From contig JAENYP010000007.1 in NCBI GenBank assembly GCA_016841725.1, forward strand, positions 62,001-126,000: 64,000 nucleotides of DNA. The letters are read 5' to 3'. A program made the translations under genes and the position numbers. Below the pieces are notes generated by a model, which searched no databases, was not told the origin of the DNA, and was given only the letters and a program-made list of their open reading frames with translations. Position 1 is the stretch's first letter. Each line of letters begins with the position of its first letter. This DNA is from Thermincola carboxydiphila (lineage in GTDB: Bacteria; Bacillota; Thermincolia; Thermincolales; UBA2595). Shown in pieces: positions 1 through 64,000 of the stretch.

Positions 1-1056
1 TGGCTGCAGGGTCGGATCGATAACAACTGGAAACGCCCTGTTCCGGGCCGAGAGCCATTCAGTATCTGCTGTTATGGTAAGGAAGAGTCCGCCAAACAAG
101 CCGTATTCACGCCCTATTTTGGCAGTGACGGCCTGGGAACGTTCGCCCTTGGCATCATACATGTATGGTTTGGGCATGTTCCAGATGACATCACCTGTCC
201 GGGGATCGGTGAAGTCGATGGAGCCGTTATCCAGCATAGTATATTCCAGATGTTTTAAATCAAGGGCAAACCTGAATTCAGACGGGGCTTCAGGTTCATT
301 AAGGATAATTTCCTCCTTCAGGGTGGCCCCGTCCATAATGTACCTGAGGTCAGTATGGTCAGTTATATTACGGTAGGTGATGGTGTTCTGAACAACCTTG
401 CCGTCAATGTCTTTGCTGTCGAGAAGGCGCCAGGCAATGGCATGGTCTTGTTGCTGGATCTGGCCCAGCTTGCGGTCACCGGAGTTCTCAGCAGAATTCT
501 CAGCGGAATTCCTCTTTGTCTCACTGTAGTCTCCATTTGCTTTGCCGGAATTCACCCCGGTGCTGCCGGAAAAGCGCACCTTGAAGCTATTGGCCCGGTT
601 TTCGAAGGCAAACCCCTTTTCCGTAGATTTTACAAGGGAGTTATCTAAATCAACCAATTCATTATCTGCATTCAGATAATGGATGGGTTTCTGGTATACC
701 TCTGTCCGGTATTCACTGTCACTGATTTTGAAGGTTTTGGAGTACTCAGTTCTTTTCTCTTTTACTTCGTGTTTGTTTTGAGCTTCTAGAGCCACCGGGT
801 TTTTTGGTTTCTTCGGCCCTGCGGTTTCCGGGAGGACGTTCTTGTTCCTGCCATTTTCATCATTTCCAATGTCAGTATAGACGGAGCTGTCAACTTTTTG
901 GGCCGCAGCCGGGCGCAGGAAGCCGGCAAAGGTCCCCAAGGGCCATTCCTGCACGGCTGCCTTTATTATCCCGTCCATGGCCCCCAGGTTCAGGGACAGG
1001 GCCAGAACAATGGCCAGCGCTTTAATCCACATTCGTTTCCCAAGGATTTTCTTCAT
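1..1056 (-). CDS. Secreted DNRLRE/Rhs (WapA-like) protein, N-terminal part, runs off the left edge
   Basis: Only the first 352 codons are in the window; the gene continues past base 1. The start ATG at 1056 follows an AGGAGG-type site. The product begins with a signal peptide (Lys/Arg-rich start, hydrophobic core at about residues 12-28, Ala-rich cleavage region). Next come a charged linker and segments typical of large clostridial and Bacillus cell-surface proteins of the DNRLRE/Rhs/WapA type: 'KPIHYLNADNELVDLDNSL', a 'TYRNITDHTDLRY' block, and a terminal 'PVVIDPTLQP' where such proteins normally enter the DNRLRE beta-domain. YD repeats would lie outside the window. A c-di-GMP-I riboswitch and terminator lie about 470 bases upstream on the same strand, so expression probably follows c-di-GMP level (inference). 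Family assignment is by recognition of sequence style. Confidence 0.75.
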   Translation of the reverse strand, partial: MKKILGKRMWIKALAIVLALSLNLGAMDGIIKAAVQEWPLGTFAGFLRPAAAQKVDSSVYTDIGNDENGRNKNVLPETAGPKKPKNPVALEAQNKHEVKEKRTEYSKTFKISDSEYRTEVYQKPIHYLNADNELVDLDNSLVKSTEKGFAFENRANSFKVRFSGSTGVNSGKANGDYSETKRNSAENSAENSGDRKLGQIQQQDHAIAWRLLDSKDIDGKVVQNTITYRNITDHTDLRYIMDGATLKEEIILNEPEAPSEFRFALDLKHLEYTMLDNGSIDFTDPRTGDVIWNMPKPYMYDAKGERSQAVTAKIGREYGLFGGLFLTITADTEWLSARNRAFPVVIDPTLQP

Positions 1057-1145
1057 TTACCATTCCTCCTTCACAGACACTAAGTCTATCGGTTATATAT
1101 ACTTTACCTTCACCGCTTAACGCGTTGGGTTTTTTGTCCACTATT

Positions 1146-1456
1146 GGCTCTGGAAATGACCTGCAGTATGGTGAGGTGTTGTACAAGGTTTTCCTTACAA
1201 TGCCGCCGTGATGAGTCTTGCTGTAAATCACCGGCAACAAGGCAGGGAGTCCCCGCTTGTCCGAAGATGGCGAAGGCCGCCATGAAGTTTTGGCCTGCCA
1301 AAACGAGAGGTGGCCATCTTACTAGAAAAGCCCAATGAGCCATCAAGTTCGGGGACGCTGCCTTGTTGCCGGAGGTGGCAGCTTAGACTCATAGGCGGCG
1401 CTGTGGAAAACCGGTACAATGCCTCACCATATTCGATAACGGTCATTTCCGGAGCC
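1146..1456. repeat. Long imperfect palindrome, hairpin family B copy 1 (311 nt)
   Basis: The two arms pair almost end to end. The outermost helix pairs 1146-1161 with 1441-1456 (16 bp including one U-G). After an asymmetric loop, 1167-1183 pairs with 1414-1431 (TATGGTGAGG..TTGTAC with GTACAA..CCTCACCATA). Further in, GTTTTCC pairs with GGAAAAC, GCCGCC with GGCGGC, ATGAGTCT with AGACTCAT, and CCGGCAACAAGGCAG with CTGCCTTGTTGCCGG. The apex carries a small TTTTGG-CCAAAA hairpin. A shorter relative lies at 17865-18008. It sits between the riboswitch terminator and the start of the downstream secreted-protein gene, so it would be in the leader RNA. No protein is encoded. Confidence 0.8.
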
Positions 1457-1464
1457 TGCAGACA

Positions 1465-1494
1465 CAAAAAACACCTACCCGATAAGATAGGTGC
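1465..1494 (-). terminator. Rho-independent terminator of the c-di-GMP riboswitch
   Basis: Read on the minus strand, CACCTA and TAGGTG form a stem around a short loop, followed directly by six T. It lies 30-60 nt downstream of the riboswitch aptamer and upstream of the secreted-protein gene, the usual position for an expression-platform terminator. Confidence 0.75.
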
Positions 1495-1526
1495 TTTTGC
1501 TGTAAGGTAATATCTCAAATTCTGCT

Positions 1527-1616
1527 TCGGCAGCCCGGCTGTCGTGGCAGGGGTAACCCCCACCCTTAGACCCGTGGCTTTGCGCCCCCGCCTTTCAGCG
1601 GGTTTGCCTTTCATCG
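1527..1616 (-). promoter_or_regulatory. Cyclic-di-GMP-I (GEMM-I) riboswitch aptamer
   Basis: On the minus strand the hallmark GEMM-I blocks occur in order: GGCAAACC, a P2 helix CCGC/GCGG capped by a GAAA-type loop, then GGCGCAAAGCCACGGGTCTAA, and the receptor-side block ACGACAGCCGGGCTGCC. Order and spacing fit the GEMM-I consensus as I know it. The following terminator (1465-1494) and the secreted-protein gene at 1056 make a transcription-attenuation switch likely. Whether c-di-GMP turns the gene on or off cannot be told by eye. Confidence 0.85.
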
Positions 1617-1716
1617 GGGAACCTGGATTCATTCTGTTTTCACATATTTTTTTGGTTTTTTTGACATTGTTGCTAATTTTTCTCTAAATTGCCCTTTTTT
1701 TCCTGCCCAAGTGGAA

Positions 1717-1775
1717 TGAAATGCGGCTTTCGGGGTCTAAAATGCGGTTTTGGGGGGTTGAAATGCGGTTTGGCT
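1717..1775 (+). repeat. Three iterons TGAAATGCGGYTT, possible IS21-like end remnant
   Basis: Three near-identical units (AAATGCGG followed by CTTTCGGGG, TTTTGGGG, TTTGGC) recur at about 22-base spacing, preceded by a T-rich stretch. The 15-mer TGAAATGCGGCTTTC recurs on the opposite strand at 54744-54790 with the same spacing and beside a similar homopolymer-rich stretch. Multiple short direct repeats at the termini are known for IS21-family elements; no transposase is present here. The stretch 1617-1873 otherwise shows no gene. Confidence 0.4.
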
Positions 1776-1873
1776 TTAATTGGTAAGCTCTAGACGGTGA
1801 AATCTTAATTTTGGGGTTTACCGTAATTTACTACTACTTTTTTTGGTCTCCCTACCTTCTTCACAAATCAGCA

Positions 1874-1913
1874 AAGAAAAAAACAGCGGGACTTGGCTGT
1901 AGTCCCGCTGTTT
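1874..1913 (-). terminator. Terminator after tatA
   Basis: A perfect 13-bp stem (AAACAGCGGGACT with AGTCCCGCTGTTT) with a 7-nt loop is followed on the minus strand by a T-run, 56 bases after the tatA stop. Confidence 0.9.
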
Positions 1914-1969
1914 CCATGGTGGGTATGGAGACCTATTTAAAGTTTGCAGATGTGATTATTTGCAGGTTG

Positions 1970-2245
1970 TTATCCTTTTTTTATTTCATCATCTGCAGCC
2001 TCCTGGCTTGTTACACCATCTGCAGCCTCCTGGCTTGTTACACCATCTGCAGCCTCCTGGCTTTTATCATCTGCAGCCTCCAGACTTATTTCGTCCTTCA
2101 TGCTGGAAGTCGCCTTTTTAAATTCCTTGATTCCTGACCCCAGAGCCTTACCCATTTCCGGCAGCTTCGCCGGTCCGAAGATAACCAGGGCAATTACCAG
2201 AATCAGAATCAATTCCGCGGGTCCAAGACCAAACATTGTATCCAC
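1970..2245 (-). CDS. tatA: Twin-arginine translocase subunit TatA
   Basis: A 91-residue TatA/E-type protein. It has an N-terminal membrane helix ([21 protein letters not shown]), then the conserved [22 protein letters not shown] amphipathic helix. TatA oligomers form the pore-like part of the Tat pathway, which exports folded, cofactor-loaded proteins. It is the last gene of a unit with a cytochrome b and a Tat-signal Fe-S protein, its likely cargo. The C-terminal tail is a tandem repeat (SQEAADGVT) encoded by in-frame 27-base repeats at about 1988-2085. It ends at a strong terminator. No tatC is present in the window. Confidence 0.93.
1988..2085. repeat. 27-bp minisatellite inside tatA
   Basis: About three and a half copies of a 27-bp unit containing CTGCAGCCTCCTGGCTTGT; two copies are identical. 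The unit is a multiple of three and encodes repeats of SQEAADGVT in the TatA tail, so copy-number change would keep the frame. Confidence 0.85.
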
Positions 2246-2251
2246 CTCCGT

Positions 2252-2989
2252 TTAATACGATCTGCCGTTTTCCCTGATTTGTTCCGGAGAAATAATCTCT
2301 TGACAGCATAGGTCCTCATACCAGAGGCAATGCCTTTTTTGAATGTACTCCAGGTCCACTCGGCCGGTAAAAATACCTGGCAGCAGAGCCCGATTCGCCT
2401 TGAAAACAAAGGCCCCCAGGTGTGCTATGATTCCGAAAATAACCATAAAGGTCGCTATATTATGAAGCATTGTCATCCAGTAAATAAGGTCATTGGAAAA
2501 GGTATTCGCCATTGAGGGAAGATTTTTCAGGACTTTAAAAATCCCTGTTATAATTATTGTGCCCAGACTTCCCGCAATAAAAACATAGGCCAGTCTCTGT
2601 TCCGGAAGATACTTGTGGCATGGCGGTTCTTCACACTTGGTAAGCATAGCCTTTACCAAGAGGTATGATTCCTTCAGATCACCCTTGCGGGGTATTATGT
2701 GAAAGTGCCTGCACATACCATGGTATACCACATGGAAAACTGCCGCAAAAATCAGCGCTATGGCAGCAATATAGTGAACATATACCGTTATTTCATAATT
2801 CGAACTCCAGGCAAATCCGGGAACCTGGTCAAGGAGATAGCGCTTGTACATTGGCATCTGGCCAAATCCGGTAAATATCAGGATAAAGGTGGAAATCGTT
2901 ACTGTCCAGTGTATCAGCCTTACTGTCAGGGAATGCCGCAGTATCGTGGGTTTCTTTTCCGCAGTATTCTTACCGGTCACTGACATCAT
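2252..2989 (-). CDS. Cytochrome b561/FdnI-type membrane subunit
   Basis: A 245-residue membrane protein of the respiratory b-type cytochrome family (formate dehydrogenase gamma/hydrogenase cytochrome b group). Four hydrophobic helices are visible. Candidate haem histidines sit in RLIHW near the N-terminus, in YVHYIAA and FHVVYH of the second and third segments, and in MLHNIA/IAHLG of the last. It lies directly downstream of, and overlaps by 20 bases, the Tat-exported Fe-S gene, and is followed by tatA after 6 bases. It probably passes electrons between the quinone pool and the external Fe-S subunit. The missing catalytic subunit leaves substrate and direction unknown. Confidence 0.8.
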   Translation of the reverse strand: MMSVTGKNTAEKKPTILRHSLTVRLIHWTVTISTFILIFTGFGQMPMYKRYLLDQVPGFAWSSNYEITVYVHYIAAIALIFAAVFHVVYHGMCRHFHIIPRKGDLKESYLLVKAMLTKCEEPPCHKYLPEQRLAYVFIAGSLGTIIITGIFKVLKNLPSMANTFSNDLIYWMTMLHNIATFMVIFGIIAHLGAFVFKANRALLPGIFTGRVDLEYIQKRHCLWYEDLCCQEIISPEQIRENGRSY

Positions 2990-3995
2990 CCCCCTTCATG
3001 GTTTTATAAGCCTTATATCCGGCTGTAAACAGGCCGGCAACCGGGGCCAGCAGCAGGCCTGCAGCCAGACCATTGGGAGTGTCCAGAAAGTTCCCCACAT
3101 TTACAGGTGTACCGGGGTAACCGGGTGCATCCGGATTAGGCTGTTTTGCTTTCTGGGCTATAAAAGCCTTATTTATTTTCTCGAAGGGTACAGGTGATAC
3201 ATAAAGAGTGGAAGTCCCGCCATTTTCTTTTTCGCCGTAAACATATCCGTTGATTTCCTTAGCCCTGGCTTTCGCCTGTGCCAACATTTCGTTCCTGGAA
3301 CCGAATTTGATGGCTCCATTGGGACATGCCTCCACACAGGAAGGGTTTTTACCCTCTTTTACCCGGTCAATACAGAGGTCACATTTGTACATAACCCCTC
3401 CGCCGACAAAATCAGGCGCAATCTTCATATACAGTCCCACACCTGCCTGTCGCGCCGGGATTCCCCACGGGCAGACATCCCTGCATTTGGCGCCCCCGAA
3501 ACAGGTCTCGGGGTTAATTAGAACAGCACCCTCTTTGGTAACGGTCTGGGCGCCAAAGGGACAAACCTTGGCACAGGGCGGGTTATCACAGTGCATGCAT
3601 CTCCTGGGCATATTTACAGCATATGTCTTGCCATTATGTTCAATTTTGGTTTGCTGAACAAATGTCCAGTTATACGGAGTAAGCCTGGTAGTGAGCCCTT
3701 TTTTGTCAGACCAGTCTTCCTTTTTGTCCTGGGGCCAGTAATTAGGGATTTCAGTATTTTTCACAGGATTGGGGAATTTATCCTGATTTTTGGCACGGCA
3801 GGCGCTGACACACTTGGGAACCTCTAACCCTTTACAGCCATTGCACAGAGTCATATCTATAAATGTGCCTGCCGGTTCCTGACCCGTGGAAGCTTGGGCA
3901 ACCTTTTCAGCCCCCGTAAGGGTCATGCCGCTGACTACTCCGGTAGCTATTGCCCGCTTAAAAAACTCTCTTCTGGAAATACCGCCCATATTCAA
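2970..3995 (-). CDS. Tat-exported four-cluster [4Fe-4S] electron-transfer subunit (FdnH/HybA type)
   Basis: A 341-residue protein. It opens with a Tat signal (SRREFFKRA, then a hydrophobic stretch to about residue 35). Four cysteine groups follow: CNGCKGLEVPKCVSAC, CMHCDNPPCAKVCPFGA, CFGGAKCRDVCPWG, and CDLC with PSCVEACPNGA, the FdnH/HybA/PsrB pattern. A hydrophobic C-terminal segment (about 300-325) may anchor it. Such proteins wire a molybdopterin or hydrogenase catalytic subunit to a membrane cytochrome. Here the cytochrome b and tatA follow, but no catalytic gene is adjacent. The upstream region carries two CsoR/CstR-like palindromes, suggesting metal- or sulfur-responsive control. Confidence 0.85.
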   Translation of the reverse strand: MNMGGISRREFFKRAIATGVVSGMTLTGAEKVAQASTGQEPAGTFIDMTLCNGCKGLEVPKCVSACRAKNQDKFPNPVKNTEIPNYWPQDKKEDWSDKKGLTTRLTPYNWTFVQQTKIEHNGKTYAVNMPRRCMHCDNPPCAKVCPFGAQTVTKEGAVLINPETCFGGAKCRDVCPWGIPARQAGVGLYMKIAPDFVGGGVMYKCDLCIDRVKEGKNPSCVEACPNGAIKFGSRNEMLAQAKARAKEINGYVYGEKENGGTSTLYVSPVPFEKINKAFIAQKAKQPNPDAPGYPGTPVNVGNFLDTPNGLAAGLLLAPVAGLFTAGYKAYKTMKGDDVSDR

Positions 3996-4008
3996 ACCTC
4001 CTCTTACA

Positions 4009-4060
4009 ATACCCCCCTGGGGTATCTTTATATAATTTATACCATACCCCCACCGGGTAT
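4009..4060 (-). promoter_or_regulatory. Promoter region with two CsoR/CstR-like operators
   Basis: Two palindromes, ATACCCCCCTGGGGTAT (4009-4025) and ATACCCCCACCGGGTAT (4044-4060), flank an A/T-rich stretch with TATA-like boxes, just upstream of the Fe-S gene start at 3995. The ATACCC(n)GGGTAT form matches operators of the CsoR/RcnR/CstR repressor family (copper, nickel/cobalt or persulfide sensors). No such repressor gene is in the window. Confidence 0.6.
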
Positions 4061-4187
4061 GTCAAGGGGTTTGAAGCAAGAATTTTCTAAGCAATTCATG
4101 TTTTCTCTGCTATCTGGTTTAGATTTTTTCCGCATCCTTATCCCCTGTGTAAATGAGGCAGCCTGTCTAGTTTAGCCCTTAAAATTA

Positions 4188-4313
4188 AGAGAGTGGCAGA
4201 TGTGTTCCGGAAGAACGAGTCTGACGTCCGCCGGCCTGCGACCCGCACGGAGTGCGGGAGCAGAATGCCGGCGGAGTTGTAGCCGTTCTGAAGGAATATA
4301 TCTGCCACTCTCT
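4188..4313. repeat. Structured intergenic element, hairpin family A copy 1
   Basis: A 126-nt near-complete hairpin. The basal 14-bp stem (AGAGAGTGGCAGAT with ATCTGCCACTCTCT) is perfect. Next come GTGTTCC with GGAATAT, an internal loop GGA/GAA, AGAACG with CGTTCT, a large internal loop AGTCTGACGTC/GAGTTGTAGC, CGCCGGC with GCCGGCG, and a capped hairpin CTGC..CCCGCAC/GTGCGGG..GCAG. An extra outer helix CCTTAA/TTAAGG (4177-4182, 4316-4321) encloses it. Copies at 18131 and 56903 keep the loops and change the helices in a paired way. It lies between the symporter operon and the Fe-S operon and encodes no protein. Confidence 0.85.
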
Positions 4314-4375
4314 AGCTTAAGGACAAAATAAAGGCTTGCCTCATTTCTAACGGTAACAAAGCCGGTTGAAAAAAA

Positions 4376-4531
4376 TCATCCCCAGCGCGGCCAGAAGATG
4401 GCATAAACGGCCGCTACGCCAAGGGCGACCCATAATCCTGCCCGGTTGGGAATACCCAGATAGATGACCGATAGTGTGATTATCCCTAGAATCCCCAAGT
4501 ATGAACCATAGACTAATGCATTTCTGTTCAT
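4376..4531 (-). CDS. 51-residue membrane protein coupled to the symporter
   Basis: A short gene whose ATG overlaps the symporter stop in an ATGA junction, so translation is probably coupled. The product (MNRNALVYGSYLG...) has two hydrophobic helices separated by IPNRAGL, and ends in FWPRWG. Codon choice and the tight overlap support a real gene, perhaps a small accessory subunit of the sodium symporter. I do not recognise a named family. The longer ORF in another frame over 4347-4556 is a shadow. Confidence 0.75.
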   Translation of the reverse strand: MNRNALVYGSYLGILGIITLSVIYLGIPNRAGLWVALGVAAVYAIFWPRWG

Positions 4532-6621
4532 AAATATCCCCTCTCTTCATCCTCAATAATATATTCCGTGTTCTGCAGGTTCAATTCCTCCGGGGCATGC
4601 AGGACCAGCATCTTCCACGCTGAATCCGGCGGGGCATATTTCTGTGTTGCCGCCGAAACCACAATGATCAGCAGCAGGGAAAACGGAACTGCCCAGATAG
4701 CCGGCTGTTCGCACAGTGTTTTGATAACAGGATGTTCCCCAAACCACAGCCCCAGGGAAGGTATCAACTGCTTATCTGCCAGCATGACAGACATAATGGC
4801 AGCCAATGCCGAGGTGCCGCCGATAAGCATTCCGGTGCCGGCGCCGATAGCGGTGCATTTTTTCCACCAGCAGCTTACCATGAGCATGGGAAAATATGAA
4901 GCAGCTCCAATGGCAAAGGCCCAGCCCACCATCATGTTAATATCAAAGTTTTCTACAAAGACACCCAACAGACATGCCGTCGACCCGGCTATAACCGCAA
5001 ATACCCTGAAGCCGGCCACTTTCTGCGACGACGTAGCCCTCGGGTTAATCATTGTCCCATATACATCATGGGCCAAAGCGCTGGTTATGGAAACCAGAAG
5101 CCCCGAGAAAGTAGTCATAAACCCGGCAAATGCCCCCATTGATGTAACCGCTGAGAGAATATCCCCCAGGTGAGGGACATAGTTATTCAACAGGCGGGGC
5201 AGGACCAGAACAACGGAGTCAGTTGACCGGGCTCCTCCGGCAACCGAATACAGTTCCGGCGTCCAGGCTCTCCCCAGTGCGCCGAACATCGGGGGGAACA
5301 GGTAGAAGACTCCCAGGAGAATCATTACCCAAAAGGTGCTCTTCCTGGCAGTCTTGCCGTCAGGATTTGTGTAAAAACGTACCAGTATATGAGGCAGACC
5401 TGCCGTTCCGCACACAATGGCAATAATCAGTGAATATGTGTAGATAACAGGATGGCCATATTGGGAACTGAGGACCCCATAAGGTTCCAGCCAACTCTTA
5501 TCATTCGGAGCATTTGGCACCGGCTGCCCCGCATTGTAAGTAATCAAAACCTGATTCTCGGGTCCCGCAGGAGTAACAGTGAACCTGGCGGAAACCGTCA
5601 GTGGACTTATTTCCCCCGTAACAGGGTCAGCAGCAGTTACCGACTGCCCCTGCCCGGTGACGGTCACCGGGTTACCCGTTTCAAACCGGTCGCCTGCCCG
5701 ATAAGTATACACCTCTGCCTGCTCTCCCGAAGGAAGGGTCACTGACTCGGCAGCAGCCGGCAGTTTTGAGTTCATCAGCTGCTGTGCTTCCACCCAGGCG
5801 GCATCACCGGGGATTCTTCGGGAACTGGTAATCAGGACCCTCGTGTCCTGGAGGAAAACGCCCTGGGTAGCAGCGCCGAACACAATTTCATTCATGGGGG
5901 GGTCCGGCTTGTAAATGGCCGTATAATCAGCAGCAAACTTTGGCAGGGTATTGCCAAGGCGGGGGTCATTATGAAATTTTTCCAGGTTCGCCCCATAACC
6001 GCCCAGGAAAATAAACATAATAAACATAGGTATTGAAATCGCGGCCATCTTTATCCAGTACTGGACAGCCTGTACGAAGGTGATTCCCTTCATGCCTCCC
6101 AGAGCCACGTTAAATACCACCACAAACCCGACCACACCGACACCAACCCAGTACGGTGTGTTCAGGATATTTACAAAAGCTGTTCCTGCTCCTTTCATCT
6201 GGGGCATCGTATAAAAGAAACCTATAAACAGAACAAAAATAACCGCAATCTTCCTGAACATCGGGCTGTTATAACGACCTTCAGCAAAATCCGGAATCGT
6301 ATAAGCCCCAAAACGCCTCAGGGGGCTTGCAATAAATAAGAGCAGAAACAGATAGCCCGCAGCATAACCTACCGGATACCAGATATTATCATACCCGCTC
6401 TTCATTATCATTCCGGCAACACCCATAAAGGAAGCCGCACTAAGGTACTCCCCGGAAATAGCGGAAGAGTTCATAGGGACGCTTACCGCTCTGGAGGCAA
6501 CATACATATCGGCAGCGCCCCTGACCGAACTCCGGATATAAAAACCCAGCCCGATAGTAACAAATGCCAGCAAAATGACACCGACAAGAGGGATTACCTG
6601 GATTTCCTGCTGCAATCGCAA
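4528..6621 (-). CDS. Sodium:solute symporter family (SSS) large subunit
   Basis: A 697-residue multi-spanning permease of the SSS family, in the branch that pairs with a DUF4212 small subunit (related to acetate permease ActP). The first helix is followed by the typical GASYMYVASRA-like region (SVRGAADMYVASRAV), ISGEYLSAASFMGVAG, and MKGITFVQAVQYWIK. A roughly 150-residue soluble insertion (about 240-380) lies between membrane segments. It probably imports a carboxylate with Na+. The TTG start at 6621 follows a G-rich site and overlaps the DUF4212 gene by 28 bases; downstream it overlaps the 51-residue membrane gene by ATGA. Substrate is not visible from sequence. Confidence 0.88.
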   Translation of the reverse strand: MRLQQEIQVIPLVGVILLAFVTIGLGFYIRSSVRGAADMYVASRAVSVPMNSSAISGEYLSAASFMGVAGMIMKSGYDNIWYPVGYAAGYLFLLLFIASPLRRFGAYTIPDFAEGRYNSPMFRKIAVIFVLFIGFFYTMPQMKGAGTAFVNILNTPYWVGVGVVGFVVVFNVALGGMKGITFVQAVQYWIKMAAISIPMFIMFIFLGGYGANLEKFHNDPRLGNTLPKFAADYTAIYKPDPPMNEIVFGAATQGVFLQDTRVLITSSRRIPGDAAWVEAQQLMNSKLPAAAESVTLPSGEQAEVYTYRAGDRFETGNPVTVTGQGQSVTAADPVTGEISPLTVSARFTVTPAGPENQVLITYNAGQPVPNAPNDKSWLEPYGVLSSQYGHPVIYTYSLIIAIVCGTAGLPHILVRFYTNPDGKTARKSTFWVMILLGVFYLFPPMFGALGRAWTPELYSVAGGARSTDSVVLVLPRLLNNYVPHLGDILSAVTSMGAFAGFMTTFSGLLVSITSALAHDVYGTMINPRATSSQKVAGFRVFAVIAGSTACLLGVFVENFDINMMVGWAFAIGAASYFPMLMVSCWWKKCTAIGAGTGMLIGGTSALAAIMSVMLADKQLIPSLGLWFGEHPVIKTLCEQPAIWAVPFSLLLIIVVSAATQKYAPPDSAWKMLVLHAPEELNLQNTEYIIEDEERGYL

Positions 6622-7100
6622 GCCCCCCCTTCCCGCTCCCCATCACCTGTCTTCATCCATGTCAGGGCCTTTTCCTCCAGGGCAATCGAATTTCTGACAT
6701 AAACCCATGAAATAACCCAGGTAACAGGATAAATCAACACCCCAAGGAGCAGCCAGGTAACGGTAAAACCGGATATTCTGAAGTTCATAATTTCCGGGAA
6801 TACATAATTAAGGACCGGAAGCCCCATGAGGATGCCCACAAAAACCATAAACAGCTTAAAACTTAGTCTAAACTGGCTTTTCATAAGTCTGTCAAGATAC
6901 TCTTCACTGCACAGAGGTATCTGCTTCCCTTCACTGCATAGAGTTTTCTGCTTCTCTTGATGACATACAGATATCTGCTTTGCTTCAGGGCCTGGTTGCT
7001 TTCCAATGCTGTCACGCACCGGCCTCTCCCCCCCGTATATAAGAATTCGGCCAACACTTCTCCTTAGCTTAATTATAAATTTCACAGGCTTAATGAGCAT
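6594..7100 (-). CDS. DUF4212 small subunit of sodium:solute symporter
   Basis: The C-terminal 90 residues match the DUF4212/TIGR03647 type: two membrane helices (LSFKLFMVFVGILMGLPVL and FTVTWLLLGVLIYPVTWVI) followed by WVYVRNSIALEEKA. These small proteins are always found just before an SSS permease, as here. The annotated product is 168 residues, longer than usual: the first ~70 residues are a hydrophilic extension with a repeated LCSEGKQIPLCSEE stretch. An internal start cannot be excluded. Confidence 0.7.
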   Translation of the reverse strand: MLIKPVKFIIKLRRSVGRILIYGGERPVRDSIGKQPGPEAKQISVCHQEKQKTLCSEGKQIPLCSEEYLDRLMKSQFRLSFKLFMVFVGILMGLPVLNYVFPEIMNFRISGFTVTWLLLGVLIYPVTWVISWVYVRNSIALEEKALTWMKTGDGEREGGACDCSRKSR

Positions 7101-7243
7101 TAAAAATTCCGTTAACAGAAATAATTAGCGTTTTGGGCCGTTTTAAGGCTTTTGATAATGAGGGAACAACCGGTCAAAAAAACGGGATAAGTGGTTGTAT
7201 TCACCCGTTAAAGGTTTTGTTCTTAAAAAACTTATGTGAAGCC

Positions 7244-7282
7244 AAAAAAAATCCCCGGTATTTAAACTGTCAATAAATACCG
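7244..7282 (-). terminator. Terminator after the methyltransferase
   Basis: On the minus strand CGGTATTTA pairs with TAAATACCG around a 9-nt loop, followed by GGGGATTTTTTTT, 25 bases after the methyltransferase stop. Confidence 0.85.
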
Positions 7283-7306
7283 AAGATATTAGTATTATGA
7301 GGAACT

Positions 7307-8059
7307 TTACCGATCAGTTTTTTGGGCAACGTAAAATATCCTGCGAGTGTCATGCCTGGGAAGGTCAAAAGAAAACCCATGAAAAACATCCCGCACAATA
7401 AACCCGGCTTCTTTTAGAAAGCTGAGTATTTCCTCACTCTTATAAGCCTTTTCCCGGTGTGTTTCCACAAATTTTTCGTATAACCCGCCCTGTTTCACAA
7501 ATCCGGTCAGCCGTATCTCCCAGATGTCAGCCTCACGGTCATAGGAGGTTTCCCAGATGAGGGACATGTCCTCATCATCGGCAAAGGTGGTAACTCCTCC
7601 GGCGCCAGACAGCTTTTCAACGGCATTCATGTCAAAAATAAATAATCCGCCCGGTCTCAGGGAATTGTAAGCCTTTTTAAAAACAAGGCACAGGTCATCC
7701 GGGCTGATAATGTAATTCAGCCCATCATGGTAACTGGTAACCAGGTCCATAGGAACAGGCAGCTCCAGACCCCTCATATCCTGCTCCAGGAATACCGGAG
7801 CCAAACCCTGTTCCCCGGCTTTTTGACGGGCCTTAGCCAGCATTGCCGGAGCAATGTCTATGCCATATACCTCGTAACCCCTGGCAGCCAGGGGTAAAGT
7901 TGTATTACCGGTACCACATGCCAGGTCAGCAATTCTGTCGGCACTGGCAGAGTACCTTTCCAGAAGCTGCTCCAGGTAGTCTGCCCATTCCTCATAATCT
8001 ATGCCGGCCATCAGGCAGTCATAGATATCTGCCAGTTTGGCATATTGCTCATGTGGCAT
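7307..8059 (-). CDS. Class I SAM-dependent methyltransferase
   Basis: A 250-residue Rossmann methyltransferase. Motif I is IADLACGTGNTTLPLAARGYEVYGIDIAP (about residues 41-70), with the acidic ribose-binding residue in GIDIAP; later DMRGLELPVPMDLV and LRPGGLFIFDMN match motifs II/post-II. The protein type is common in clostridia as an unassigned small-molecule methyltransferase. Its ATG overlaps the phosphofructokinase stop (TAATG), so the two are cotranscribed. The acceptor substrate is not evident. Confidence 0.85.
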   Translation of the reverse strand: MPHEQYAKLADIYDCLMAGIDYEEWADYLEQLLERYSASADRIADLACGTGNTTLPLAARGYEVYGIDIAPAMLAKARQKAGEQGLAPVFLEQDMRGLELPVPMDLVTSYHDGLNYIISPDDLCLVFKKAYNSLRPGGLFIFDMNAVEKLSGAGGVTTFADDEDMSLIWETSYDREADIWEIRLTGFVKQGGLYEKFVETHREKAYKSEEILSFLKEAGFIVRDVFHGFSFDLPRHDTRRIFYVAQKTDR

Positions 8060-9156
8060 TATTCATCACCAAACCCAATTCCCACAGCTTTAGCAGCAAA
8101 GACTATATCACTGTCAGGAGAAACCCTGCGCAGCACCTTAACGGCATCCATTATGGGGACAGATTCGATGTTTGTCCCCCTCAGGCTGACCATTTCACCA
8201 AATTTCCCTTCCATAAGGATTTTCACCGCATGAGCGCCATACCGGGTGCCAAGGAGCCGGTCAAAGGGCGTGGGGCTCCCCCCCCTCTGCAGGTGACCCA
8301 GAACTGTAACCCTTGTTTCCATTCCACTGCATTTTTCCAACTGTTCACCGATGACATTACCAATCCCGCCTAGCCTGATTGGGTCAGCACTGTCTGGGAT
8401 AATTTTCTGTACCACCATCTCGCCACCCACCGGTTTGGCCCCCTCGGCAACTACCACGATACTGAATTTCTTGCCCTGAACCTTCCGTGCCTTAATCTTT
8501 TGACAGACATGTTCAATAGAAAAGGGGATCTCGGGAATCAAAATAACATCTGCCCCTCCGGCAATGCCTGAATGGAGAGCAATCCACCCCGCATACCGTC
8601 CCATTACCTCAAGGACCATAACCCGGTGATGGGACTCTGCTGTTGTATGCAGCTTATCAAGGGCCTCTGTGGCCGTAACCAGGGCAGTGTCGAAACCAAA
8701 GGTAACATCAGTTGCCGAAAGATCATTGTCAATTGTTTTGGGGACGCCGACAACAGGGAGGCCTTTGTCACAGAACTCCTTGGCAATACTAAGGCTGCCA
8801 TCGCCTCCGATAACCACCAGGGCATCTACCGCCATTTCCTTCAGGTTGTCCATAATGTGTCCGGACATATCCACATATACACGTTCCCCGTCTTTCATCA
8901 TAGGATATTTAAAGGGATTGTCACGGTTTGTTGTGCCAAGGATTGTTCCTCCCCTGGGCAGTATCCCGGATACTGAAGCAACTGTCATTTTCTTGACCAT
9001 GTTATTGATCAGACCGCCAAACCCGTCCAAATAGCCGACTACTTCCAGGTTGTACTTATTAATGGCAGTTTTGACAACCGCCCTGATAACGGCATTAAGG
9101 CCGGGACAATCCCCACCGCCTGTCAATACGCCAATCCTCTTTATTTCACTATTCAC
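8059..9156 (-). CDS. pfkA: 6-phosphofructokinase (mixed ATP/PPi-type signature)
   Basis: A 365-residue phosphofructokinase catalysing phosphorylation of fructose 6-phosphate in glycolysis. The donor-site glycine loop is GGGDCPGLNAVIRA (13-26), and substrate residues sit in PKTIDNDL (139-146), with MGRYAGWIALHSG further on. The residue that usually separates ATP from PPi enzymes is Gly in GGDGS (117-121), as in ATP enzymes, but PKTIDND carries Lys where classical ATP enzymes have Gly (PGTIDND). This combination defines the 'mixed' subgroup, whose donor must be measured. Stop and downstream methyltransferase start overlap. Confidence 0.9.
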   Translation of the reverse strand: MNSEIKRIGVLTGGGDCPGLNAVIRAVVKTAINKYNLEVVGYLDGFGGLINNMVKKMTVASVSGILPRGGTILGTTNRDNPFKYPMMKDGERVYVDMSGHIMDNLKEMAVDALVVIGGDGSLSIAKEFCDKGLPVVGVPKTIDNDLSATDVTFGFDTALVTATEALDKLHTTAESHHRVMVLEVMGRYAGWIALHSGIAGGADVILIPEIPFSIEHVCQKIKARKVQGKKFSIVVVAEGAKPVGGEMVVQKIIPDSADPIRLGGIGNVIGEQLEKCSGMETRVTVLGHLQRGGSPTPFDRLLGTRYGAHAVKILMEGKFGEMVSLRGTNIESVPIMDAVKVLRRVSPDSDIVFAAKAVGIGFGDE

Positions 9157-9312
9157 CGTTTTTCCCCCTTTAGACTTATTTTTGCTGTTATTTCGCCGTC
9201 GTATCTTTCCACTCCTTTATTATACAAAATATTTTTGTGGTTTAATACAAGGATTTACGGTGTTGGTGTCGAAATAAGGAGAAATTCTTAATTGCTTAAG
9301 GAGGGTGTTATC

Positions 9313-9957
9313 ATGCTGGTAAAAGACCTTATGTCGTGGCCTGTAGTGACTATATTAGATGATTCCACCGTCGGTGAAGCCCTCGATATTTTAAGAAAAA
9401 AAGATATCGGGCATCTGCCTGTGGTTGATTTAAACCAGTCCCTAGTCGGGGTAGTAACCGAATCCGACCTGTTAAAGGTGTTTCCTAACGGCAGGGAACT
9501 ATCCTCATTTGAATCCAACCTGCTTTCACGGACTCCTGTTTCAAGGGTGATGAAATCAAACCCGGTCTCAATTTCGCCTGATGAAATTGCTGAAAAAGCA
9601 GCCCTGACTATGCGCACCCACAGGATCAGCTGTCTGCCGATTCTGGATGGCAGGAAGCTTGTCGGCCTGATTACCAAAAACGGCATTATTGATGCCTTCA
9701 TAACATCCCTGGGACTCAAGGATGGCGGGACAAGGATTTCTATCGTTTTTCAAAAAAAGTGGGGGTTCCTCTCAGACCTGGTTTCTTTCACAGATAATAA
9801 GAATGTCTGTATAGATAATATGGTAACCTTTGGTAATGAACTGGTGCTCAAGGTAAAAGGCAGCCGCCCGGATTTTGTCGATGACCTGAAAAAAGCCGGC
9901 TATACCATTGATGACGTTTCCTACATTGAGCCTTTTCGTGAAGTAGAGGCAAAATAG
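9313..9957 (+). CDS. AcuB-like protein with two CBS domains and an ACT-like domain
   Basis: Start chosen at ATG 9313, 6 bases after AAGGAGGGTG; product 214 residues. Two CBS domains (about 1-60 and 75-135: VKDLMSWPVVTI...GHLPVVD; VSRVMKSNPVSISPDE...SCLPILDGRKLVGLIT) bind adenosyl ligands in related proteins. The C-terminal ~70 residues (RISIVFQKKWGFLSDLVSF...) resemble an ACT regulatory domain, as in AcuB. It is transcribed alone, convergent with the ClC gene, whose stop is only 2 bases away. Role: probably a nucleotide-sensing regulator; target unknown. Confidence 0.8.
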   Translation: MLVKDLMSWPVVTILDDSTVGEALDILRKKDIGHLPVVDLNQSLVGVVTESDLLKVFPNGRELSSFESNLLSRTPVSRVMKSNPVSISPDEIAEKAALTMRTHRISCLPILDGRKLVGLITKNGIIDAFITSLGLKDGGTRISIVFQKKWGFLSDLVSFTDNKNVCIDNMVTFGNELVLKVKGSRPDFVDDLKKAGYTIDDVSYIEPFREVEAK

Positions 9958-9958
9958 T

Positions 9959-11704
9959 TTATGTGGAACTTCCCGTAACATCCGCCGCCTGAGTTTTGAG
10001 AAGCCTTTTATTATATGCCCTGATAATGTCAGTTCTGGTAAGTATCCCAATAATTTTCCCGGGGTCATTTCTGTCAACAACCGGCAGGCGGCCAATACCT
10101 CTTAAACCGAACTTCTTTAATGCTTCACTGAGGTTCTCCTCAGGAAATGTAACCATGAGTTCTGTGTTCATTATTTCCCCTACTGACCGGGTATCAAATC
10201 CCCGGTCATGTGCTTTCCTTATGTCGAGATAAGTTATTATCCCCACCAGCCGTCCTTCCCGGAGCACAGGGAATCCCATATGCCTGCTGCTTTCAAATAT
10301 ACTGTTCATCTCCCGCACACTAATATTGGCCGAAACCGTTTCTACTTCCTTTGCCATAACCTCACCAACAATCAGTGATTCAATGATGCCCTTTTCCATC
10401 CCCTGGTGCAGATTAATTCCCCTGCGCTTAAGCTTAAGGGTATAAATGGATTCACCAAATAATTGGTTTGCCACCATATAACTGGTTACACACGCCCCCA
10501 TTAATGGCAGTATTATACGGTAATCATTGGTCATCTCAAACAACATTATCATTGAGGTAATCGGAGCCCTGGCAGCGCCGGCAAAAACAGCGCCCATCCC
10601 CACTAACGCATAGGCCCCGGGACTTGCTGTTATATTAGGAAACAGATTGTGGGCAACTGTGCCTACTGTACCCCCCAGCATCGCTCCCATGAACAGTGAT
10701 GGGGCGAAAACCCCGCCGGAGCCTCCTGAACCCAGTGTTAGTGCAACCGCCAGCAGTTTAACGAAAACAAGCACCGCCAGCAGCCAAAGGGCCAGTTTGC
10801 CTGCCAGAGCTTCCTGAATTGGTCCGTACCCTGCGCCAAATATTTCAGGAAACCACAGCCCGATAACCCCTACCAGCAGCCCTCCCAGGGCCGGCTTAAG
10901 ATATTCGCGAATATTAATCCTCTCAAAAAGGTCCTCGAAATAGTACATGAACTTTATCTCAAAAACTGCAAATATCCCTGCCAATACTCCCAGCGTTATG
11001 TAAATTAAGGTTTCCCTGTAGTCAACCAGTGAGTAATCAGCGGCAAACACTGCCGAGTTACCCCACCAGATCGCCCTGGCTATGACGGAGGCGGTCACAG
11101 AAGACAATACGGTAAGGCTGAAAAAGGATGAAGAAAACTGTCCACTGATAACCTCAAGGGCAAAAAACACTCCCGCAATCGGCGCATTAAATACCGTTGC
11201 AATTCCGGCTGCAGCTCCACAACAAACCAGGGTTTTCATCCTTTCCTCTGACAGGTGAAAAACCTGAGCTATTGTGGAACCAAACCCAGCGCCTATCTGA
11301 ACAATAGGCCCCTCAGCCCCTGCAGATCCCCCTGAACCAATTGTCAAGGCTGAGGCCAGGGACTTTACCAGTACAATTCTGGACCTGATTTTTCCTCCCT
11401 TTACGGCGACAGCGGCCATGACTTCAGGTACCCCATGCCCCTTTGCCTCCCTGGCACAAAAGTAAGTCAGGGGTCCTACCAACAGCCCCCCAGCAACAGG
11501 AAGTAAAAAAACATAGTAATCCTTCAGCAGCCCTCCGAGAAGAACCCGTCCCCCGCCAAAAAAGTATTCGGTAAACAGGTCAATTGTATACCTGAATATC
11601 AGTCCCAGCAAAGCGGCGCCTACCCCGACCCCAACAGCCATAATAACCAGGAAAGTATTTTCAGGAATAATGGATTTATCTAAAACACGGCGCAGTATGC
11701 TCAT
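9959..11704 (-). CDS. ClC-family chloride channel/transporter with C-terminal CBS pair
   Basis: A 581-residue ClC protein. The family motifs are visible: GHGVPEV (GSGIP-equivalent), GSGGSAGAEGPIVQIG with the gating Glu in GAEGP, and GSGGSGGVFAPSLFMGAM with the GGxFxPxL signature. About ten membrane helices precede a cytoplasmic part with two CBS domains from about residue 440 (VGEVMAKEVETVSANISVREM and VGEIMNTELMVTFPEENL). It moves chloride or another anion across the membrane, either as a channel or as an H+ antiporter. It converges with the CBS protein at 9957. Confidence 0.92.
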   Translation of the reverse strand: MSILRRVLDKSIIPENTFLVIMAVGVGVGAALLGLIFRYTIDLFTEYFFGGGRVLLGGLLKDYYVFLLPVAGGLLVGPLTYFCAREAKGHGVPEVMAAVAVKGGKIRSRIVLVKSLASALTIGSGGSAGAEGPIVQIGAGFGSTIAQVFHLSEERMKTLVCCGAAAGIATVFNAPIAGVFFALEVISGQFSSSFFSLTVLSSVTASVIARAIWWGNSAVFAADYSLVDYRETLIYITLGVLAGIFAVFEIKFMYYFEDLFERINIREYLKPALGGLLVGVIGLWFPEIFGAGYGPIQEALAGKLALWLLAVLVFVKLLAVALTLGSGGSGGVFAPSLFMGAMLGGTVGTVAHNLFPNITASPGAYALVGMGAVFAGAARAPITSMIMLFEMTNDYRIILPLMGACVTSYMVANQLFGESIYTLKLKRRGINLHQGMEKGIIESLIVGEVMAKEVETVSANISVREMNSIFESSRHMGFPVLREGRLVGIITYLDIRKAHDRGFDTRSVGEIMNTELMVTFPEENLSEALKKFGLRGIGRLPVVDRNDPGKIIGILTRTDIIRAYNKRLLKTQAADVTGSST

Positions 11705-11824
11705 TAAATCTCACCCAACTTTTACCAATAGTTCCAACAACACAATTTTTATTATATACCCATATTGTGCTTCTAGCAACCAGCCCCCGGTCCTAAACGA
11801 TACTGCTGCTTCCCCGCATTTTAG

Positions 11825-11872
11825 CAAAAAAAGAGCGCCCCAGTTCACACATGAACTTAATAGGACGCTCTT
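11825..11872 (-). terminator. Terminator after the KamA-family gene
   Basis: Minus-strand AAGAGCGTCC pairs with GGGCGCTCTT, with an inner GTTCA/TGAAC stem, followed by a T-run. It starts about 20 bases after the KamA-family stop. Confidence 0.85.
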
Positions 11873-11890
11873 CTTTACCCAATAATCTTT

Positions 11891-13747
11891 TTAGAAATGA
11901 TACCAGATGCTCCTGTACTCGTCTGGGTCCTCACCCCTTTTAGACATTTCAGCAAGGAAATCCAGAATTGGAACATCCTCATGAAGGTACGTCTTAGTAT
12001 CAGCAAATTCCAGGTCCCAGGGATAAAACTCGTAAACCCTGCCGCCATCGGGAAGAAGCATAATGACCTCGTGGTCGTGCCCGGCGCGGAGGTAACTCTT
12101 GCCGATACGCGGGATATTGAATACGGCCTCATCACACCTATCCAGCCCCGGTGTCAGCCTTGCCTCTTCAACCTGCTCCTGTATCAGCCTGGCAATAGGC
12201 ACCCGATAAGCCCTGGTTTCCTCTTTGCCCTTGGCATTAAAGGTGTAATACGGATCTACACCTATCGACCGCAGCGCCTTTCGCAGGCCTACCATCTCAA
12301 AGCGGCGGGCATTCTCCATTGTAAAGACCCCCTGGTTGTAAACCGGTATCCCCCTCGACCGAAGTTTTCGGACAGCCCGCACGCTCTCAGGAGTTATTTC
12401 ATAAAGGTGTTCAAAATGAGTCATTACCGCAACTTCACGCCTGCCGGGCTCAATAAAGCCGGCCAGCATCTTGGCATATTCATCAGTAATTCGCATCGGC
12501 AGCACCACAGGTGTCCGGGTTCCTATCCTGATTCTCCTGATATGGTCCAATTCCGCCAATCTGCCCAGCACCCTCCGGGTCATGGAATCATTCATTACTG
12601 CCGGATCTCCGCCGGTAACCAGGACCTCAGTTACTTCAGGATTTTCTTCAAACCATTGCAGAGCGCTCTCCAGCTTACTCTCGGAGGCCTTGGCACTCTC
12701 ATCCAGGACATCGGTTATTTCCCAGTTCCTCTGGCAGTAAACACAAATCTGGGCACAGGTGTTATATGGTTTGAAAATGGCAATCTGGGGATATCTCCTG
12801 GTAACCAGGTCTACCGGCGAAGTGTCCTTTTCTCCCATGAAATCAAGATCAGTCTCAAGTTCTTTACTTAAGAGGACGTTTTCCACATAATCAATAGGTG
12901 GAATAACCTGTGCCCTGACCGCATGGTCATGGAACCTTCCGTTTTCATAGTCCATGAGGGAGACATAGTAAGGGGTAATCCCAAATGGAAGACTGTTCCC
13001 AACGGCCCTTTCAATTGCCATTCTTTCTTTTGGAGTCAGCCGGATCATTTTTTCCAGAACACTTACATCTCTTACAATATTGCGGCACTGCCACTTCCAG
13101 TCATTCCATTCCTTAGAGGAAGCGCCCAAAACCTTGATGACCCTGTCCCTGTTTTCAGCCCTCTTCCGGATTACTTCATCATCCAGACCTCCGGGGTATT
13201 TGCTGATCCGGGCATCTATCTTTTCCCCCACAATGTTGAGGGTTTTTGACCTCAAACGTGCCACTGCCCTGTGGTCATCCTGTTCAAAATGGTCCATGGC
13301 AATAACCTTTCTGCCAAGCCCTGTTTTCCCCTTCATGCCCAGGAAGATCCTTCTCAGGTCCTCGATAAAGGCTGCAGACACCATTCCCTTCCGTTTGTGC
13401 GCCAGGTCAGTTAATGACTCCAGCACACTGTGCCCTGTAAGCTCTTCACTTCTTATAGAAAAAATATTTTTTAGCACTTGAATACACCGGCGTGATATGT
13501 TCCGGTTGGTAATATCGGCATTATGGTGGTGAATGAGGTTTTTACGTTCAAAATCCCCGAGATAATTAAAAACCCTTTTTCTGATGGTTTCCAGGTCAGC
13601 CTCCTGCAGCATCAGTTGGTAAAAAACCGGGTTCTCGGACCAAAACGTTTCAACCAGGATGGGAAAAGTTGTTTTCAGATAAACGGGGTTTTTTAAATGA
13701 GCATAATTTAGTACTCCGTCCTTTTCTAACCGATCAATAATTTCCAT
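11891..13747 (-). CDS. KamA-family radical SAM protein, long form
   Basis: A 618-residue protein. The radical SAM cluster motif CAQICVYC (about 330-338) and downstream LVTGGDPAVM, RIRIGTRTPVVLPMRI and VMTHFEH match lysine 2,3-aminomutase/YodO relatives, which use SAM, a [4Fe-4S] cluster and PLP. It differs by an N-terminal extension of about 280 residues before the core, so it is probably not a classical KamA; substrate unknown. ATG at 13747 follows AGGGAGGGAT. It is monocistronic, ended by the terminator at 11825-11872. Confidence 0.82.
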   Translation of the reverse strand: MEIIDRLEKDGVLNYAHLKNPVYLKTTFPILVETFWSENPVFYQLMLQEADLETIRKRVFNYLGDFERKNLIHHHNADITNRNISRRCIQVLKNIFSIRSEELTGHSVLESLTDLAHKRKGMVSAAFIEDLRRIFLGMKGKTGLGRKVIAMDHFEQDDHRAVARLRSKTLNIVGEKIDARISKYPGGLDDEVIRKRAENRDRVIKVLGASSKEWNDWKWQCRNIVRDVSVLEKMIRLTPKERMAIERAVGNSLPFGITPYYVSLMDYENGRFHDHAVRAQVIPPIDYVENVLLSKELETDLDFMGEKDTSPVDLVTRRYPQIAIFKPYNTCAQICVYCQRNWEITDVLDESAKASESKLESALQWFEENPEVTEVLVTGGDPAVMNDSMTRRVLGRLAELDHIRRIRIGTRTPVVLPMRITDEYAKMLAGFIEPGRREVAVMTHFEHLYEITPESVRAVRKLRSRGIPVYNQGVFTMENARRFEMVGLRKALRSIGVDPYYTFNAKGKEETRAYRVPIARLIQEQVEEARLTPGLDRCDEAVFNIPRIGKSYLRAGHDHEVIMLLPDGGRVYEFYPWDLEFADTKTYLHEDVPILDFLAEMSKRGEDPDEYRSIWYHF

Positions 13748-13841
13748 CTAATCCCTCCCTATACAATTGGTTTTTTTCATACGCTGCTTAACATTAACCT
13801 TTTTTCGTCTATCTATTTCGCAACACAGTTTAAAAAGGCAC

Positions 13842-13871
13842 AAAAAAACCCAGGTAAAGAGGATGCCTGAG
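13842..13871 (-). terminator. Terminator after the 61-residue ORF
   Basis: Minus-strand CTCAGG pairs with CCTGGG (one wobble), loop about 11 nt, followed by seven T. It lies 8 bases after the 13879 stop. Confidence 0.65.
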
Positions 13872-13878
13872 CTTATTC

Positions 13879-14064
13879 TTAAAAGGAAATTTCGAAAGCT
13901 GACCCATATGTTAAATGCACAGCAATTCCTCCTGCCACGCTGACGAGGTTAGCTGTCGGATTCGGAAGGAAGAGTCCCCCTACCCACAATACTGTGAGAT
14001 TCACCCCATTTATTTGGTTCCCCCGCATCCCGGCGAAAAACCGGAGATTTAAGCGTACTTCCAA
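13879..14064 (-). CDS. Small hydrophobic protein of unknown function (61 residues)
   Basis: A 61-residue product from a TTG start, rich in Gly, Val and Asn (VLWVGGLFLPNPTANLVSVAGGIAVHL). No clear ribosome-binding site is seen, which lowers confidence. A terminator immediately downstream in the same direction and the protein-like composition support a real small gene. I do not recognise the family. Confidence 0.45.
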   Translation of the reverse strand: MEVRLNLRFFAGMRGNQINGVNLTVLWVGGLFLPNPTANLVSVAGGIAVHLTYGSAFEISF

Positions 14065-14172
14065 TATGCATTTTTAGTATTTATATTATATCACAGCACC
14101 TATATCCGGTCAAACACCCCTCTGATTAAATCCATAAAAGAGCTTTATACAACAACATATGAAAGCCGAAGG

Positions 14173-14631
14173 TTATGTTCCCGCCGGAAAGCCGCACTGC
14201 CGCCAGGCTTCATAAACAACGATAGCAACAGAATTGGAGAGGTTAAGTGAGCGCACTTCATTTATCATGGGAATTCGGATACAATAAGCGGAATTCTCTT
14301 CAAGAATCTCCCTGGACAGGCCTCCCGTCTCCTTGCCAAAAACCAGAAAATCTTCAGGGCTGTAGTTAACCTCAGTATAAAACCTGGTTCCTTTTGTGGT
14401 CAGATAGCAAAAGGTATTCTTGCTAAACCTCTGGCGAAGTTCATTGAAGGTGTCATAATAATATATATCAAGCAGATGCCAGTAATCAAGTCCAGCTCTT
14501 TTTAAATATCTGTCATCAATTGAAAATCCCAGAGGCCTGACCAGGTGTAGTGAACTTCCGGTAACTGCACAGGTGCGGGCAATATTTCCTGTATTCTGTG
14601 GAATCTCGGGCTCTACAAGTACAATATTCAT
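14173..14631 (-). CDS. trmL: tRNA (cytidine(34)-2'-O)-methyltransferase TrmL
   Basis: A 152-residue SPOUT methyltransferase that 2'-O-methylates the wobble base of leucine tRNAs using SAM. It starts NIVLVEPEIPQNTGNIARTCA, the family hallmark, followed by LVRPLGF and KRAGLDYW. The knotted SAM site is in FGKETGGLSREIL and RIPMINEVRSLNLSNSVAIVVYEA. Length is typical. It lies 20 bases downstream of a small membrane protein gene and probably shares its transcript. Confidence 0.93.
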   Translation of the reverse strand: MNIVLVEPEIPQNTGNIARTCAVTGSSLHLVRPLGFSIDDRYLKRAGLDYWHLLDIYYYDTFNELRQRFSKNTFCYLTTKGTRFYTEVNYSPEDFLVFGKETGGLSREILEENSAYCIRIPMINEVRSLNLSNSVAIVVYEAWRQCGFPAGT

Positions 14632-14651
14632 TACCAGGCTTCACCTCAGGT

Positions 14652-14909
14652 TTATTCTTTTTCATCCAAACTGTTGTCTGGAGAAGTTTGCTCATTCTCT
14701 TTAAGATGTAATTTAAGATAAGCAAACAGAGAAAAGTACAGAAAAACTGACCCCGCCATTGTAAGTCCTACTGCTGCAGTATCCATTACCCGGAGGGGAA
14801 CATCAAAAACGGCTGTAACCACAGGACCCTGATACTGATCCGGAAACAAAAGCATGGAGATGGCCAGCAGGTGAAATAAGAAAATAAAAATAAATCGCTC
14901 CCTCATCAT
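14652..14909 (-). CDS. Small membrane protein (85 residues)
   Basis: The product has two hydrophobic helices (FIFIFLFHLLAISMLLF and VGLTMAGSVFLYFSLFAYL) and an acidic C-terminal tail (NEQTSPDNSLDEKE). Its ATG follows GGAGGTCTC. It sits just upstream of trmL. No family recognised. Confidence 0.7.
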   Translation of the reverse strand: MMRERFIFIFLFHLLAISMLLFPDQYQGPVVTAVFDVPLRVMDTAAVGLTMAGSVFLYFSLFAYLKLHLKENEQTSPDNSLDEKE

Positions 14910-15015
14910 GAGACCTCCGAAGAAGTTTTTAGAATTATTAGATATTTTACGTATACATTATACCATAAAGGTACAATCTTTCCAATAAGCCTGAAGTCTA
15001 TGACAGTTGAACTTT

Positions 15016-15070
15016 CAAAAAATAACAGGAGTGCCCTAAGTGCTGAATAGATAGACTTAGGAGACACTCC
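15016..15070 (-). terminator. Terminator after the PhoU-like gene
   Basis: Minus-strand GGGAGTGTCTCCTAAGT pairs with ACTTAGGGCACTCC with small bulges, followed by TGTTATTTTTT. It lies about 30 bases past the PhoU-like stop. Confidence 0.75.
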
Positions 15071-15098
15071 CGAACCAATGTAACCTATATTCCTTATC

Positions 15099-15719
15099 TT
15101 ATTCCTCCTTGAATGAAAAAGCAATAGTTTTGAGAAATCTCAGAATGTCCTTTAGCCCATCGAGTATCAGGAGGTAAATTAATGAAGATTTTGGCAGGCA
15201 AATCCCCTTAATCAGGCGTTCCTGATGCTCATCGGCGTATTTACGCCCTATTTCCTCGTATGTTTCCGCCTTTTTAATAATATGACTTATCAGAACAGGG
15301 TTTCTTGTCAGAATCAGATCATGGACTGTGTTTAATCCATCCTGTGCTGCCATAAAGAAGTCCTTTAATTCACTCATGGCTTTATCACTGAACAGAACCC
15401 CCTCATCAACTTTGCTGCGGATATTTGCGATTATTTTATCAAGGCTGTACTTAATTTTCTCCAGTTCATTCACCATTTCTACAATAGTTGCTGCCGGCAG
15501 GATTTTTGAATCTTCCTTTGCTGCAAGAACCATTACTGTTACTTCTTTTGCCATGCTGTCAATATCCCGTCCGAGCTTTTCGGCATCTTCAAGGCTCGCC
15601 CGGCTATGCCTCAATAAGCCGTCAAAGGCTTTGATCGTCATCTCCCCGGCATCGTGAGACAATCGGTCCAAAAGCCTGCATACCTCGTCAAATTCATGAG
15701 TACACAGTGATTTAGTCAT
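15099..15719 (-). CDS. PhoU-like helical protein
   Basis: Start ATG 15719 chosen because GGGGGTGG precedes it; product 206 residues. It is all-helical, with the repeated PhoU-type spacing (RLLDRLSHDAGEM..., ENAEKLGRDIDSMAKEVTVMVL-like helix, then VEMVNELEKIKYSLDKIIANI). Relatives are DUF47/PhoU-domain proteins that regulate phosphate transport. No phosphate transporter gene is adjacent, so the role is uncertain. It has its own terminator. Confidence 0.65.
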   Translation of the reverse strand: MTKSLCTHEFDEVCRLLDRLSHDAGEMTIKAFDGLLRHSRASLEDAEKLGRDIDSMAKEVTVMVLAAKEDSKILPAATIVEMVNELEKIKYSLDKIIANIRSKVDEGVLFSDKAMSELKDFFMAAQDGLNTVHDLILTRNPVLISHIIKKAETYEEIGRKYADEHQERLIKGICLPKSSLIYLLILDGLKDILRFLKTIAFSFKEE

Positions 15720-15951
15720 AAAGCCACCCCCCAAATTATTAATTTTTACTGCCAGGTAACTACTATTTCTTATTTAGATTATATCAAATTTCCTCTGCAG
15801 AGGATAAGAAATTCTCGTAAACTGATTAAAATTACTGCTAAACGGGTTGTATGTAACAACAAATGGTCAGCATGTCTCCATTCATTGACACCCACCCCAA
15901 TTTCTGATAAATTAATTAAAGGTATGACAGTATGATAAGGAGGTTAACAGA

Positions 15952-17874
15952 TTGGGACAGAACATTGTGCAAAAAATCATTGGCAGCCATATACTTTCCG
16001 GAAATATGGTTCCAAATGAAGAGATTTCCGTAAAAATTGACCAGACACTTACACAGGATGCCACCGGCACAATGGCATACCTTCAGTTTGAAGCTATGGG
16101 AGTGCCGCAGGTAAAGACCCGCCTTTCAGTTAGCTATGTTGACCATAATACACTGCAGACCGGTTTTGAAAATGCAGATGACCATAGATTTTTACAGTCA
16201 GTTGCAGCAAAACACGGTATTTACTTTTCAAGACCCGGAAACGGGATATGTCATCAGGTGCACCTGGAACGCTTCGGGGTTCCGGGGATGACACTTTTGG
16301 GTTCAGACAGCCATACCCCAACAGGCGGAGGGCTCGGTATGCTGGCGATGGGCGCAGGCGGCCTCGATGTTGCAGTGGCAATGGGAGGCGGTCCATTTTA
16401 CCTGAACATGCCAAAGGTCGTAAATGTAAGACTTACCGGCAGACTGAAGCCCTGGGTATCTGCCAAAGATGTCATTCTTGAACTATTGCGTATTATGACC
16501 GTTAAGGGCGGTGTAGGCAAAATAATCGAATACTCCGGGGAGGGTGTCACAACACTGAGTGTTCCTGAACGAGCCACTATTACCAATATGGGGGCCGAAC
16601 TGGGGGCCACAACTTCAGTATTCCCGAGTGATGAGGTTACTCTTGCTTTCCTTAAGGCTCAAGACAGGGCAAATGACTGGTCAGAGATCAAAGCTGATGA
16701 CGATGCCTCCTATGACGAAATCATTGAAATAGATCTTGCTGAACTGGAACCCATGGTAGCTCAGCCCCACAGCCCTGATAATGCAGCCAAAGTCACGGAG
16801 ATAGGCCGGATTCCCGTGTGCCAGGTAGTTATCGGCAGCTGTACCAACTCTTCTTATACCGACCTGATGAGGGTTGCCGGAATTCTTAAAGGCAAAAAGG
16901 TCCATCCCTCAACCAGCCTGAGTATTGCCCCCGGTTCCCGCCAGGTTTTTGAAATGCTGGCCAGAAACGGCGCCATGGCTGATATAATCTCTGCCGGGGC
17001 CAGAATACTGGAAACAGCCTGCGGACCATGTATCGGCATGGGGCAGTCGCCGTCTTCCGGAGCAGTCACGGTACGAACCTTTAACAGAAACTTTGAGGGG
17101 CGGAGCGGGACTGCCGATGCCAAGGTATATCTGGCAAGCCCTGAAGTAGCTGCAGCATCAGCTTTAACGGGTGTCCTCACTGACCCCAGGGAATTAGGAG
17201 AATATATTGATGTACAAATGCCTGATAAGTTCCTGACAGATGACAGCATGATTATCCCCCCGGCTGAAGACCCATCCCTGGTTGAAGTCCTGCGAGGACC
17301 CAATATTAAGTCTCTGCCGGTTAACCGGCAGCTCCCCGCAAAAATCAGCGGACCGGCTCTGTTGAAACTGGGAGATAATATCACCACAGACCATATAATG
17401 CCGGCAGGAGCCAAAATTTTACCCCTGCGCTCCAATATTCCGGCGATTTCCCAGTATGTGTTTTCCGGAATTGACCTGTCATTTCCGGACCGGGCCAGGG
17501 AAGCAGGTGAAGGGTTCGTGATCGGAGGTCACAATTACGGTCAGGGTTCCAGCAGGGAACACGCCGCCCTTGCCCCTATGTATCTAGGTATAAAGGCCGT
17601 TATAACCAAATCCTTTGCCAGAATTCACAAGGCAAACCTGGTTAACTTCGGGATTCTCCCCCTTACTTTCGTTGACGAAACTGATTATGACACCTTCAAT
17701 GAAGAAAATACCCTGGAAATAGACGTATCCTCCATTGACACCATGAATGAGCTGGTTGTAAAAAACGTCACCGGCGGGAATGAGTTCAGGGTACGCCACG
17801 ACCTGACCCCGCGCCAGATGGAAATCATCAAGGCGGGTGGTCTCCTCAATTACACCAAGCAGCAGGCCGGATAA
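15952..17874 (+). CDS. Aconitate hydratase (aconitase)
   Basis: A 640-residue monomeric aconitase interconverting citrate and isocitrate. Cluster cysteines are in IGSCTNSSYTDL and ACGPCIGMG; the substrate-binding arginines are in GSSREHAAL and the later small domain (KSFARIHKANLVNFGILPL). It follows the shorter anaerobe/archaeal-type aconitase layout rather than the ~890-residue AcnA. TTG start at 15952 follows AAGGAGGTTAACAGA. The stop lies inside the arm of hairpin element B2. It is upstream of a CBS/DUF294 regulator, on the same strand. Confidence 0.93.
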   Translation: MGQNIVQKIIGSHILSGNMVPNEEISVKIDQTLTQDATGTMAYLQFEAMGVPQVKTRLSVSYVDHNTLQTGFENADDHRFLQSVAAKHGIYFSRPGNGICHQVHLERFGVPGMTLLGSDSHTPTGGGLGMLAMGAGGLDVAVAMGGGPFYLNMPKVVNVRLTGRLKPWVSAKDVILELLRIMTVKGGVGKIIEYSGEGVTTLSVPERATITNMGAELGATTSVFPSDEVTLAFLKAQDRANDWSEIKADDDASYDEIIEIDLAELEPMVAQPHSPDNAAKVTEIGRIPVCQVVIGSCTNSSYTDLMRVAGILKGKKVHPSTSLSIAPGSRQVFEMLARNGAMADIISAGARILETACGPCIGMGQSPSSGAVTVRTFNRNFEGRSGTADAKVYLASPEVAAASALTGVLTDPRELGEYIDVQMPDKFLTDDSMIIPPAEDPSLVEVLRGPNIKSLPVNRQLPAKISGPALLKLGDNITTDHIMPAGAKILPLRSNIPAISQYVFSGIDLSFPDRAREAGEGFVIGGHNYGQGSSREHAALAPMYLGIKAVITKSFARIHKANLVNFGILPLTFVDETDYDTFNEENTLEIDVSSIDTMNELVVKNVTGGNEFRVRHDLTPRQMEIIKAGGLLNYTKQQAG

Positions 17875-18008
17875 ATATGTGGTGGGTATTGTACCGATTT
17901 TCCGCACTGCCGCCTATGAGTCTAAGCTGCTACTCTCCGGCAACAAGACTCATAACGGCGTCAGCGCAAGGAAAATCTTGTACAACACCTCACCACATTT
18001 CACCGGTC
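17865..18008. repeat. Hairpin family B copy 2
   Basis: A 144-nt palindrome. GGCCGG (17865-17870) pairs with CCGGTC (18003-18008); ATGTGGTG with CACCACAT; TTGTAC with GTACAA; ATTTTCC with GGAAAAT; GCCG with CGGC; TATGAGTCT with AGACTCATA. The loop contains CTCCGGCAACA, matching family B copy 1. The outer arm overlaps the last codons and stop of the aconitase gene. ATTTTCC/GGAAAAT here against GTTTTCC/GGAAAAC in copy 1 is a paired change. Confidence 0.8.
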
Positions 18009-18130
18009 ACTCCCATGCCTACAATCCTTCTCGTATTACATATTTAAAACCGGCGGGAAGGCCTCTTAGTTTTTAAAGCAACTGGGAGTGTCCACAAATA
18101 TTAATGGTTAATTACTTATGGCTATAAATT

Positions 18131-18250
18131 AGAGAGTGGCAGATGTGTTCCGGAACGATGAGTCTGATGTCAGCCGGCCCACGAGCGCTTCGCGCGAGTG
18201 GCTAGCCGGCTGAATCGTTGCCATCGTGGAGGAATATATCTGCCACTCTT
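18131..18250. repeat. Structured intergenic element, hairpin family A copy 2
   Basis: Same architecture as at 4188-4313. AGAGTGGCAGAT pairs with ATCTGCCACTCT; GTGTTCC with GGAATAT; loop GGA/GGA; ACGATG with CATCGT; loop AGTCTGATGTC/GAATCGTTGC; AGCCGGC with GCCGGCT; cap CCAC..GCGC/GCGC..GTGG. An outer helix CTTATGGCTAT/ATAGCCATAAG lies about 10 nt outside. It sits about 120 bases after element B2, in the aconitase-DUF294 gap, whose remaining bases show no gene. Confidence 0.85.
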
Positions 18251-18441
18251 ACTTTAATAGCCATAAGAGATGAACCCAAAATATTGGCAGTCCTTTACTA
18301 TAAGAACAAAGGCCTTCTCCCATTGGTCACTGTTTACGACCGTTAACCCTCCTATATCGCCCATCAGTCATAAAATTGTTGTATATTAGTAATAATTTGT
18401 AGTATAGTGTTTTAAACAGGCATCCTCGGGGGTGTTTTATT

Positions 18442-20355
18442 ATGCAAAAAATTGAGATTCTTGAAAAAATTACTCCCTTTAATCAATTGGACCTTCAAAT
18501 ACTTTTGTCTATTCGGCCCAATATTCAGGAAAAGAAATATCCCAGGGAAAGCTTTATATTCAGACAGGGAGACGCATCCCTGAATACGCTGTTCATTATT
18601 ACAGATGGTGTTGCCGAAATAATCGTCCACAACGAAAAAGGAGTGGAATCCGTGGTAGGCCTGCGCCGCCCGTATGACATTTTCGGTGAGACGGTGATTC
18701 TTTCTGAAAAGAATTATCCCGCATCTATGAGGGCAGCAACGGACTGCACATGCCTGCTGCTAGACCGGGACATATTTGACACCCTAATGCAACAGAGTCC
18801 CCAGTTTTCTGATTTTTTCAACAGGCTGCTGACAGACAGGCTCAGGGATATGTTTAATGAAGTAATCATGGAACAGTCATACGATGCGTACGGGATGGAA
18901 GATGCCCAGCCATTCAGAAAACGGGTTACCGCTGTAATGACATCACCGGTCATCACCTGCACTGAGGATGACCTGGTAACAACTGCCGCCAGAAAGTTGA
19001 CCAAAAACAGGATCAGCTCACTTGTGGTAGTCGATAAATCCAAGCGCCCGGTTGGAATTATAACTGAGTCTGACATGGTTTCCAGAATACTCACCAGGGG
19101 GGACAATAATTTTACCGAAACAAAGGTAAGGGATGTGATGACCCCCAACCCGGTGTCTCTGCCCCCGGAGGCCTTTTATTTTCAGGCCCTGCTCACAATG
19201 GTCAAAAATAAGGTTAAGCAGCTTCCCATCATTGACAACGGCGAACTCCTTGGAATCGTCACCCTGCGTGACCTGGTACAGAGCCGGAGCACCGGCGCCA
19301 TTACCACAGTAAGCAATGTTGAGTCTGAAACAACAATAGAAGGCATGGTAAGGTCCAGTCATGATATCGACAATGTCCTGAAGGCCCTGGTGGCGGAAAA
19401 GGCCTCATCAAGAGAGATTTGTGAAGTCATGACAGAACTTTATGACCGGCTGACAAGGAAAATCATTCAGATTTGTGAAAGGCAGATGCTGGATGAAGGC
19501 TATGGTCTGCCGCCTGTCGACTACTGCTGGATTACTATGGGCAGCAGCGGCCGTAAGGAACAGATTACCCGGACAGACCAGGATAATGGCATTATTTATG
19601 ATGACACCGACCCTGCCAAAATACAGGACGCAGAAGAATATTTTCCCCGGCTGGCAGCCAAAGCTGTGGATGCCCTCAATCAGTGCGGTTTCGCCCTGTG
19701 CAGCGGCAACGTGATGGCTACCAACCAGCAATGGCGCAAGCCGTATAAGGAATGGGTTTCCACAGTTACCTACTGGGTCCAGGAACCCCACTCAGAAATG
19801 CTGCGCAACTTTACGATTTTCCTGGATTTCCGACCTGTTTACGGAACAGTAAGACTGGCGGAACGCTTGAAAAACAGTGTTTTCCGTCTTATCAATGAAT
19901 CTCCGATTGTATTACATCTCCTCGCCAGGGACGACCTGTCACACGCCGTACCCCTCGGTATTTTCAAACAGTTCATCACCGAAAAGTCCACGGAGCACAA
20001 GGGTGAACTGGATATCAAAGGTACCGCACTGGTTCATATCGTTGACTGTACCCGGATTTTCTCAATCCGGGACGGGATTACCACAACCAATACCTTTGAG
20101 CGGATTGCACAGCTTACTGCAAACCGCACCCTGCCTAAGGATGATGCAGAGTATATTGATGCTGCATATGAAACCCTGTTAACATTCAGGAACAGGGAGA
20201 ACCTGCGTAAACAGGCCCTGAGCCTGAAACCCGACAACTATATCAACCCGTACAATTTAAGCAAACGGGAGCAGGCAGTCCTTCGCGAATCATTTAAGGC
20301 AATAACCAGACTACAAAGTTTTACCGGCTCTTATTTCAGGGTAGAGGGTTATTAA
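18442..20355 (+). CDS. cNMP-binding / CBS / DUF294 putative nucleotidyltransferase regulator
   Basis: A 637-residue cytoplasmic multidomain protein. Residues about 10-125 form a cyclic-nucleotide-binding-like domain (FIFRQGDASLNTLFIITDG). Residues about 160-290 hold a CBS pair (VTAVMTSPVITCTEDDL, VRDVMTPNPVSL). Residues about 300-480 are the DUF294 nucleotidyltransferase domain with WITMGSSGRKEQITRTDQDNG, resembling GlnD-type catalytic motifs, followed by DUF294_C. In other bacteria this family neighbours acetate/SSS permeases and a DnaQ-like exonuclease; the exonuclease follows here. ATG at 18442 follows GGGGGTG. Confidence 0.88.
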   Translation: MQKIEILEKITPFNQLDLQILLSIRPNIQEKKYPRESFIFRQGDASLNTLFIITDGVAEIIVHNEKGVESVVGLRRPYDIFGETVILSEKNYPASMRAATDCTCLLLDRDIFDTLMQQSPQFSDFFNRLLTDRLRDMFNEVIMEQSYDAYGMEDAQPFRKRVTAVMTSPVITCTEDDLVTTAARKLTKNRISSLVVVDKSKRPVGIITESDMVSRILTRGDNNFTETKVRDVMTPNPVSLPPEAFYFQALLTMVKNKVKQLPIIDNGELLGIVTLRDLVQSRSTGAITTVSNVESETTIEGMVRSSHDIDNVLKALVAEKASSREICEVMTELYDRLTRKIIQICERQMLDEGYGLPPVDYCWITMGSSGRKEQITRTDQDNGIIYDDTDPAKIQDAEEYFPRLAAKAVDALNQCGFALCSGNVMATNQQWRKPYKEWVSTVTYWVQEPHSEMLRNFTIFLDFRPVYGTVRLAERLKNSVFRLINESPIVLHLLARDDLSHAVPLGIFKQFITEKSTEHKGELDIKGTALVHIVDCTRIFSIRDGITTTNTFERIAQLTANRTLPKDDAEYIDAAYETLLTFRNRENLRKQALSLKPDNYINPYNLSKREQAVLRESFKAITRLQSFTGSYFRVEGY

Positions 20356-20388
20356 CCCGACCTGCCGGCATTCTACCGGAGGAAGTGT

Positions 20389-21126
20389 GTGCAGATGAAA
20401 GATCTGTTTAGAATCCTTCAATGGGCCGTAGGTTTGAGGAGCCCCCGTAAAGACGTCACCTCAGGAGAAATTGACCCCGCCGTGCTTCTCGAGATTAGAT
20501 ATAAAACCGCGGCAGAAAAAAATAAGATATCACTGGATACCCCCCTTATGAAAACCAGATTCGTAGTATTTGATCTGGAAACAACCGGGCTGTATCCCTT
20601 CAGCGGAGATGAAATTACCTCTGTGAGCGCTGTGGTGATAGAAAATGGTCAGCTTAGAAAGGACATATATTTTGACCAGCTGGTAAATCCCCACAGGGAA
20701 ATCCCGCCCATTGCTACCGAAATCACCGGAATTAGCAATGAAATGGTAGAAAATTCTCCGTCTGTCCTCTGGGTCCTTAATGAATTTCTCGACTTCGCCA
20801 GAAATAGTGTACTGGTAGCCCATAATTCGGACTTTGACCTCCACTTTATTAACATTAAGCTAAAGCAGTACTGCCATACAAAAATTTCGCATCACATTGT
20901 GGATACATTTATCCTGTCTAATGCCCTCCTCACCGGAAAAAACTGTCAGACCCTGGATGCCCTGATCAGGTTTTACAAGCTGTCTCCCGAGGGACGGCAT
21001 ACTTCCCTGGGTGATTCCCTGGTAACAGCCGAAATCCTGCTCGAGTTTCTCAAAATGCTGGCTTCACGCAACATTCATACCCTTGGTGACCTTTATAATT
21101 ACCTTCACTGGAGGTCATTTCAGTAA
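20389..21126 (+). CDS. DnaQ-like 3'-5' exonuclease
   Basis: A 245-residue DEDDh exonuclease. ExoI is FDLETTGLYPFSGDEI (about 60-75), ExoII is VLVAHNSDFDLHF, ExoIII is HTSLGDSLVTAEIL. An N-terminal ~55-residue extension precedes the domain. It starts 33 bases after the DUF294 gene, the arrangement known for DUF294-exonuclease pairs, so it is more likely part of that signalling unit than a replicative proofreading subunit. GGAGGAAGT precedes a GTG at 20389 and an ATG at 20395; either may serve. Confidence 0.87.
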   Translation: MQMKDLFRILQWAVGLRSPRKDVTSGEIDPAVLLEIRYKTAAEKNKISLDTPLMKTRFVVFDLETTGLYPFSGDEITSVSAVVIENGQLRKDIYFDQLVNPHREIPPIATEITGISNEMVENSPSVLWVLNEFLDFARNSVLVAHNSDFDLHFINIKLKQYCHTKISHHIVDTFILSNALLTGKNCQTLDALIRFYKLSPEGRHTSLGDSLVTAEILLEFLKMLASRNIHTLGDLYNYLHWRSFQ

Positions 21127-21134
21127 GTAGAGCA

Positions 21135-21162
21135 AAAGGGGCTGTCTCAAGACAGCCCCTTT
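21135..21162. terminator. Bidirectional terminator
   Basis: AAAGGGGCTGTCT pairs with AGACAGCCCCTTT around a 2-3 nt loop, between the convergent exonuclease and DUF503 genes. A/T runs flank both sides. Confidence 0.88.
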
Positions 21163-21442
21163 AAATTATCTCAGTATTTATTGTCATCATTTCCGCATCT
21201 GTATTCCGTTCAATGAATTTGATTACCTCATTAATCATACTGTCAACATGCCTGCGATCGGAACTCACCGCTGCAAACCCCAGAACAGCTTTCCTCCACT
21301 CATCCTGACACCCGGTCTCTGCAATGGAAACATTGAATTTAAGGCGGACCCTGTCAATCAGGCTCTTGATTTCCCGCCGTTTGTCCTTGAGAGAGTTGGA
21401 CCAGTCTAGCCGCAGCTCCACAGTACACAAACCTGCAAACAT
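21161..21442 (-). CDS. DUF503 family protein
   Basis: A 93-residue protein of the DUF503/YlxP-like family: CTVELRLDWSNSLKDKRREIKSLIDRVRLKFNVSIAE followed by WRKAVLGFAAVSSDRRHVDSMI. Members are small ferredoxin-like-fold proteins, some encoded near ribosome-maturation genes. It starts 18 bases after the VanW gene and may share its transcript. Confidence 0.9.
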   Translation of the reverse strand: MFAGLCTVELRLDWSNSLKDKRREIKSLIDRVRLKFNVSIAETGCQDEWRKAVLGFAAVSSDRRHVDSMINEVIKFIERNTDAEMMTINTEII

Positions 21443-21460
21443 TATTTGCAGACCTCCAAG

Positions 21461-22729
21461 TCATTTTATTATTATCCCTTTGAGATAGTAATCTTCAGAA
21501 ACAAGCTCCCTCCTATCTTCTGTGCCATTGTTATAGAATATTCTATAAACCCTGACATAAGACCTTTCAGACCTATGGTTTTCGCTTTCAGTGTCATTTT
21601 CCACAGCCACCTGGACAGATTCACCCGGTTTTCCGGCTCCAAGCAGCTTTACATTAACACGGCCGTCTGCGATAACTGCTGATATATATACAGGGTTGCC
21701 GGTATTGTTAAGAAACTTCAAATCCATTTCCCCGTATACCACTGCAGCATCCATGCCATGGCTGATATAGGCAGGAGGCGAAGAATGAGGGTGTCTTTCC
21801 TTAATTGCTACTCCGGAATACAGAACAGCCTCGTAAAGTGTTGTGGCAACCTGGCATACGCCACCCCCGGTACCCTCAGCCAGTCGTCCGTTTACCAGTA
21901 CCGGAGCGCTGCGATAGCCCTGTTCCTTAATTCTGGGCCCAACCACCGTATTAAAGGAAAATACCTGCTCCGGAGGTATAATTGACCCATTTAACATCTT
22001 AACAGCCAGGTAAATGTTATCCGCTCTTTCTTTATCTGAAGATGAAAAAGTCGTAATCCCGGTGCCGATTAACCCATTGATCCCCTTAAGGTCTGAAGCC
22101 TTGCTCTGCGGCATTACCTCTGAAACCTGAAGCTCCACAGGGTCATTGCCTGGTTTGCGGATGGCTTCTATGACCTGTTCCATACTGGCTGCTATATTAA
22201 GTGATTTACCGTCAACTTCAGGAACTATTCTGATCTTACCATGCTCAGAAACCACAGCGGCATTTACAGGCTGAACATTGATTTCCCCTGCAATTTCCTT
22301 AAGGGCATTTTTGAATTTGGCTTCATCCAAATTATATTCCAGGGGGAAATTAGGCTTACTGTACCTGATTCTGAACATTTCCAGCGCTTTCTGTAGGTTC
22401 CTGCCGCTTTTCCCTTCCTGAAGCGCCTTATCAACTGTTGCCCGAATATCAAAAGTAATTCCCAATTTATTAAATGAGTAAAGCCATTTCTTCCCGTTAT
22501 ACTGCAGAACTATGTTGTTGGTCTGAAGCTTATCACGGTTTTTCCCCAACAGGGCTGCAGACTCATCTGCTGTCAGTCCCCCGACTTCCATACCGCTAAT
22601 AAAAACCCCAGGGAAAATTATATTCTCCCCGGGGACAGATGCAAAAGCCAGTCCACCTATAATACTGACCAAGCCCTGGGATATCAGAAAAGCGGCAACC
22701 AACAGGTATTTTTTCTGAAAACCGGTCAT
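21461..22729 (-). CDS. VanW/YoaR family cell-envelope protein
   Basis: A 422-residue exported protein. An N-terminal membrane anchor (about 8-30) is followed by two peptidoglycan-binding-4-type repeats (GMEVGGLTADESAALL...) and a C-terminal VanW domain (VFSFNTVVGPRIKEQGYRSAPVLVNGRLAEGTGGGVCQVATTLYEAV). Relatives (YoaR) occur in Firmicutes genomes and are thought to act at the cell wall; enzymatic activity is unknown. It lies 37 bases downstream of the PRC-barrel gene. Confidence 0.9.
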   Translation of the reverse strand: MTGFQKKYLLVAAFLISQGLVSIIGGLAFASVPGENIIFPGVFISGMEVGGLTADESAALLGKNRDKLQTNNIVLQYNGKKWLYSFNKLGITFDIRATVDKALQEGKSGRNLQKALEMFRIRYSKPNFPLEYNLDEAKFKNALKEIAGEINVQPVNAAVVSEHGKIRIVPEVDGKSLNIAASMEQVIEAIRKPGNDPVELQVSEVMPQSKASDLKGINGLIGTGITTFSSSDKERADNIYLAVKMLNGSIIPPEQVFSFNTVVGPRIKEQGYRSAPVLVNGRLAEGTGGGVCQVATTLYEAVLYSGVAIKERHPHSSPPAYISHGMDAAVVYGEMDLKFLNNTGNPVYISAVIADGRVNVKLLGAGKPGESVQVAVENDTESENHRSERSYVRVYRIFYNNGTEDRRELVSEDYYLKGIIIK

Positions 22730-22766
22730 ATTCGCTCCCCCACCCTGGATTTCTCCTGAATTTGCC

Positions 22767-23555
22767 CTAATCCCTGGTATTCATGGAGAGTTCGGAGAAT
22801 TTACCGGCAGCTTTGGCTTTATCCATTAACTCTTCGGTAATAACATCTCCCTCTTCAGCTATAGCTTCTCCGGTTTCGGTTTCAAGCCTTTTACTTATCT
22901 TCCGGCCCAAAAGGTATTTCCGTTGTCTTTCTTCAAATAGTTTGGCTGCTTCCGACTGCTCCTGGGTTCCGGCTTTTTCCTCAGGCAATGTTTCTGCAGT
23001 TGCTTCTGCAGTTTCAGTAGAAGCGCTGTCAGGTGATGCATTTTGAGAATTTGAAACACTTTCCGGGCTGCCGGAAGTTTCCGATGATGCATTGATTATC
23101 AGGACATCTTTGCCAAAAGTAATAATTTCATCTGCGGGAATTATTTCCTTACTGCCTGTATCATTTAAAGAAGTCATTTCACAGGCATCAATACGTCCCT
23201 CACTGTCCTCATCAACCAGAATTTCGCTGACGATACCAATCATTTTACCTTTTCTGGTCATAACCCTGGTACCTTTGACCCGCACGTTTTTCTCCAGAAG
23301 TCCGTTTATTTCCGGCTCATCACCAAGGTCAACTATACAGGAGGAATTCTGAATGGTAACTGCATCCTCCCCAACACCTTCAACCAGTCTGAAAGGCAAA
23401 ACCTTGATACCCAGATACCGGAGACCATTGTCTACTACCAAATACTGTACCAGCCCGTTATCGGCATTTATTACCAGATCGCTTACAGTTCCCAGCTCTT
23501 TCCCGTCTTCAATGCTAATGACTGATAATCCCAACAGTTCTTCGCTTCGTTTCAT
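22767..23555 (-). CDS. PRC-barrel domain protein
   Basis: A 262-residue soluble protein with two PRC-barrel domains (about 3-75, starting SEELLGLSVISIEDGKELGTVSDLVI; and about 90-150, VKGTRVMTRKGKMIGIVSEILVD). An acidic, Ala/Glu/Ser-rich linker follows (about 160-205), then a basic segment RQRKYLLGRKISKRLETE. PRC barrels act in RNA processing (RimM-like) and sporulation (YlmC/YmxH-like). The low-complexity tail is unusual. The exact role is unknown. Confidence 0.82.
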   Translation of the reverse strand: MKRSEELLGLSVISIEDGKELGTVSDLVINADNGLVQYLVVDNGLRYLGIKVLPFRLVEGVGEDAVTIQNSSCIVDLGDEPEINGLLEKNVRVKGTRVMTRKGKMIGIVSEILVDEDSEGRIDACEMTSLNDTGSKEIIPADEIITFGKDVLIINASSETSGSPESVSNSQNASPDSASTETAEATAETLPEEKAGTQEQSEAAKLFEERQRKYLLGRKISKRLETETGEAIAEEGDVITEELMDKAKAAGKFSELSMNTRD

Positions 23556-23617
23556 TACCTACTCTCCTATCATAAGGCTTTATATAAAAATCAAAAATCC
23601 GTTAGACTTTATCAAAG

Positions 23618-24691
23618 CTAATTATTAAAAGCATTATTCAGCCACTGATTTACCTTTCCCTCTACACTAACCTTTATCAGAGCAGGCAACTTTGAAAACG
23701 GCAAATTTGGCGTATTCGCCTTATTAAGCGTTTCCTGCAATATCTCTACATATTTTATATTTATCGTTATTTCCCGGGCCACTTCAGAAGGCAATTCCCC
23801 TGACATGCACCCCAAAAATTCCTCCATACATTGTTTCGCCTCAGTATATTGTCCCAATTCCCTGTACATTGAATGCAAATCAAAAACCAGCATACTTTTC
23901 AGATCTGGGGGAGGATTCAGGTCAAGCGCTGAAGAGAAGTATTTTATGGCCAGGTCAAGTTCCCCTCCGATTTTGGCGTTAAATCCCCTGTCAATGTAAG
24001 AATAAATCAATTCCAGTACTTCTTTGGGGCCACGTTGCTCAGAAATCATAATCTCTTCTCCCTGTGCGGTATTATCCAGACCAGGCAGCCCGCCTGTATA
24101 ATCTTCTGGTTCTGTTTCTGGTTCTGGTTCTGTTTCTGGTTCTGTTTCCACCTCTTCTGGAATTTCTACATCTTCTATTGCTTCTTCTTCTACATCTTCT
24201 ATTGCTTCTTCTATTGCTTCTTCTTCTACATCTTCTATTGCTTCTTCTATTGCTTCTACGGCTTCTTCTGCAGTCTCTTCTTGGTCCAAATTATTTTGTA
24301 TGATAATATCCTCAGTGGCAGCTGCAACCAGCACAACCGGATCAGTATTTTCAGTATCGGTGTCCTCAAAGTCTAAATTTTTAGTATCAGTATCCGTATT
24401 CTCAAGGTTTGTAATTACATGGTCACTCTCAGGCTTCGCCTCCGGCGGGTTAGCATTTTCCATCTGTGTAATTTGATAAGTTCCCAAGCTTATTATTAAC
24501 AAATTAATCCCAATAACAACATAAATGTTAAAAAATCCTGCCAAAAGTGGAAAACTTATTCCGACCATCGCCGAAAAGCCGCCAATAAAAATAAAGGCCT
24601 TGGTTGACAAGCCCGTATTTGTTAGTTTGAAATAAAAAAATGCGGCAAAAAGAATGTTAATTAATATTACTGTTATGTAATAACGGGTCAT
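23618..24691 (-). CDS. Membrane protein with Glu-rich repeat linker and TPR-like C-terminus
   Basis: ATG 24691 chosen for its GGGGAGGTTGTCT site; product 357 residues. Three membrane helices fill about residues 1-75. A highly acidic low-complexity stretch follows (about 95-200; tandem EEAIEDVEEEAIE units, then repeated ETEPEPETEP). The C-terminal ~150 residues look like TPR helices (YIDRGFNAKIGGELDLAIKYFSSALDLNPPP). It is probably membrane-attached with a cytoplasmic or external interaction domain; the role is unknown. The repeat DNA at about 24110-24265 is prone to slippage. Confidence 0.75.
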   Translation of the reverse strand: MTRYYITVILINILFAAFFYFKLTNTGLSTKAFIFIGGFSAMVGISFPLLAGFFNIYVVIGINLLIISLGTYQITQMENANPPEAKPESDHVITNLENTDTDTKNLDFEDTDTENTDPVVLVAAATEDIIIQNNLDQEETAEEAVEAIEEAIEDVEEEAIEEAIEDVEEEAIEDVEIPEEVETEPETEPEPETEPEDYTGGLPGLDNTAQGEEIMISEQRGPKEVLELIYSYIDRGFNAKIGGELDLAIKYFSSALDLNPPPDLKSMLVFDLHSMYRELGQYTEAKQCMEEFLGCMSGELPSEVAREITINIKYVEILQETLNKANTPNLPFSKLPALIKVSVEGKVNQWLNNAFNN

Positions 24692-24816
24692 AGACAACCT
24701 CCCCGAAGGGACACACTGTGTTTAAGCTTATATTCGACGAATACCACTTAATTCCTTCACTGTTTCTGATATTTTTAAAATATTTCCTTGTTTTCAGGAC
24801 ACACCGGGTAAAAAGA

Positions 24817-24833
24817 AGTGGCAGATGTTTTCC
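24817..24833. repeat. Possible truncated left arm of hairpin family A
   Basis: AGTGGCAGATGTTTTCC resembles the left arm of the family A elements (AGTGGCAGATGTGTTCC), one base different. No matching right arm is found, so it is either a decayed copy or chance similarity. Confidence 0.3.
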
Positions 24834-24847
24834 AAGAGTGATTGGTT

Positions 24848-25205
24848 TCACCATATCAGGGGCGTCTGCAGCACCTCAATAAATGGAAATATGAGAAGCA
24901 AACCCAGGCCTATGAGGATTAATCCTATGATGAACACTCTATTGAAATTGACATCGCAATGTCGCCAGGCAAAGTAAAAAGCCGTCCAAGAAATAAGCCA
25001 TCCTAAAACGGCGGTTGTGGAAAACCTGCGCTCAGGATGGCAGCCATCACTTTGCCATTTTTAACAGCTTCGTTAGATTTAATCATAATATCATCCTGTT
25101 GAGCACACCGACGCCGTCTTTTAGCCATAATAGCGAAAAGGCCTAGGAAGCCTCCAATAGCTGCACTAAAAATGACAATGTAATACCTAAAATTCTTTTA
25201 TCCAT
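24848..25205 (-). pseudogene. Frameshifted small membrane protein gene
   Basis: Behind a good site (CGGAGGTTAAAGTTTT) an ATG at 25205 starts MDKR, but the reading frame stops soon. Restoring the frame twice gives a coherent ~119-residue membrane protein: YYIVIFSAAIGGFLGLFAI, MAKRRRRC..., MAAILSAGF, then TTAVLGWLISWTAFYFAW and VFIIGLILIGLGLLLIFPF, ending at the TGA at 24848. The shifts lie near 25185-25190 and near 25020-25025. Total length (358 bases) is not a multiple of three, as expected for net frameshift. It could be true decay or a pair of sequencing/assembly errors. Confidence 0.7.
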
Positions 25206-25278
25206 AAAACTTTAACCTCCGAAAATTTTACCCTCCCGACCATTTTCTCTTAGTTTTAATCTGATTCACAATAAAATT

Positions 25279-26766
25279 TCAGGCGATTCTGCAGCCGCGG
25301 ATATACTTGCTAATGGCCAGGTCATATAATTCGAGATATTCTGCGGCAGACCTGTTCCATGAAAAATCGTTTTCCATTCCGGAGACAACCAGACCCCGCC
25401 ACCTTTCAGGATAATCATGGTATAACCGCAGGGCCCTTTTAACTGTTTCCATGAGCATAGCGGAATCATATGCTTCAAAGGAAAACCCGTTACCCGAATT
25501 TGTCTCCATATTATAATCAACAATGGTATCAGCAAGTCCTCCGGTGGCTCTTACTATCGGAACTGTCCCATATCTCAGGCTGATCAACTGTCCCAATCCG
25601 CAGGGTTCAAATTTGGAAGGCATCAAAAACATGTCTGAACCGGCGTAAATCCTCTGTGCCAGGATGCCGTTATAGCCAAGGTATAGCCCCAGCTTTTCCG
25701 GATAACGGTCCCTGATTCCGGCAAACATTTCTTCATAGTACGTGTCACCTTCTCCCAAAACAATGAACTGAATGTCCTCATTCAGCATTTCATCAACCAT
25801 TTCTGCAATAATGTCAAGGCCCTTCTGGTCAACAAGCCTTGAAACCAGTCCGATTACAGGCACATCTTTGACAGGCAGGTCCATTTCCTTCTGCAGGCTG
25901 AATTTGTTTTCATACTTATCCTGAACTGAATGTGAATTATAGGCCCTGAAAATTCGGGGGTCGGTTTCCGGATTAAACTCATGATAGTTGATTCCGTTCA
26001 CTATACCGTGAAGGTCCTGGGACCTTTTCCTCAAGAGCCCCTCAAAACCCAGCCCATATTCGGGAGTCTGGATTTCCTGAGCATATCTCTTACTGACAGT
26101 GTTGATAACATCACCATATACCAGACCGGCCTTCATGAAACTCACCTGGCCGTAAAACTCCAGAGAGTTGGGGCTAAAATACTCACTGCCAATTCCCAGT
26201 ACCCGCAAGAAGTCAGGGTGATAATTGCCCTGATAGAGAAGGTTATGAATTGTGAAAACAGTACTTATTCTGTTATAAAAGGAATCCTGTTGGCTGTATC
26301 TTTTCCGAAGTAAGAAAGGAATCATTCCTGACTGCCAGTCATTACAGTGAATAACATCAGGCTGGAAATCAATTCGTTTCAGCATTTCCAGTACGGCTGC
26401 ATCAAAAAAAGCAAACCTTTCGGCATCATCAAAATGGCAGTATATTCCTTCACGATCGAAATAGTGATAGTTGTCAATGAAGTATACAGGAACATGCTTT
26501 GTTCCTCCTTCAGGCAATTTGGCTTCAATATGAGATTGCCTGACTATGCACGTCTCAGTCCGGTCACCGATTTTTACCGGGAAATCGGTGACAGTGGTCA
26601 GATCATGAATACCCTGATACCTTGGGAGCACAATTCTGGCATCATTGCCCATGGCAGTCAGGGCCTTGGGAAGGGACCCCATCACATCGGCAAGTCCCCC
26701 TGTTTTGGCAAACGGTACAACCTCTGCCCCTACTAGCAACACCTTCAGATTTCTGTCCAGCATCAT
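25279..26766 (-). CDS. glgA: Glycogen synthase GlgA (first paralogue)
   Basis: A 495-residue GT5 starch/glycogen synthase using ADP-glucose (or UDP-glucose). The KTGGLADVMGSLPKAL motif lies at residues 21-36. IHCNDWQSGMIPFLL, the FSLQKEMDLP-type linker, VSRLVDQKGLD and the C-terminal MPSKFEPCGLGQLISLRYGTVPIVRATGGLADTI block are all present and intact. It starts ATGATG after CGGAGGTATAAATT and appears monocistronic. A second glgA lies at 30692-32182. Confidence 0.95.
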   Translation of the reverse strand: MMLDRNLKVLLVGAEVVPFAKTGGLADVMGSLPKALTAMGNDARIVLPRYQGIHDLTTVTDFPVKIGDRTETCIVRQSHIEAKLPEGGTKHVPVYFIDNYHYFDREGIYCHFDDAERFAFFDAAVLEMLKRIDFQPDVIHCNDWQSGMIPFLLRKRYSQQDSFYNRISTVFTIHNLLYQGNYHPDFLRVLGIGSEYFSPNSLEFYGQVSFMKAGLVYGDVINTVSKRYAQEIQTPEYGLGFEGLLRKRSQDLHGIVNGINYHEFNPETDPRIFRAYNSHSVQDKYENKFSLQKEMDLPVKDVPVIGLVSRLVDQKGLDIIAEMVDEMLNEDIQFIVLGEGDTYYEEMFAGIRDRYPEKLGLYLGYNGILAQRIYAGSDMFLMPSKFEPCGLGQLISLRYGTVPIVRATGGLADTIVDYNMETNSGNGFSFEAYDSAMLMETVKRALRLYHDYPERWRGLVVSGMENDFSWNRSAAEYLELYDLAISKYIRGCRIA

Positions 26767-26945
26767 AATTTATACCTCCGAAAAAAGTTTATTTATGCCA
26801 AAGAATTTATCTTATCTTAGATTGTGAAAACCAGAGTCTTTTTATTCTGTTCCCTTGTCCAAAATAATTTACTTACCCCCAGAAAACGGGTTCCCTCTTC
26901 GATAGGTTATATTAACCAACATGAACAGATGGGAGGCCTCACCTG

Positions 26946-28256
26946 ATGCGTCGAACTAAATTAGTTTCCCTATTAACAGGTTTTTCTTTAATGGCTTCCT
27001 GTTTTCTAACCACCGGGTTTTCTTTTTCATATGTACAGGAATTTAATCTGCCCCCGGTAATTTCAGAATCACTGCCGGATCCATTTCCTTTCAGTGATGC
27101 CAAAGGTAACTGGGCTGAGGCGGCAATTGCTGAAATGTACGTCAAGGGTGTAATTAATGGATACCGAGACTCTACCTTCAAACCTAATAGACCGGTAACA
27201 ATGTTGGAAGCTCTGGTTATTCTGGGAAAAATGTTAAATTACGAGCCATCGGAATTTGACCTGGAGTCAAATAAATATCTCCAGATAAACTTTAATATTC
27301 CTGAATGGGCAATCGGTTATGTGGCTATGGCTTTAAAGCAGGACCTCCTCCTATACAGTGAATTGCAAAAAGCTTCTCTGCAGCAGCCTCTTACCAGGGA
27401 AGAAGCGGCTGTATTAGCAGTCCGCAGCCTGGGTCTGGCAAAACAAGCCCGGAAGAAAACCAACGCTCCTCTGCCATTCTCGGATTCCCAACAGATTGAA
27501 GGGAACATAAAGGCCTATGTCTCACTTGCGTGTGAATACAAAATAATGAACGGCTTCCCAGATGGCAGATTTCAGCCCGACACCCCGTTATCACGCGCTG
27601 AAATGGCAGTAATGTTGAGTAATATTGCACTTCACTTGAATTCAGACGGTGTCACCGGGTCTGTGCAAAGTATCGGACCTGAAAAAGACCTCATTTATAT
27701 CACTGATGCAGCAAATAATATCAGTCAAGTAAATCTGCCGGGATATTCCCTGGTTTACCTGAACGGCAAACCGGTTTCAATTGAACAATTAACTCCCGGA
27801 AATTACATTAGGGTTAACACATCCGGGGATAACAGCCTAACCGTAATAGTGGCCCAATCCATTGTCCCCGATAACGGTATGCCTGTTTCCATTAAACCGG
27901 TAAGCAACGATTATGCTCTGCCCGAACTTCAGCAGTGGGCAGAGACAAATAAGGCTTCAGAAAATTACCTTGCCGCTGTATTTGATAGTAATCTTTATTT
28001 CCTGGTCACCCGCGGGGAAAAAAAGACCGGAGGATATACGATAGACATAACCAAGATATCCTCAGTAACTGATGAACAAGGAATCACTTACCGGGTTTGG
28101 ACTACCCGGGCTGATCCCGCTAAAAGCGCCATGGTTATTGAGGTAATTACTTATCCCTACTCAATAGTCAAGGTTCCTGTTCCGGAACAGCCCGTAAATT
28201 CAGTAATCTTTGTGGATGAATTTAATCAAATCCTGGCGGAAATAACGATTAATTAA
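26946..28256 (+). CDS. S-layer homology (SLH) domain protein
   Basis: A 436-residue exported protein with a signal peptide at the N-terminus (to about 30). Three SLH-type repeats follow: about 50-100 (FSDAKGNWAEAAIAEMYVKGVINGYRDSTFKPNRPVT), 105-160 (degenerate) and about 178-225 (PFSDSQQIEGNIKAYVSLACEYKIMNGFPDGRFQPDTPLSRAEMA). SLH domains bind pyruvylated secondary wall polymer, so it sits at the cell surface. The C-terminal ~200 residues are beta-rich with no recognised domain. GGGAGGCC precedes the ATG, and the gene ends at a terminator. Confidence 0.9.
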   Translation: MRRTKLVSLLTGFSLMASCFLTTGFSFSYVQEFNLPPVISESLPDPFPFSDAKGNWAEAAIAEMYVKGVINGYRDSTFKPNRPVTMLEALVILGKMLNYEPSEFDLESNKYLQINFNIPEWAIGYVAMALKQDLLLYSELQKASLQQPLTREEAAVLAVRSLGLAKQARKKTNAPLPFSDSQQIEGNIKAYVSLACEYKIMNGFPDGRFQPDTPLSRAEMAVMLSNIALHLNSDGVTGSVQSIGPEKDLIYITDAANNISQVNLPGYSLVYLNGKPVSIEQLTPGNYIRVNTSGDNSLTVIVAQSIVPDNGMPVSIKPVSNDYALPELQQWAETNKASENYLAAVFDSNLYFLVTRGEKKTGGYTIDITKISSVTDEQGITYRVWTTRADPAKSAMVIEVITYPYSIVKVPVPEQPVNSVIFVDEFNQILAEITIN

Positions 28257-28261
28257 TAAAG

Positions 28262-28294
28262 AAAGAGCAGTCCTTGTGACTGCTCTTTCTTTTC
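28262..28294 (+). terminator. Terminator after the SLH gene
   Basis: GAAAGAGCAGTC pairs with GACTGCTCTTTC, loop CTTGT, followed by TTTT; 5 bases after the SLH stop. Confidence 0.88.
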
Positions 28295-28362
28295 CACAAT
28301 TTTTCTGAAAGTAATGTGCTGCTTTTTAAATAAGCAGCTAATAAAAGCACTTCACTCAAGGA

Positions 28363-28848
28363 ATGATATGGATACAAGGAGTGATAAAATTGCTGAAGAT
28401 AACAGACCGATTTACCCGGGGACTGCTGGCCGGTATCATTGCCGGGGTTATTACTAAAGCTTATGACATTCTGGCTTATTACTTAAATTATTCTACATTT
28501 CGCTGGCTGGATGTTGCGGGAATAATAATTTATGGCCGGAAACCGTTAAGTACGGTGGAGGCAATTTTCGCCACACTGAGTACATGGTTTTTCCATGCAC
28601 TGTTGGGTGTAATTTTTGTATATCTAATACAGAGGCTTTTTTCCAGCGATAATTTATTATTAAAAGGCTGGTTCTATAGTATCACCTGCTGGTTCTTTAT
28701 CTATGCTCTTATTATTATTTTAAAAGTACCGGAAATTTCTATCATACCGCTAAAAACATCTGTTTCAAATTTTATCGGAGCTTCCATATGGGGTCTGGTC
28801 TTGGCAGCAGTTCTGCAACGGCTGGAAAAACCTTCAGATATCGCCTGA
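28363..28848 (+). CDS. Four-helix membrane protein (161 residues)
   Basis: A hydrophobic protein with about four helices, beginning with a Gly/Ala-rich helix (TRGLLAGIIAGVITKAYDILAYYL). It resembles the 161-residue protein at 40200-40685 in length, helix layout (GGIIG / AGIIAG at the start, FVYLI after the second helix) and placement as a lone plus-strand gene. Firmicutes have many such uncharacterised proteins. The alternative start at an internal codon (LLKITDRF) is possible. It is convergent with the NIF3-like gene, overlapping it by 15 bases. Confidence 0.7.
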   Translation: MIWIQGVIKLLKITDRFTRGLLAGIIAGVITKAYDILAYYLNYSTFRWLDVAGIIIYGRKPLSTVEAIFATLSTWFFHALLGVIFVYLIQRLFSSDNLLLKGWFYSITCWFFIYALIIILKVPEISIIPLKTSVSNFIGASIWGLVLAAVLQRLEKPSDIA

Positions 28849-29784
28849 CTCCTCCTCCGCATCAGGAACAAATTCGGCGTGAATATCGTGTTTGTCAAAA
28901 AAACAGACCATATTCTGCAGAGCCGGCTTTTCGGTAAAATAATGGCCCCCACCGATAATATTGATATTTAATTGTTCTGCCAGTTTGCGGAAACGCAGGT
29001 TTGCCTCAAGGGAATCAGGTATTTCAGCTTCTTCTATCGCTGTTCCGGTAAGGAAAGTGTCACAGCCAAGACGCCCGGCCTCAGTGATAAAGTGCTCATA
29101 CCCGCCATTTCCGGCAATCACAGCAACCCGTCCGGTTTCGGTACTCTTTTTGTTAGTGATAATATTGATATCCCTGGCCCCGGTCTGCCTGCTGAGCAGG
29201 TTTTTTAAGTCATTGAGGTTACCAACAGGTGACTTGCCAAAGACTCCGGTGGTTTTGCCGTTAACTGCGGCAAATTCACCTTCCTGCTTGATGCCAAGCA
29301 TCCTGGCCAGCTGCACTGAAGTTGACCAGGGCCCATTATTGAAAAACGGGGTGTGCAGGCTGTAGATTGAGATCTGCTTCTCCTTTAATTTCTGCAGAAT
29401 ATCCAAGGGAATGGGCAGAAAACCCTTTTTCTTGTCAAACCCGCAGCAGTGATGGGTAAACACCAGATCACCCCTGTCCGCCTTCTCCAAAATGTTTTCT
29501 AAAGGTCTCCTGTTGGGGAATACCATGCAAAAAACCCTGCTGGCTCTGGAGGCCCCTTTAATCATTAACCCGTTATAATAATCAAAAAACGCCCACCGGT
29601 AAAATTTCCGGTAATTAATTCCTGCCTTTACGTTTACTTCGGGAAACACAAAACCTATCGGGTCATACTTTTTGGCATTTTTTAAATTAGCAAACGGATA
29701 AAGCAGGCCTAAAATCTGGCGATGCCTGCGCACATGTAAAGGGAATGATTCTTTAAGCAGTTGACATATTTTTTTTAATTCCAT
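28834..29784 (-). CDS. NIF3-like dinuclear metal protein
   Basis: Start ATG 29784 chosen: CGGAGGGGTTTCT precedes it, whereas the longer ORF has no site. The 316-residue product carries NIF3/YqfO features: DLVFTHHCCGF (metal His pair region), IYSLHTPFFNN, and C-terminal GGYEHFITEAGRLGCDTFLTG and NIIGGGHYFTEKPAL. Members bind two metal ions; the name GTP cyclohydrolase 1 type 2 is doubtful. The N-terminal ~90 residues before HTHHC-like motif are longer than usual. It is divergent from the ttcA-like gene. Confidence 0.8.
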   Translation of the reverse strand: MELKKICQLLKESFPLHVRRHRQILGLLYPFANLKNAKKYDPIGFVFPEVNVKAGINYRKFYRWAFFDYYNGLMIKGASRASRVFCMVFPNRRPLENILEKADRGDLVFTHHCCGFDKKKGFLPIPLDILQKLKEKQISIYSLHTPFFNNGPWSTSVQLARMLGIKQEGEFAAVNGKTTGVFGKSPVGNLNDLKNLLSRQTGARDINIITNKKSTETGRVAVIAGNGGYEHFITEAGRLGCDTFLTGTAIEEAEIPDSLEANLRFRKLAEQLNINIIGGGHYFTEKPALQNMVCFFDKHDIHAEFVPDAEEESGDI

Positions 29785-29868
29785 AGAAACCCCTCCGAAG
29801 GCAAACTGGATTTTAACAGGTATTTGGTTTATACTAACAGTATTCCTAATTTTTCTGGAGGTAAACCA

Positions 29869-30585
29869 TTGAAGCGCATTTATCGCAGAGAATTGTGGCA
29901 GCGAATTGGAAAAGCGAACGAGGATTTCGGGCTGGTCGAAGAAGGTGACCATATTGCCTTAGGACTGTCCGGTGGCAAGGATAGTACCGCACTCCTTTAT
30001 ATTATGACTGAATGGCAAAAATTTTCTCCGGTCAGCTTCAAAGTTACTGCCATTACCCTTGACATGGGCTGGGGCGGTGACCTGACACCATTGAAAAACT
30101 ATTGTGCTGAGACCGGGGTATCCTATCATATCGAACAAACCAATATCGGCCCCATTGTATTCGAAACAAGGCAGGAGTCAAATCCATGTTCACTTTGTGC
30201 CAGACTGCGGCGGGGAACATTACACAATATCGCCAAGTCACTGGGCTGCAACAAGGTAGCTTTGGGGCACCACCTGGATGATGCCCTGGAAACCCTTCTC
30301 CTGTGTATGTCCTTTGAGAGCCGCTTTAAAACTTTTAAACCAAAGACATACCTGGACAGGGCAGACATAACCCTGATACGTCCCATGATATATGTAGAAG
30401 AAAAAACAATAATTAAACTTGTAAAGAGATTGTCCCTCCCCGTTATTCAGAATCCCTGCCCGGCTAATGGCGTGACAAAAAGGCAGGAAATGAAAAATGT
30501 TATTTCCTTCTGGGAAAAACTAAATCCCTCTCTTCGTGACAGTCTGCTGGGCGCACTGAAAAAAAGTCAGCTTTGGCCACATTAA
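29869..30585 (+). CDS. TtcA/TilS-type PP-loop tRNA thiolation protein
   Basis: TTG 29869 chosen because CTGGAGGTAAACCA precedes it; product 238 residues. The PP-loop ATP-pyrophosphatase motif is LGLSGGKDSTALLY, with paired cysteines in PCSLCARLRRGTLHNIA and the LGHHLDDALETLLL block typical of TtcA-family 2-thiocytidine synthases. TtcA acts on C32 of some tRNAs with a [4Fe-4S] cluster. It may instead be a TtcA-like paralogue without that exact target. Transcribed alone. Confidence 0.82.
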   Translation: MKRIYRRELWQRIGKANEDFGLVEEGDHIALGLSGGKDSTALLYIMTEWQKFSPVSFKVTAITLDMGWGGDLTPLKNYCAETGVSYHIEQTNIGPIVFETRQESNPCSLCARLRRGTLHNIAKSLGCNKVALGHHLDDALETLLLCMSFESRFKTFKPKTYLDRADITLIRPMIYVEEKTIIKLVKRLSLPVIQNPCPANGVTKRQEMKNVISFWEKLNPSLRDSLLGALKKSQLWPH

Positions 30586-30691
30586 TGCCTGCAACTTTCA
30601 CCGCCTTAAATATTGAATACTCTGAATATTCTAATTTCCCTTCTTAATTTTAAAAAAAATTCGAATTGCCCACTGACCGGGGTTTCACTCT

Positions 30692-32182
30692 TTATGCCGT
30701 GATACTTCGTCTGTAATGAAGCCTTTTTATTAATGCAACATGGTATAATTTGACATACTCGAGAGCTGAGGCAGACCAGGAAAAGTCTTCTGTCATGGCT
30801 TTCCTGACAAGTTCTTTCCACAGTTCCTGCCTACCCCGGTAAATATCTAAAGCAGACTGAACAGCAGTCAGCAATTCTTCCGATCTGTAATTTTTGAAAA
30901 TGAAACCATTGCCGGTATGTGTACCGGGATCGTAATCCGTAATAGTATCAGCGAGGCCGCCGGTGGCCCGTACAATGGGAATAGCGCCATACCTAAGGCT
31001 AATGAGCTGCCCCAGTCCGCAGGGTTCAAACCTGGAAGGCATCAGGAACATGTCCGCACCTGCATAAAGCTGTTGTGCCAGTGGGGCGTTAAAACCGATA
31101 TGGACCGCTGTTTTGTCCGGATGCCTTAGAGCCATATCTTTGAAAAAACTTTCATAATACTTATCCCCTGATCCCAGAACTACTACCTGGATATCGTCCG
31201 CCATTAACCGGTCATAAATGTCCACCAGCAGGTCCAGCCCCTTCTGGTCTACCAGTCTGGAAACAAGACCCAGAAGCGGCCTGTCGCCTTCCGGAAGTTT
31301 CATGGCCTTCTGCAGGGCATATTTATTATTCCGCTTAAGTTCAACTGAGTTGCTATCATAGTTTTGTGCCAGCAGAGAATCCCGAGCAGGATCAAACTCG
31401 TCATAATCGATACCGTTTACTATGCCGTACAAGTCATCAGAACGCTTCCGCAGCAGCCCATCCATACGTTCACCATAATCAGGTGTCTGAATTTCTTGGG
31501 CATAAGTCCTGCTAACAGTGTTAATGATATCTGAATATACCAGTCCGGCCTTGAGAAAGCTGATGTCCCCGAAAAACTCAAGCCTCTCAGGGTGATAGTA
31601 CTTGTCACTGAGTCCCAGCAAGCGCAGACAGTCCTTGGGATAATTGCCCTGATAGTACAGATTATGGACCGTAAACAAAGTGGCTGTATTCCGGTAAAAG
31701 GCATTTTTAGAGTACTGTTCCTTTAGGAGAACAGGAATCGGACCGGTTTGCCAGTCATTGCAGTGGATTATATCAGGTTGAAAGCCGATTCGGGGAAGCA
31801 TTTCCAGAACAGCACGGCAGAAAAAGGCAAACCGCTCCACTTCATCGAAATAACAGTATAGATTATTGCGGTCAAAATACTGGTAGTTATCTACAAAGTA
31901 AACCGGCAGTGTCCTGCGGCTGTCTTCATGGTCAAGTTCAATACGGTGCTCACGGATTATGGCCGCCTCTTTCCGCCCACTAATCATTACCGGGAAATCA
32001 TGTATGGTATCAAACCGGCATGAGATAAATTTGTATCTGGGCATCACCACTCTAATGTCATGCCCCATCCGGGCAAACGAGCGGGGCAGCGAGCCGGCTA
32101 CATCAGCAAGCCCGCCGGTCTTGGCAAAAGGTGATACCTCTGAGGCCACATAAAGAACTTTAAGTTTTTTGTTTTCAGTCAT
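30692..32182 (-). CDS. glgA: Glycogen synthase GlgA (second paralogue)
   Basis: A 496-residue GT5 synthase starting at ATG 32182 (GGAGTGGAAGCCA site), overlapping the galT end (ATGACTGA). KTGGLADVAGSLPRSF, IHCNDWQTGPIPVLL, VSRLVDQKGLDLL and MPSRFEPCGLGQLISLRYGAIPIVRATGGLADTI are intact. It is clearly homologous to the 25279 gene over its full length, so the two are paralogues. Coupling to galT suggests a role in channelling galactose-derived or UDP-hexose units into storage polysaccharide (inference). Confidence 0.95.
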   Translation of the reverse strand: MTENKKLKVLYVASEVSPFAKTGGLADVAGSLPRSFARMGHDIRVVMPRYKFISCRFDTIHDFPVMISGRKEAAIIREHRIELDHEDSRRTLPVYFVDNYQYFDRNNLYCYFDEVERFAFFCRAVLEMLPRIGFQPDIIHCNDWQTGPIPVLLKEQYSKNAFYRNTATLFTVHNLYYQGNYPKDCLRLLGLSDKYYHPERLEFFGDISFLKAGLVYSDIINTVSRTYAQEIQTPDYGERMDGLLRKRSDDLYGIVNGIDYDEFDPARDSLLAQNYDSNSVELKRNNKYALQKAMKLPEGDRPLLGLVSRLVDQKGLDLLVDIYDRLMADDIQVVVLGSGDKYYESFFKDMALRHPDKTAVHIGFNAPLAQQLYAGADMFLMPSRFEPCGLGQLISLRYGAIPIVRATGGLADTITDYDPGTHTGNGFIFKNYRSEELLTAVQSALDIYRGRQELWKELVRKAMTEDFSWSASALEYVKLYHVALIKRLHYRRSITA

Positions 32183-33245
32183 TGGCTTCCACTCCATTCA
32201 TGCCGCTGTCATCCTGTATGTCAGGCTGAGTTTCTCTCAGCAAGCCTGCAGCCATTTCAGGTGACACCGGGTTTATATGTATGCCTGAACCCATTTCAAA
32301 ACCCGCAATAGTGGAAAGCCTTGGCATGATTTTGATATGCCAGTGGTAACTGCGGCTTTTTATGCCTGCAGGGCAGGCATGTATTGTCAGGTTATATGGC
32401 GGGCGGCACAGAGTTCTTTCCAGCCTTCTGATCGACCGTCTGACCGTTCTGCCCAGTGCTTTTATTTCCTCAATGCCGGTTTTTTCAAAGAAGGGTTCAT
32501 GTTTGGTGGGGATAATCCATGTTTCATAGGGAAAACGTGAGGCAAAAGGTGTTAATACCACAAACTCCTTTGTTTGTTCGATAACCCTGGACCCATTATT
32601 TTTTTCCTCAGCAATCATTCTGCAGTAAGCACATTCTCCATTGGCTTCCCAAAAACTCTCTGTCCCTTTTATTTCCCTGGCAACTGTTTCAGGAACCAGA
32701 GGAACCGTGATTATCTGCCAATGGCTGTGTTCAAGGGATGCCCCGGCAGCAGCCCCGCTATTTTTAAAAACCTGGATATACTGAAACCGCAGGTCTCCGG
32801 ATAAATGCCGGTATCTTGAAGCTATAACCTCCATAGCCTGTTCAGCACAGGTATCGGGTAACTGGCCGAAGGTCTGATTATGTTCCGGTGTGTCAACAAT
32901 GACCTCGTGAGCGCCAACAGCCTTAACAGCCTTCCTGCCTCCTACATTAATATAGTCAGGGTTACCGGCTGCCGTAACAGCGGGGAATTTGTTGGGGAAG
33001 GCCCTTACTGTCCACCCCGGGCAGTCAGGCAGTCCACCGCCGGGCCTTATCGCAATTATCTCAGGTGGCGTAGCAGCCTCTTTGCCATAACAGAAAACAC
33101 AGCTTTTACTCCCTTTTGGGGGTTCGTTTACGTGCGTAAAATCCTGTGGCCGTTTACTTCTTTCTGTGGCAATTATAACCATGCCTCCGGTAATCAGGTC
33201 TTCTCTTATTTCCGGCAAAACAGCACCTCCGTATAATCCCTCCAA
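32175..33245 (-). CDS. galT: Galactose-1-phosphate uridylyltransferase
   Basis: A 356-residue HIT-superfamily GalT exchanging UMP between UDP-glucose and galactose 1-phosphate. The nucleophile region reads LEHSHWQIITVP (HSHWQ in place of the usual HPHGQ, an atypical motif), with zinc-type cysteines in SCVFCYG and CAYCRM, and EVIVDTPEHN. Downstream glgA overlaps its stop. The atypical motif could mean another hexose 1-phosphate as substrate. Confidence 0.85.
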   Translation of the reverse strand: MEGLYGGAVLPEIREDLITGGMVIIATERSKRPQDFTHVNEPPKGSKSCVFCYGKEAATPPEIIAIRPGGGLPDCPGWTVRAFPNKFPAVTAAGNPDYINVGGRKAVKAVGAHEVIVDTPEHNQTFGQLPDTCAEQAMEVIASRYRHLSGDLRFQYIQVFKNSGAAAGASLEHSHWQIITVPLVPETVAREIKGTESFWEANGECAYCRMIAEEKNNGSRVIEQTKEFVVLTPFASRFPYETWIIPTKHEPFFEKTGIEEIKALGRTVRRSIRRLERTLCRPPYNLTIHACPAGIKSRSYHWHIKIMPRLSTIAGFEMGSGIHINPVSPEMAAGLLRETQPDIQDDSGMNGVEAND

Positions 33246-33320
33246 AATTCAGGTAATTATAATATATGAGCTGTTTCCCGATATCAGCACAAAAATTCGC
33301 TGTTTTCCTGCAAAAATCCC

Positions 33321-33956
33321 CTAATTCCCCTGTTTACCGTAATATCTGCAGTAATCTCTCAACTGACATTCATGACATTTCGGTTTTTGTGCCCGGCAGA
33401 CCCTGCGCCCGTGAAAAATAAGCCAGTGATGGGCCCGATTCCAATCACTGCTTGGGATAACCCCCATCAGGTCTGCTTCGGTTTTTTCCGTTGTCTCTGC
33501 AGCAGCCAGTCCCAGCCTGTTGGATACCCTGAAAACGTGTGTATCAACGGCAATCGCGTCTTTACCAAAGGCATTTGCCAGGACCACATTGGCTGTCTTC
33601 CGGCCGACTCCCGGAAGCGCCATCAATGCCGCTAATTCGTCAGGCACCTGGGAATCATGTTTTTCGACCAGTAGTTTACTGGCTGCAATAATATTTTTAG
33701 CCTTGTTTTTATATAATCCGCAGCTCCTAATTTCCCTTTCCAGTTCTTCAGCTGTCAGGACAGCAAAATCCCGGGGTGTGGCATACTTCCTGAAGAGTTC
33801 CGCGGTAATGGCATTTACCTGCCTGTCGGTTGTCTGTGCCGAAAGGATAGTAGCCACCAGTAACTGAAAAGGGGTTTCGAAATTGAGTTCTGTCTGGGGA
33901 TTAGGATAAAGTTCATCCAAAATTCGCAGAATAGCCCTGGTTTCACAGTTTCCCAT
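33321..33956 (-). CDS. nth: Endonuclease III
   Basis: A 211-residue base-excision repair DNA glycosylase/AP lyase. The helix-hairpin-helix is LMALPGVGRKTANVVLANAFG (about 110-130), with catalytic Lys in GRKTA and Asp in AVDTHVFRVSNRLGL. The C-terminal [4Fe-4S] cluster is CRAQKPKCHECQLRDYC, fully conserved. It removes oxidised pyrimidines. Preceded by an unknown two-cysteine-pair gene with a 14-base gap, on the same strand. Confidence 0.95.
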   Translation of the reverse strand: MGNCETRAILRILDELYPNPQTELNFETPFQLLVATILSAQTTDRQVNAITAELFRKYATPRDFAVLTAEELEREIRSCGLYKNKAKNIIAASKLLVEKHDSQVPDELAALMALPGVGRKTANVVLANAFGKDAIAVDTHVFRVSNRLGLAAAETTEKTEADLMGVIPSSDWNRAHHWLIFHGRRVCRAQKPKCHECQLRDYCRYYGKQGN

Positions 33957-33970
33957 GTCTTCAATCCCTT

Positions 33971-34450
33971 TTATATTTTAGCCAGGATTACTGTCCGGCC
34001 GCCTTTTTGTTTTTCGCACACTTTGCATGAATGATACCAAAAGTAAAAATCGTTTGTCATTATTTGTTTTGACATCAGGTAACGATCAAACTGTTTCAGC
34101 GCCTTGGGCACAAGATACCTGGGGCCTGTATAAGCCTTGCCCATAAGTCTTAGTTTGTCAAAAGTCTTGACATTACTGTCCTTTACAGATGGTTTGACTA
34201 TTTCAACCATTATACTCCCCGCTAATAGACCATCCTCAAAAAGGACGAACAGCGGCGATACGGTTTGGTATCCCTTTTCCTCAATCTCTTTAAGGGTTTT
34301 TTCGATTTTGATTTCCGGGTTTATAGGAAAGTGAGACACCATTGGCGTCTTTAATATGTAAAAGGACCGTCCCGCGAGATCAATTTCCTTTAAATCCAAA
34401 TTGTCAAACTCTTCCCCGGTAAAATCAGGGCAAAAACAGCATAATTTCAC
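33971..34450 (-). CDS. Uncharacterised protein with N- and C-terminal Cys pairs
   Basis: A soluble protein of about 159 residues. The N-terminal LCCFCPDF and the C-terminal CKVCEKQKGG are possible metal or redox cysteines; the middle is mixed alpha/beta with no recognised motif. Two GTG starts (34459, 34450) are possible; AGAGGTG suggests 34450. It lies between a small membrane protein and nth in a same-strand run. Function unknown. Confidence 0.7.
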   Translation of the reverse strand: MKLCCFCPDFTGEEFDNLDLKEIDLAGRSFYILKTPMVSHFPINPEIKIEKTLKEIEEKGYQTVSPLFVLFEDGLLAGSIMVEIVKPSVKDSNVKTFDKLRLMGKAYTGPRYLVPKALKQFDRYLMSKQIMTNDFYFWYHSCKVCEKQKGGRTVILAKI

Positions 34451-34461
34451 GGCTAGCACCT

Positions 34462-34767
34462 CTATTCAGGTTTTCCCATGGTCTTGTTGTATTCAGGCAT
34501 CTGCAGGGTTTTCAGGGCCATCCCTGTGCCTATGTTAATTCCCACACCGACAGACCATAACTTTTTTAGTATCTCCACCGGAAAATAACTGGCTATTATA
34601 GCTAATAAAACTACACCGATTATCCCCCATTTTACTGTATTGCGCGCCCTTTCAGGGTATCCCAGGCGCCGCCAGTTCAGGGCTGCCATAAAAATGCCCA
34701 AAATAAAAAACGGAGCAGATACAAATGGAATAATTTTAGGGTTAACCGGCTTTTTATGTTCCCCCAT
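34462..34767 (-). CDS. Small membrane protein (101 residues)
   Basis: ATG 34767 chosen for AAGGAGGTAATT. Two to three hydrophobic helices (IIPFVSAPFFILGIFMAALNW and IGVVLLAIIASYF) with a positive loop RRLGYPERARNT between. It is followed at once by the two-cysteine-pair gene. No family recognised. Confidence 0.75.
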   Translation of the reverse strand: MGEHKKPVNPKIIPFVSAPFFILGIFMAALNWRRLGYPERARNTVKWGIIGVVLLAIIASYFPVEILKKLWSVGVGINIGTGMALKTLQMPEYNKTMGKPE

Positions 34768-34844
34768 AATTACCTCCTTCCCCGGTGCATTAAATATTAC
34801 CCGCAACTCCGGTAGTCTTATACCAAATACCGAGACAACTAAAG

Positions 34845-34870
34845 CAAAAAATCCTCCTCAGAGGACTTTT
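34845..34870 (-). terminator. Terminator after the 133-residue membrane protein
   Basis: Minus-strand GTCCTC pairs with GAGGAT around TGAG, followed by six T; it sits 4 bases past the 34875 stop. Confidence 0.7.
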
Positions 34871-34874
34871 CCAT

Positions 34875-35276
34875 CTAAAAATCTTTGAGATTAAACCTGA
34901 AAATCCAGATATAAATATTAGCAGCAGCATTGTATAAAATCAGGTAAAGTGAAAGAAAAAACAATATTCCAAAGACATCACTTCTTACAGATAGAATCAT
35001 TCCTACCGATGAAGCAAAGAGGAAGCCTCCACCGCCGAGGGTAAAAAAACCCAGTCCCCACATTCGGCGCATATACAAGCCATATGAACCAATAATTACA
35101 GGGGCTACCGCAATAACTGCCAGTGGGAGGACAACTGCCCAGATACTCTCGGGCATGTAAGCATCCTCAAGAACCCCCTGATTAATCAGGACAAAGTAAG
35201 CTAATGTTATTATCGAATTCAATACAGCCAGGACAATAACTACTTTAAACCTGAGATGCCTGCCGTCAGTATACAA
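34875..35276 (-). CDS. Four-helix membrane protein (133 residues)
   Basis: Hydrophobic protein with about four helices (VVIVLAVLNSIITLAYFVL, IWAVVLPLAVIAVAPVIIGSYGLY, LGFFTLGGGGFLFASSVGMIL, ILFFLSLYLILYNAAANIYIW). It stands alone with its own terminator. No family recognised. Confidence 0.7.
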   Translation of the reverse strand: MYTDGRHLRFKVVIVLAVLNSIITLAYFVLINQGVLEDAYMPESIWAVVLPLAVIAVAPVIIGSYGLYMRRMWGLGFFTLGGGGFLFASSVGMILSVRSDVFGILFFLSLYLILYNAAANIYIWIFRFNLKDF

Positions 35277-35478
35277 ATTGCTTCTCCCCTTACCTTCTGT
35301 TAAAATAAGCCCAACTCCTATGAGCGCTTGATAACCCTTATTCTAACAATGTTTCTACCAATGTTATTCTATCCCCGATTATGATTTTCCTTCCTGGTGC
35401 CAAAAAATTAATCCTTAATCAAAAAAGGAGAGATGCCTCCAGTCCCTAATTTTGTGAACTAAGACACTCCCCTTTGCT

Positions 35479-35667
35479 TTATTCTTCTTTAATGGCGCCC
35501 GTAGGGCATCCATCTACAGCCTCATGAGCCAGCTCTTCCATACCGGACGGCACTTCAGGGACTTTGGCCACAGCTTTGTCTTCATTGCCCCATTCAAAGA
35601 CATCGGGACAGGTGTTGATACACATACCACAACTGACACAGACATTATCAATAACTTCGACCTTCAT
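35479..35667 (-). CDS. Single-cluster [4Fe-4S] ferredoxin
   Basis: A 62-residue ferredoxin. The cluster ligands are CVSCGMCINTCP and the distal CPTGAI; the second cluster site is lost, giving the one-cluster (Fd-IV/thermophile-like) type. It carries low-potential electrons. It follows the HMA selenoprotein gene by 43 bases on the same strand and may be its partner or share its transcript. Confidence 0.93.
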   Translation of the reverse strand: MKVEVIDNVCVSCGMCINTCPDVFEWGNEDKAVAKVPEVPSGMEELAHEAVDGCPTGAIKEE

Positions 35668-35710
35668 CTTAATCCCTCGCTTCCTCTTAGCATTGTATAT
35701 TCGTGTCTTA

Positions 35711-36307
35711 TTATGGTCCCATGTCCTTGGAATTATTCAGGTCATTGGAATTGTTCAGCCTGTCACCCATACCCCCTAAAAAACTGCGCACACCCGGAAA
35801 TATAATGATTTCGGCAACTGCCCCGGCAAACTCTTCTCCCCTTGGGGAACCGGCTCCGTAGTAAACTTCGAATTCCTCCCGTGCCGGATGAAAGTCAACT
35901 TTAGTTACCCCGTCGAACCCTTCCAGGGTCTGTCTGACACGCCTGACTCACCCGCCGCACAACAGACCGGTTACGGACAGTAATACCTTGCGTTCTCCCG
36001 GATTCAGTTCCGCATCTGATAAAACCGTGACCTCAGGATCAACGAGAACATTCCGCGCACCGGGGCCCCGGCCTTCCCGGGCAGACCGGCGCTGTCCGTG
36101 GGGCTCCTCTTTCATAGTACACTGGCGGCATCCATTATCGATAGCTTTACCGGCAGCTACAAAAGGAGTGCTGACCAAATCTTCAGCCACATCCATCATC
36201 TGTTTGCCCGTCGTATTCCTGTCATCCAACAGCTTACGCGCCGCCTTCAGCGGCAGGAGCGCCAGTGACTGGTTCAACCTGATGAATTCCTTAAAAATAC
36301 TCAGCAT
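35711..36307 (-). CDS. HMA-domain selenoprotein (UGA readthrough), CGGU motif
   Basis: The frame from 36307 meets TGA at 35948-35950, then continues open to TAA at 35711-35713, giving 198 residues with selenocysteine at 120. The C-terminal half is a heavy-metal-associated (HMA) fold: KVLLSVTGLLCGGU, then VRRVRQTLEGFDGVTKVDFHPAREEFEVYY. In HMA proteins the motif is GMxCxxC; here the second Cys is replaced by UGA, giving Cys117-Gly-Gly-Sec120. Without readthrough the domain would be cut in its metal loop. The N-terminal half is amphipathic with a further CRQC (60-63). A stem-loop follows the UGA (35916-35930). A Sec-formate dehydrogenase elsewhere in the window shows that selenium use is plausible. 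Confidence 0.8.
35916..35930 (-). promoter_or_regulatory. Candidate SECIS hairpin of the HMA selenoprotein
   Basis: On the minus strand GACCC pairs with GGGTT around the five-base loop TGGAA, 17 nt after the UGA; outer GTC/GAC may extend it. Guanines in the loop and the short spacing are compatible with bacterial SECIS elements, which sit just after the UGA. Confidence 0.55.
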
Positions 36308-36432
36308 TGTCTCTTTTCACCGCCTTCAAATCAACTATCCCTTCAAAAAATAACTATTAGGAACAATTGTTTGAATTATTATTTCCCTATTATTTTTGTA
36401 CCATACTACGGTGAAAAATGTGCCAAAACATT

Positions 36433-37194
36433 CTAAAAGGACTTACCAAACTCCGGGGTGGCATCTGACTTTTTTCCTATTCCGACTGTCAGGCAGTTTT
36501 TAGGGCAGTTGTTGACACACTCAGTACATAAGATGCATTCCGGGTGCGAGACCCGCTGTCCTGCTGTGATGTATTCCATTATCGGTACATCCATTGGACA
36601 GACTTCTTCACACCTGCGGCACCTGCTGCAGGACAGATGATTTTTTTCAATTTTCAGGACACTCTTGGGAGAAGTCAGGGTCATTAATGCCCCCGCAGGA
36701 CATAAGTACTTGCAAAATGCCCTGCGGTCCCCCAAAAACAATGCCAGGACCGTTCCCACCAGATATATCAGAGCATTTTCCGTCAACAGCCACTTAAACT
36801 GGGCTTCCGGACTCAGGAAACTGTATCCTGCAGCAATAAAGAAACCCGGGACAACCAGTGCGATTATAAGAACCACATATTTGTACATAAAGTGCTTTTC
36901 CGGAATTCTTTTTTTTACCTTTCTGATAGGCAGCAGCTCGAAAAGCGAAGCATTCCAGCACACCCAGCCGCAAAAGCCGCGGCCGAACAGCAGGGGACCG
37001 AAAAATTTCGCCATGGCAACATGTATGATTGCCCCGGTAAATACACCTGCAAACATGTTAAAGACAATCTGGCTTAGCTGCAGATTGCTTTTCCCTGAAA
37101 TGAAATGAACACCCCAGTAAAACAGAGTGAAAAACAGCAAGAAAGCCAAACGGGTTGATATTACCGGTGATTTCCTTTTTACCGGTCCATTCAT
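36433..37194 (-). CDS. NapH/MauN-like membrane polyferredoxin
   Basis: A 253-residue protein with about four to five helices. Characteristic membrane cysteines lie in GRGFCGWVCWNASLFELLP and AFCKYLCPAGAL, the NapH/CcoG signature. The C-terminal cytoplasmic part holds two [4Fe-4S] sites (CSRCRRCEEVCP and CILCTECVNNCP). It passes electrons across or along the membrane. It is 20 bases downstream of the aldo/keto reductase-ferredoxin gene and 125 bases upstream of the selenoprotein, all on the minus strand. Confidence 0.85.
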   Translation of the reverse strand: MNGPVKRKSPVISTRLAFLLFFTLFYWGVHFISGKSNLQLSQIVFNMFAGVFTGAIIHVAMAKFFGPLLFGRGFCGWVCWNASLFELLPIRKVKKRIPEKHFMYKYVVLIIALVVPGFFIAAGYSFLSPEAQFKWLLTENALIYLVGTVLALFLGDRRAFCKYLCPAGALMTLTSPKSVLKIEKNHLSCSRCRRCEEVCPMDVPIMEYITAGQRVSHPECILCTECVNNCPKNCLTVGIGKKSDATPEFGKSF

Positions 37195-37214
37195 TTCAAT
37201 ACCCTCTTTTCTTC

Positions 37215-38225
37215 CTATTTTTCCAGGTAAGTTTCCGCTTCTTTTAACATTTCCCTAATTGGCAGGCTGTAAGGACATTTTTCCTCACACTCCCCGCAGT
37301 CAGCGCAATCAGATATTTTAGCCGGCAACGGCTGGTAGCGTTCCATAGCCCACTCCTGCAATCCATAACGAGTCGAATAACCCTGCAGCAAAAAAATTGT
37401 CGGGATATCTATGCCCCTGGGGCATGGCTGACAATACTCACATCTGCGGCAGAATTTCCGTCCCAATAGTTCTGTTTCTTCATCCAGGAGGCTTTTCTCC
37501 TCACCTGACAATACGGAATCCGTCTGTCCTGCAGTAATATTTTCAACAACCTGAGAAACTTCATCCATTCCGGGAATCGCCGTTGTAAATCCGCTTTCAA
37601 GGATGAATTTCAGGCAGGAAGCCTTATTTTTAAAAGCTCCCCCGGCAAACGGCTTCATAGCTATCGTCCCCATGTCCATTTCCCTGGCCAGCGGCAGGAG
37701 TTCATCAAGGGCAGCAGTTTCCACGGGGTTAAACGGGAGCTGCACAGTATCAAACTCACCTGTCTTGATTACCTTCACAAGTATTTTGGCTATGTGGCCG
37801 GTAACACCGATAAAACGTATTTTCCCACTGCTCCTGGCATCCTGAAGGGCCTCCAGAGCGCCTCCCGGAGCCAACACCTTTTCCAGGCTCCCTTCATCCT
37901 TAACATTGTGCAGCTGATATAAGTCTATGTAGTCAGTCTTCATTTCCCTGAGGCTTATGTCAATATCCCGCGCCATATCCTTCCTGCTTCTGGCCATGGA
38001 TTTTGTTGCTATTATTAGTTTATTCCGGTGGCTTCCAATAATCGCCCCCAGCTTGGACTCACTATCGGTATAAGCCCTGGCGGTATCAATGAAGTTAATT
38101 CCACCGGATACTGCTGCCTCAACTACCTTGACTGCCTGGTCAGAGCTGATTCTCTGAATGGGAATGCCCCCAAAACCTACCACAGAAACCTGTAAATCTG
38201 TTTTTCCCAGCCTTCGCAACTGCAT
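37215..38225 (-). CDS. Aldo/keto reductase with C-terminal ferredoxin domain
   Basis: A 336-residue protein. Residues 1-250 form the AKR barrel: FGGIPIQRI at the start, FIDTARAYTDSE (catalytic Asp/Tyr), KSMARSRKDMARD with the catalytic Lys, YIDLYQLHNV. Residues about 270-330 carry a two-cluster-like ferredoxin region (CRRCEYCQPCPRGIDI and CADCGECEEKCPYSLPI). This clostridial AKR-Fd fusion probably couples carbonyl reduction to Fe-S electron carriers. The NapH-like gene follows after 20 bases. Confidence 0.88.
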   Translation of the reverse strand: MQLRRLGKTDLQVSVVGFGGIPIQRISSDQAVKVVEAAVSGGINFIDTARAYTDSESKLGAIIGSHRNKLIIATKSMARSRKDMARDIDISLREMKTDYIDLYQLHNVKDEGSLEKVLAPGGALEALQDARSSGKIRFIGVTGHIAKILVKVIKTGEFDTVQLPFNPVETAALDELLPLAREMDMGTIAMKPFAGGAFKNKASCLKFILESGFTTAIPGMDEVSQVVENITAGQTDSVLSGEEKSLLDEETELLGRKFCRRCEYCQPCPRGIDIPTIFLLQGYSTRYGLQEWAMERYQPLPAKISDCADCGECEEKCPYSLPIREMLKEAETYLEK

Positions 38226-38358
38226 TAGCCTAAATCACCACCCTTTGTTGTTCTTTTAATGTTATCACCTTATCCGTAACCCGGTCAATTATTTTCTGCA
38301 TTATCTTTGCCGGGACCGGGCATCTATTATTGATGTACAGCATCTCACTTATTGTAAC

Positions 38359-38379
38359 CATGTACATAGTAAGTACATG
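38359..38379 (+). promoter_or_regulatory. Inverted-repeat operator candidate
   Basis: CATGTAC-ATAGTAA-GTACATG is a perfect 7-bp inverted repeat with a 7-base spacer (38359-38379), about 90 bases upstream of the TTG start at 38470 and 134 bases upstream of the divergent AKR gene. Such symmetry fits a dimeric regulator; which one is unknown. Confidence 0.45.
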
Positions 38380-38469
38380 CATGGGTACACTATAGAGAAG
38401 GAAATGGTATCAGTGGCTGTTACATTCAGGATTCCAGTTAAATTAGATTAGAATAGGAGGTAAGGATAG

Positions 38470-38679
38470 TTGGATAAGGAAGAGGGACTAAAACAGGAAA
38501 AACAGTATAAAGAGATAAATGAGGAAGTCAAGAAAAAGGCAACCCGGGGAAAGATTGCCGCAAATGCAGGTGATATAATGGAGCCCTATCAGGCAGTCGA
38601 ATATACCTCTGCCGGGGATAGGGTGACACCTTATGAAGCAGATGAAGATTTGGGTGAAAAAGGGAATATGCAGGAATGA
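38470..38679 (+). CDS. Small hydrophilic protein (69 residues)
   Basis: Start TTG follows AGGAGGTAAGGATAG. The product is highly charged, rich in Lys and Glu (DKEEGLKQEKQYKEINEEVKKKATRGKIAANAG), then VEYTSAGDRVTPYEADEDLGEKG. It has no membrane segment. A terminator follows at once. No family recognised. Confidence 0.7.
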   Translation: MDKEEGLKQEKQYKEINEEVKKKATRGKIAANAGDIMEPYQAVEYTSAGDRVTPYEADEDLGEKGNMQE

Positions 38680-38680
38680 T

Positions 38681-38704
38681 AAAAGGCAGGATATCCTGCC
38701 TTTT
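38681..38704. terminator. Bidirectional terminator
   Basis: AAAAGGCAGGAT pairs with ATCCTGCCTTTT with almost no loop; between the small protein gene (+) and the DUF1189 gene (-). Confidence 0.85.
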
Positions 38705-39506
38705 ATATAACTATATCCCCTGAAGAATCAGGGGGTTCCTCGTTCAGGCCAGGAGGCTTGGTTGCTACTGCTTTGATGCCCCTGTACAGGATGTATACCG
38801 CAAGGCCCCACTTAATTACCCAAAACATGGGCAGCGCCGGATAGGCCAGATTTTTGAGCATCTCAACGAGCCAGGGCAGGGTAAAGGCATATATGGCCAT
38901 ATTCCATAGGTTCTCAAACTTCAGGCCTAATTTTTCATTGCTGTTGAAAATCATTCCAATAAGGGCCAGAATCAATACTGTTATTAAAACCCATACTGAT
39001 TTAAAAATATAGGCAAAAACAGCAACCAGCACCAACAACCATTTTAGCATTGGCAATAAGCCCATCAGGTCCTGCTTATCAAAGGAAATTTCTTTAAACT
39101 CCCTGAACAGGATTACCTTCTGCTGGTAATTCTGTTTTGTAATCAACCTGTCCCGGAAAACCAGGACCCCTTCAGCATAATTGTCCAGAACTGATTCCTG
39201 GGTCTGTCCGGTGGTATCAATTATCATAACGGTGTGTCCGTCATCACCTAATATAATGGGCTGCTCCCCAGAAACAAAAAGTTCGCCGTTTTCCAGCCGG
39301 AATTCGGGTACCTGCTGCTCTACAGTTTCCCTTACCCCCGCTGCACCTGCATTAAAATCAAAAACAAATCTAAGGCCCCCGATCAAAAATGTCAGGGTGA
39401 ACAGGAGGATAAAATATTTAAAGGTCTTTCCCTTTTTTTGAAAGGCAAATTCCCGGTAAGATTCAAAATTTGTAAAACTGTCTTTGATCTGCCTAAAAAA
39501 CCCCAT
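38703..39506 (-). CDS. DUF1189 family membrane protein
   Basis: A 267-residue protein with a hydrophobic first helix (about 28-48), a beta-rich extracytoplasmic stretch (GELFVSGEQPIILGDDGHTVMIIDTTGQ) and about four C-terminal helices. The opening MGFFRQIKDSFTNFESYREFAFQKKGKTFKYF is typical of DUF1189. Function unknown. It is convergent with the 69-residue gene through the shared terminator. Confidence 0.82.
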   Translation of the reverse strand: MGFFRQIKDSFTNFESYREFAFQKKGKTFKYFILLFTLTFLIGGLRFVFDFNAGAAGVRETVEQQVPEFRLENGELFVSGEQPIILGDDGHTVMIIDTTGQTQESVLDNYAEGVLVFRDRLITKQNYQQKVILFREFKEISFDKQDLMGLLPMLKWLLVLVAVFAYIFKSVWVLITVLILALIGMIFNSNEKLGLKFENLWNMAIYAFTLPWLVEMLKNLAYPALPMFWVIKWGLAVYILYRGIKAVATKPPGLNEEPPDSSGDIVI

Positions 39507-39562
39507 CTATGCTCTCCTTTCGTGATAACAGTGATAGTATTATCAAGCTGACTGGGTTCAAC

Positions 39563-40027
39563 TCATTCGTTTATTTTTTCAGTAATCCTTTTCCACAGTT
39601 CGGGAGCCTTTTTAGCGAGGTTTATCGGCTTTCCGGTACTGTCCACAAAGGCATGTCCAGTCTTTCCTTCAGCAATAACCCTGCCCTCACGAGAAAGTAA
39701 ATGATATTGAAAATTTATCCTGGCCGGCGTCAGCCGGGTTACTGTCGTCTCCACAGTTATCAGGTCATCATAGCCTGCCGGGATTCTATACTTGCTCTCG
39801 GCCTCAGTAACCGGAAGCATTATTCCTCTCTCCTCAAACACGGTGTAAGGAAGTCCTATTGACCTGAACAGCTCTGTGCGGCCCACCTCAAACCAGGTAA
39901 AATAGTTCCCGTGATAAACAAAACCCATTCTGTCAGTTTCTTCATACCGGACCCTGATTTGAGTTTGATTTACTGCTAAAGATGTTTCATTAAGTGTTTT
40001 TTTATCCACAAGTGTTTTTTTATCCAC
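39563..40027 (-). CDS. YbgC/4HBT-type acyl-CoA thioesterase
   Basis: A 154-residue hot-dog-fold thioesterase. Key block: RVRYEETDRMGFVYHGNYFTWFEVGRTELFRSIGLPY, with catalytic Asp in YEETD and His in YHGNY. It hydrolyses acyl-CoA thioesters. The first 12 residues are two tandem copies of VDKKTL (MDKKTLVDKKTL), made by an 18-bp DNA duplication that also doubles the GTG start; GGGAG precedes the first GTG. Confidence 0.9.
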   Translation of the reverse strand: MDKKTLVDKKTLNETSLAVNQTQIRVRYEETDRMGFVYHGNYFTWFEVGRTELFRSIGLPYTVFEERGIMLPVTEAESKYRIPAGYDDLITVETTVTRLTPARINFQYHLLSREGRVIAEGKTGHAFVDSTGKPINLAKKAPELWKRITEKINE

Positions 40028-40199
40028 TGAAAAGTGCTCCCTTCTCTGGTTTTCCTATATAATTATACATTTAACGACCAATGGAGTCCAGGAAAAAACA
40101 TATTTTGGAAGACCGTTCAGTTATTCTTCACAGGATAAAAACCTGCTTATAAGGGAATTCATATTTTAAACAGCATGTAATTTACAAGGAGGCCTGATT

Positions 40200-40685
40200 A
40201 TGTCAGACAGGATTGTTGCCGCCATATTTGGCGGGATAATAGGAAGCATCCTGCAAACAGCTTTGGGATACATTTTTTACCTGACTGGTCTTGCCAAGAC
40301 CAACCACCTCTTAATGGCCGGCAATTTTTTTCTTAATGAAAGCGCCCTTAATACTACCGCCGGATATATTGTAGGCTTGCTTGCAGACCTGGTTATGGGC
40401 GGATTTTTGGCAGTAATCTTTGTATACCTAATTTCAATTACAGGAAAAGATTACTGGCTATTAAAGGCTCTTGGCTATACCGGCTTTGTTTGGGTACTCG
40501 GCTCCGGTCTGCTGGACAGGGCTTTTCATATTGTGCCGGTTTTGCAAGAACATGCCCTGACAAACCTGCTAATGTTCGTAACAAACATAGTTTATTCCGT
40601 CTCCATGGCTTATTTTGTGGTCAGGTGGGGCCGGTTCCCCTCCAGTATTATTAGTCAGGATTACAATGATTCTGACAACCGGTGA
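40200..40685 (+). CDS. Four-helix membrane protein (161 residues), paralogue-like of 28363 gene
   Basis: Begins MSDRIVAAIFGGIIGSILQTALGYIFYLTG; about four helices. The same length and organisation as the 28363 protein suggest a paralogous pair. AGGAGGCCTGATT precedes the ATG. It runs convergently with the patatin gene. No named family. Confidence 0.72.
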   Translation: MSDRIVAAIFGGIIGSILQTALGYIFYLTGLAKTNHLLMAGNFFLNESALNTTAGYIVGLLADLVMGGFLAVIFVYLISITGKDYWLLKALGYTGFVWVLGSGLLDRAFHIVPVLQEHALTNLLMFVTNIVYSVSMAYFVVRWGRFPSSIISQDYNDSDNR

Positions 40686-40716
40686 GATTACAGAAGGTGA
40701 AACATTTCTTAAATGC

Positions 40717-41694
40717 CTAACGGTGACCGTACTTTAGCAAAAAATAGCGATAATTCCAATCTTTAAAGAAATCTCTGGCCGCAGCGACACCTGAATCATA
40801 TAATAACCGGATACGTTCTTCCGAAATACCGAAATCTGTGGCTCTGATTCCCAGAGTGGGTATAGCTATCGTCCGTTTAAAATTTTTTTCCTCAACAAAC
40901 TTGTTGTCATGAGCTTCCAGCATGGTGCCAAATAGGGCCTTCAGCATCGAAATGGGGCCATCAATATGGTTGCGCCGTTCTTCATTTGGCCCTGTCAGCT
41001 TAAAGCCTATGGTCGGCATATTTTTCAACCCGGTACAATTGTCAAAAAGCCAAACCGGAAAATTGCTCAACAGCCCTCCGTCCACAATGCAGCTGTTAAC
41101 CTCCCTGCCGTCTTCTGTTTTATGCGCCACCTGGACAGGCTCAAAGAAAAATGGAATACTGATGCTCATTCTTACTGCGGTGGCAACCTCAAGTTTATCA
41201 GGGTCTATGCCGTAACGAGAAATATCCTGAGGGAGCACCAGCATTTTGCCTGCTGTGATGTCAGAGGCAATAACCCTGAGGCGGTATCGCCCCGGAAAAT
41301 CTGTGGACCTGTTAACAACCACAAGATCACCAAAACTCTCAATCCCTTTGGCCTTGAGAGCTTCCCTGACCCAATTTTCAATGTAGTCACCCTTGTAAAG
41401 GCCAAGATTAACCTTAAGGTTCCATGCAGGGCCAAAAAGAGGTAGTTTGCCCACCATATCATTGTCTTCAAACCTGCGGTAATCGATACTGAAAATCAAA
41501 TCCCTGATCTCCTCTGCAGTATACCCTGCAGCAACCAGGGAGGCTACTATAGCCCCGGCAGAGGTGCCGGCAACATACATCCAGTTGTAATGCTCACTGG
41601 CAACCGAAAATGCCCCGGCGATGCCAATCCCCTTAATACCTCCGCCCTCAAAGACAGCATTAGCTTTTTGCTTTTTACCTGTTATTCCAGCCAT
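40717..41694 (-). CDS. Patatin-like phospholipase
   Basis: A 325-residue patatin-type serine hydrolase starting at ATG 41694. Oxyanion loop FEGGGIKGIGIAGA (about 15-28), nucleophile VAGTSAGAIVASL and catalytic Asp in IVDGGLLSNFPVW give the Ser-Asp dyad. It acts on lipid acyl esters. It stands alone; GGGTGA precedes the start. Substrate unknown. Confidence 0.9.
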   Translation of the reverse strand: MAGITGKKQKANAVFEGGGIKGIGIAGAFSVASEHYNWMYVAGTSAGAIVASLVAAGYTAEEIRDLIFSIDYRRFEDNDMVGKLPLFGPAWNLKVNLGLYKGDYIENWVREALKAKGIESFGDLVVVNRSTDFPGRYRLRVIASDITAGKMLVLPQDISRYGIDPDKLEVATAVRMSISIPFFFEPVQVAHKTEDGREVNSCIVDGGLLSNFPVWLFDNCTGLKNMPTIGFKLTGPNEERRNHIDGPISMLKALFGTMLEAHDNKFVEEKNFKRTIAIPTLGIRATDFGISEERIRLLYDSGVAAARDFFKDWNYRYFLLKYGHR

Positions 41695-41752
41695 AAACAT
41701 TCACCCATAATATCATATAAAAATGCTTCATTATTGGTGAATAAGTAAATAC

Positions 41753-42592
41753 TTAAAAACTCTGCAGCTCTGATACAACAAGTTTGATGTTCTCAATGTG
41801 CATTTTAAGCATAACCCCCTCAATGGGGCGGTTCCTATATGTTAGGCCGCTAAGCACTTCAGTGATCTCCCTGGCCTGGAGGCCCTGTACAAACAGATCC
41901 TGAGCCCTCTCAGTGAGACTTATCAGGTACTCCCGGTCGCTTTCAATCCTGTCATTGATTTCCTCTCTTCTATCAGCAATATCACCATGTCCCGGAACAA
42001 CACAAGTAATGTTATGGTCCCTGACAAGTTTCCCGGCCAGATCCAGCGTTTTTTTGTAAGCTGCCGTACTGAAATTCACAAAAGGAAACTCCAGATTAGA
42101 CAGGTAGTCCCCGGCAAACATGATGCCATGTGCCAGACTAATGACGAAAATACAGTCCCCGGTATGCCCAGGCGCATGAACAAGTAACAATTCGTCGCCA
42201 TTTATGGGAATCCGGTACGTCCCCTGAAAAACTATATCAGGCTCCGGAAAAACAAAGGGAGGTGTGCGGAGTACGTAGTAACTCTGGTCAATTTCGTTGA
42301 GCTGGATTAACTGGGAATCGCGGTCAGAAAACGCAAATTCTTCATGGGCTACAAGTTTATAATTCTTAAAATGCTGGTAACCAACTATGTGGTCAAAATC
42401 TGAATGGGTAAAAATCATGTACCTGTTAAAGCTGCGTTTCCGGCTGATAAAATCTGCTATTACCCTGATTTCTGCCGGAAAATAGCAGGGATCAATAACA
42501 AGGTTTGCTGTTTGATTTATTATGACAGCACTGTTGGTCTGCCACATGGAACTCTGATAAACATAGATATCAGGGGCTATTCTATAGGGCAT
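41753..42592 (-). CDS. Metallo-beta-lactamase-fold hydrolase
   Basis: ATG 42592 chosen: GGCGGTGAAGCT precedes MPYRIAPDIYVY, and the longer ORF has no site. The 279-residue product has the metal motif THSDFDHIVGYQHF (HxHxDH variant: the first position is Ser-flanked THSDFDH), HAPGHTGD, and VPGHGD. Glyoxalase II/MBL group; substrate unknown. It starts just upstream of the patatin gene with a 58-base gap. Confidence 0.85.
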   Translation of the reverse strand: MPYRIAPDIYVYQSSMWQTNSAVIINQTANLVIDPCYFPAEIRVIADFISRKRSFNRYMIFTHSDFDHIVGYQHFKNYKLVAHEEFAFSDRDSQLIQLNEIDQSYYVLRTPPFVFPEPDIVFQGTYRIPINGDELLLVHAPGHTGDCIFVISLAHGIMFAGDYLSNLEFPFVNFSTAAYKKTLDLAGKLVRDHNITCVVPGHGDIADRREEINDRIESDREYLISLTERAQDLFVQGLQAREITEVLSGLTYRNRPIEGVMLKMHIENIKLVVSELQSF

Positions 42593-42677
42593 AGCTTCAC
42601 CGCCTTTTGTCGAGGTATGTGGCCGGCAGCATAAAGAACGCATAATTCAGAAAGGTTTGCCATTACGCAAACCCTCT

Positions 42678-42866
42678 TCAGCTTAGAGTATCATTTTCCG
42701 GTTCATGGTCTTCAGTTATGCCATAAACACGGTAAGCTCCAATCTCCGCCTGACCGCTTAACTCCTGATTAAGCTTGTAAAAGTAAGAACCATTATGAGT
42801 TTGCCTTGCATTTAGTACTTCATCCTTTTTGTCATTATAGACTTCATCCGGTGTTTCATTATTCAT
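42678..42866 (-). CDS. Small acidic protein (62 residues)
   Basis: Hydrophilic product with acidic ends (MNNETPDEVYND...; EDHEPENDTLS) and a central aromatic stretch. GGAGCTGAG precedes the ATG. It is in the minus-strand run between the MBL gene and the zinc-finger-like protein. No family recognised. Confidence 0.55.
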   Translation of the reverse strand: MNNETPDEVYNDKKDEVLNARQTHNGSYFYKLNQELSGQAEIGAYRVYGITEDHEPENDTLS

Positions 42867-42951
42867 AATCAGTTACTCAGCTCCTGCCTGTTGTTTCTAA
42901 CTATGATATACTTCAATCCCGGAAAATATTCGTCTGCCGCTTCTGAACCGG

Positions 42952-43317
42952 TTAAAGCTCCATGCGGCTGCCGGGAACTGTCTGCTGTTTGTAGTTATAA
43001 TGTTCACCGGCATAAGCGGAGTCGATCTGCCGCCATTTGTTCCCATATAGGCTCATCTGTTCCTCCCAGAGGCCGCCGCACAATGGGCATTTTAGCAAAA
43101 CAATATTTTCCGGGCGCAGCATGGCCAGGACCTGCCATTTTGGCCTGGAAGTACCGCATGTACAGTCAGTGGTCCCCCATCCGGTGTATTCCCTCAGTAT
43201 ACTCATACTCCGGGCATTTTTCTTTACCTGAATTTTCAGCTTGCGGTTGAAAATTATTAATACCCAGATGATAGCAAGAATTATAAAAAGCATCACTGAT
43301 TTAATCATCTGGCTCAC
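42952..43317 (-). CDS. Membrane-anchored protein with Cys-pair zinc-like motif
   Basis: A 121-residue protein with one N-terminal helix (SVMLFIILAIIWVLIIF), a basic region, then cysteines DCTCGTS and CPLCGGLWEEQM, which could bind a metal. Its gene overlaps the EamA gene start region by 17 bases. Function unknown. Confidence 0.72.
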   Translation of the reverse strand: MSQMIKSVMLFIILAIIWVLIIFNRKLKIQVKKNARSMSILREYTGWGTTDCTCGTSRPKWQVLAMLRPENIVLLKCPLCGGLWEEQMSLYGNKWRQIDSAYAGEHYNYKQQTVPGSRMEL

Positions 43318-43759
43318 CTTTTACATTGACTTCAGTCCTATACACTTCCGGGACGCCCCCTGATACCTGGGTATCATCCTGTGGTTTGCTATAGGAAACC
43401 AGCACTACCCCGGCAATTATCACAAGTACGCCTATCCAGCGAATCATTGGAACAGCTTCTTTGAACAATAGCCAGGCAGCTATCACTCCGATAATATAGG
43501 CCATACTCTGCATAGGATAAGCATAACTTAACTCCGCCCTGGACAGGACAATGAACCAGATAACTGTTGCCACCACATACAGAGCAAGACCTGCAAGGAT
43601 AAAAGGGGACAGGGCAACTCGCAGCATATTATCCAGAGAGAGTCCGCCCTCCCTTGTCAGGCCTATCTTCCAAAGTATCTGCCCAGAGGTGAGCAGAACA
43701 ACATTAATAACTATCAACAGGATTGTTTTCAATCTTTTCCCCCCTGTTAACAGATTCAT
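43301..43759 (-). CDS. EamA/SMR-type four-helix transporter
   Basis: A 152-residue protein with four helices and an EamA-like pattern: VVLLTSGQILWKIGL, VLSRAELSYAYPMQSMAYIIGVIAAWLLFKEAVPMIRWIGVLVIIAGV. Members of this size include lipid-linked sugar flippases (ArnE-like). It lies in an overlapping run with DUF2304 and GT2, so it may move a polyprenyl-phosphate sugar. Starts inside the DUF2304 gene's end (56-base overlap). Confidence 0.8.
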   Translation of the reverse strand: MNLLTGGKRLKTILLIVINVVLLTSGQILWKIGLTREGGLSLDNMLRVALSPFILAGLALYVVATVIWFIVLSRAELSYAYPMQSMAYIIGVIAAWLLFKEAVPMIRWIGVLVIIAGVVLVSYSKPQDDTQVSGGVPEVYRTEVNVKGEPDD

Positions 43760-44096
43760 AAAGGTCTTCCAGCTTCTTATTTAGTACCCCAATCTCCTGA
43801 GCCAGCCGGACGTTCTGGTTGTGTATTCTTGAAATAATTACAGAATAATGGAGTATCAGGGCAAAAGAGAACAGAATACCTACAATAAACAGCAGTGAAG
43901 GCGCATAAAAGATCCCCAGCTGCTCGGCAAGCCTTTCAATTAAACCCCGCCACAAAGTTAGTGTCAACATAATCCCGCCGACAAACAGCCACAATAGGGA
44001 ATACTGCTCTTTAAGCCTTTTGCTGCGGACAAGCTCAAGAACAATGACAAGGAATCCCAGGCTGAACAAAGCTGAAAACAAAAATATGTTAATCAT
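43704..44096 (-). CDS. DUF2304 membrane protein
   Basis: A 130-residue protein with three helices and the DUF2304 shape (LFSALFSLGFLVIVLELVRSKRLKEQYSLLWLFVGGIMLTL), then a coiled-coil-like end (NVRLAQEIGVLNKKLEDLYESVN). DUF2304 proteins accompany dolichyl-phosphate-mannose-type glycosyltransferases, as here. Stop is 6 bases before the GT2 gene end region. Confidence 0.87.
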   Translation of the reverse strand: MINIFLFSALFSLGFLVIVLELVRSKRLKEQYSLLWLFVGGIMLTLTLWRGLIERLAEQLGIFYAPSLLFIVGILFSFALILHYSVIISRIHNQNVRLAQEIGVLNKKLEDLYESVNRGEKIENNPVDSY

Positions 44097-44101
44097 TATG
44101 C

Positions 44102-44851
44102 TTAAGCCTCCTTTTTATGTACCCTAAGCAGATTCATGAAAATTGCCAGCAGTACCTTAATCATGTAATATACCGATCTGATGGGTGTTATTGATGACCT
44201 GCCATATTCCCGGGGCGCCATAGTAACAGGCACTTCTCTAATGGAAAATCCGCTCTTTTTGAGCAGAACCAGGGCTTCTACTTCCGGGTAGTCTGTGGGA
44301 TAGTTATTGACAAAAAACTTGATGACCCGTTTACTCACTGCCCGGTAGCCGCTGGTGGTGTCTTTCAAAGGCTGTCTGGTAATTAGTGAAACTACGGCAG
44401 AAAAAACTACCATTCCCATTTTACGGGCCAAGGGAGTTTTATACCCGGTCTTGGCAACATACCGCGAACCTAATACCATATCGGCTTCACCCCTGAGCAC
44501 AGGTCCGATAATCTGCAGCAGGTCTTCAGGGTTATGCTGACCGTCAGCATCCACCTGTATGGCAACATCATAATTGTTTTTATAGGCAAATAGGTAGCCG
44601 GTCTGAACTGCCCCGCCTATTCCAAGATTGAAGGGGAGGTCAATGACATTGGCCCCTGCCTCTCTGGCAACTGCCGAGGTCGCATCCTCGGAACCGTCAT
44701 TAATCACAATCACGTCTACCCCGGCAAATTGACGGATCCTGCCAACAATTCCGGGAAGGTTTGGTTCCTCGTTAAAGGCAGGAATAATGACAAGTACTCT
44801 CCTGTTTTTTAATAAATCATTATTCAGTAAAGCGCTATTATCGTCTCGCAT
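44102..44851 (-). CDS. Glycosyltransferase family 2 (DPM1-like)
   Basis: ATG 44851 chosen for GGGGGACAAG. The 249-residue product has VLVIIPAFNEEPNLPGIV, VIVINDGSEDATS, QVDADGQHNPEDL (DxD) and SRYVAKTGYKTPLARKMG, the pattern of polyprenyl-phosphate mannose/glucose synthases. Followed by DUF2304 and an EamA protein, it probably makes and exports a lipid-linked sugar for wall or glycan decoration (inference). Confidence 0.92.
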   Translation of the reverse strand: MRDDNSALLNNDLLKNRRVLVIIPAFNEEPNLPGIVGRIRQFAGVDVIVINDGSEDATSAVAREAGANVIDLPFNLGIGGAVQTGYLFAYKNNYDVAIQVDADGQHNPEDLLQIIGPVLRGEADMVLGSRYVAKTGYKTPLARKMGMVVFSAVVSLITRQPLKDTTSGYRAVSKRVIKFFVNNYPTDYPEVEALVLLKKSGFSIREVPVTMAPREYGRSSITPIRSVYYMIKVLLAIFMNLLRVHKKEA

Positions 44852-45004
44852 CTTGTCCCCCATATTGCAGTAAATTAATCACAAACCCTTTTATCTGGGT
44901 AATATAGCCAATACTCTCTGAAACTATTATACAATAATGAGGCGATTTGGGGAAATACTTATACAAGGACCATCTATTAATTATGTTCAGAAAGGAGATC
45001 TGTT

Positions 45005-45139
45005 ATGAAAAAGCAACCAAAGACAAAGGCTGCCGGAGTACACAAAGAAAAAGAGACTACACGGGAAAAGCCATATAAAATGACTTATAGTGAGACATAT
45101 GCAGAACCCGTGGGAATGGGTCCGGTAAAAAAGAAGTAA
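45005..45139 (+). CDS. Short basic protein (44 residues)
   Basis: ATG at 45005 follows AGAAAGGAGATCTGTT, a strong site. The product is rich in Lys (MKKQPKTKAAGVHKEKETTREKPYKMTY...) and ends GMGPVKKK. It stands alone on the plus strand between two minus-strand genes. No family recognised; too short for many gene finders. Confidence 0.65.
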   Translation: MKKQPKTKAAGVHKEKETTREKPYKMTYSETYAEPVGMGPVKKK

Positions 45140-45143
45140 ATTT

Positions 45144-45548
45144 CTACCTGAGTAATTTCTTAAGAAACTCATGGGCCTGTTCGAAAAGGAGACCAACCAC
45201 AAACCAGACCGGAGCATAATCAAGCCTGATAAGGCCTCCCACCGAATACGGGGAATGACCGGAATAATCCCAGGGAATCCTGCCAACAGCCATTTTGATA
45301 ATTAGGCCGGAAGCAAACTCCATTGCGAAAATCACCAGTACCCAGATCATTCCTCTGGCAGGCCATTTAAGCCCTCTAATGCTTTCATGAACAGGTTCCA
45401 ATAGAAATGCGGCTCCATAAATAGGGAACATCCAGATATAACTGAATCCCCGGAGGCTGTAATCACCTCTGAGCATTGAACCGCCGCCTGTCCAGATTAT
45501 TTCCATGGCTACACCTAAAAGGCCGTAAAATAGAATTCGGTATTTCAT
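45144..45548 (-). CDS. ABC-transporter type IV-like membrane protein (PF06541 type)
   Basis: A 134-residue protein with four helices. FPIYGAAFLLEPVHESIRG, LVIFAMEFASGLIIKMAVGRIPWDYSGHSPYSVGGLIRLDYAPVWFVVG match the family whose signature is W-D-Y-S/NGLIRLDY, in Firmicutes described as putative ABC-transporter type IV. Its biochemical role is not established. Convergent with the 44-residue gene. Confidence 0.85.
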   Translation of the reverse strand: MKYRILFYGLLGVAMEIIWTGGGSMLRGDYSLRGFSYIWMFPIYGAAFLLEPVHESIRGLKWPARGMIWVLVIFAMEFASGLIIKMAVGRIPWDYSGHSPYSVGGLIRLDYAPVWFVVGLLFEQAHEFLKKLLR

Positions 45549-45584
45549 GTAAATATTTTTTGTCCGGAACGGTCAAAATATGCC

Positions 45585-46499
45585 TTACTTATCCTTCCGG
45601 GCAGCGATATATCCGTTGTCCATCAAAATTCGGGTGCCCTCCCAGCCTCTGACAAAACTAATGAACTTCAGGGCATTCCCTGCCGGTTGCCCTTTTGTTA
45701 CAAAGGCCAGCTCCTTGATATAAGGATAATCCCCGTTTAAGACCATTTCGTACCTGGGGCTTACCCCATTTATGTTTAGCATGGGGGTTCCGGGGTATTC
45801 AAGAGTTACCGCACCCAGGTCTGTCCATCCAATACTGTACGGTATGGACCTAATGGCCTCATTCATTGCCTGATCGGTCCTTAATAGAACTGCCTCAGGC
45901 AGGTTGCCGGCTTTCTCAAAACCCTTTAGGCAGTTGTTCCATACAAGCCGGGATGAGTCTGACAGCTCTCTGGTAAGAACAACAATTTCATGGTCAGGTC
46001 CGCCAACTTCCTTCCAATTAGTAATTTTGGCAGTGTAAATCCCCAGCAGCTGTTCTTCGGTAAGGTTGTCAATATTAACATTATTATTGACGGCAAAACT
46101 TAACAGAACCCTGGCATAGGGGATGTATTCCAGCCCAAGTTCACGCTCTGCAGGCAGGAATTCACGGGCAGTCAGGCCGATATCAATTAAGCCTTCATTG
46201 ACGCTCTTGATGCCCCCGGTGGAACCCAGGCTTTCCGGTATCTCCACCCCAATACCGGGATACCGCTCCATAAAAGCCCGGGCCAACACTCTGGTAATTG
46301 GCAGGTTTGACCCGGAACCCCCTACCATGAGAATAGTCCTTTGGGAGCCCGGTGCCCTGGATTGATTCAACTGAGCCTTACTTTCTGCAGCTTTAATTTC
46401 CGCAGCTTTGTCGCTGCCCCAGCATCCTGAAACTGCCAGTATTATGAAGGTTAGTATAGCTGTACATATAAATGCAGTTAAAACCCTTCTTCTATCCAT
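45585..46499 (-). CDS. PstS-like periplasmic-binding lipoprotein
   Basis: A 304-residue phosphate-type ligand-binding protein with a lipoprotein signal (FIILAVSGCWGS, lipidated Cys about residue 26). It then reads TILMVGGSGSNLPITRVLARAF, LGSTGGIKSVNEGLIDIGLTAREF and EIVVLTRELSDSSRLVWNN, as in PstS. No pst permease or ATPase is adjacent. Instead it is 17 bases downstream of the GGEEF/HD-GYP gene, in the same direction. Ligand may be phosphate or another oxyanion. Confidence 0.85.
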   Translation of the reverse strand: MDRRRVLTAFICTAILTFIILAVSGCWGSDKAAEIKAAESKAQLNQSRAPGSQRTILMVGGSGSNLPITRVLARAFMERYPGIGVEIPESLGSTGGIKSVNEGLIDIGLTAREFLPAERELGLEYIPYARVLLSFAVNNNVNIDNLTEEQLLGIYTAKITNWKEVGGPDHEIVVLTRELSDSSRLVWNNCLKGFEKAGNLPEAVLLRTDQAMNEAIRSIPYSIGWTDLGAVTLEYPGTPMLNINGVSPRYEMVLNGDYPYIKELAFVTKGQPAGNALKFISFVRGWEGTRILMDNGYIAARKDK

Positions 46500-46515
46500 T
46501 TACCATACCCCTCTC

Positions 46516-48750
46516 TCAGGAGACCATTCTAGATGCATCGAAATCGATATTTTCCAGAATCCGCAAAAATGTCTCCACAATAACGGGGTCAAAATCCGTC
46601 CCGGAACACCTGACCATTTCCTCCCTTGCCTGCTGGAAAGTCCTTTTTTTCTGGTACGGGCGTAAGGAGGTCATCGCATCAAAACTGTCAGCTACCTTGA
46701 GAATTCTGGCAGAGAGTGGAATCTCTTCTCCGGCAAGCCCCGCGGGATAACCACCTCCGTTAAAACTCTCATGATGGTATAAGACCAAAGGGGCAACTTC
46801 AATCAGGGAATCGACGGATTTTACTATCTCAGCTCCCCATTCCGGGTGGCGCTGCAGTAATCCCAACTCATCCCGGGACAGTTCTCCAGTTTTATTTAAC
46901 AGCTCTCTGTCTATCTCAATCTTGCCAATGTCATGCAGGTAGGCACCAATCTTTATTGTTTTTAGTGTGGACTCATCCAGGTCCATGGCCTCTGCAATAA
47001 GGAGCGCATACCTGGCTACCCTTTCCGAATGCCCATAGGTGTACTTATCCTTTGAATTTATCATCGATATAAACGTTTTAATGGTATTAATACGCTCATG
47101 TTCGGCTTCATTAACCACACGCTTGAGTTCATCCAATACCGAATAATAGATAACCACCCTGTTCCTATTGGTGTTTTTAGCCTTGTAAAGAGCATCATCA
47201 GCCATTTTTATCAGATCATCCTGCCTGGTGGCATTGACCGGCGCCGCAGCAATCCCGGCGGAAACACTCAAAATGCCGCCAGGCTGAGTATCCCGACCCT
47301 CAAAGGGGAAGCCTTCCACCTCCTGCCTGATACGCTCACACACGGAATAAGCCTCTTCAGGCGCGGTATCAATCAAAATGATGGCAAATTCCTCTCCACC
47401 GTAACGGGCGGCGATATCCACACCCCTGATATTCCTCTTAATAATCTGTCCCAGGACCTGAATGACCTTGTCGCCGGCCGGATGGCCCTGGCTGTCGTTA
47501 TATTTTTTAAAATAGTCAATATCCATCATTACCAGGGAAAGGGGATACTTGAAACGCTCGGCGCGGTTTAATTCCTCCCTGAGGCGCTGCTGAAAATAAC
47601 GGTGATTATATAAACCCGCTAAGCCGTCTACAGTGGCCAGCAATTCAGCCTCATCGAGCCTGGCCTTAATCTTATCAGCCATAAAGTTTATTGCCTTGCC
47701 AAGCTGCCCCAGTTCGTCCCCGGTCAATACCCTGATTCTCCTGCTTAAGTCTCCATTGGTGATCGCAGTTGTTACTGTCAGCATATTCGTCAGCGGCCTG
47801 AGGATTAACTCTGCCAGCAGGAAACTGCTTAAGAAAATCAGGACTCCGGCTGCAATCGTAATTCTTATAATATCATGTGATAATTCTACCTTGGCTGCAA
47901 GCAGGTATTCATTTGGCACCATTACGGAAATTTTGCCGTCATCACCTATTTCCTCCCAGGCATTGAGGTACTCATTCCGGTCTCCGGAAACCACAACCCG
48001 GAAATCGCCGCCTTCCATTGAAGCAATCAGCTGTGGCATGATTTCGGCACGGGTCTCCAGGGTAAGAGTTGAAGCAGCCAGCTTACCCGCATGAAATATA
48101 TTAATTTCCACGCCAGACCTGTCCTTAATTCCTGCAAGTTCCGGATCACCTATATGACGGTCAACCACCAGAGCGCCAATAGGGACTTTCAACCCGTAAC
48201 TGGTCGGGTCAAAATGAATAGGTGAGGCTGCATAAAGTTCCAGACCGTTCCCGGTAACACTAAAATTCGAACCGGTAACTCCCTCTATAGCACGATCAAG
48301 AAGGCGGCCTTCAGCTGAATTACCTTCTGATGCCCGGTTGAACAATTCAACTATGATTTCTTTATTCCGGCCAAAAATCTGTATTTTCTGATGTCCGGAA
48401 TAGTACTTGGCAGGGGCCAGCAATTCATAAAGCAATTTCTTGTTATTCCCGGCTACTGCCTTTTCCAGTTCCGGAGAATCTGCCAGCAGCCGGGCATAGG
48501 CTTCAAGGCTAGCTGTCTCCTTCCTGAAATCTTCGATAGTCCCGGCCAGCACGCCATAAGCCTTTTCCTGCTGCATTTCTTCAATTTTGGTATCCACCAG
48601 GTTCATAGCATAATAGGAAATAGCAGCAATAATAGAAAAAGTAACAATAAAGAAAGGGATAAAGATCTTCGTCCTTAGCCCTATGGAATATTTATACTCC
48701 AACCGGTTTGTCAAATCAAATAAAGCCTGGTTTATTTTTTTGAAAGCCAT
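46516..48750 (-). CDS. Membrane diguanylate cyclase / HD-GYP phosphodiesterase
   Basis: ATG 48750 chosen (GGGGGAGAGACC); product 744 residues. A membrane helix near 30-50 and another near 305-325 flank an extracytoplasmic dCache-type sensor domain. Then a HAMP (about 325-375), a GGDEF domain with intact RYGGEEFAII, preceded by RGVD I-site five residues before, and an HD-GYP domain (YGHSERVARYALLIAEAMD, YLHDIGKIEIDREL, LYHHESFNGGGYPAGLAGE). Both synthesis and hydrolysis of c-di-GMP are possible. It begins a two-gene unit with the PstS-like protein. Confidence 0.93.
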   Translation of the reverse strand: MAFKKINQALFDLTNRLEYKYSIGLRTKIFIPFFIVTFSIIAAISYYAMNLVDTKIEEMQQEKAYGVLAGTIEDFRKETASLEAYARLLADSPELEKAVAGNNKKLLYELLAPAKYYSGHQKIQIFGRNKEIIVELFNRASEGNSAEGRLLDRAIEGVTGSNFSVTGNGLELYAASPIHFDPTSYGLKVPIGALVVDRHIGDPELAGIKDRSGVEINIFHAGKLAASTLTLETRAEIMPQLIASMEGGDFRVVVSGDRNEYLNAWEEIGDDGKISVMVPNEYLLAAKVELSHDIIRITIAAGVLIFLSSFLLAELILRPLTNMLTVTTAITNGDLSRRIRVLTGDELGQLGKAINFMADKIKARLDEAELLATVDGLAGLYNHRYFQQRLREELNRAERFKYPLSLVMMDIDYFKKYNDSQGHPAGDKVIQVLGQIIKRNIRGVDIAARYGGEEFAIILIDTAPEEAYSVCERIRQEVEGFPFEGRDTQPGGILSVSAGIAAAPVNATRQDDLIKMADDALYKAKNTNRNRVVIYYSVLDELKRVVNEAEHERINTIKTFISMINSKDKYTYGHSERVARYALLIAEAMDLDESTLKTIKIGAYLHDIGKIEIDRELLNKTGELSRDELGLLQRHPEWGAEIVKSVDSLIEVAPLVLYHHESFNGGGYPAGLAGEEIPLSARILKVADSFDAMTSLRPYQKKRTFQQAREEMVRCSGTDFDPVIVETFLRILENIDFDASRMVS

Positions 48751-48878
48751 GGTCTCTCCCCCCACTGGCACTTCGCAAAAACACTTCACATTACATCTTA
48801 TAATACGTTCTATTTCTATTTATTACGACTATATCCTCCTTTTACCCATAGTAGTAATTGTTATTATATGTCTTAATA

Positions 48879-49706
48879 CTACCCTCTGACATCATAAATA
48901 TCTAGTCGGCGGTGCTTCAGGAGGGGAAACTCCCTGCGTACCTGTTCTGCTTTTTGGGAATCAATTTCAACTGTCAATAATCCTTCTTTTTCTTCCAAGG
49001 CCCCGATTACCTGACCCCAGGGATCAGCCGCCATGGAGTGACCGTAAGCTACATATGAAGCAGCTTCATTCCTCGCCGGCGCTATTCCGGCAACGTAAAA
49101 CTGGTTGTCAACCGCCCTCATCCTGATGGACAGTTCCCAGTGAGCCGGACCGGAAACCATATTAAAGGCGGCAGGCACAACCATCAAGACAGCGCCCTGT
49201 AAAGTCATCAACCTGGCAAGTTCCGGAAAACGAATATCATAGCAGATTCCAACGCCTATTTTCCCCAGGGATGTGTTCACAACCGTTATCTCATTCCCTG
49301 CACCCAGGGTATCTGACTCTTTAAACCGCAGTTTCCCCGTAATGTCAACATCAAAAAGGTGTATTTTCCGGTGCCTGGCCAGGAGACTGCCGTCCGGTCC
49401 GAAAACAAAACACGTATTATATATGTGGTCATCCTCCTTTTCGGGAATCGACCCGCCAAATACATAAATCTTATTTGCTGCCGCCGCTTCTGAAAGCATC
49501 CTGATGGTTTCCCCTGCGGGGTATGACTCAGCAAATAAAGGAAATGCCTTGCTGTCATACGGACAGTTAAACATCTCAGGAAGGGCAACTGCTTTTGCAC
49601 CCTGTGCCGCAGCTTCCCTGATCATGTCCCCGGCCCTGATTAAGTTCCGGTCTTTATCATCACTTACCATGTTTTGAATAATCCCTAACACCCATTTGTC
49701 CTGCAA
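48879..49706 (-). CDS. Carbon-nitrogen hydrolase (nitrilase superfamily)
   Basis: A 275-residue amidase of the Nit2/omega-amidase type. The catalytic triad is visible: Glu in VALPEMFNCPYD, Lys in RHRKIHLFDV, Cys in GVGICYDIRFPELAR. It hydrolyses small amides. Gene stands alone. Substrate not predictable with certainty; omega-amidase or deaminated-glutathione amidase are the closest guesses. Confidence 0.9.
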   Translation of the reverse strand: MQDKWVLGIIQNMVSDDKDRNLIRAGDMIREAAAQGAKAVALPEMFNCPYDSKAFPLFAESYPAGETIRMLSEAAAANKIYVFGGSIPEKEDDHIYNTCFVFGPDGSLLARHRKIHLFDVDITGKLRFKESDTLGAGNEITVVNTSLGKIGVGICYDIRFPELARLMTLQGAVLMVVPAAFNMVSGPAHWELSIRMRAVDNQFYVAGIAPARNEAASYVAYGHSMAADPWGQVIGALEEKEGLLTVEIDSQKAEQVRREFPLLKHRRLDIYDVRG

Positions 49707-49742
49707 TAAAATTCACCCCTTGTAGTAAAATACAGACCTGCT

Positions 49743-50546
49743 TTAGTCAAGCAGGCCCGAACTGATAGTGACAGCCGTTACCCGGCCTTCACCGTTAATA
49801 TCCAGTAATAGTCTGTAATCCTTTTTATCCATAAGGGTATACGTCCACAGATTGGTGCTCACGGCCCCTGCCTTGCCCAGTTTCCTGATGACCTCCTCCC
49901 GGGAATCGCCAACCACTATCCCGCCGGGACCGGGACAATCCTTCTCAGATGCAGTCACCCTGACCACCACACTGTTCTTATCATAGATGACTTCCATTCC
50001 CTCATAACTGTCTGTTCTCAAAGTCTGCTGTACCCGGTTATCCCATTTCCTTCGTGTCTTTTGGGGACTGCCGCCGGCCTCTTTGGCTTGATTCCGGGTC
50101 ATATCAAGGCCTATACCTGAGATTTTCATATCCTTTTCCTGTATATCAAGGGCCCTGCCAGACTCGGCTTCGACCTGAAAATATTTGGTTTCCGGAACCC
50201 GGTCAGGATACCTCTCAGTGACCTCAATCAGCCAGACAGGGTAGTCATCTGACGGTTCACGGTCTATCTCAAAGGTCAGGGTGGTTCCATCAAGCTCAGA
50301 TACCCGAATCAGGTTGTTTACCCAGGGGACATTCTTCACAGCGCTGACAGCCTCTTCAGCAGTTACGTATTTTCGGGTGTTGTCATCTGTACTGCCAGCC
50401 CGGTCTTTCTGACCCTCTGCACCTGCCAGCCCCGCAGGTGTCCTCTCCCTGCCTGACCAAATCAGTTCATAAACCGGTTCTGAGTAATAACCTGTGAGCA
50501 AACCTGAAATCATGATAACTAATACTAACATTATTCTTTTTAACAA
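49743..50546 (-). CDS. Exported protein with PepSY-like region, unknown
   Basis: A 267-residue protein with one N-terminal membrane helix (MLVLVIMISGLLTGYYSEP) and a soluble extracytoplasmic part. Residues about 60-130 (KYVTAEEAVSAVKNVPWV...ETKYFQVEAESGRALDI) resemble a PepSY/YpeB-like fold; the rest (GGIVVGDSREEVIRKLGK) looks like a stalk-copper-type repeat. No clear family; function unknown. Confidence 0.65.
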   Translation of the reverse strand: MLKRIMLVLVIMISGLLTGYYSEPVYELIWSGRERTPAGLAGAEGQKDRAGSTDDNTRKYVTAEEAVSAVKNVPWVNNLIRVSELDGTTLTFEIDREPSDDYPVWLIEVTERYPDRVPETKYFQVEAESGRALDIQEKDMKISGIGLDMTRNQAKEAGGSPQKTRRKWDNRVQQTLRTDSYEGMEVIYDKNSVVVRVTASEKDCPGPGGIVVGDSREEVIRKLGKAGAVSTNLWTYTLMDKKDYRLLLDINGEGRVTAVTISSGLLD

Positions 50547-50640
50547 GTTTAATAACCCCCCGGCAGTTGTTTTGTCAAGAATCTACCTTTTGACAAATAT
50601 TCCTAATATAAAATTATTCAACACCGGGCGGCCATTTCCT

Positions 50641-51765
50641 TCAAAACCGGGGTTGATTTTCCGTAGCTTTTCCCCTCCTGATAAGCCCATAAGCAAGGCC
50701 AAGCAGCAGCAGCAGGCCCGCATACCCCACTGCCGGATAAACTGTCCTTACCAAAGTTGAAAAACCCAGCAGACTTGCCAGGAATGCAGCAACAGCCGTA
50801 CCTATAATATAGTACCTTGCTCCGGGACTCTCCTCAGGGGTCAGCCTGACTGTAAAACCATAGAGACTTCCCACAGCTGTTGTATAAATTTCTGCCAGAA
50901 GAACTATGCTATAAAAAGTTCTGAACACGGGACTCAGGGTTCCGGCCACATACAACATGGGAATTTCAAACCTTCCCGCTGTGGGAAGATTGGGAGCCAG
51001 AGCCAAAAGAATGGCCGCTGCCCCAAGTCCCAAACCGATACCGCCGAGGATTGCCCCCTTTGCCAAGAGTCCGGGACGATTGTAGCTGGCTCCTGTCGGC
51101 GCCAGAACAGCCACAGCCATTACCAGATTGTACGACACATACAGCACCGCCGCCAGAGGCCAGAAAGGCACAGCCGCTTTAAAGGGAACTGTGCCAATAA
51201 CCGGGTTAGCAAAAAAATCCTTATTAATCACTGTCCACACAGCCATACCCACTACTGAGGCTAATAATACCGGTACAACCATGCTTATGGAGGTGATCAC
51301 ACCTCTAAGTCCCAGCATTACGGTCGCTACCGTTACGGCTGCCATAACGGCGCTGCCAATGACAGACGGCCATTGGAACTGCTCGGCAAAGATTGCCCCG
51401 GCACCGGCAGCCATTGCCGTAAAAGCCCCAAAGAGGAAAAATGTGATTACATAGTCAATCACTGTGCCCACCCAGCGTCCCCCGATATGTCTTATTACTT
51501 CAAGGTGTGATTTGGCTCTGAGCCTCATTCCCATATCAAGGATTGCCCAGCCAAAGAGACCGAACATAGCAGTTGCGGCCAGCAGCCCGCCAAAACCCAA
51601 CAGACCGAACTTCCCGAAAAACTGCAGTACTTCCTGTCCCGAAGCAAAACCGGCCCCCACTACCGTGCCGACATATGTTGCTGCAATTTTAAAAACAGAT
51701 AAGCCGGGGGCTTCCCTGACCTTATTTTCCGCATTATTACCGGCAACTTGTTTCACCTCATCCAA
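50641..51765 (-). CDS. YkvI-type membrane protein (amino-acid permease-like)
   Basis: A 374-residue protein with about ten helices. It starts LSVFKIAATYVGTVVGAGFASGQEVLQFFGKFG, the YkvI family opening, which resembles LeuT-fold permeases. TTG start; GGAGGCAGC lies 10 bases upstream. Followed 5' by a small CBO0543-type protein with a 2-base gap, so the two are coupled. Transport substrate unknown. Confidence 0.8.
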   Translation of the reverse strand: MDEVKQVAGNNAENKVREAPGLSVFKIAATYVGTVVGAGFASGQEVLQFFGKFGLLGFGGLLAATAMFGLFGWAILDMGMRLRAKSHLEVIRHIGGRWVGTVIDYVITFFLFGAFTAMAAGAGAIFAEQFQWPSVIGSAVMAAVTVATVMLGLRGVITSISMVVPVLLASVVGMAVWTVINKDFFANPVIGTVPFKAAVPFWPLAAVLYVSYNLVMAVAVLAPTGASYNRPGLLAKGAILGGIGLGLGAAAILLALAPNLPTAGRFEIPMLYVAGTLSPVFRTFYSIVLLAEIYTTAVGSLYGFTVRLTPEESPGARYYIIGTAVAAFLASLLGFSTLVRTVYPAVGYAGLLLLLGLAYGLIRRGKATENQPRF

Positions 51766-51767
51766 TA

Positions 51768-52244
51768 CTATGCTGCCTCCTTTTTATCCAATACCCCGGA
51801 AGTTTTAAGAATATAATAGGCCACCGCTGTGTGGGCCAGCAGCGCTACCGGCAGTGTTAAAATACTGTTCCAGCCGTTATATATAAGATATCCGGACCGG
51901 AACAGCCAGTGAACAAATAACCCCGTCAGGAGTGTGAAACCTGCCAGGTAAGCAAGGACTTCCCTTTGGGTGTTCAGGTATTTCATAAAATATGAAAACA
52001 CAATTACCTCCGGAAGCCACGCCAGGCCTATAAACCAGGGAATTCCGGCGAAGGAAAAAATACCGGTATATCGGAACCTCCAAAACCCAAATACCGGTGT
52101 CAACAGTCCCAGAATAATAACAGCCTGACCGAAGCCTCCGATAATGCCAACAGGAAACAGTCTTATAATTGCCCGGCGGGGTACAAATATAAGCATTACG
52201 AGCGTAAACAGGATAAACAGGTTAACCCAGAACAACCCATCCAT
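51768..52244 (-). CDS. CBO0543-like membrane protein
   Basis: ATG 52244 chosen (AAGGATGTGGAAG); 158 residues, five helices (VNLFILFTLVMLIFVPRRAIIRLFPVGIIGGFGQAVIILG, then FAGIPWFIGLAWLPEVIVFSYFM). The clostridial CBO0543 style is recognisable. Coupled to the YkvI gene by a 2-base gap. Function unknown. Confidence 0.72.
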   Translation of the reverse strand: MDGLFWVNLFILFTLVMLIFVPRRAIIRLFPVGIIGGFGQAVIILGLLTPVFGFWRFRYTGIFSFAGIPWFIGLAWLPEVIVFSYFMKYLNTQREVLAYLAGFTLLTGLFVHWLFRSGYLIYNGWNSILTLPVALLAHTAVAYYILKTSGVLDKKEAA

Positions 52245-52326
52245 CTTCCACATCCTTTCTGCTGCCATCAATCTGCTGACATCCCTATGCTGCTATTTTT
52301 CTTCCCACCAAACCTATTTATACGAA

Positions 52327-52363
52327 AATTTGAGAGGCGGGTAATCTACCCGCCTCTCAAATT
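52327..52363. terminator. Terminator between PaaI-type and CBO0543-like genes
   Basis: A perfect 17-bp stem (AATTTGAGAGGCGGGTA with TACCCGCCTCTCAAATT) with a 3-nt loop, flanked by A/T. The PaaI stop lies in its right arm. Confidence 0.88.
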
Positions 52364-52764
52364 AGTTCTTTTCTCCTGTAAACCAGCCCTTCGGCCACAC
52401 AGACAATTTCACCGGTCTCATCACTTACGGCTATCCTGTAAAGCCCGGTGCGGTTCGTCAGTTTATCCTCCGTCGCCTCTGCGGTAAGGAAATTCCCGGT
52501 GCCGGTGGCCTTCACAAAATTTATACTCATATTCAAAGCCACCGCAACCTGACCGTGAGAATTGGATGCCAGAGCAAAGGCCATATCTACTAATGTAAAG
52601 ACAACAGAGCCATGAGTTATGTCTACGGAATTCAGGTGCTTATCCTCTATCTTCAGGCTTACCCGCGCATATCCAGGTCTGACCTCCTGTATCTCTGTTC
52701 CTACCAGCCTGGCAAACCTGTCATTTGAAGTAATCCTCCGTACTGCCCGTTCTACCCCATCCAT
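52357..52764 (-). CDS. PaaI-type thioesterase
   Basis: ATG 52764 chosen (spacing 10 to GAGGAGGA; an ATG at 52773 lies too close). The 135-residue hot-dog protein contains LKIEDKHLNSVDITHGSVVFTLVDMAFALASNSHG, with the HGxxxxxxxD motif of PaaI/YigI thioesterases. It hydrolyses acyl- or aryl-CoA esters. Divergent from the aminotransferase gene. Confidence 0.9.
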   Translation of the reverse strand: MDGVERAVRRITSNDRFARLVGTEIQEVRPGYARVSLKIEDKHLNSVDITHGSVVFTLVDMAFALASNSHGQVAVALNMSINFVKATGTGNFLTAEATEDKLTNRTGLYRIAVSDETGEIVCVAEGLVYRRKELI

Positions 52765-52857
52765 ATTCAGCATTCCTCCTCAAGAAAATAAATACTTGTT
52801 TAATTCTACTAATAAGTAATTATTCCTCCATTTACAATTAATACTTGCATTTCAATT

Positions 52858-52885
52858 GTGACAAAATTGCAGTTTATGCTATAAT
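52858..52885 (+). promoter_or_regulatory. Sigma-A-type promoter of the aminotransferase gene
   Basis: GTGACA (52858-52863) and TATAAT (52880-52885), spaced 16 bases, lie about 53 bases upstream of the aminotransferase TTG start. Confidence 0.55.
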
Positions 52886-52938
52886 TACATTAATTTCTTT
52901 GCCAAAAACCACAGGAAAATCGAAGGAGGGTATACATA

Positions 52939-54126
52939 TTGGGAATCTCAAAAAAAGTTGAAGAAAATCTGAAACGTTCCTCATGGATCAGAGCTATGTT
53001 TGAAGAGGGTGAAAAGCTCAGGAAAGTGCACGGCCCGGAAAAGGTTTATGACTTCACCCTGGGTAATCCTGACATCGAACCCCCTGATGCCTTTAAAGAA
53101 GTGCTGAAACAAGCTGCCTTAAGCCCCACTCCGGGTATGCACCGTTATATGAGCAATGCCGGTTATCCTGGGACACGCCGGGCTATTGCCGGCGTAATCT
53201 CCGAAGAATCAGGCCTGGTTCTTACCGAAGAAAACATCGTCATGACAGTGGGCGCCGGAGGTGCCTTAAATGTAGTGCTGAAGACACTTCTCAACCCGGG
53301 CGAGGAGGTTATCATAATCCCCCCCTACTTTGTGGAATACAACTTTTACATAGACAACCACGGTGGAGTAGTCAAGGCAGCGCCTGCCAAAGAAGACTTT
53401 CAGCTTGATCTGGAAACTATTGAGGCAGCTATAACGAGTAGTACCAAGGCGATTATTATTAACTCACCCAACAACCCCACAGGGGTAGTATATGATGCTG
53501 CAACCCTGGATAACCTGGGGAAACTGCTGCAGAAAAAAGAGGCGGAACTGGGGACAGAAATCTATGTCATTTCTGACGAGCCATATGCCAAAATAAGTTA
53601 TGACGGGGTTAAGGTGCCCAATGTATTTAAATACATTGCTAACAGCATTATAGTGACCTCACACAGTAAGGACCTGGCCCTCCCGGGAGAACGCATCGGT
53701 TATCTTGCAGTGAGCCCCCGGGTTAAAAACCTCTCTCTGGTCATGGAGGGAATGACCTTTGCCAACAGAACTCTCGGTTTTGTAAATGCCCCGGCACTGA
53801 TGCAGCATCTGGTATCAGGCCTGCAGAGGGAAAGCGTGGACATCGCCCTCTATCAGGAAAAACGCGATATTTTGTATAACAGCCTCACTGAAATGGGCTT
53901 TAAGATTGTTAAACCGGCAGGCGCCTTCTACCTCTTTCCACAGTCACCCATTCCCGATGACATCGAGTTCGTCAAGGCCGGTCAGAAATATAATATCCTC
54001 TTGGTACCGGGAGCAGGTTTTGGAAAACCGGGCTATTTCCGGATGGCCTATTGTATTGATAAGCAGATAATTTTAAACTCGCTGCCGTCCTTTAAGGAAC
54101 TGGCCAAAGAGTTCGGCCTGTCATAG
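52939..54126 (+). CDS. Class I aminotransferase (aspartate aminotransferase-like)
   Basis: A 395-residue PLP enzyme. FTLGNPDIEPPD near the start, the PNNPTG motif (INSPNNPTGVVYD), IYVISDEPYAKISYD, and the PLP lysine in SHSKDLALPGERIGY are intact, with Arg for the carboxylate in YFRMAYC. Preferred amino acid cannot be told. TTG start follows GGAGGGTATACATA. It ends before a terminator and the AT-rich island. Confidence 0.92.
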   Translation: MGISKKVEENLKRSSWIRAMFEEGEKLRKVHGPEKVYDFTLGNPDIEPPDAFKEVLKQAALSPTPGMHRYMSNAGYPGTRRAIAGVISEESGLVLTEENIVMTVGAGGALNVVLKTLLNPGEEVIIIPPYFVEYNFYIDNHGGVVKAAPAKEDFQLDLETIEAAITSSTKAIIINSPNNPTGVVYDAATLDNLGKLLQKKEAELGTEIYVISDEPYAKISYDGVKVPNVFKYIANSIIVTSHSKDLALPGERIGYLAVSPRVKNLSLVMEGMTFANRTLGFVNAPALMQHLVSGLQRESVDIALYQEKRDILYNSLTEMGFKIVKPAGAFYLFPQSPIPDDIEFVKAGQKYNILLVPGAGFGKPGYFRMAYCIDKQIILNSLPSFKELAKEFGLS

Positions 54127-54280
54127 GATTACAGCCAAGCAATGACACCTCTTTTGATATGCCAAACAATACATAAGGAGGGAAATGAACCAACTTAGAC
54201 CAGCAAAAATTTCGTCTTAGCAAGTGGGGGCACTATACTTCAGGTAACCGGAAAAACATCTAAAAAAGGCAGAAACCTAA

Positions 54281-54321
54281 ACAGGCTTAAACCATGCTAA
54301 GCATGGCCTCGGCCTGTTTTT
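54281..54321 (+). terminator. Terminator after the aminotransferase
   Basis: ACAGGC...CCATGC pairs with GCATGG...GCCTGT around a TAA loop, followed by TTTTT. It lies 155 bases past the stop; the region 54127-54280 shows nothing coding. Confidence 0.75.
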
Positions 54322-54362
54322 CACGTTTAAAAATATAAAAAATTAAAAAGCAGTGTGGAGCA

Positions 54363-54605
54363 TGTCTAATTTTACAACGGTCGAGCAATTAAACAAGTAT
54401 GACAAAATCGTCATAGATATTGAAGCGTATCCCCGGGTGCTTGACCGGATGGAAAATTAGACAGAAAACATTAATAAATTATACAAAGAAATAGGTCATA
54501 TTGCCAACACAAAAGAAGAATCTGATATTTACCTGCATTATAAGTACGATAAAAACATCTTTTTACTGCTAACTTATATGCAGAAGCGAGAGTTGCAACT
54601 ACGCT
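54363..54605 (+). pseudogene. Helical ORF interrupted by an amber codon
   Basis: ATG 54363 opens MSNFTTVEQLNKYDKIVIDIEAYPRVLDRMEN, then TAG at 54459-54461, then the same frame stays open to a TAA at 54603 (TENINKLYKEIGHIANTKEESD...). Together about 80 codons of one frame, Lys/Glu/Ile-rich. No good ribosome site. Most likely a disrupted small gene in an AT-rich acquired region. No family recognised. Confidence 0.5.
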
Positions 54606-54743
54606 AACCAATTATGCTAAAGTAAAGGCCACGGAACTATCCTTGTTAGATAAGATACAAGTTTCAAACACCCTGGAATAGAATGGAATGTCTTTGGTCT
54701 AATCAGTGTCTCTGTTGTTTACCAGGACAGACTTATTTCATAC

Positions 54744-54790
54744 CTTAGAAACTGCATTTCAAACCTTGAAAGCCGCATTTCAGCCCTTTT
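54744..54790 (-). repeat. TGAAATGCGG iterons, second copy
   Basis: On the minus strand, TGAAATGCGGCTTTC, TGAAATGCAGTTTC and TGAAATAAGTC follow at about 22-base spacing, like the array at 1717-1775 on the other strand. A homopolymer-rich stretch adjoins. The rest of 54606-54999 holds nothing coding that I can support. Possible IS21-like end remnant. Confidence 0.4.
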
Positions 54791-54999
54791 TGGTAGAAAA
54801 CAAAAAAAAAAATGGTGTAATGTTAAAAAAATACAAAATAGGCAAATCCTAAACATAAAGAAAGGGTTTCTCTGATTTATAAATGTCATAACAGGGCAGG
54901 GTATGCTTTTATCTTTGCCTGTCTGGGGCAGAAATATTATTGGACTAATATGAGGCTTCATGAAAGAACCATTATTAAGTAGAAAAGGAGGTGGTGCTC

Positions 55000-55023
55000 T
55001 TGAGGGTTGCTACGAGAAACTAA
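55000..55023 (+). other. Seven-codon minigene behind a strong ribosome-binding site
   Basis: AAAAGGAGGTGGTGCTC precedes TTG AGG GTT GCT ACG AGA AAC TAA. The start is well placed but the frame ends after seven codons. It may be a leader peptide or the remains of a gene start; the next gene begins at 55086. Confidence 0.3.
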
Positions 55024-55085
55024 ATTCGAATTTTTAGATTATCATCTGATTAACGGGGTGAAAAAAGTAAATTTAGGAGGTAACA

Positions 55086-56291
55086 ATGAGTAAAAGAACA
55101 TTGAGTATTTTGATACTGGCAACGTCGTTCTTTTTGTTGACTCTTCCAGCACTTGCAATAACAGGATCAATTGCTTCAACCTCAGAAGTTTTTTCACCAA
55201 ACACTGGTACCTGGGAATATATCAATAATACAGTTACTGACGTTATCAAGGTCAATCTAAAGAACCTTCAGTATTCCTCGTCTCGCATGGCATCAATTTG
55301 GACACTTTATGATACTAGCGCAGCTTACCCAGGTGTTGATGTAAAAGATACTGCCCGTAGCAAAGGGCAATTAGAAGGTTATCTTGTTGGTTCAAATTAC
55401 CCTAATGCTTATTATGACTTTGATGATGATAATGGGGATGGACTAGATGATGAAATTGAAGTAGTTTCTAGGTCTCCGAATCTGATGAAAGCAAATTACT
55501 CATATTGGTTCAACTCAGGATTTACACACGAAAAATCTTCGGGCACCGGACAACTTTTAGCTTCCGCCCAACATAGTATTTGGAACTTTATTTTTCAAGA
55601 ATATGATGTTTTTGATTGGGAAGCTTTAAAGTATATTAATTATGACATTTCCACGCCTGTAGCATTTAATAATACTAATCAAGCCTATGCCTCTGAGAAA
55701 AGCAATCCTGATGAAGTAAAGAAAAAAATGTTCTCCGAAAAAAATAGTAAAGGTTACTCTGTTGTAGCTGTAGAGGAAAACAATGCCAAAGTTGAAATTA
55801 TGGTTGAGCCTGACAAAGATAACTTGGATAACTATGTGCTATATAACAAGAAAATTGCTCAAGACTTAGCCTTAAAAAAAGTTGAAAATATTCCTGTTGC
55901 CATTACATTTAATCGCCCTCTGAGCATTGACGAATTATGTGAATTCGAGTCAAAATATAACTTCAAATTGTCAAAATGTTTCGGACGAGCCTTTGTGGAT
56001 AAAGAACGAGTGTCATTTGCAGGTACTTCTGATGATTTTAAATCACTCGACTTTAAAGCTATTGAGGATATAGTCTCTAATGAAGATAACAAATCGAAAG
56101 CTGAGGTTGCCGGTATTTACTGCATATATGGCACTCTTCAAAATGCTGAATCACTTGTAAGCATAATAGATGAATCAGAGGTTTATCTGGCAGATGTTGT
56201 TCAAAATGTGATAAAAGATAACATGTCTCAGGATTCTAAACTTCCTGTTGAAATTGAAGTTAATTCTCCCTATTGGTACATCGAAGAATAA
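55086..56291 (+). CDS. Secreted protein of unknown function
   Basis: A 401-residue protein with a clear signal peptide (MSKRTLSILILATSFFLLTLPALA). The mature part contains DFDDDNGDGLDDE, a calcium-binding-like acidic loop, and an N-terminal beta-rich region with GSIASTSEVFSPNTGTWEYINNTVT. The C-terminal half (about 210-390) has FNRPLSIDELCEFESKYNFKLSKCFGRAF, typical of neither enzyme nor adhesin that I know. Start follows GGAGGTAACA. AT-rich codon use differs from neighbours, suggesting horizontal acquisition. A terminator follows. Confidence 0.8.
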   Translation: MSKRTLSILILATSFFLLTLPALAITGSIASTSEVFSPNTGTWEYINNTVTDVIKVNLKNLQYSSSRMASIWTLYDTSAAYPGVDVKDTARSKGQLEGYLVGSNYPNAYYDFDDDNGDGLDDEIEVVSRSPNLMKANYSYWFNSGFTHEKSSGTGQLLASAQHSIWNFIFQEYDVFDWEALKYINYDISTPVAFNNTNQAYASEKSNPDEVKKKMFSEKNSKGYSVVAVEENNAKVEIMVEPDKDNLDNYVLYNKKIAQDLALKKVENIPVAITFNRPLSIDELCEFESKYNFKLSKCFGRAFVDKERVSFAGTSDDFKSLDFKAIEDIVSNEDNKSKAEVAGIYCIYGTLQNAESLVSIIDESEVYLADVVQNVIKDNMSQDSKLPVEIEVNSPYWYIEE

Positions 56292-56310
56292 GTAAAGCAT
56301 TAAATGCAAA

Positions 56311-56349
56311 AGGAACATTGTCTCTAACCTTAGGGACAATGTCCTTTTT
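56311..56349 (+). terminator. Terminator after the secreted protein
   Basis: AGGA.ACATTGTC pairs with GACAATGT.CCTT around an 11-nt loop, followed by TTTTT. Confidence 0.8.
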
Positions 56350-56380
56350 GGTGGTATAATTAAACACCTGGAGGATTATT

Positions 56381-56827
56381 ATGACTTTTAAACTACCCAA
56401 GTATATAATATTACTACTTATAGGATTTTTTCTGCTAAGTTACTTTAGTGGTTATTATATAGGCCCCTTGGTTAAGGTTCCATTGGTAGATAAAAATTTA
56501 CCAAGTAAAATATTCGTGACCGTATACAGAAACAATGTTCCAATAGGGCAAAAAACCTTGTTAAGTGAAGACCCAAATATCATCAATAACATCATCTCGA
56601 ATCTCAAATGGACTTTTGTTACTAATATGGTAAGCACCCCGCCAGACAAAACCCAATATTTATTAACTTTTGAAAACGATTTGTTAGGTCAGATATATCC
56701 TCTATATTATTTTCCAGAATCAAAAAGGCTTGGGGTATTCGGATATCAAAATGATGGCGCAATGATGACAGGATTGCATTCAAGCCCTGTCTTATTAAAG
56801 TTGATTGAGCAATTTGAATCTAGTTGA
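56381..56827 (+). CDS. Membrane-anchored protein of unknown function (148 residues)
   Basis: One N-terminal membrane helix (YIILLLIGFFLLSYFSGYYIG), then a soluble domain with repeats of aromatic residues and QYLLTFENDLLGQIYPLYYFPESKRLGVFGYQNDG. TGGAGGATTATT precedes the ATG. AT-rich like the upstream gene. No family recognised; probably part of the same acquired island. Confidence 0.75.
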   Translation: MTFKLPKYIILLLIGFFLLSYFSGYYIGPLVKVPLVDKNLPSKIFVTVYRNNVPIGQKTLLSEDPNIINNIISNLKWTFVTNMVSTPPDKTQYLLTFENDLLGQIYPLYYFPESKRLGVFGYQNDGAMMTGLHSSPVLLKLIEQFESS

Positions 56828-56902
56828 AGCGGTCTCTTTATGTCGAAGTTACAAAAGAGGTATCGCTAAGTTGCATTACTTTTAAGCAATTAATTATTAA
56901 GA

Positions 56903-57020
56903 CAGGGGTGGATGTGTTCCGGAAGGCGGAGTCTGTCGTCAACCGGTCCAAAACCGCATTAGCGGGTTTGGGTAACCGGTTGAGACGTAGCCCGCCGGAG
57001 GAACATATCCACCCCTGTTT
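56903..57020. repeat. Structured intergenic element, hairpin family A copy 3
   Basis: Same architecture with different paired bases. Basal stem ACAGGGGTGGAT with ATCCACCCCTGT; GTGTTCC with GGAACAT (G-U becomes G-C); loop GGA/GGA; GGCGG with CCGCC; loop AGTCTGTCGTC/GAGACGTAGC; AACCGGT with ACCGGTT; cap CCAAA..ACCGC/GCGG..TTTGG. Outer ATTAAT/ATTAAT. It lies between the convergent 56827 and tatA ends. Confidence 0.85.
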
Positions 57021-57040
57021 ATGTCATTAATATATACTGG

Positions 57041-57241
57041 TTACTTATTTAAAACCTCTTTTACTCCATTGACTTCGTTTTTAATTTCCCGGGCAATTTC
57101 TCCCGGTTCACTGGCAGCATTCTTAAACTCTCTGATGCTCTTACCAAAGGCTTTTCCAATATCGGGGAGTTTGCCGGGCCCAAAAAGGACCAGCACTATA
57201 ACCAGGATAATAGCTATTTCAGGCAGTCCCAGACCAAGCAT
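57041..57241 (-). CDS. tatA: Twin-arginine translocase subunit TatA (formate dehydrogenase operon)
   Basis: A 66-residue TatA: helix LPEIAIILVIVLVLFGPGKLPD, then IGKAFGKSIREFKNAASEPGEI. It is the last gene of the formate dehydrogenase operon, 19 bases after fdhE, whose operon encodes a Tat-signal FdhA. Its partner at 1970-2245 serves the other Fe-S module; the two differ, the latter having the repeat tail. Confidence 0.92.
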   Translation of the reverse strand: MLGLGLPEIAIILVIVLVLFGPGKLPDIGKAFGKSIREFKNAASEPGEIAREIKNEVNGVKEVLNK

Positions 57242-57260
57242 GAATTATCCCTCCTTATAT

Positions 57261-58085
57261 TCAGGCATTTCCTGTCTCAGTGCGATAACCCTTCTGTTGT
57301 GCAATTAAGTCCAGGTAGACGGTTGCAGTTTCATCCTCCATCGCCTGGCGGTCCCCGCCGTTTTTTTCATTAACGGCCTTGATGTACCCGCCGCAGGACT
57401 CACAAACGTGCAGTTCATAGCCCGGAGTCTCCTCAATCCTTAGAAACGCCAGGGAACCGTGGTCATCATTACCGCACCGGGGACAGGCCAAAAGCCTGAA
57501 AAGCCATTCAGTCTCACAGTTACCACACTTCAGGTAACGCCTGCCATCCCCGCTCTCAACCCGGGCAATGGCAGGTTCTCCGCCACACACAGGACAGAAG
57601 CTTTCCAGCCAGATGCCGGTATCCATCGCTGAATTCACGGCTTCTGAATAAAGCTTCAGAAATGGCCTGACTGTATGGAAGAATGCAAAACCAGCCACTT
57701 CCGGAGCAATTCCCAGGGTTCCGATAATCCGGTTGAAACCCGCCATATCACCATTTATGGTACATTCAATAAGCTCGCAAAACTCTGCTTCGCCAAGGGC
57801 TTTAAGCTTTTCGGCATCCCCTGCCCAGTCAGGTTTACAGGTTGCCAACAGTTCCAACAGGCGATTGAACAACCCGCGGGCCGTGGCTTTATCAACTGAC
57901 GGGCTGATATCGGATATTACAGGTTGTTCCCCTGTCCATACCCAGTTGGCTGGTGGTGAGAATACCTGGTTTTTGAAATTTGCCTGATGCCGAACCTCTT
58001 CATTAATGCTGCGAATGCCCTTGGAAAGCTCAACAACTTCCCGGGGCAGGCTGATTATGTCTTTGATACCCATAATGATTCCCAC
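57261..58085 (-). CDS. fdhE: FdhE formate dehydrogenase maturation protein
   Basis: A 274-residue protein. Four rubredoxin-like Cys pairs in the C-terminal half (CPVCGGEP, CGNCETEW, CPRCGNDD, CESCGGYI) match FdhE, which binds iron and interacts with FdhA during assembly and Tat proofreading. It lies between the NrfD-type anchor and tatA. Length and pattern typical. Confidence 0.92.
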   Translation of the reverse strand: MGIIMGIKDIISLPREVVELSKGIRSINEEVRHQANFKNQVFSPPANWVWTGEQPVISDISPSVDKATARGLFNRLLELLATCKPDWAGDAEKLKALGEAEFCELIECTINGDMAGFNRIIGTLGIAPEVAGFAFFHTVRPFLKLYSEAVNSAMDTGIWLESFCPVCGGEPAIARVESGDGRRYLKCGNCETEWLFRLLACPRCGNDDHGSLAFLRIEETPGYELHVCESCGGYIKAVNEKNGGDRQAMEDETATVYLDLIAQQKGYRTETGNA

Positions 58086-58110
58086 CTTCTTTCAGCTGAT
58101 TTCGGGTACT

Positions 58111-59007
58111 TTAGAGTGACACCTGTCCGGCAAAAAGGAATACATATCTCAGCAGGAATCCACCCACCAGGATCAGCACAGAAGCCACCACAGGAACTGT
58201 AAAATCGTTTCCGGTGTGGAGTTTTGCCGAAAACATGTTATAGACCTCCACGATAAGAGGTATTACCAGGCCACAGGCTACTATGCCAAGCCAGAAGACC
58301 AGTGAATAGCTCCCTTTCAAGATTACCGCTGCAGCTTCAGGGGCTCCTGAACCTAAGGCCAACAGCAGCAGGGAAAACACAATTATCTCAAATACTATTA
58401 CCAGCGCATCCGCCCTGGCCAGTTTCTGGATAACAGCAAAATCTTCCTTGCGCCAGGCCAGTACCAGCATTAATGCAGCTATGCCCGTTGAGGTTGCCGA
58501 AACCAGGAAGAGCAGGCCCAGATACGGTGTACTGCTCCAAAGAGAAGACGATGTACTTGCCAGCAATACCCCTGTATATCCGGCTGTAAGTAATCCTACG
58601 GGCATCCCAACCAGTCCGGTAAACCTCCTGAGACCCGGCTTGTTCTTAAATGCTCCCAGGATTCCGGAGTTTCCGGCAAACTTTTCTTCAGCGAGCCAGG
58701 TCAGTGCATTCAGACCCCCGAGCACCATAAAGGCTGAGAGCAGCCAAACCCCGATTGACATGGTCGAACTGGCGTTGAAATTCAGCAAAAGCCTCCAAAA
58801 ACTCATTGGTTTACCCAGGTCGAAAAGCAGCATTAAAACACCGATAACTATCATTGGTACACCGATATATGCCCCGTATTTGGCCAGTCTCCGATACCTG
58901 CCGTTACTGAATATATCAGCAAGAACCCCGGTATAGAAAGCAGCAACGCCAACTCCGGCCATGAACAGGTATACAGCAATTAGTGCGGGCCAGTTAACTT
59001 CATGCAT
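58111..59007 (-). CDS. NrfD/PsrC-type membrane anchor of formate dehydrogenase
   Basis: About eight to nine helices (ALIAVYLFMAGVGVAAFYTGV; GVLMLLFDLGKPMSFWRLLLNFNASSTMSIGVWLL). The start ATG 59007 is chosen because the GGGGGTGG site is 6 bases upstream and it overlaps the fdhB stop. NrfD-type quinol anchors, without haem, replace cytochrome b in many Firmicutes formate dehydrogenases. The protein connects the periplasmic enzyme to the quinone pool. Confidence 0.85.
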   Translation of the reverse strand: MHEVNWPALIAVYLFMAGVGVAAFYTGVLADIFSNGRYRRLAKYGAYIGVPMIVIGVLMLLFDLGKPMSFWRLLLNFNASSTMSIGVWLLSAFMVLGGLNALTWLAEEKFAGNSGILGAFKNKPGLRRFTGLVGMPVGLLTAGYTGVLLASTSSSLWSSTPYLGLLFLVSATSTGIAALMLVLAWRKEDFAVIQKLARADALVIVFEIIVFSLLLLALGSGAPEAAAVILKGSYSLVFWLGIVACGLVIPLIVEVYNMFSAKLHTGNDFTVPVVASVLILVGGFLLRYVFLFAGQVSL

Positions 59008-59794
59008 TCTCATCCACCCCCGTTCCCGGAGAATTCTCCACATCTGACCCTTTATCACTAAACAGGAGTTTAAAAGGTGCAAAAGCCAGAATCCCCGCTC
59101 CTACAAGAACACCCAGCCAGTTGCCTGTCACACTCGCCGTGGCAGGCCTTGGGTTTTCAGGCAGCCCGTACACTTTAGGAGGAGCATCAAGAACATATAT
59201 GACACCGGTGCCGCCCAGTTCCTTCTGTCCATATATGTATGCCTCTTTACCTGCAGCCTTTAGCTGGCTGACACGTTCCCCGGCTGCTGCCAGGATATCT
59301 TCGCGTTTACCGGACTGCAGGGCTCCCGGTGGACAGGTTTTGACACAGGCAGGAGGCATGTTGTTGGCAACCCGCTCATAACACGCCCTGCATTTCCTGC
59401 TGGTCCCGGTCTGCGGGTCAAATCCGACAGCCCCAAAGGGACAGGCGACAACACAGTTTTTACAGCCAACACACTTGTCCTGGTCAATAACAACAGTTCC
59501 ATTTTCCATTCTTGTGGCAGCTCCTGTTGCACATACTGCCACACAACTGGCCTCAGTACAGTGCATACACTGGGTTTTCCGGAAAAGGAACCGGACACTC
59601 CCATTACTCTGCCTGTCCTCGGTAAATTTAACCCTTGTCCAGGTATTACCCTCAATCCGGGGCGGGTTTTCGTAGCTTCCGGAAAAAGCCGTGGCCGTTG
59701 CCGGCAGGTTGTTCCACTGCTTGCAGGCAACCTGGCAGCCGCGGCAGCCGGTGCACTTGCTGACATCAATAAGCAAACCCATTTGTTCTGCCAT
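59000..59794 (-). CDS. Formate dehydrogenase iron-sulfur subunit FdhB (FdnH-like)
   Basis: A 264-residue four-cluster ferredoxin-like subunit. CTGCRGCQVACKQWN, CMHCTEASCVAVC, CVGCKNCVVACPFGA and CRACYERVANNMPPACVKTCP are present. A C-terminal helix (LGVLVGAGILAFAPFKLLF) may tether it. It relays electrons from FdhA to the NrfD anchor. Its start adjoins the fdhA stop (59794). Confidence 0.95.
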   Translation of the reverse strand: MAEQMGLLIDVSKCTGCRGCQVACKQWNNLPATATAFSGSYENPPRIEGNTWTRVKFTEDRQSNGSVRFLFRKTQCMHCTEASCVAVCATGAATRMENGTVVIDQDKCVGCKNCVVACPFGAVGFDPQTGTSRKCRACYERVANNMPPACVKTCPPGALQSGKREDILAAAGERVSQLKAAGKEAYIYGQKELGGTGVIYVLDAPPKVYGLPENPRPATASVTGNWLGVLVGAGILAFAPFKLLFSDKGSDVENSPGTGVDENA

Positions 59795-62700
59795 TAGCCA
59801 GCCCTCCTTACATCGACCAAGAAGGCCTTATATTCAGGAATCATTGTATTACCGTCACCGATATGAGGAGTGAGTTTATTGGCAGTCTCGCCTGTGGCAA
59901 TCCCCTTAAACCCATAGTGCCACGGCAGTCCCACCTGGTGGACCGTGCGCCCGCCCAGATCAAAGGCCTCAAAACGCTTGGTAACCATAGCATAACACTT
60001 TATTTCACCCCGGGCAGATTTCACGAACACCATGTCACCATTGTTAATTCCCTTTTCATTGGCCAGGTCTTCGCCGATTTCCACAAACATGTCAGGGAAA
60101 AGCTCTGCCAGCCATGGTACATTTCTGGTCATAGCGCCTGCCTGCCAGTGCTCGGAAAGCCGGTAAGTTGTGGCCACTATCGGGAATTTATCAGGAGTAC
60201 CCATTTCTTCGGGACGCCACACCTTAACAACAGGGTTAAGCAGTTGTCCTGAAAAAGGGTTTTTATCCAGAGGGGTATCCCATGGTTCATAATGTTCCGG
60301 GAGGGGCCCTTCTTTCATGGCGTTTGTTCCAAAAATGCCTCCAAGGCCTTCGGGTCTCATGATAAACGGGTTGCAGCCCCCTGGACTTGTAGGGGCAAGA
60401 GTACCATTAAAGTCAGGCACATCTTCACCAAGCCACTTGCTCTGGAAGGAATCCCACCAGATAACTGCCTTATCGGCAACCCAAGGGCTGCCAGTTAAGT
60501 CGGCAGAGCACCTGTTATAGATAATCCGCCTGTTGGCCGGCCAGGAAAAGGACCAGTTCAGGTAGGTCCCGATTTTTGATTTATCCTTGTTATCTCTTCT
60601 TTGGGTGAGATTCTTGCCTTCTTCCGGATACATCCCGGACATGATCCAGTTTCCGGAACATGTGGAACCGTCATCCTTCAGTTTGGCAAATCCGGGAACC
60701 AGTTTTCCTGTGGTGGTATCATAACCGTTAATTTCACGGGACACCTTATCTATATCACAGGCGCCCTGACCATAATCCCAGAGGAGGTCACGGATTGGTG
60801 CGTCTTCGGGCTTAGCTGAACCTGCATAGAGCTTTTTCAACACATTGCCCAGTTCATTAATGATATCAAGGTCAGCCTTCGATTCACCTGCCGGTTCGAC
60901 ACCCTTCCACCGCCACTGAATCCAACGCCCGCTGTTTGAGACAGTGCCTTCCTTCTCATAGGAAGCACATGCCGGCAGGAGGAACACCTCAGTTTTGATT
61001 GCAGCCGGGTTGGCCCCGGGACGATTCCAGAAGGCTGCAGTCTCAGTCTCCCAGAGGTCCACCCCAACCATCCAGTCCAGGTTCTCCAGGGCTTTGGCCT
61101 CCAGGTCTGAATTGGGTCCGCCCACCACCGGGTTCTGTCCAAAGGCAAACAACCCCTTCAGATCACCTTTGGCAGCAGCCTCAAACAGCGCTATGTGTGA
61201 GTAGTTTTTGGCTGCATTCAATTTAGGCAGGTAATGGTAAGCAAATTCATTATCCTTACTAGCAGCACTGCCCCAGAAAGCTTTAAGCATACTTACCATA
61301 AACTTGGGCTTATTGGACCAGTAACCGGTTTTGGGGGTTTCCTTATCCAGGTATGCCTGGAGTGTTGCATGTTCTGGTTTGGCTGCAGGTGTGCCGATAT
61401 ATCCCGGCAGGATATGAAACAACAGAGCCATATCAGTGGAACCCTGAACATTGGATTCACCACGCATGGCATTGACCCCGCCGCCGGGTCTCCCGATATT
61501 GCCCAGGAGAAGCTGCAGCATTGCATAGGAGCGAACATTCTGTGACCCCACGGTATGCTGGGTTGTCCCCATCGCATACATAACAGTCATAGTCTTATCC
61601 TTGGCCGCCGTTGCAGCTACATTTTCCAGGACCTTTTTGTAAACATCCCTGGGTGTGCCGGTTACTTTGCAAACTGTGTCAATATCGTACCGCTCATAGT
61701 GCTTTTTCATCAGGTTAAGCACACAGAAAGGATTGGCTAAAGTCATATCCTTTAAGGGTTTGCCTTCAGAATCGGTCTGGTATTTCCAGGTATCAACAGT
61801 GTAACTCCGCTTTTCCGGGTTATATCCGCTGAAGAGACCGTCTTCGAATTTATAACCGGGATTAATGAGCAGCGGAGCATTAGTATAATTAAGGACATAT
61901 TCCTTATGATACAGTCCATTCTGCAGGATGTGATTAAATATCCCGCCTATGAAGGCTATGTCAGTGCCTGAGCGTAACTTGGCATAAATATCTGCCTTGG
62001 CCGATGTCCTGGTAAACCGCGGGTCTACATGGATAATTTGGGCGCCCCTGTCCTCTTTGGCCTTGTTAAGCCACTTGAATGAAATGGGGTGGTTTTCTGC
62101 AGGGTTTGCTCCAATAATCAGGGCGAGATCTGTGTTTTTCAAATCAATCCAGTGGTTTGTCATTGCCCCTCTTCCAAATGATGGCGCCAGACCGGCAACC
62201 GTGGAAGAGTGTCAGATACGCGCCTGGTGTTCAATAAATACCAGGCCCATTCCTCTCATGAGTTTTTGCAGCAGATAGCATTCTTCATTGTCCAGAGCGG
62301 CGCCGCCCAGGCACCCTATAGCCTCAGTCCGGTTAACAGCTATATCAAGAGCTTGTCCGGTCTTGGAATCAGTCACTGTATCCCTGACTGTAAAGTTTGC
62401 ATCCCTGGTGCCTTTTGCTTTTTCAGCAATCTTTTCAATCATCCATTCCCAGTCTTTTTCTTCCCATTTGTCACTACCGGGAGCCCTGTAAAGGGGCTTT
62501 TTCAGCCTTCTCTCATTTTCATGCAGCTGATAAACAGCTGCTCCCTTACTGCAGAGTGAGCCCTGATTAATTGGATGGTCAGGGTCTCCTTCGGTATTAA
62601 CCAGCTTACCGTTTTCGTTGTAAACCAAAATACCGCAGCCAACACTGCAGTACGGGCAAATTGTAGGGGTCGCCTTGGCCGACTTGATTTTCAACCCCTG

Positions 62701-62805
62701 TACCTGGGCAGAAGCCTGTGAGAGGTCGAAACCCAGATCTGCCAGCATAACTGATAATGTGGTAGCGCCGGATAATTTGAGAAAGCTTCTTCGTGAAATC
62801 TGCAA
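59794..62805 (-). CDS. fdhA: Formate dehydrogenase catalytic subunit FdhA, selenocysteine-containing
   Basis: A 1003-residue molybdopterin oxidoreductase with one in-frame UGA (62212-62214) read as selenocysteine at residue 198. The context EHQARI-Sec-HSSTVAGLAPSFGRGAMTNHW is the Sec-FdhA hallmark. A Tat signal (SRRSFLKLSG) is at the N-terminus, followed by the [4Fe-4S] motif CPYCSVGCG...GSLCSKGA. The Mo/W bis-MGD domains follow. It oxidises formate to CO2, or reduces CO2. Gene finders split it at the UGA; the frame is the same on both sides. Operon order fdhA-fdhB-nrfD-fdhE-tatA. Confidence 0.95.
62183..62200 (-). promoter_or_regulatory. SECIS element of fdhA
   Basis: Minus-strand GGTTGCCGGTCTGGCGCC folds as GGT, bulged T, GCC, loop GGTCT, GGC, GCC, about 11 nt after the UGA. 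The bulged U and GGUCU loop match the SECIS of E. coli fdhF, which binds SelB. Confidence 0.85.
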
Positions 62806-63227
62806 GTGAAATAATCCTCCTTCCGAATCATTAGTTTTTTGATAAAGTGTTCTGTTAATCTACCTGAGTCATTCACCTCCCGGAAATGCACTGAAACCTA
62901 ATACACTCTATATGCAAATTTGATGCCAGCCGAATTTTGTCACATTCTGCCGCCAAATGAACACAAAGTATGCATCATGTTTTTTTTAGCATAACGTGAC
63001 AAGTCCTAATTTACGTGGGCTTATCAGTTTTTGACAAGATATGCATATTTTCTTTACATGTAAGATTTTGCTTACAGCTAATTTCCGTGACTTGTGATGG
63101 TGAATACACGTATGGAAAAGATATCTTTATTGCAACAAAATAAAATGACAGGATAAATATCCTGTCACAGGTTCATTCAAATAATTTAATTCAATATATA
63201 ATTCAGGGGCATCCTATCGAGTCCCGT
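62806..63227. other. Intergenic region upstream of fdhA
   Basis: About 420 bases without a gene. It likely holds the fdhA promoter; TTGTCA-like boxes occur on the minus strand, and TTACATGTAA (63054-63063) is a palindrome. I cannot name a regulator from these. A terminator (63137-63167) belongs to the upstream small membrane gene. Confidence 0.4.
63137..63167 (-). terminator. Terminator after the 59-residue membrane protein
   Basis: Minus-strand TGACAGGATATTTATCCTGTCA hairpin followed by TTTTATTTTG. Confidence 0.85.
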
Positions 63228-63407
63228 TTAGCTGCATTCCGGCCAATGGCTCCACCGGCTAGGATCGTCAGGCTCGCTTTCAAATTTGGCAATAACCTCT
63301 TTTTTGTCATAGTGTCCCAGTGATAACACAATCCCCAATAAAGTCAGCAGACTGGCTCCAATCAAGATAATTATCACAATCGCAAGAACTGAGGATACCA
63401 TACTCAT
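63228..63407 (-). CDS. Small single-pass membrane protein (59 residues)
   Basis: ATG 63407 after GGGAGGGAAGGCC. One helix (SVLAIVIIILIGASLLTLLGIVLSL), then a hydrophilic tail ending DDPSRWSHWPECS with a C-terminal Cys. It is upstream of the fdh operon on the same strand, with its own terminator. Function unknown; too short to be called routinely. Confidence 0.65.
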   Translation of the reverse strand: MSMVSSVLAIVIIILIGASLLTLLGIVLSLGHYDKKEVIAKFESEPDDPSRWSHWPECS

Positions 63408-63671
63408 GGCCTTCCCTCCCTTTTCATGATAGGGGGTTTAAAAAACTCTTATCGACCTTTTACCTAATACTACTGTATCACTACGAGAGTAGTTTTTCTA
63501 TTGTTTGGGGACGAAACAGCAAAATTGCCCACTGAATGGAATTTATAGGGGATTGAACAGTTGCCTGTAATCAGCAGAATGGGAACCGCTTCACAAACTC
63601 CGGAGTAATAAAAGACTTGCCTCGTGGTTAAAATAAAGAGACTTGTGTTAGACAAGAGGAGGGACAGCGGT

Positions 63672-64000
63672 TTGCTGATTGTTCTTGTTCGCACCCTGAT
63701 ACTTTATGTCTTTGTAGTTATGGCCATGCGCATCATGGGCAAGAGACAGATCGGCCAGCTTCAGCCCTTTGAACTGGTAGTCACCCTAATGCTGTCGGAA
63801 TTGGCCGCAATACCTATGGAGAGTCCGGGCATACCCTTAATAAACGGCATTACCCCGATTCTGACACTTATTGCCGCTCAGGTTATCCTGTCCTATATTT
63901 CTTTAAAGAGTGACCGGGCCAGGGGTTTTATATGCGGCACACCCAGTGTCCTCATCGAAAACGGAAAAATCGTCGAATCTGAGCTCAAGCGGCTGAGGTA
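63672..64000 (+). CDS. DUF421/YetF family membrane protein, partial
   Basis: The first ~109 residues of a YetF-type protein: RTLILYVFVVMAMRIMGKRQIGQLQPFELVVTLMLSELAAIPMESPGIPL, two or three helices, then the start of the cytoplasmic domain (GFICGTPSVLIENGKIVESELKRLR). TTG start after GAGGAGGGAC. Runs off the right edge. Function of the family is unclear; found in sporulating Firmicutes. Confidence 0.9.
   Translation, partial: MLIVLVRTLILYVFVVMAMRIMGKRQIGQLQPFELVVTLMLSELAAIPMESPGIPLINGITPILTLIAAQVILSYISLKSDRARGFICGTPSVLIENGKIVESELKRLR

Follow-up and report, generated by a model that had tools for sequence, protein, structure and literature searches.

Ordinary HMA chaperones bind metal through two thiolates. 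The protein described here, HMA-Sec, has the same predicted fold and ligand positions as the CopZ/Atx1-type chaperones and the HMA domains of Cu-ATPases, but a predicted selenocysteine (Sec) stands where they have their second Cys, the GMTC motif is replaced by GLLC or GLIC, and the HMA domain differs from CopZ at its C-terminal end. CopZ models score 24-26 bits on the protein, below their cut-offs of 85-95. The source genome encodes a separate, all-Cys CopZ-like protein (GMTCNHC), and HMA-Sec is therefore not the housekeeping CopZ. MerP likewise shares the HMA fold (1osd, Z 9.5), but its model gives 19.7 bits against a cut-off of 92.55 and there are no mer genes among the listed HMA-Sec neighbours.

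Among described families, NF041115 (UxxU metal-binding (seleno)protein) comes closest: it too is of HMA type and carries Sec in its metal loop, and in NCBIfam it ranks first or nearly first for 15 of the 16 HMA-Sec members. That family has two Sec residues (UxxU) in a 74-position model, whereas HMA-Sec has one, in a CxxU or CxxxU loop, and carries extra N-terminal parts; on the protein studied here NF041115 reaches 32.4 bits, below its cut-off of 95, and the UxxU motif is absent. No NCBIfam model reaches its cut-off on this protein. The Sec-type E1-E2 ATPases (UxxC) and MerT-like transport proteins of the 2026 inventory also combine metal handling with Sec in a Cys-pair motif, whereas HMA-Sec is small and has neither an ATPase nor a MerT domain. 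The CxxU/CxxxU HMA type is absent from that inventory of 119 selenoprotein families or subfamilies, with most subscription papers lying outside the search, and HMA-Sec would thus add this type to the selenoproteome. A P-type metal ATPase gene of the source genome (L061:5016-7295, contig C33) was considered as a Sec-type ATPase and rejected; the codons that interrupt its frame are TAG and TAA rather than UGA, and the gene is therefore probably decayed and not a Sec gene.

The HMA-Sec gene and its read-through product

HMA-Sec lies on the minus strand of the window, the whole 64-kb stretch of DNA that was analysed. Its frame runs from an ATG at 36307 to a TAA at 35711-35713 (198 codons) with a single in-frame UGA at 35948-35950, as the first-pass annotation had described, together with the loop motif. 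Under the standard code the frame stops at the UGA after 119 codons, and a further 78 codons are open to the TAA, so gene calling that treats UGA only as a stop would truncate HMA-Sec. The UGA is codon 120 and falls at the second ligand (Cys) position of the HMA loop, GLLC(117)-GG-U(120)-VRRV; the residues around it read LLCGG-U-VRRVRQTLEGFDGVTKVDFHPA. The features of the gene are as follows.

35711..36307, minus strand: HMA-Sec gene, one in-frame UGA and then TAA (frame, homologues)
35948..35950, minus strand: UGA codon 120, read as Sec (UGA in 16/16 homologues)
35804..35995, minus strand: HMA domain, residues 105-168, loop C117-GG-U120 (Pfam PF00403, fold match Z 9.7-9.8)
36122..36307, minus strand: predicted N-terminal two-helix domain, residues 1-62, long forms only (model, weak profile matches)
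36119..36130, minus strand: CRQC pair, residues 60-63 (CxxC in 6/9 long forms)
35916..35930, minus strand: SECIS-like hairpin, 6-bp stem, loop GGA, loop start 23 nt after the UGA (homologue alignment)

Pfam PF00403 matches the read-through protein at 28.1 bits (cut-off 24.8) over residues 110-144, spanning profile positions 2-36 of 62. The protein was modelled with AlphaFold2 (16-row alignment). Over residues 91-160 the pLDDT values are 91-95, apart from the block 111-120 with 80, and the two N-terminal helices reach about 66-75. The model and its structure matches predict the HMA beta-alpha-beta-beta-alpha fold; besides MerP, the matches include human ATP7B (Z 9.8) and the CopZ-type metallochaperone 2qif (Z 9.7), all three with an rmsd of 1.6-1.7 over 64-65 residues, and the profile matches to Cu-ATPases and CopZ agree. 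The top Foldseek row, an RNA polymerase L subunit, was discounted, with an rmsd of 7.6 versus about 1.6-2.4 for the HMA rows.

The CRQC pair noticed upstream in the first pass does exist at residues 60-63, but it is not general, a CxxC being present in only six of the nine long-form homologues. Short forms (103-110 residues) are without the N-terminal domain. Weak matches to this domain (E about 1e-5 to 1e-3) come from small stand-alone proteins (L112, L113, L114, and L116) in which the helix motif [LM]P[FL]xxxR is repeated.

Evidence for selenocysteine at codon 120

Frames open across a UGA are common in the window (18 UGAs with at least 80 open codons before and at least 60 after), and proteins were recognised across only two of them, HMA-Sec and the fdhA at 62212; the case for HMA-Sec therefore rests on homology and not on openness. 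Homologues were sought by profile search in 398 sampled genomes of one bacterial phylum (E up to 1e-10) and were found in 16, each with one UGA at the codon-120 column. Their identity to the window protein runs from 90% down to 32%, and the sample is therefore diverse. Within the source's family, a read-through search found HMA-Sec in eight of nine genomes, and the ninth, G008, is only 63% complete.

Both C117 and U120 are invariant, so that the first loop ligand is Cys in 16/16 and the predicted two-ligand metal loop is present throughout; the loop is CGGU in nine members, CDAU, CGLU, and CFLU in one each, and CxxxU in four (CYTLU, CYSLU, CYSVU), giving CxxU spacing in 12/16 and CxxxU in 4/16. 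The invariant residues include P82, N86, P91, V112, G114, L115, C117, U120, V121, R123, and V124. Homologues that end at the UGA, or that lose conservation past it, would have spoken against the first-pass reading; instead, the family is conserved through the codon and beyond. A comparison of the window gene with L008 (Ks above 1) gave a Ka/Ks of 0.07 on either side of the UGA, with 12 nonsynonymous and 30 synonymous differences downstream, which excludes a dead tail.

No Cys occurs at the Sec column among the 16 homologues, and no Cys orthologue was found in the 398 genomes. Class-level searches around G046 and G097 gave no further members and no Cys forms, the DNA pattern V-x-G-[hydrophobic]-x-[C/U]-xx-UGA-V-x-R-V...L-E was found on six contigs with no new members, and a single-protein peptide-pattern scan of the genome contigs returned zero relatives, its patterns lying in variable stretches. 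The alternation of Sec and Cys at position 120 that the first-pass annotation had looked to for support is thus absent within the family, because all 16 homologues have the UGA; the only Sec/Cys pairing is with ordinary HMA domains, which carry Cys at the aligned position. With 16 Sec and no Cys members, HMA-Sec would be a clean case for what selenium adds to a metal-chaperone fold.

The mRNA just past the UGA can form a hairpin in which positions 21-26 pair with 30-35 (U of UGA = 1) and close a loop of three bases, which in most members reads GGA. Across the 16 homologues 93 of 96 cells are paired. Randomising synonymous codons with the amino acids fixed, a procedure that treats the sequences as independent, left 72.7 paired cells on average and 84 at most in 2000 sets, and sliding the hairpin along the mRNA gave at most 64. 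Two-sided (compensatory) changes occur in four of the six stem pairs, and the observed covariation score was reached by none of 500 shuffles. The published bSECIS model has a loop of 3-9 nt, a stem of 4-16 bp, a G in the first two loop positions, and a spacing of 16-37 nt (PMC13188914), and the HMA-Sec hairpin (6 bp, GGA, 23 nt) falls within these limits. In the homologue L015 three of the six pairs are lost, and the window's own hairpin sequence has competing folds; the hairpin is therefore backed by the set more than by any single sequence.

The Sec machinery for which a check had been proposed is complete in the source genome, which encodes selA, selB, two selD genes each with its own in-frame UGA, and a tRNA-Sec with anticodon UCA. 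Formate dehydrogenase genes with a classic Sec UGA lie in the window, as the first pass had noted, and also near selB, on the contig that carries it. The former gives internal evidence of Sec use.

62212..62214, minus strand: fdhA Sec UGA, EHQARI-U-H (open frame and formate dehydrogenase match)

The machinery was tested further in 11 genomes carrying HMA-Sec. SelB was above cut-off in 11/11, and selA and a clear tRNA-Sec (over 71 bits) were present in all except the incomplete G006, whose best tRNA-Sec match (50 bits) resembles the secondary matches of other genomes. From the UGA, the continuation past it, the hairpin, and the machinery, we infer that codon 120 almost certainly inserts Sec and that HMA-Sec is a selenoprotein. 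The hairpin would direct SelB and tRNA-Sec(UCA) to place Sec at residue 120.

Possible roles of the Cys-Sec loop

The product would comprise a helical N-terminal domain and an HMA domain exposing a metal loop of the form C-x(2-3)-U instead of CxxC. The genes around it are those named in the first pass.

35479..35667, minus strand: 62-aa [4Fe-4S] ferredoxin gene, directly downstream of HMA-Sec
36433..37194, minus strand: NapH-like membrane polyferredoxin gene (profile matches)
37215..38225, minus strand: aldo-keto reductase fused to a 4Fe-4S domain (profile matches)

The ferredoxin gene adjoins HMA-Sec downstream in 9/9 Thermincola-clade genomes having HMA-Sec, the measured gaps being a few tens of bases, and the aldo-keto reductase-ferredoxin fusion is upstream in 8/9; the NapH-like gene adjoins HMA-Sec in the genus and is displaced or not found nearby in the others. 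Outside this clade, the neighbours in G117 are a FixX-like ferredoxin and an ETF-QO-like flavoprotein, and a rubrerythrin-like gene is near HMA-Sec in G131. No metal transporter gene adjoins HMA-Sec within the window.

The best overall explanation, to which we give slightly better than even chances, is that HMA-Sec is a Sec protein that binds a soft metal through Cys and Sec with a ferredoxin as partner. Soft-metal binding is favoured because of the HMA fold and its ligand positions, and a metal-binding role as such, with the metal likewise predicted, is about evenly balanced. The ion, Cu(I) or a similar thiophilic metal, would most likely be held by one thiolate and one selenolate, and the adjoining [4Fe-4S] ferredoxin, as a putative partner, may serve to hold the Cys-Sec pair in its reduced state or to exchange electrons with it. 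The first-pass annotation had proposed that the selenol may handle copper, mercury, or persulfide. Counting against this explanation as a whole are the lack of a Cys orthologue that would give a direct Sec/Cys pair within the family and the competing folds of the window's own hairpin; against the metal site count the CxxxU loops of four members, a spacing unusual for an HMA metal site, the replacement of the Met-Thr of GMTC by Leu-Leu/Ile, an HMA domain end unlike that of CopZ, and the lack of an adjoining metal transporter gene.

The same unusual spacing, along with the ferredoxin or FixX-like genes adjoining HMA-Sec in the Thermincola clade and G117 and the predominance of redox proteins among known selenoproteins (2026 inventory), is consistent with HMA-Sec being a redox carrier and not binding metal; the Cys-Sec pair would then cycle between selenenylsulfide and reduced forms, taking electrons from ferredoxin to reduce a disulfide, a persulfide, or a metalloid. 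The ferredoxin neighbours favour either such a role or a need to keep the Cys-Sec pair of a metal site reduced. The predicted fold, however, is HMA and not thioredoxin-like, and variable CxxU/CxxxU spacing is also ill-suited to a strict redox motif, so that a redox carrier is a serious but somewhat doubtful alternative.

A third reading places HMA-Sec in a membrane assembly, for example one that stores or sequesters metal, with HMA-Sec delivering or withdrawing it. It derives from two small glycine-zipper proteins, (a) and (b), which flank HMA-Sec in four genomes (G046, G087, G122, and G097) in two gene orientations and occur elsewhere as a fused (a)-(b) form.

L079:7252-8106, L060:8227-9086, L081:8727-9598, and L080:933-2031: separate (a)/(b) loci
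L117:7021-7524 and L119:6226-6648: fused (a)-(b) form

A profile of (a) matched 14 of the 398 genomes. HMA-Sec is present in 13 of these, and the one without it is the incomplete G008 of the source's own family; Fisher's test gives p about 1e-20 for this co-occurrence, but the genomes represent only about three independent lineages. Depending on the genome, a rubrerythrin-like gene, a multihaem cytochrome, a FIST-GGDEF-HD protein, or a Pro/Met-rich protein is found near the fused form, and the rubrerythrin-like type, present there in several Thermincola-clade genomes, recurs near HMA-Sec in G131. Against such an assembly, neither (a) nor (b) matched a family in a Pfam search, the fused gene of the Thermincola clade lies far from HMA-Sec, and (a) was not found in the HMA-Sec genomes G011, G117, and G131. 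We consider the assembly unlikely. A link to ferrosomes was considered and dropped, the paper search having given only plant HMA or metal papers.

A more speculative proposal, which we rate as rather improbable, joins these elements in a Sec-obligate HMA family whose selenium would be kept for chemistry beyond CxxC, such as ferredoxin-coupled metal release or selenide/persulfide transfer, together with an undescribed glycine-zipper (a)/(b) membrane assembly. Finally, that the UGA is a real stop, ending a 119-residue protein or marking a decayed gene with a dead tail, agrees with the standard code and with the chance frequency of frames open across UGA, but it is very nearly untenable against conservation past the UGA in 16/16 homologues with Ka/Ks of 0.07, a covarying hairpin, and a cut that would fall inside the metal loop of the HMA domain.

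Minor observations

Rfam searches gave two riboswitch matches on the minus strand of the window, a c-di-AMP riboswitch at 13923-14065 (95 bits) and a c-di-GMP-I riboswitch at 1525-1618 (67.8 bits). The Pro/Met-rich protein beside the fused glycine-zipper gene is of low complexity, with MPPVMMPP-type repeats (L117:7548-7961, L121:7290-7808, L122:6009-6428, and L120:2763-3182). Beside the glycine-zipper locus of G001, L118:7248-8348 contains repeated translated motifs (FNPYYPGIQSET) resembling a CRISPR array.
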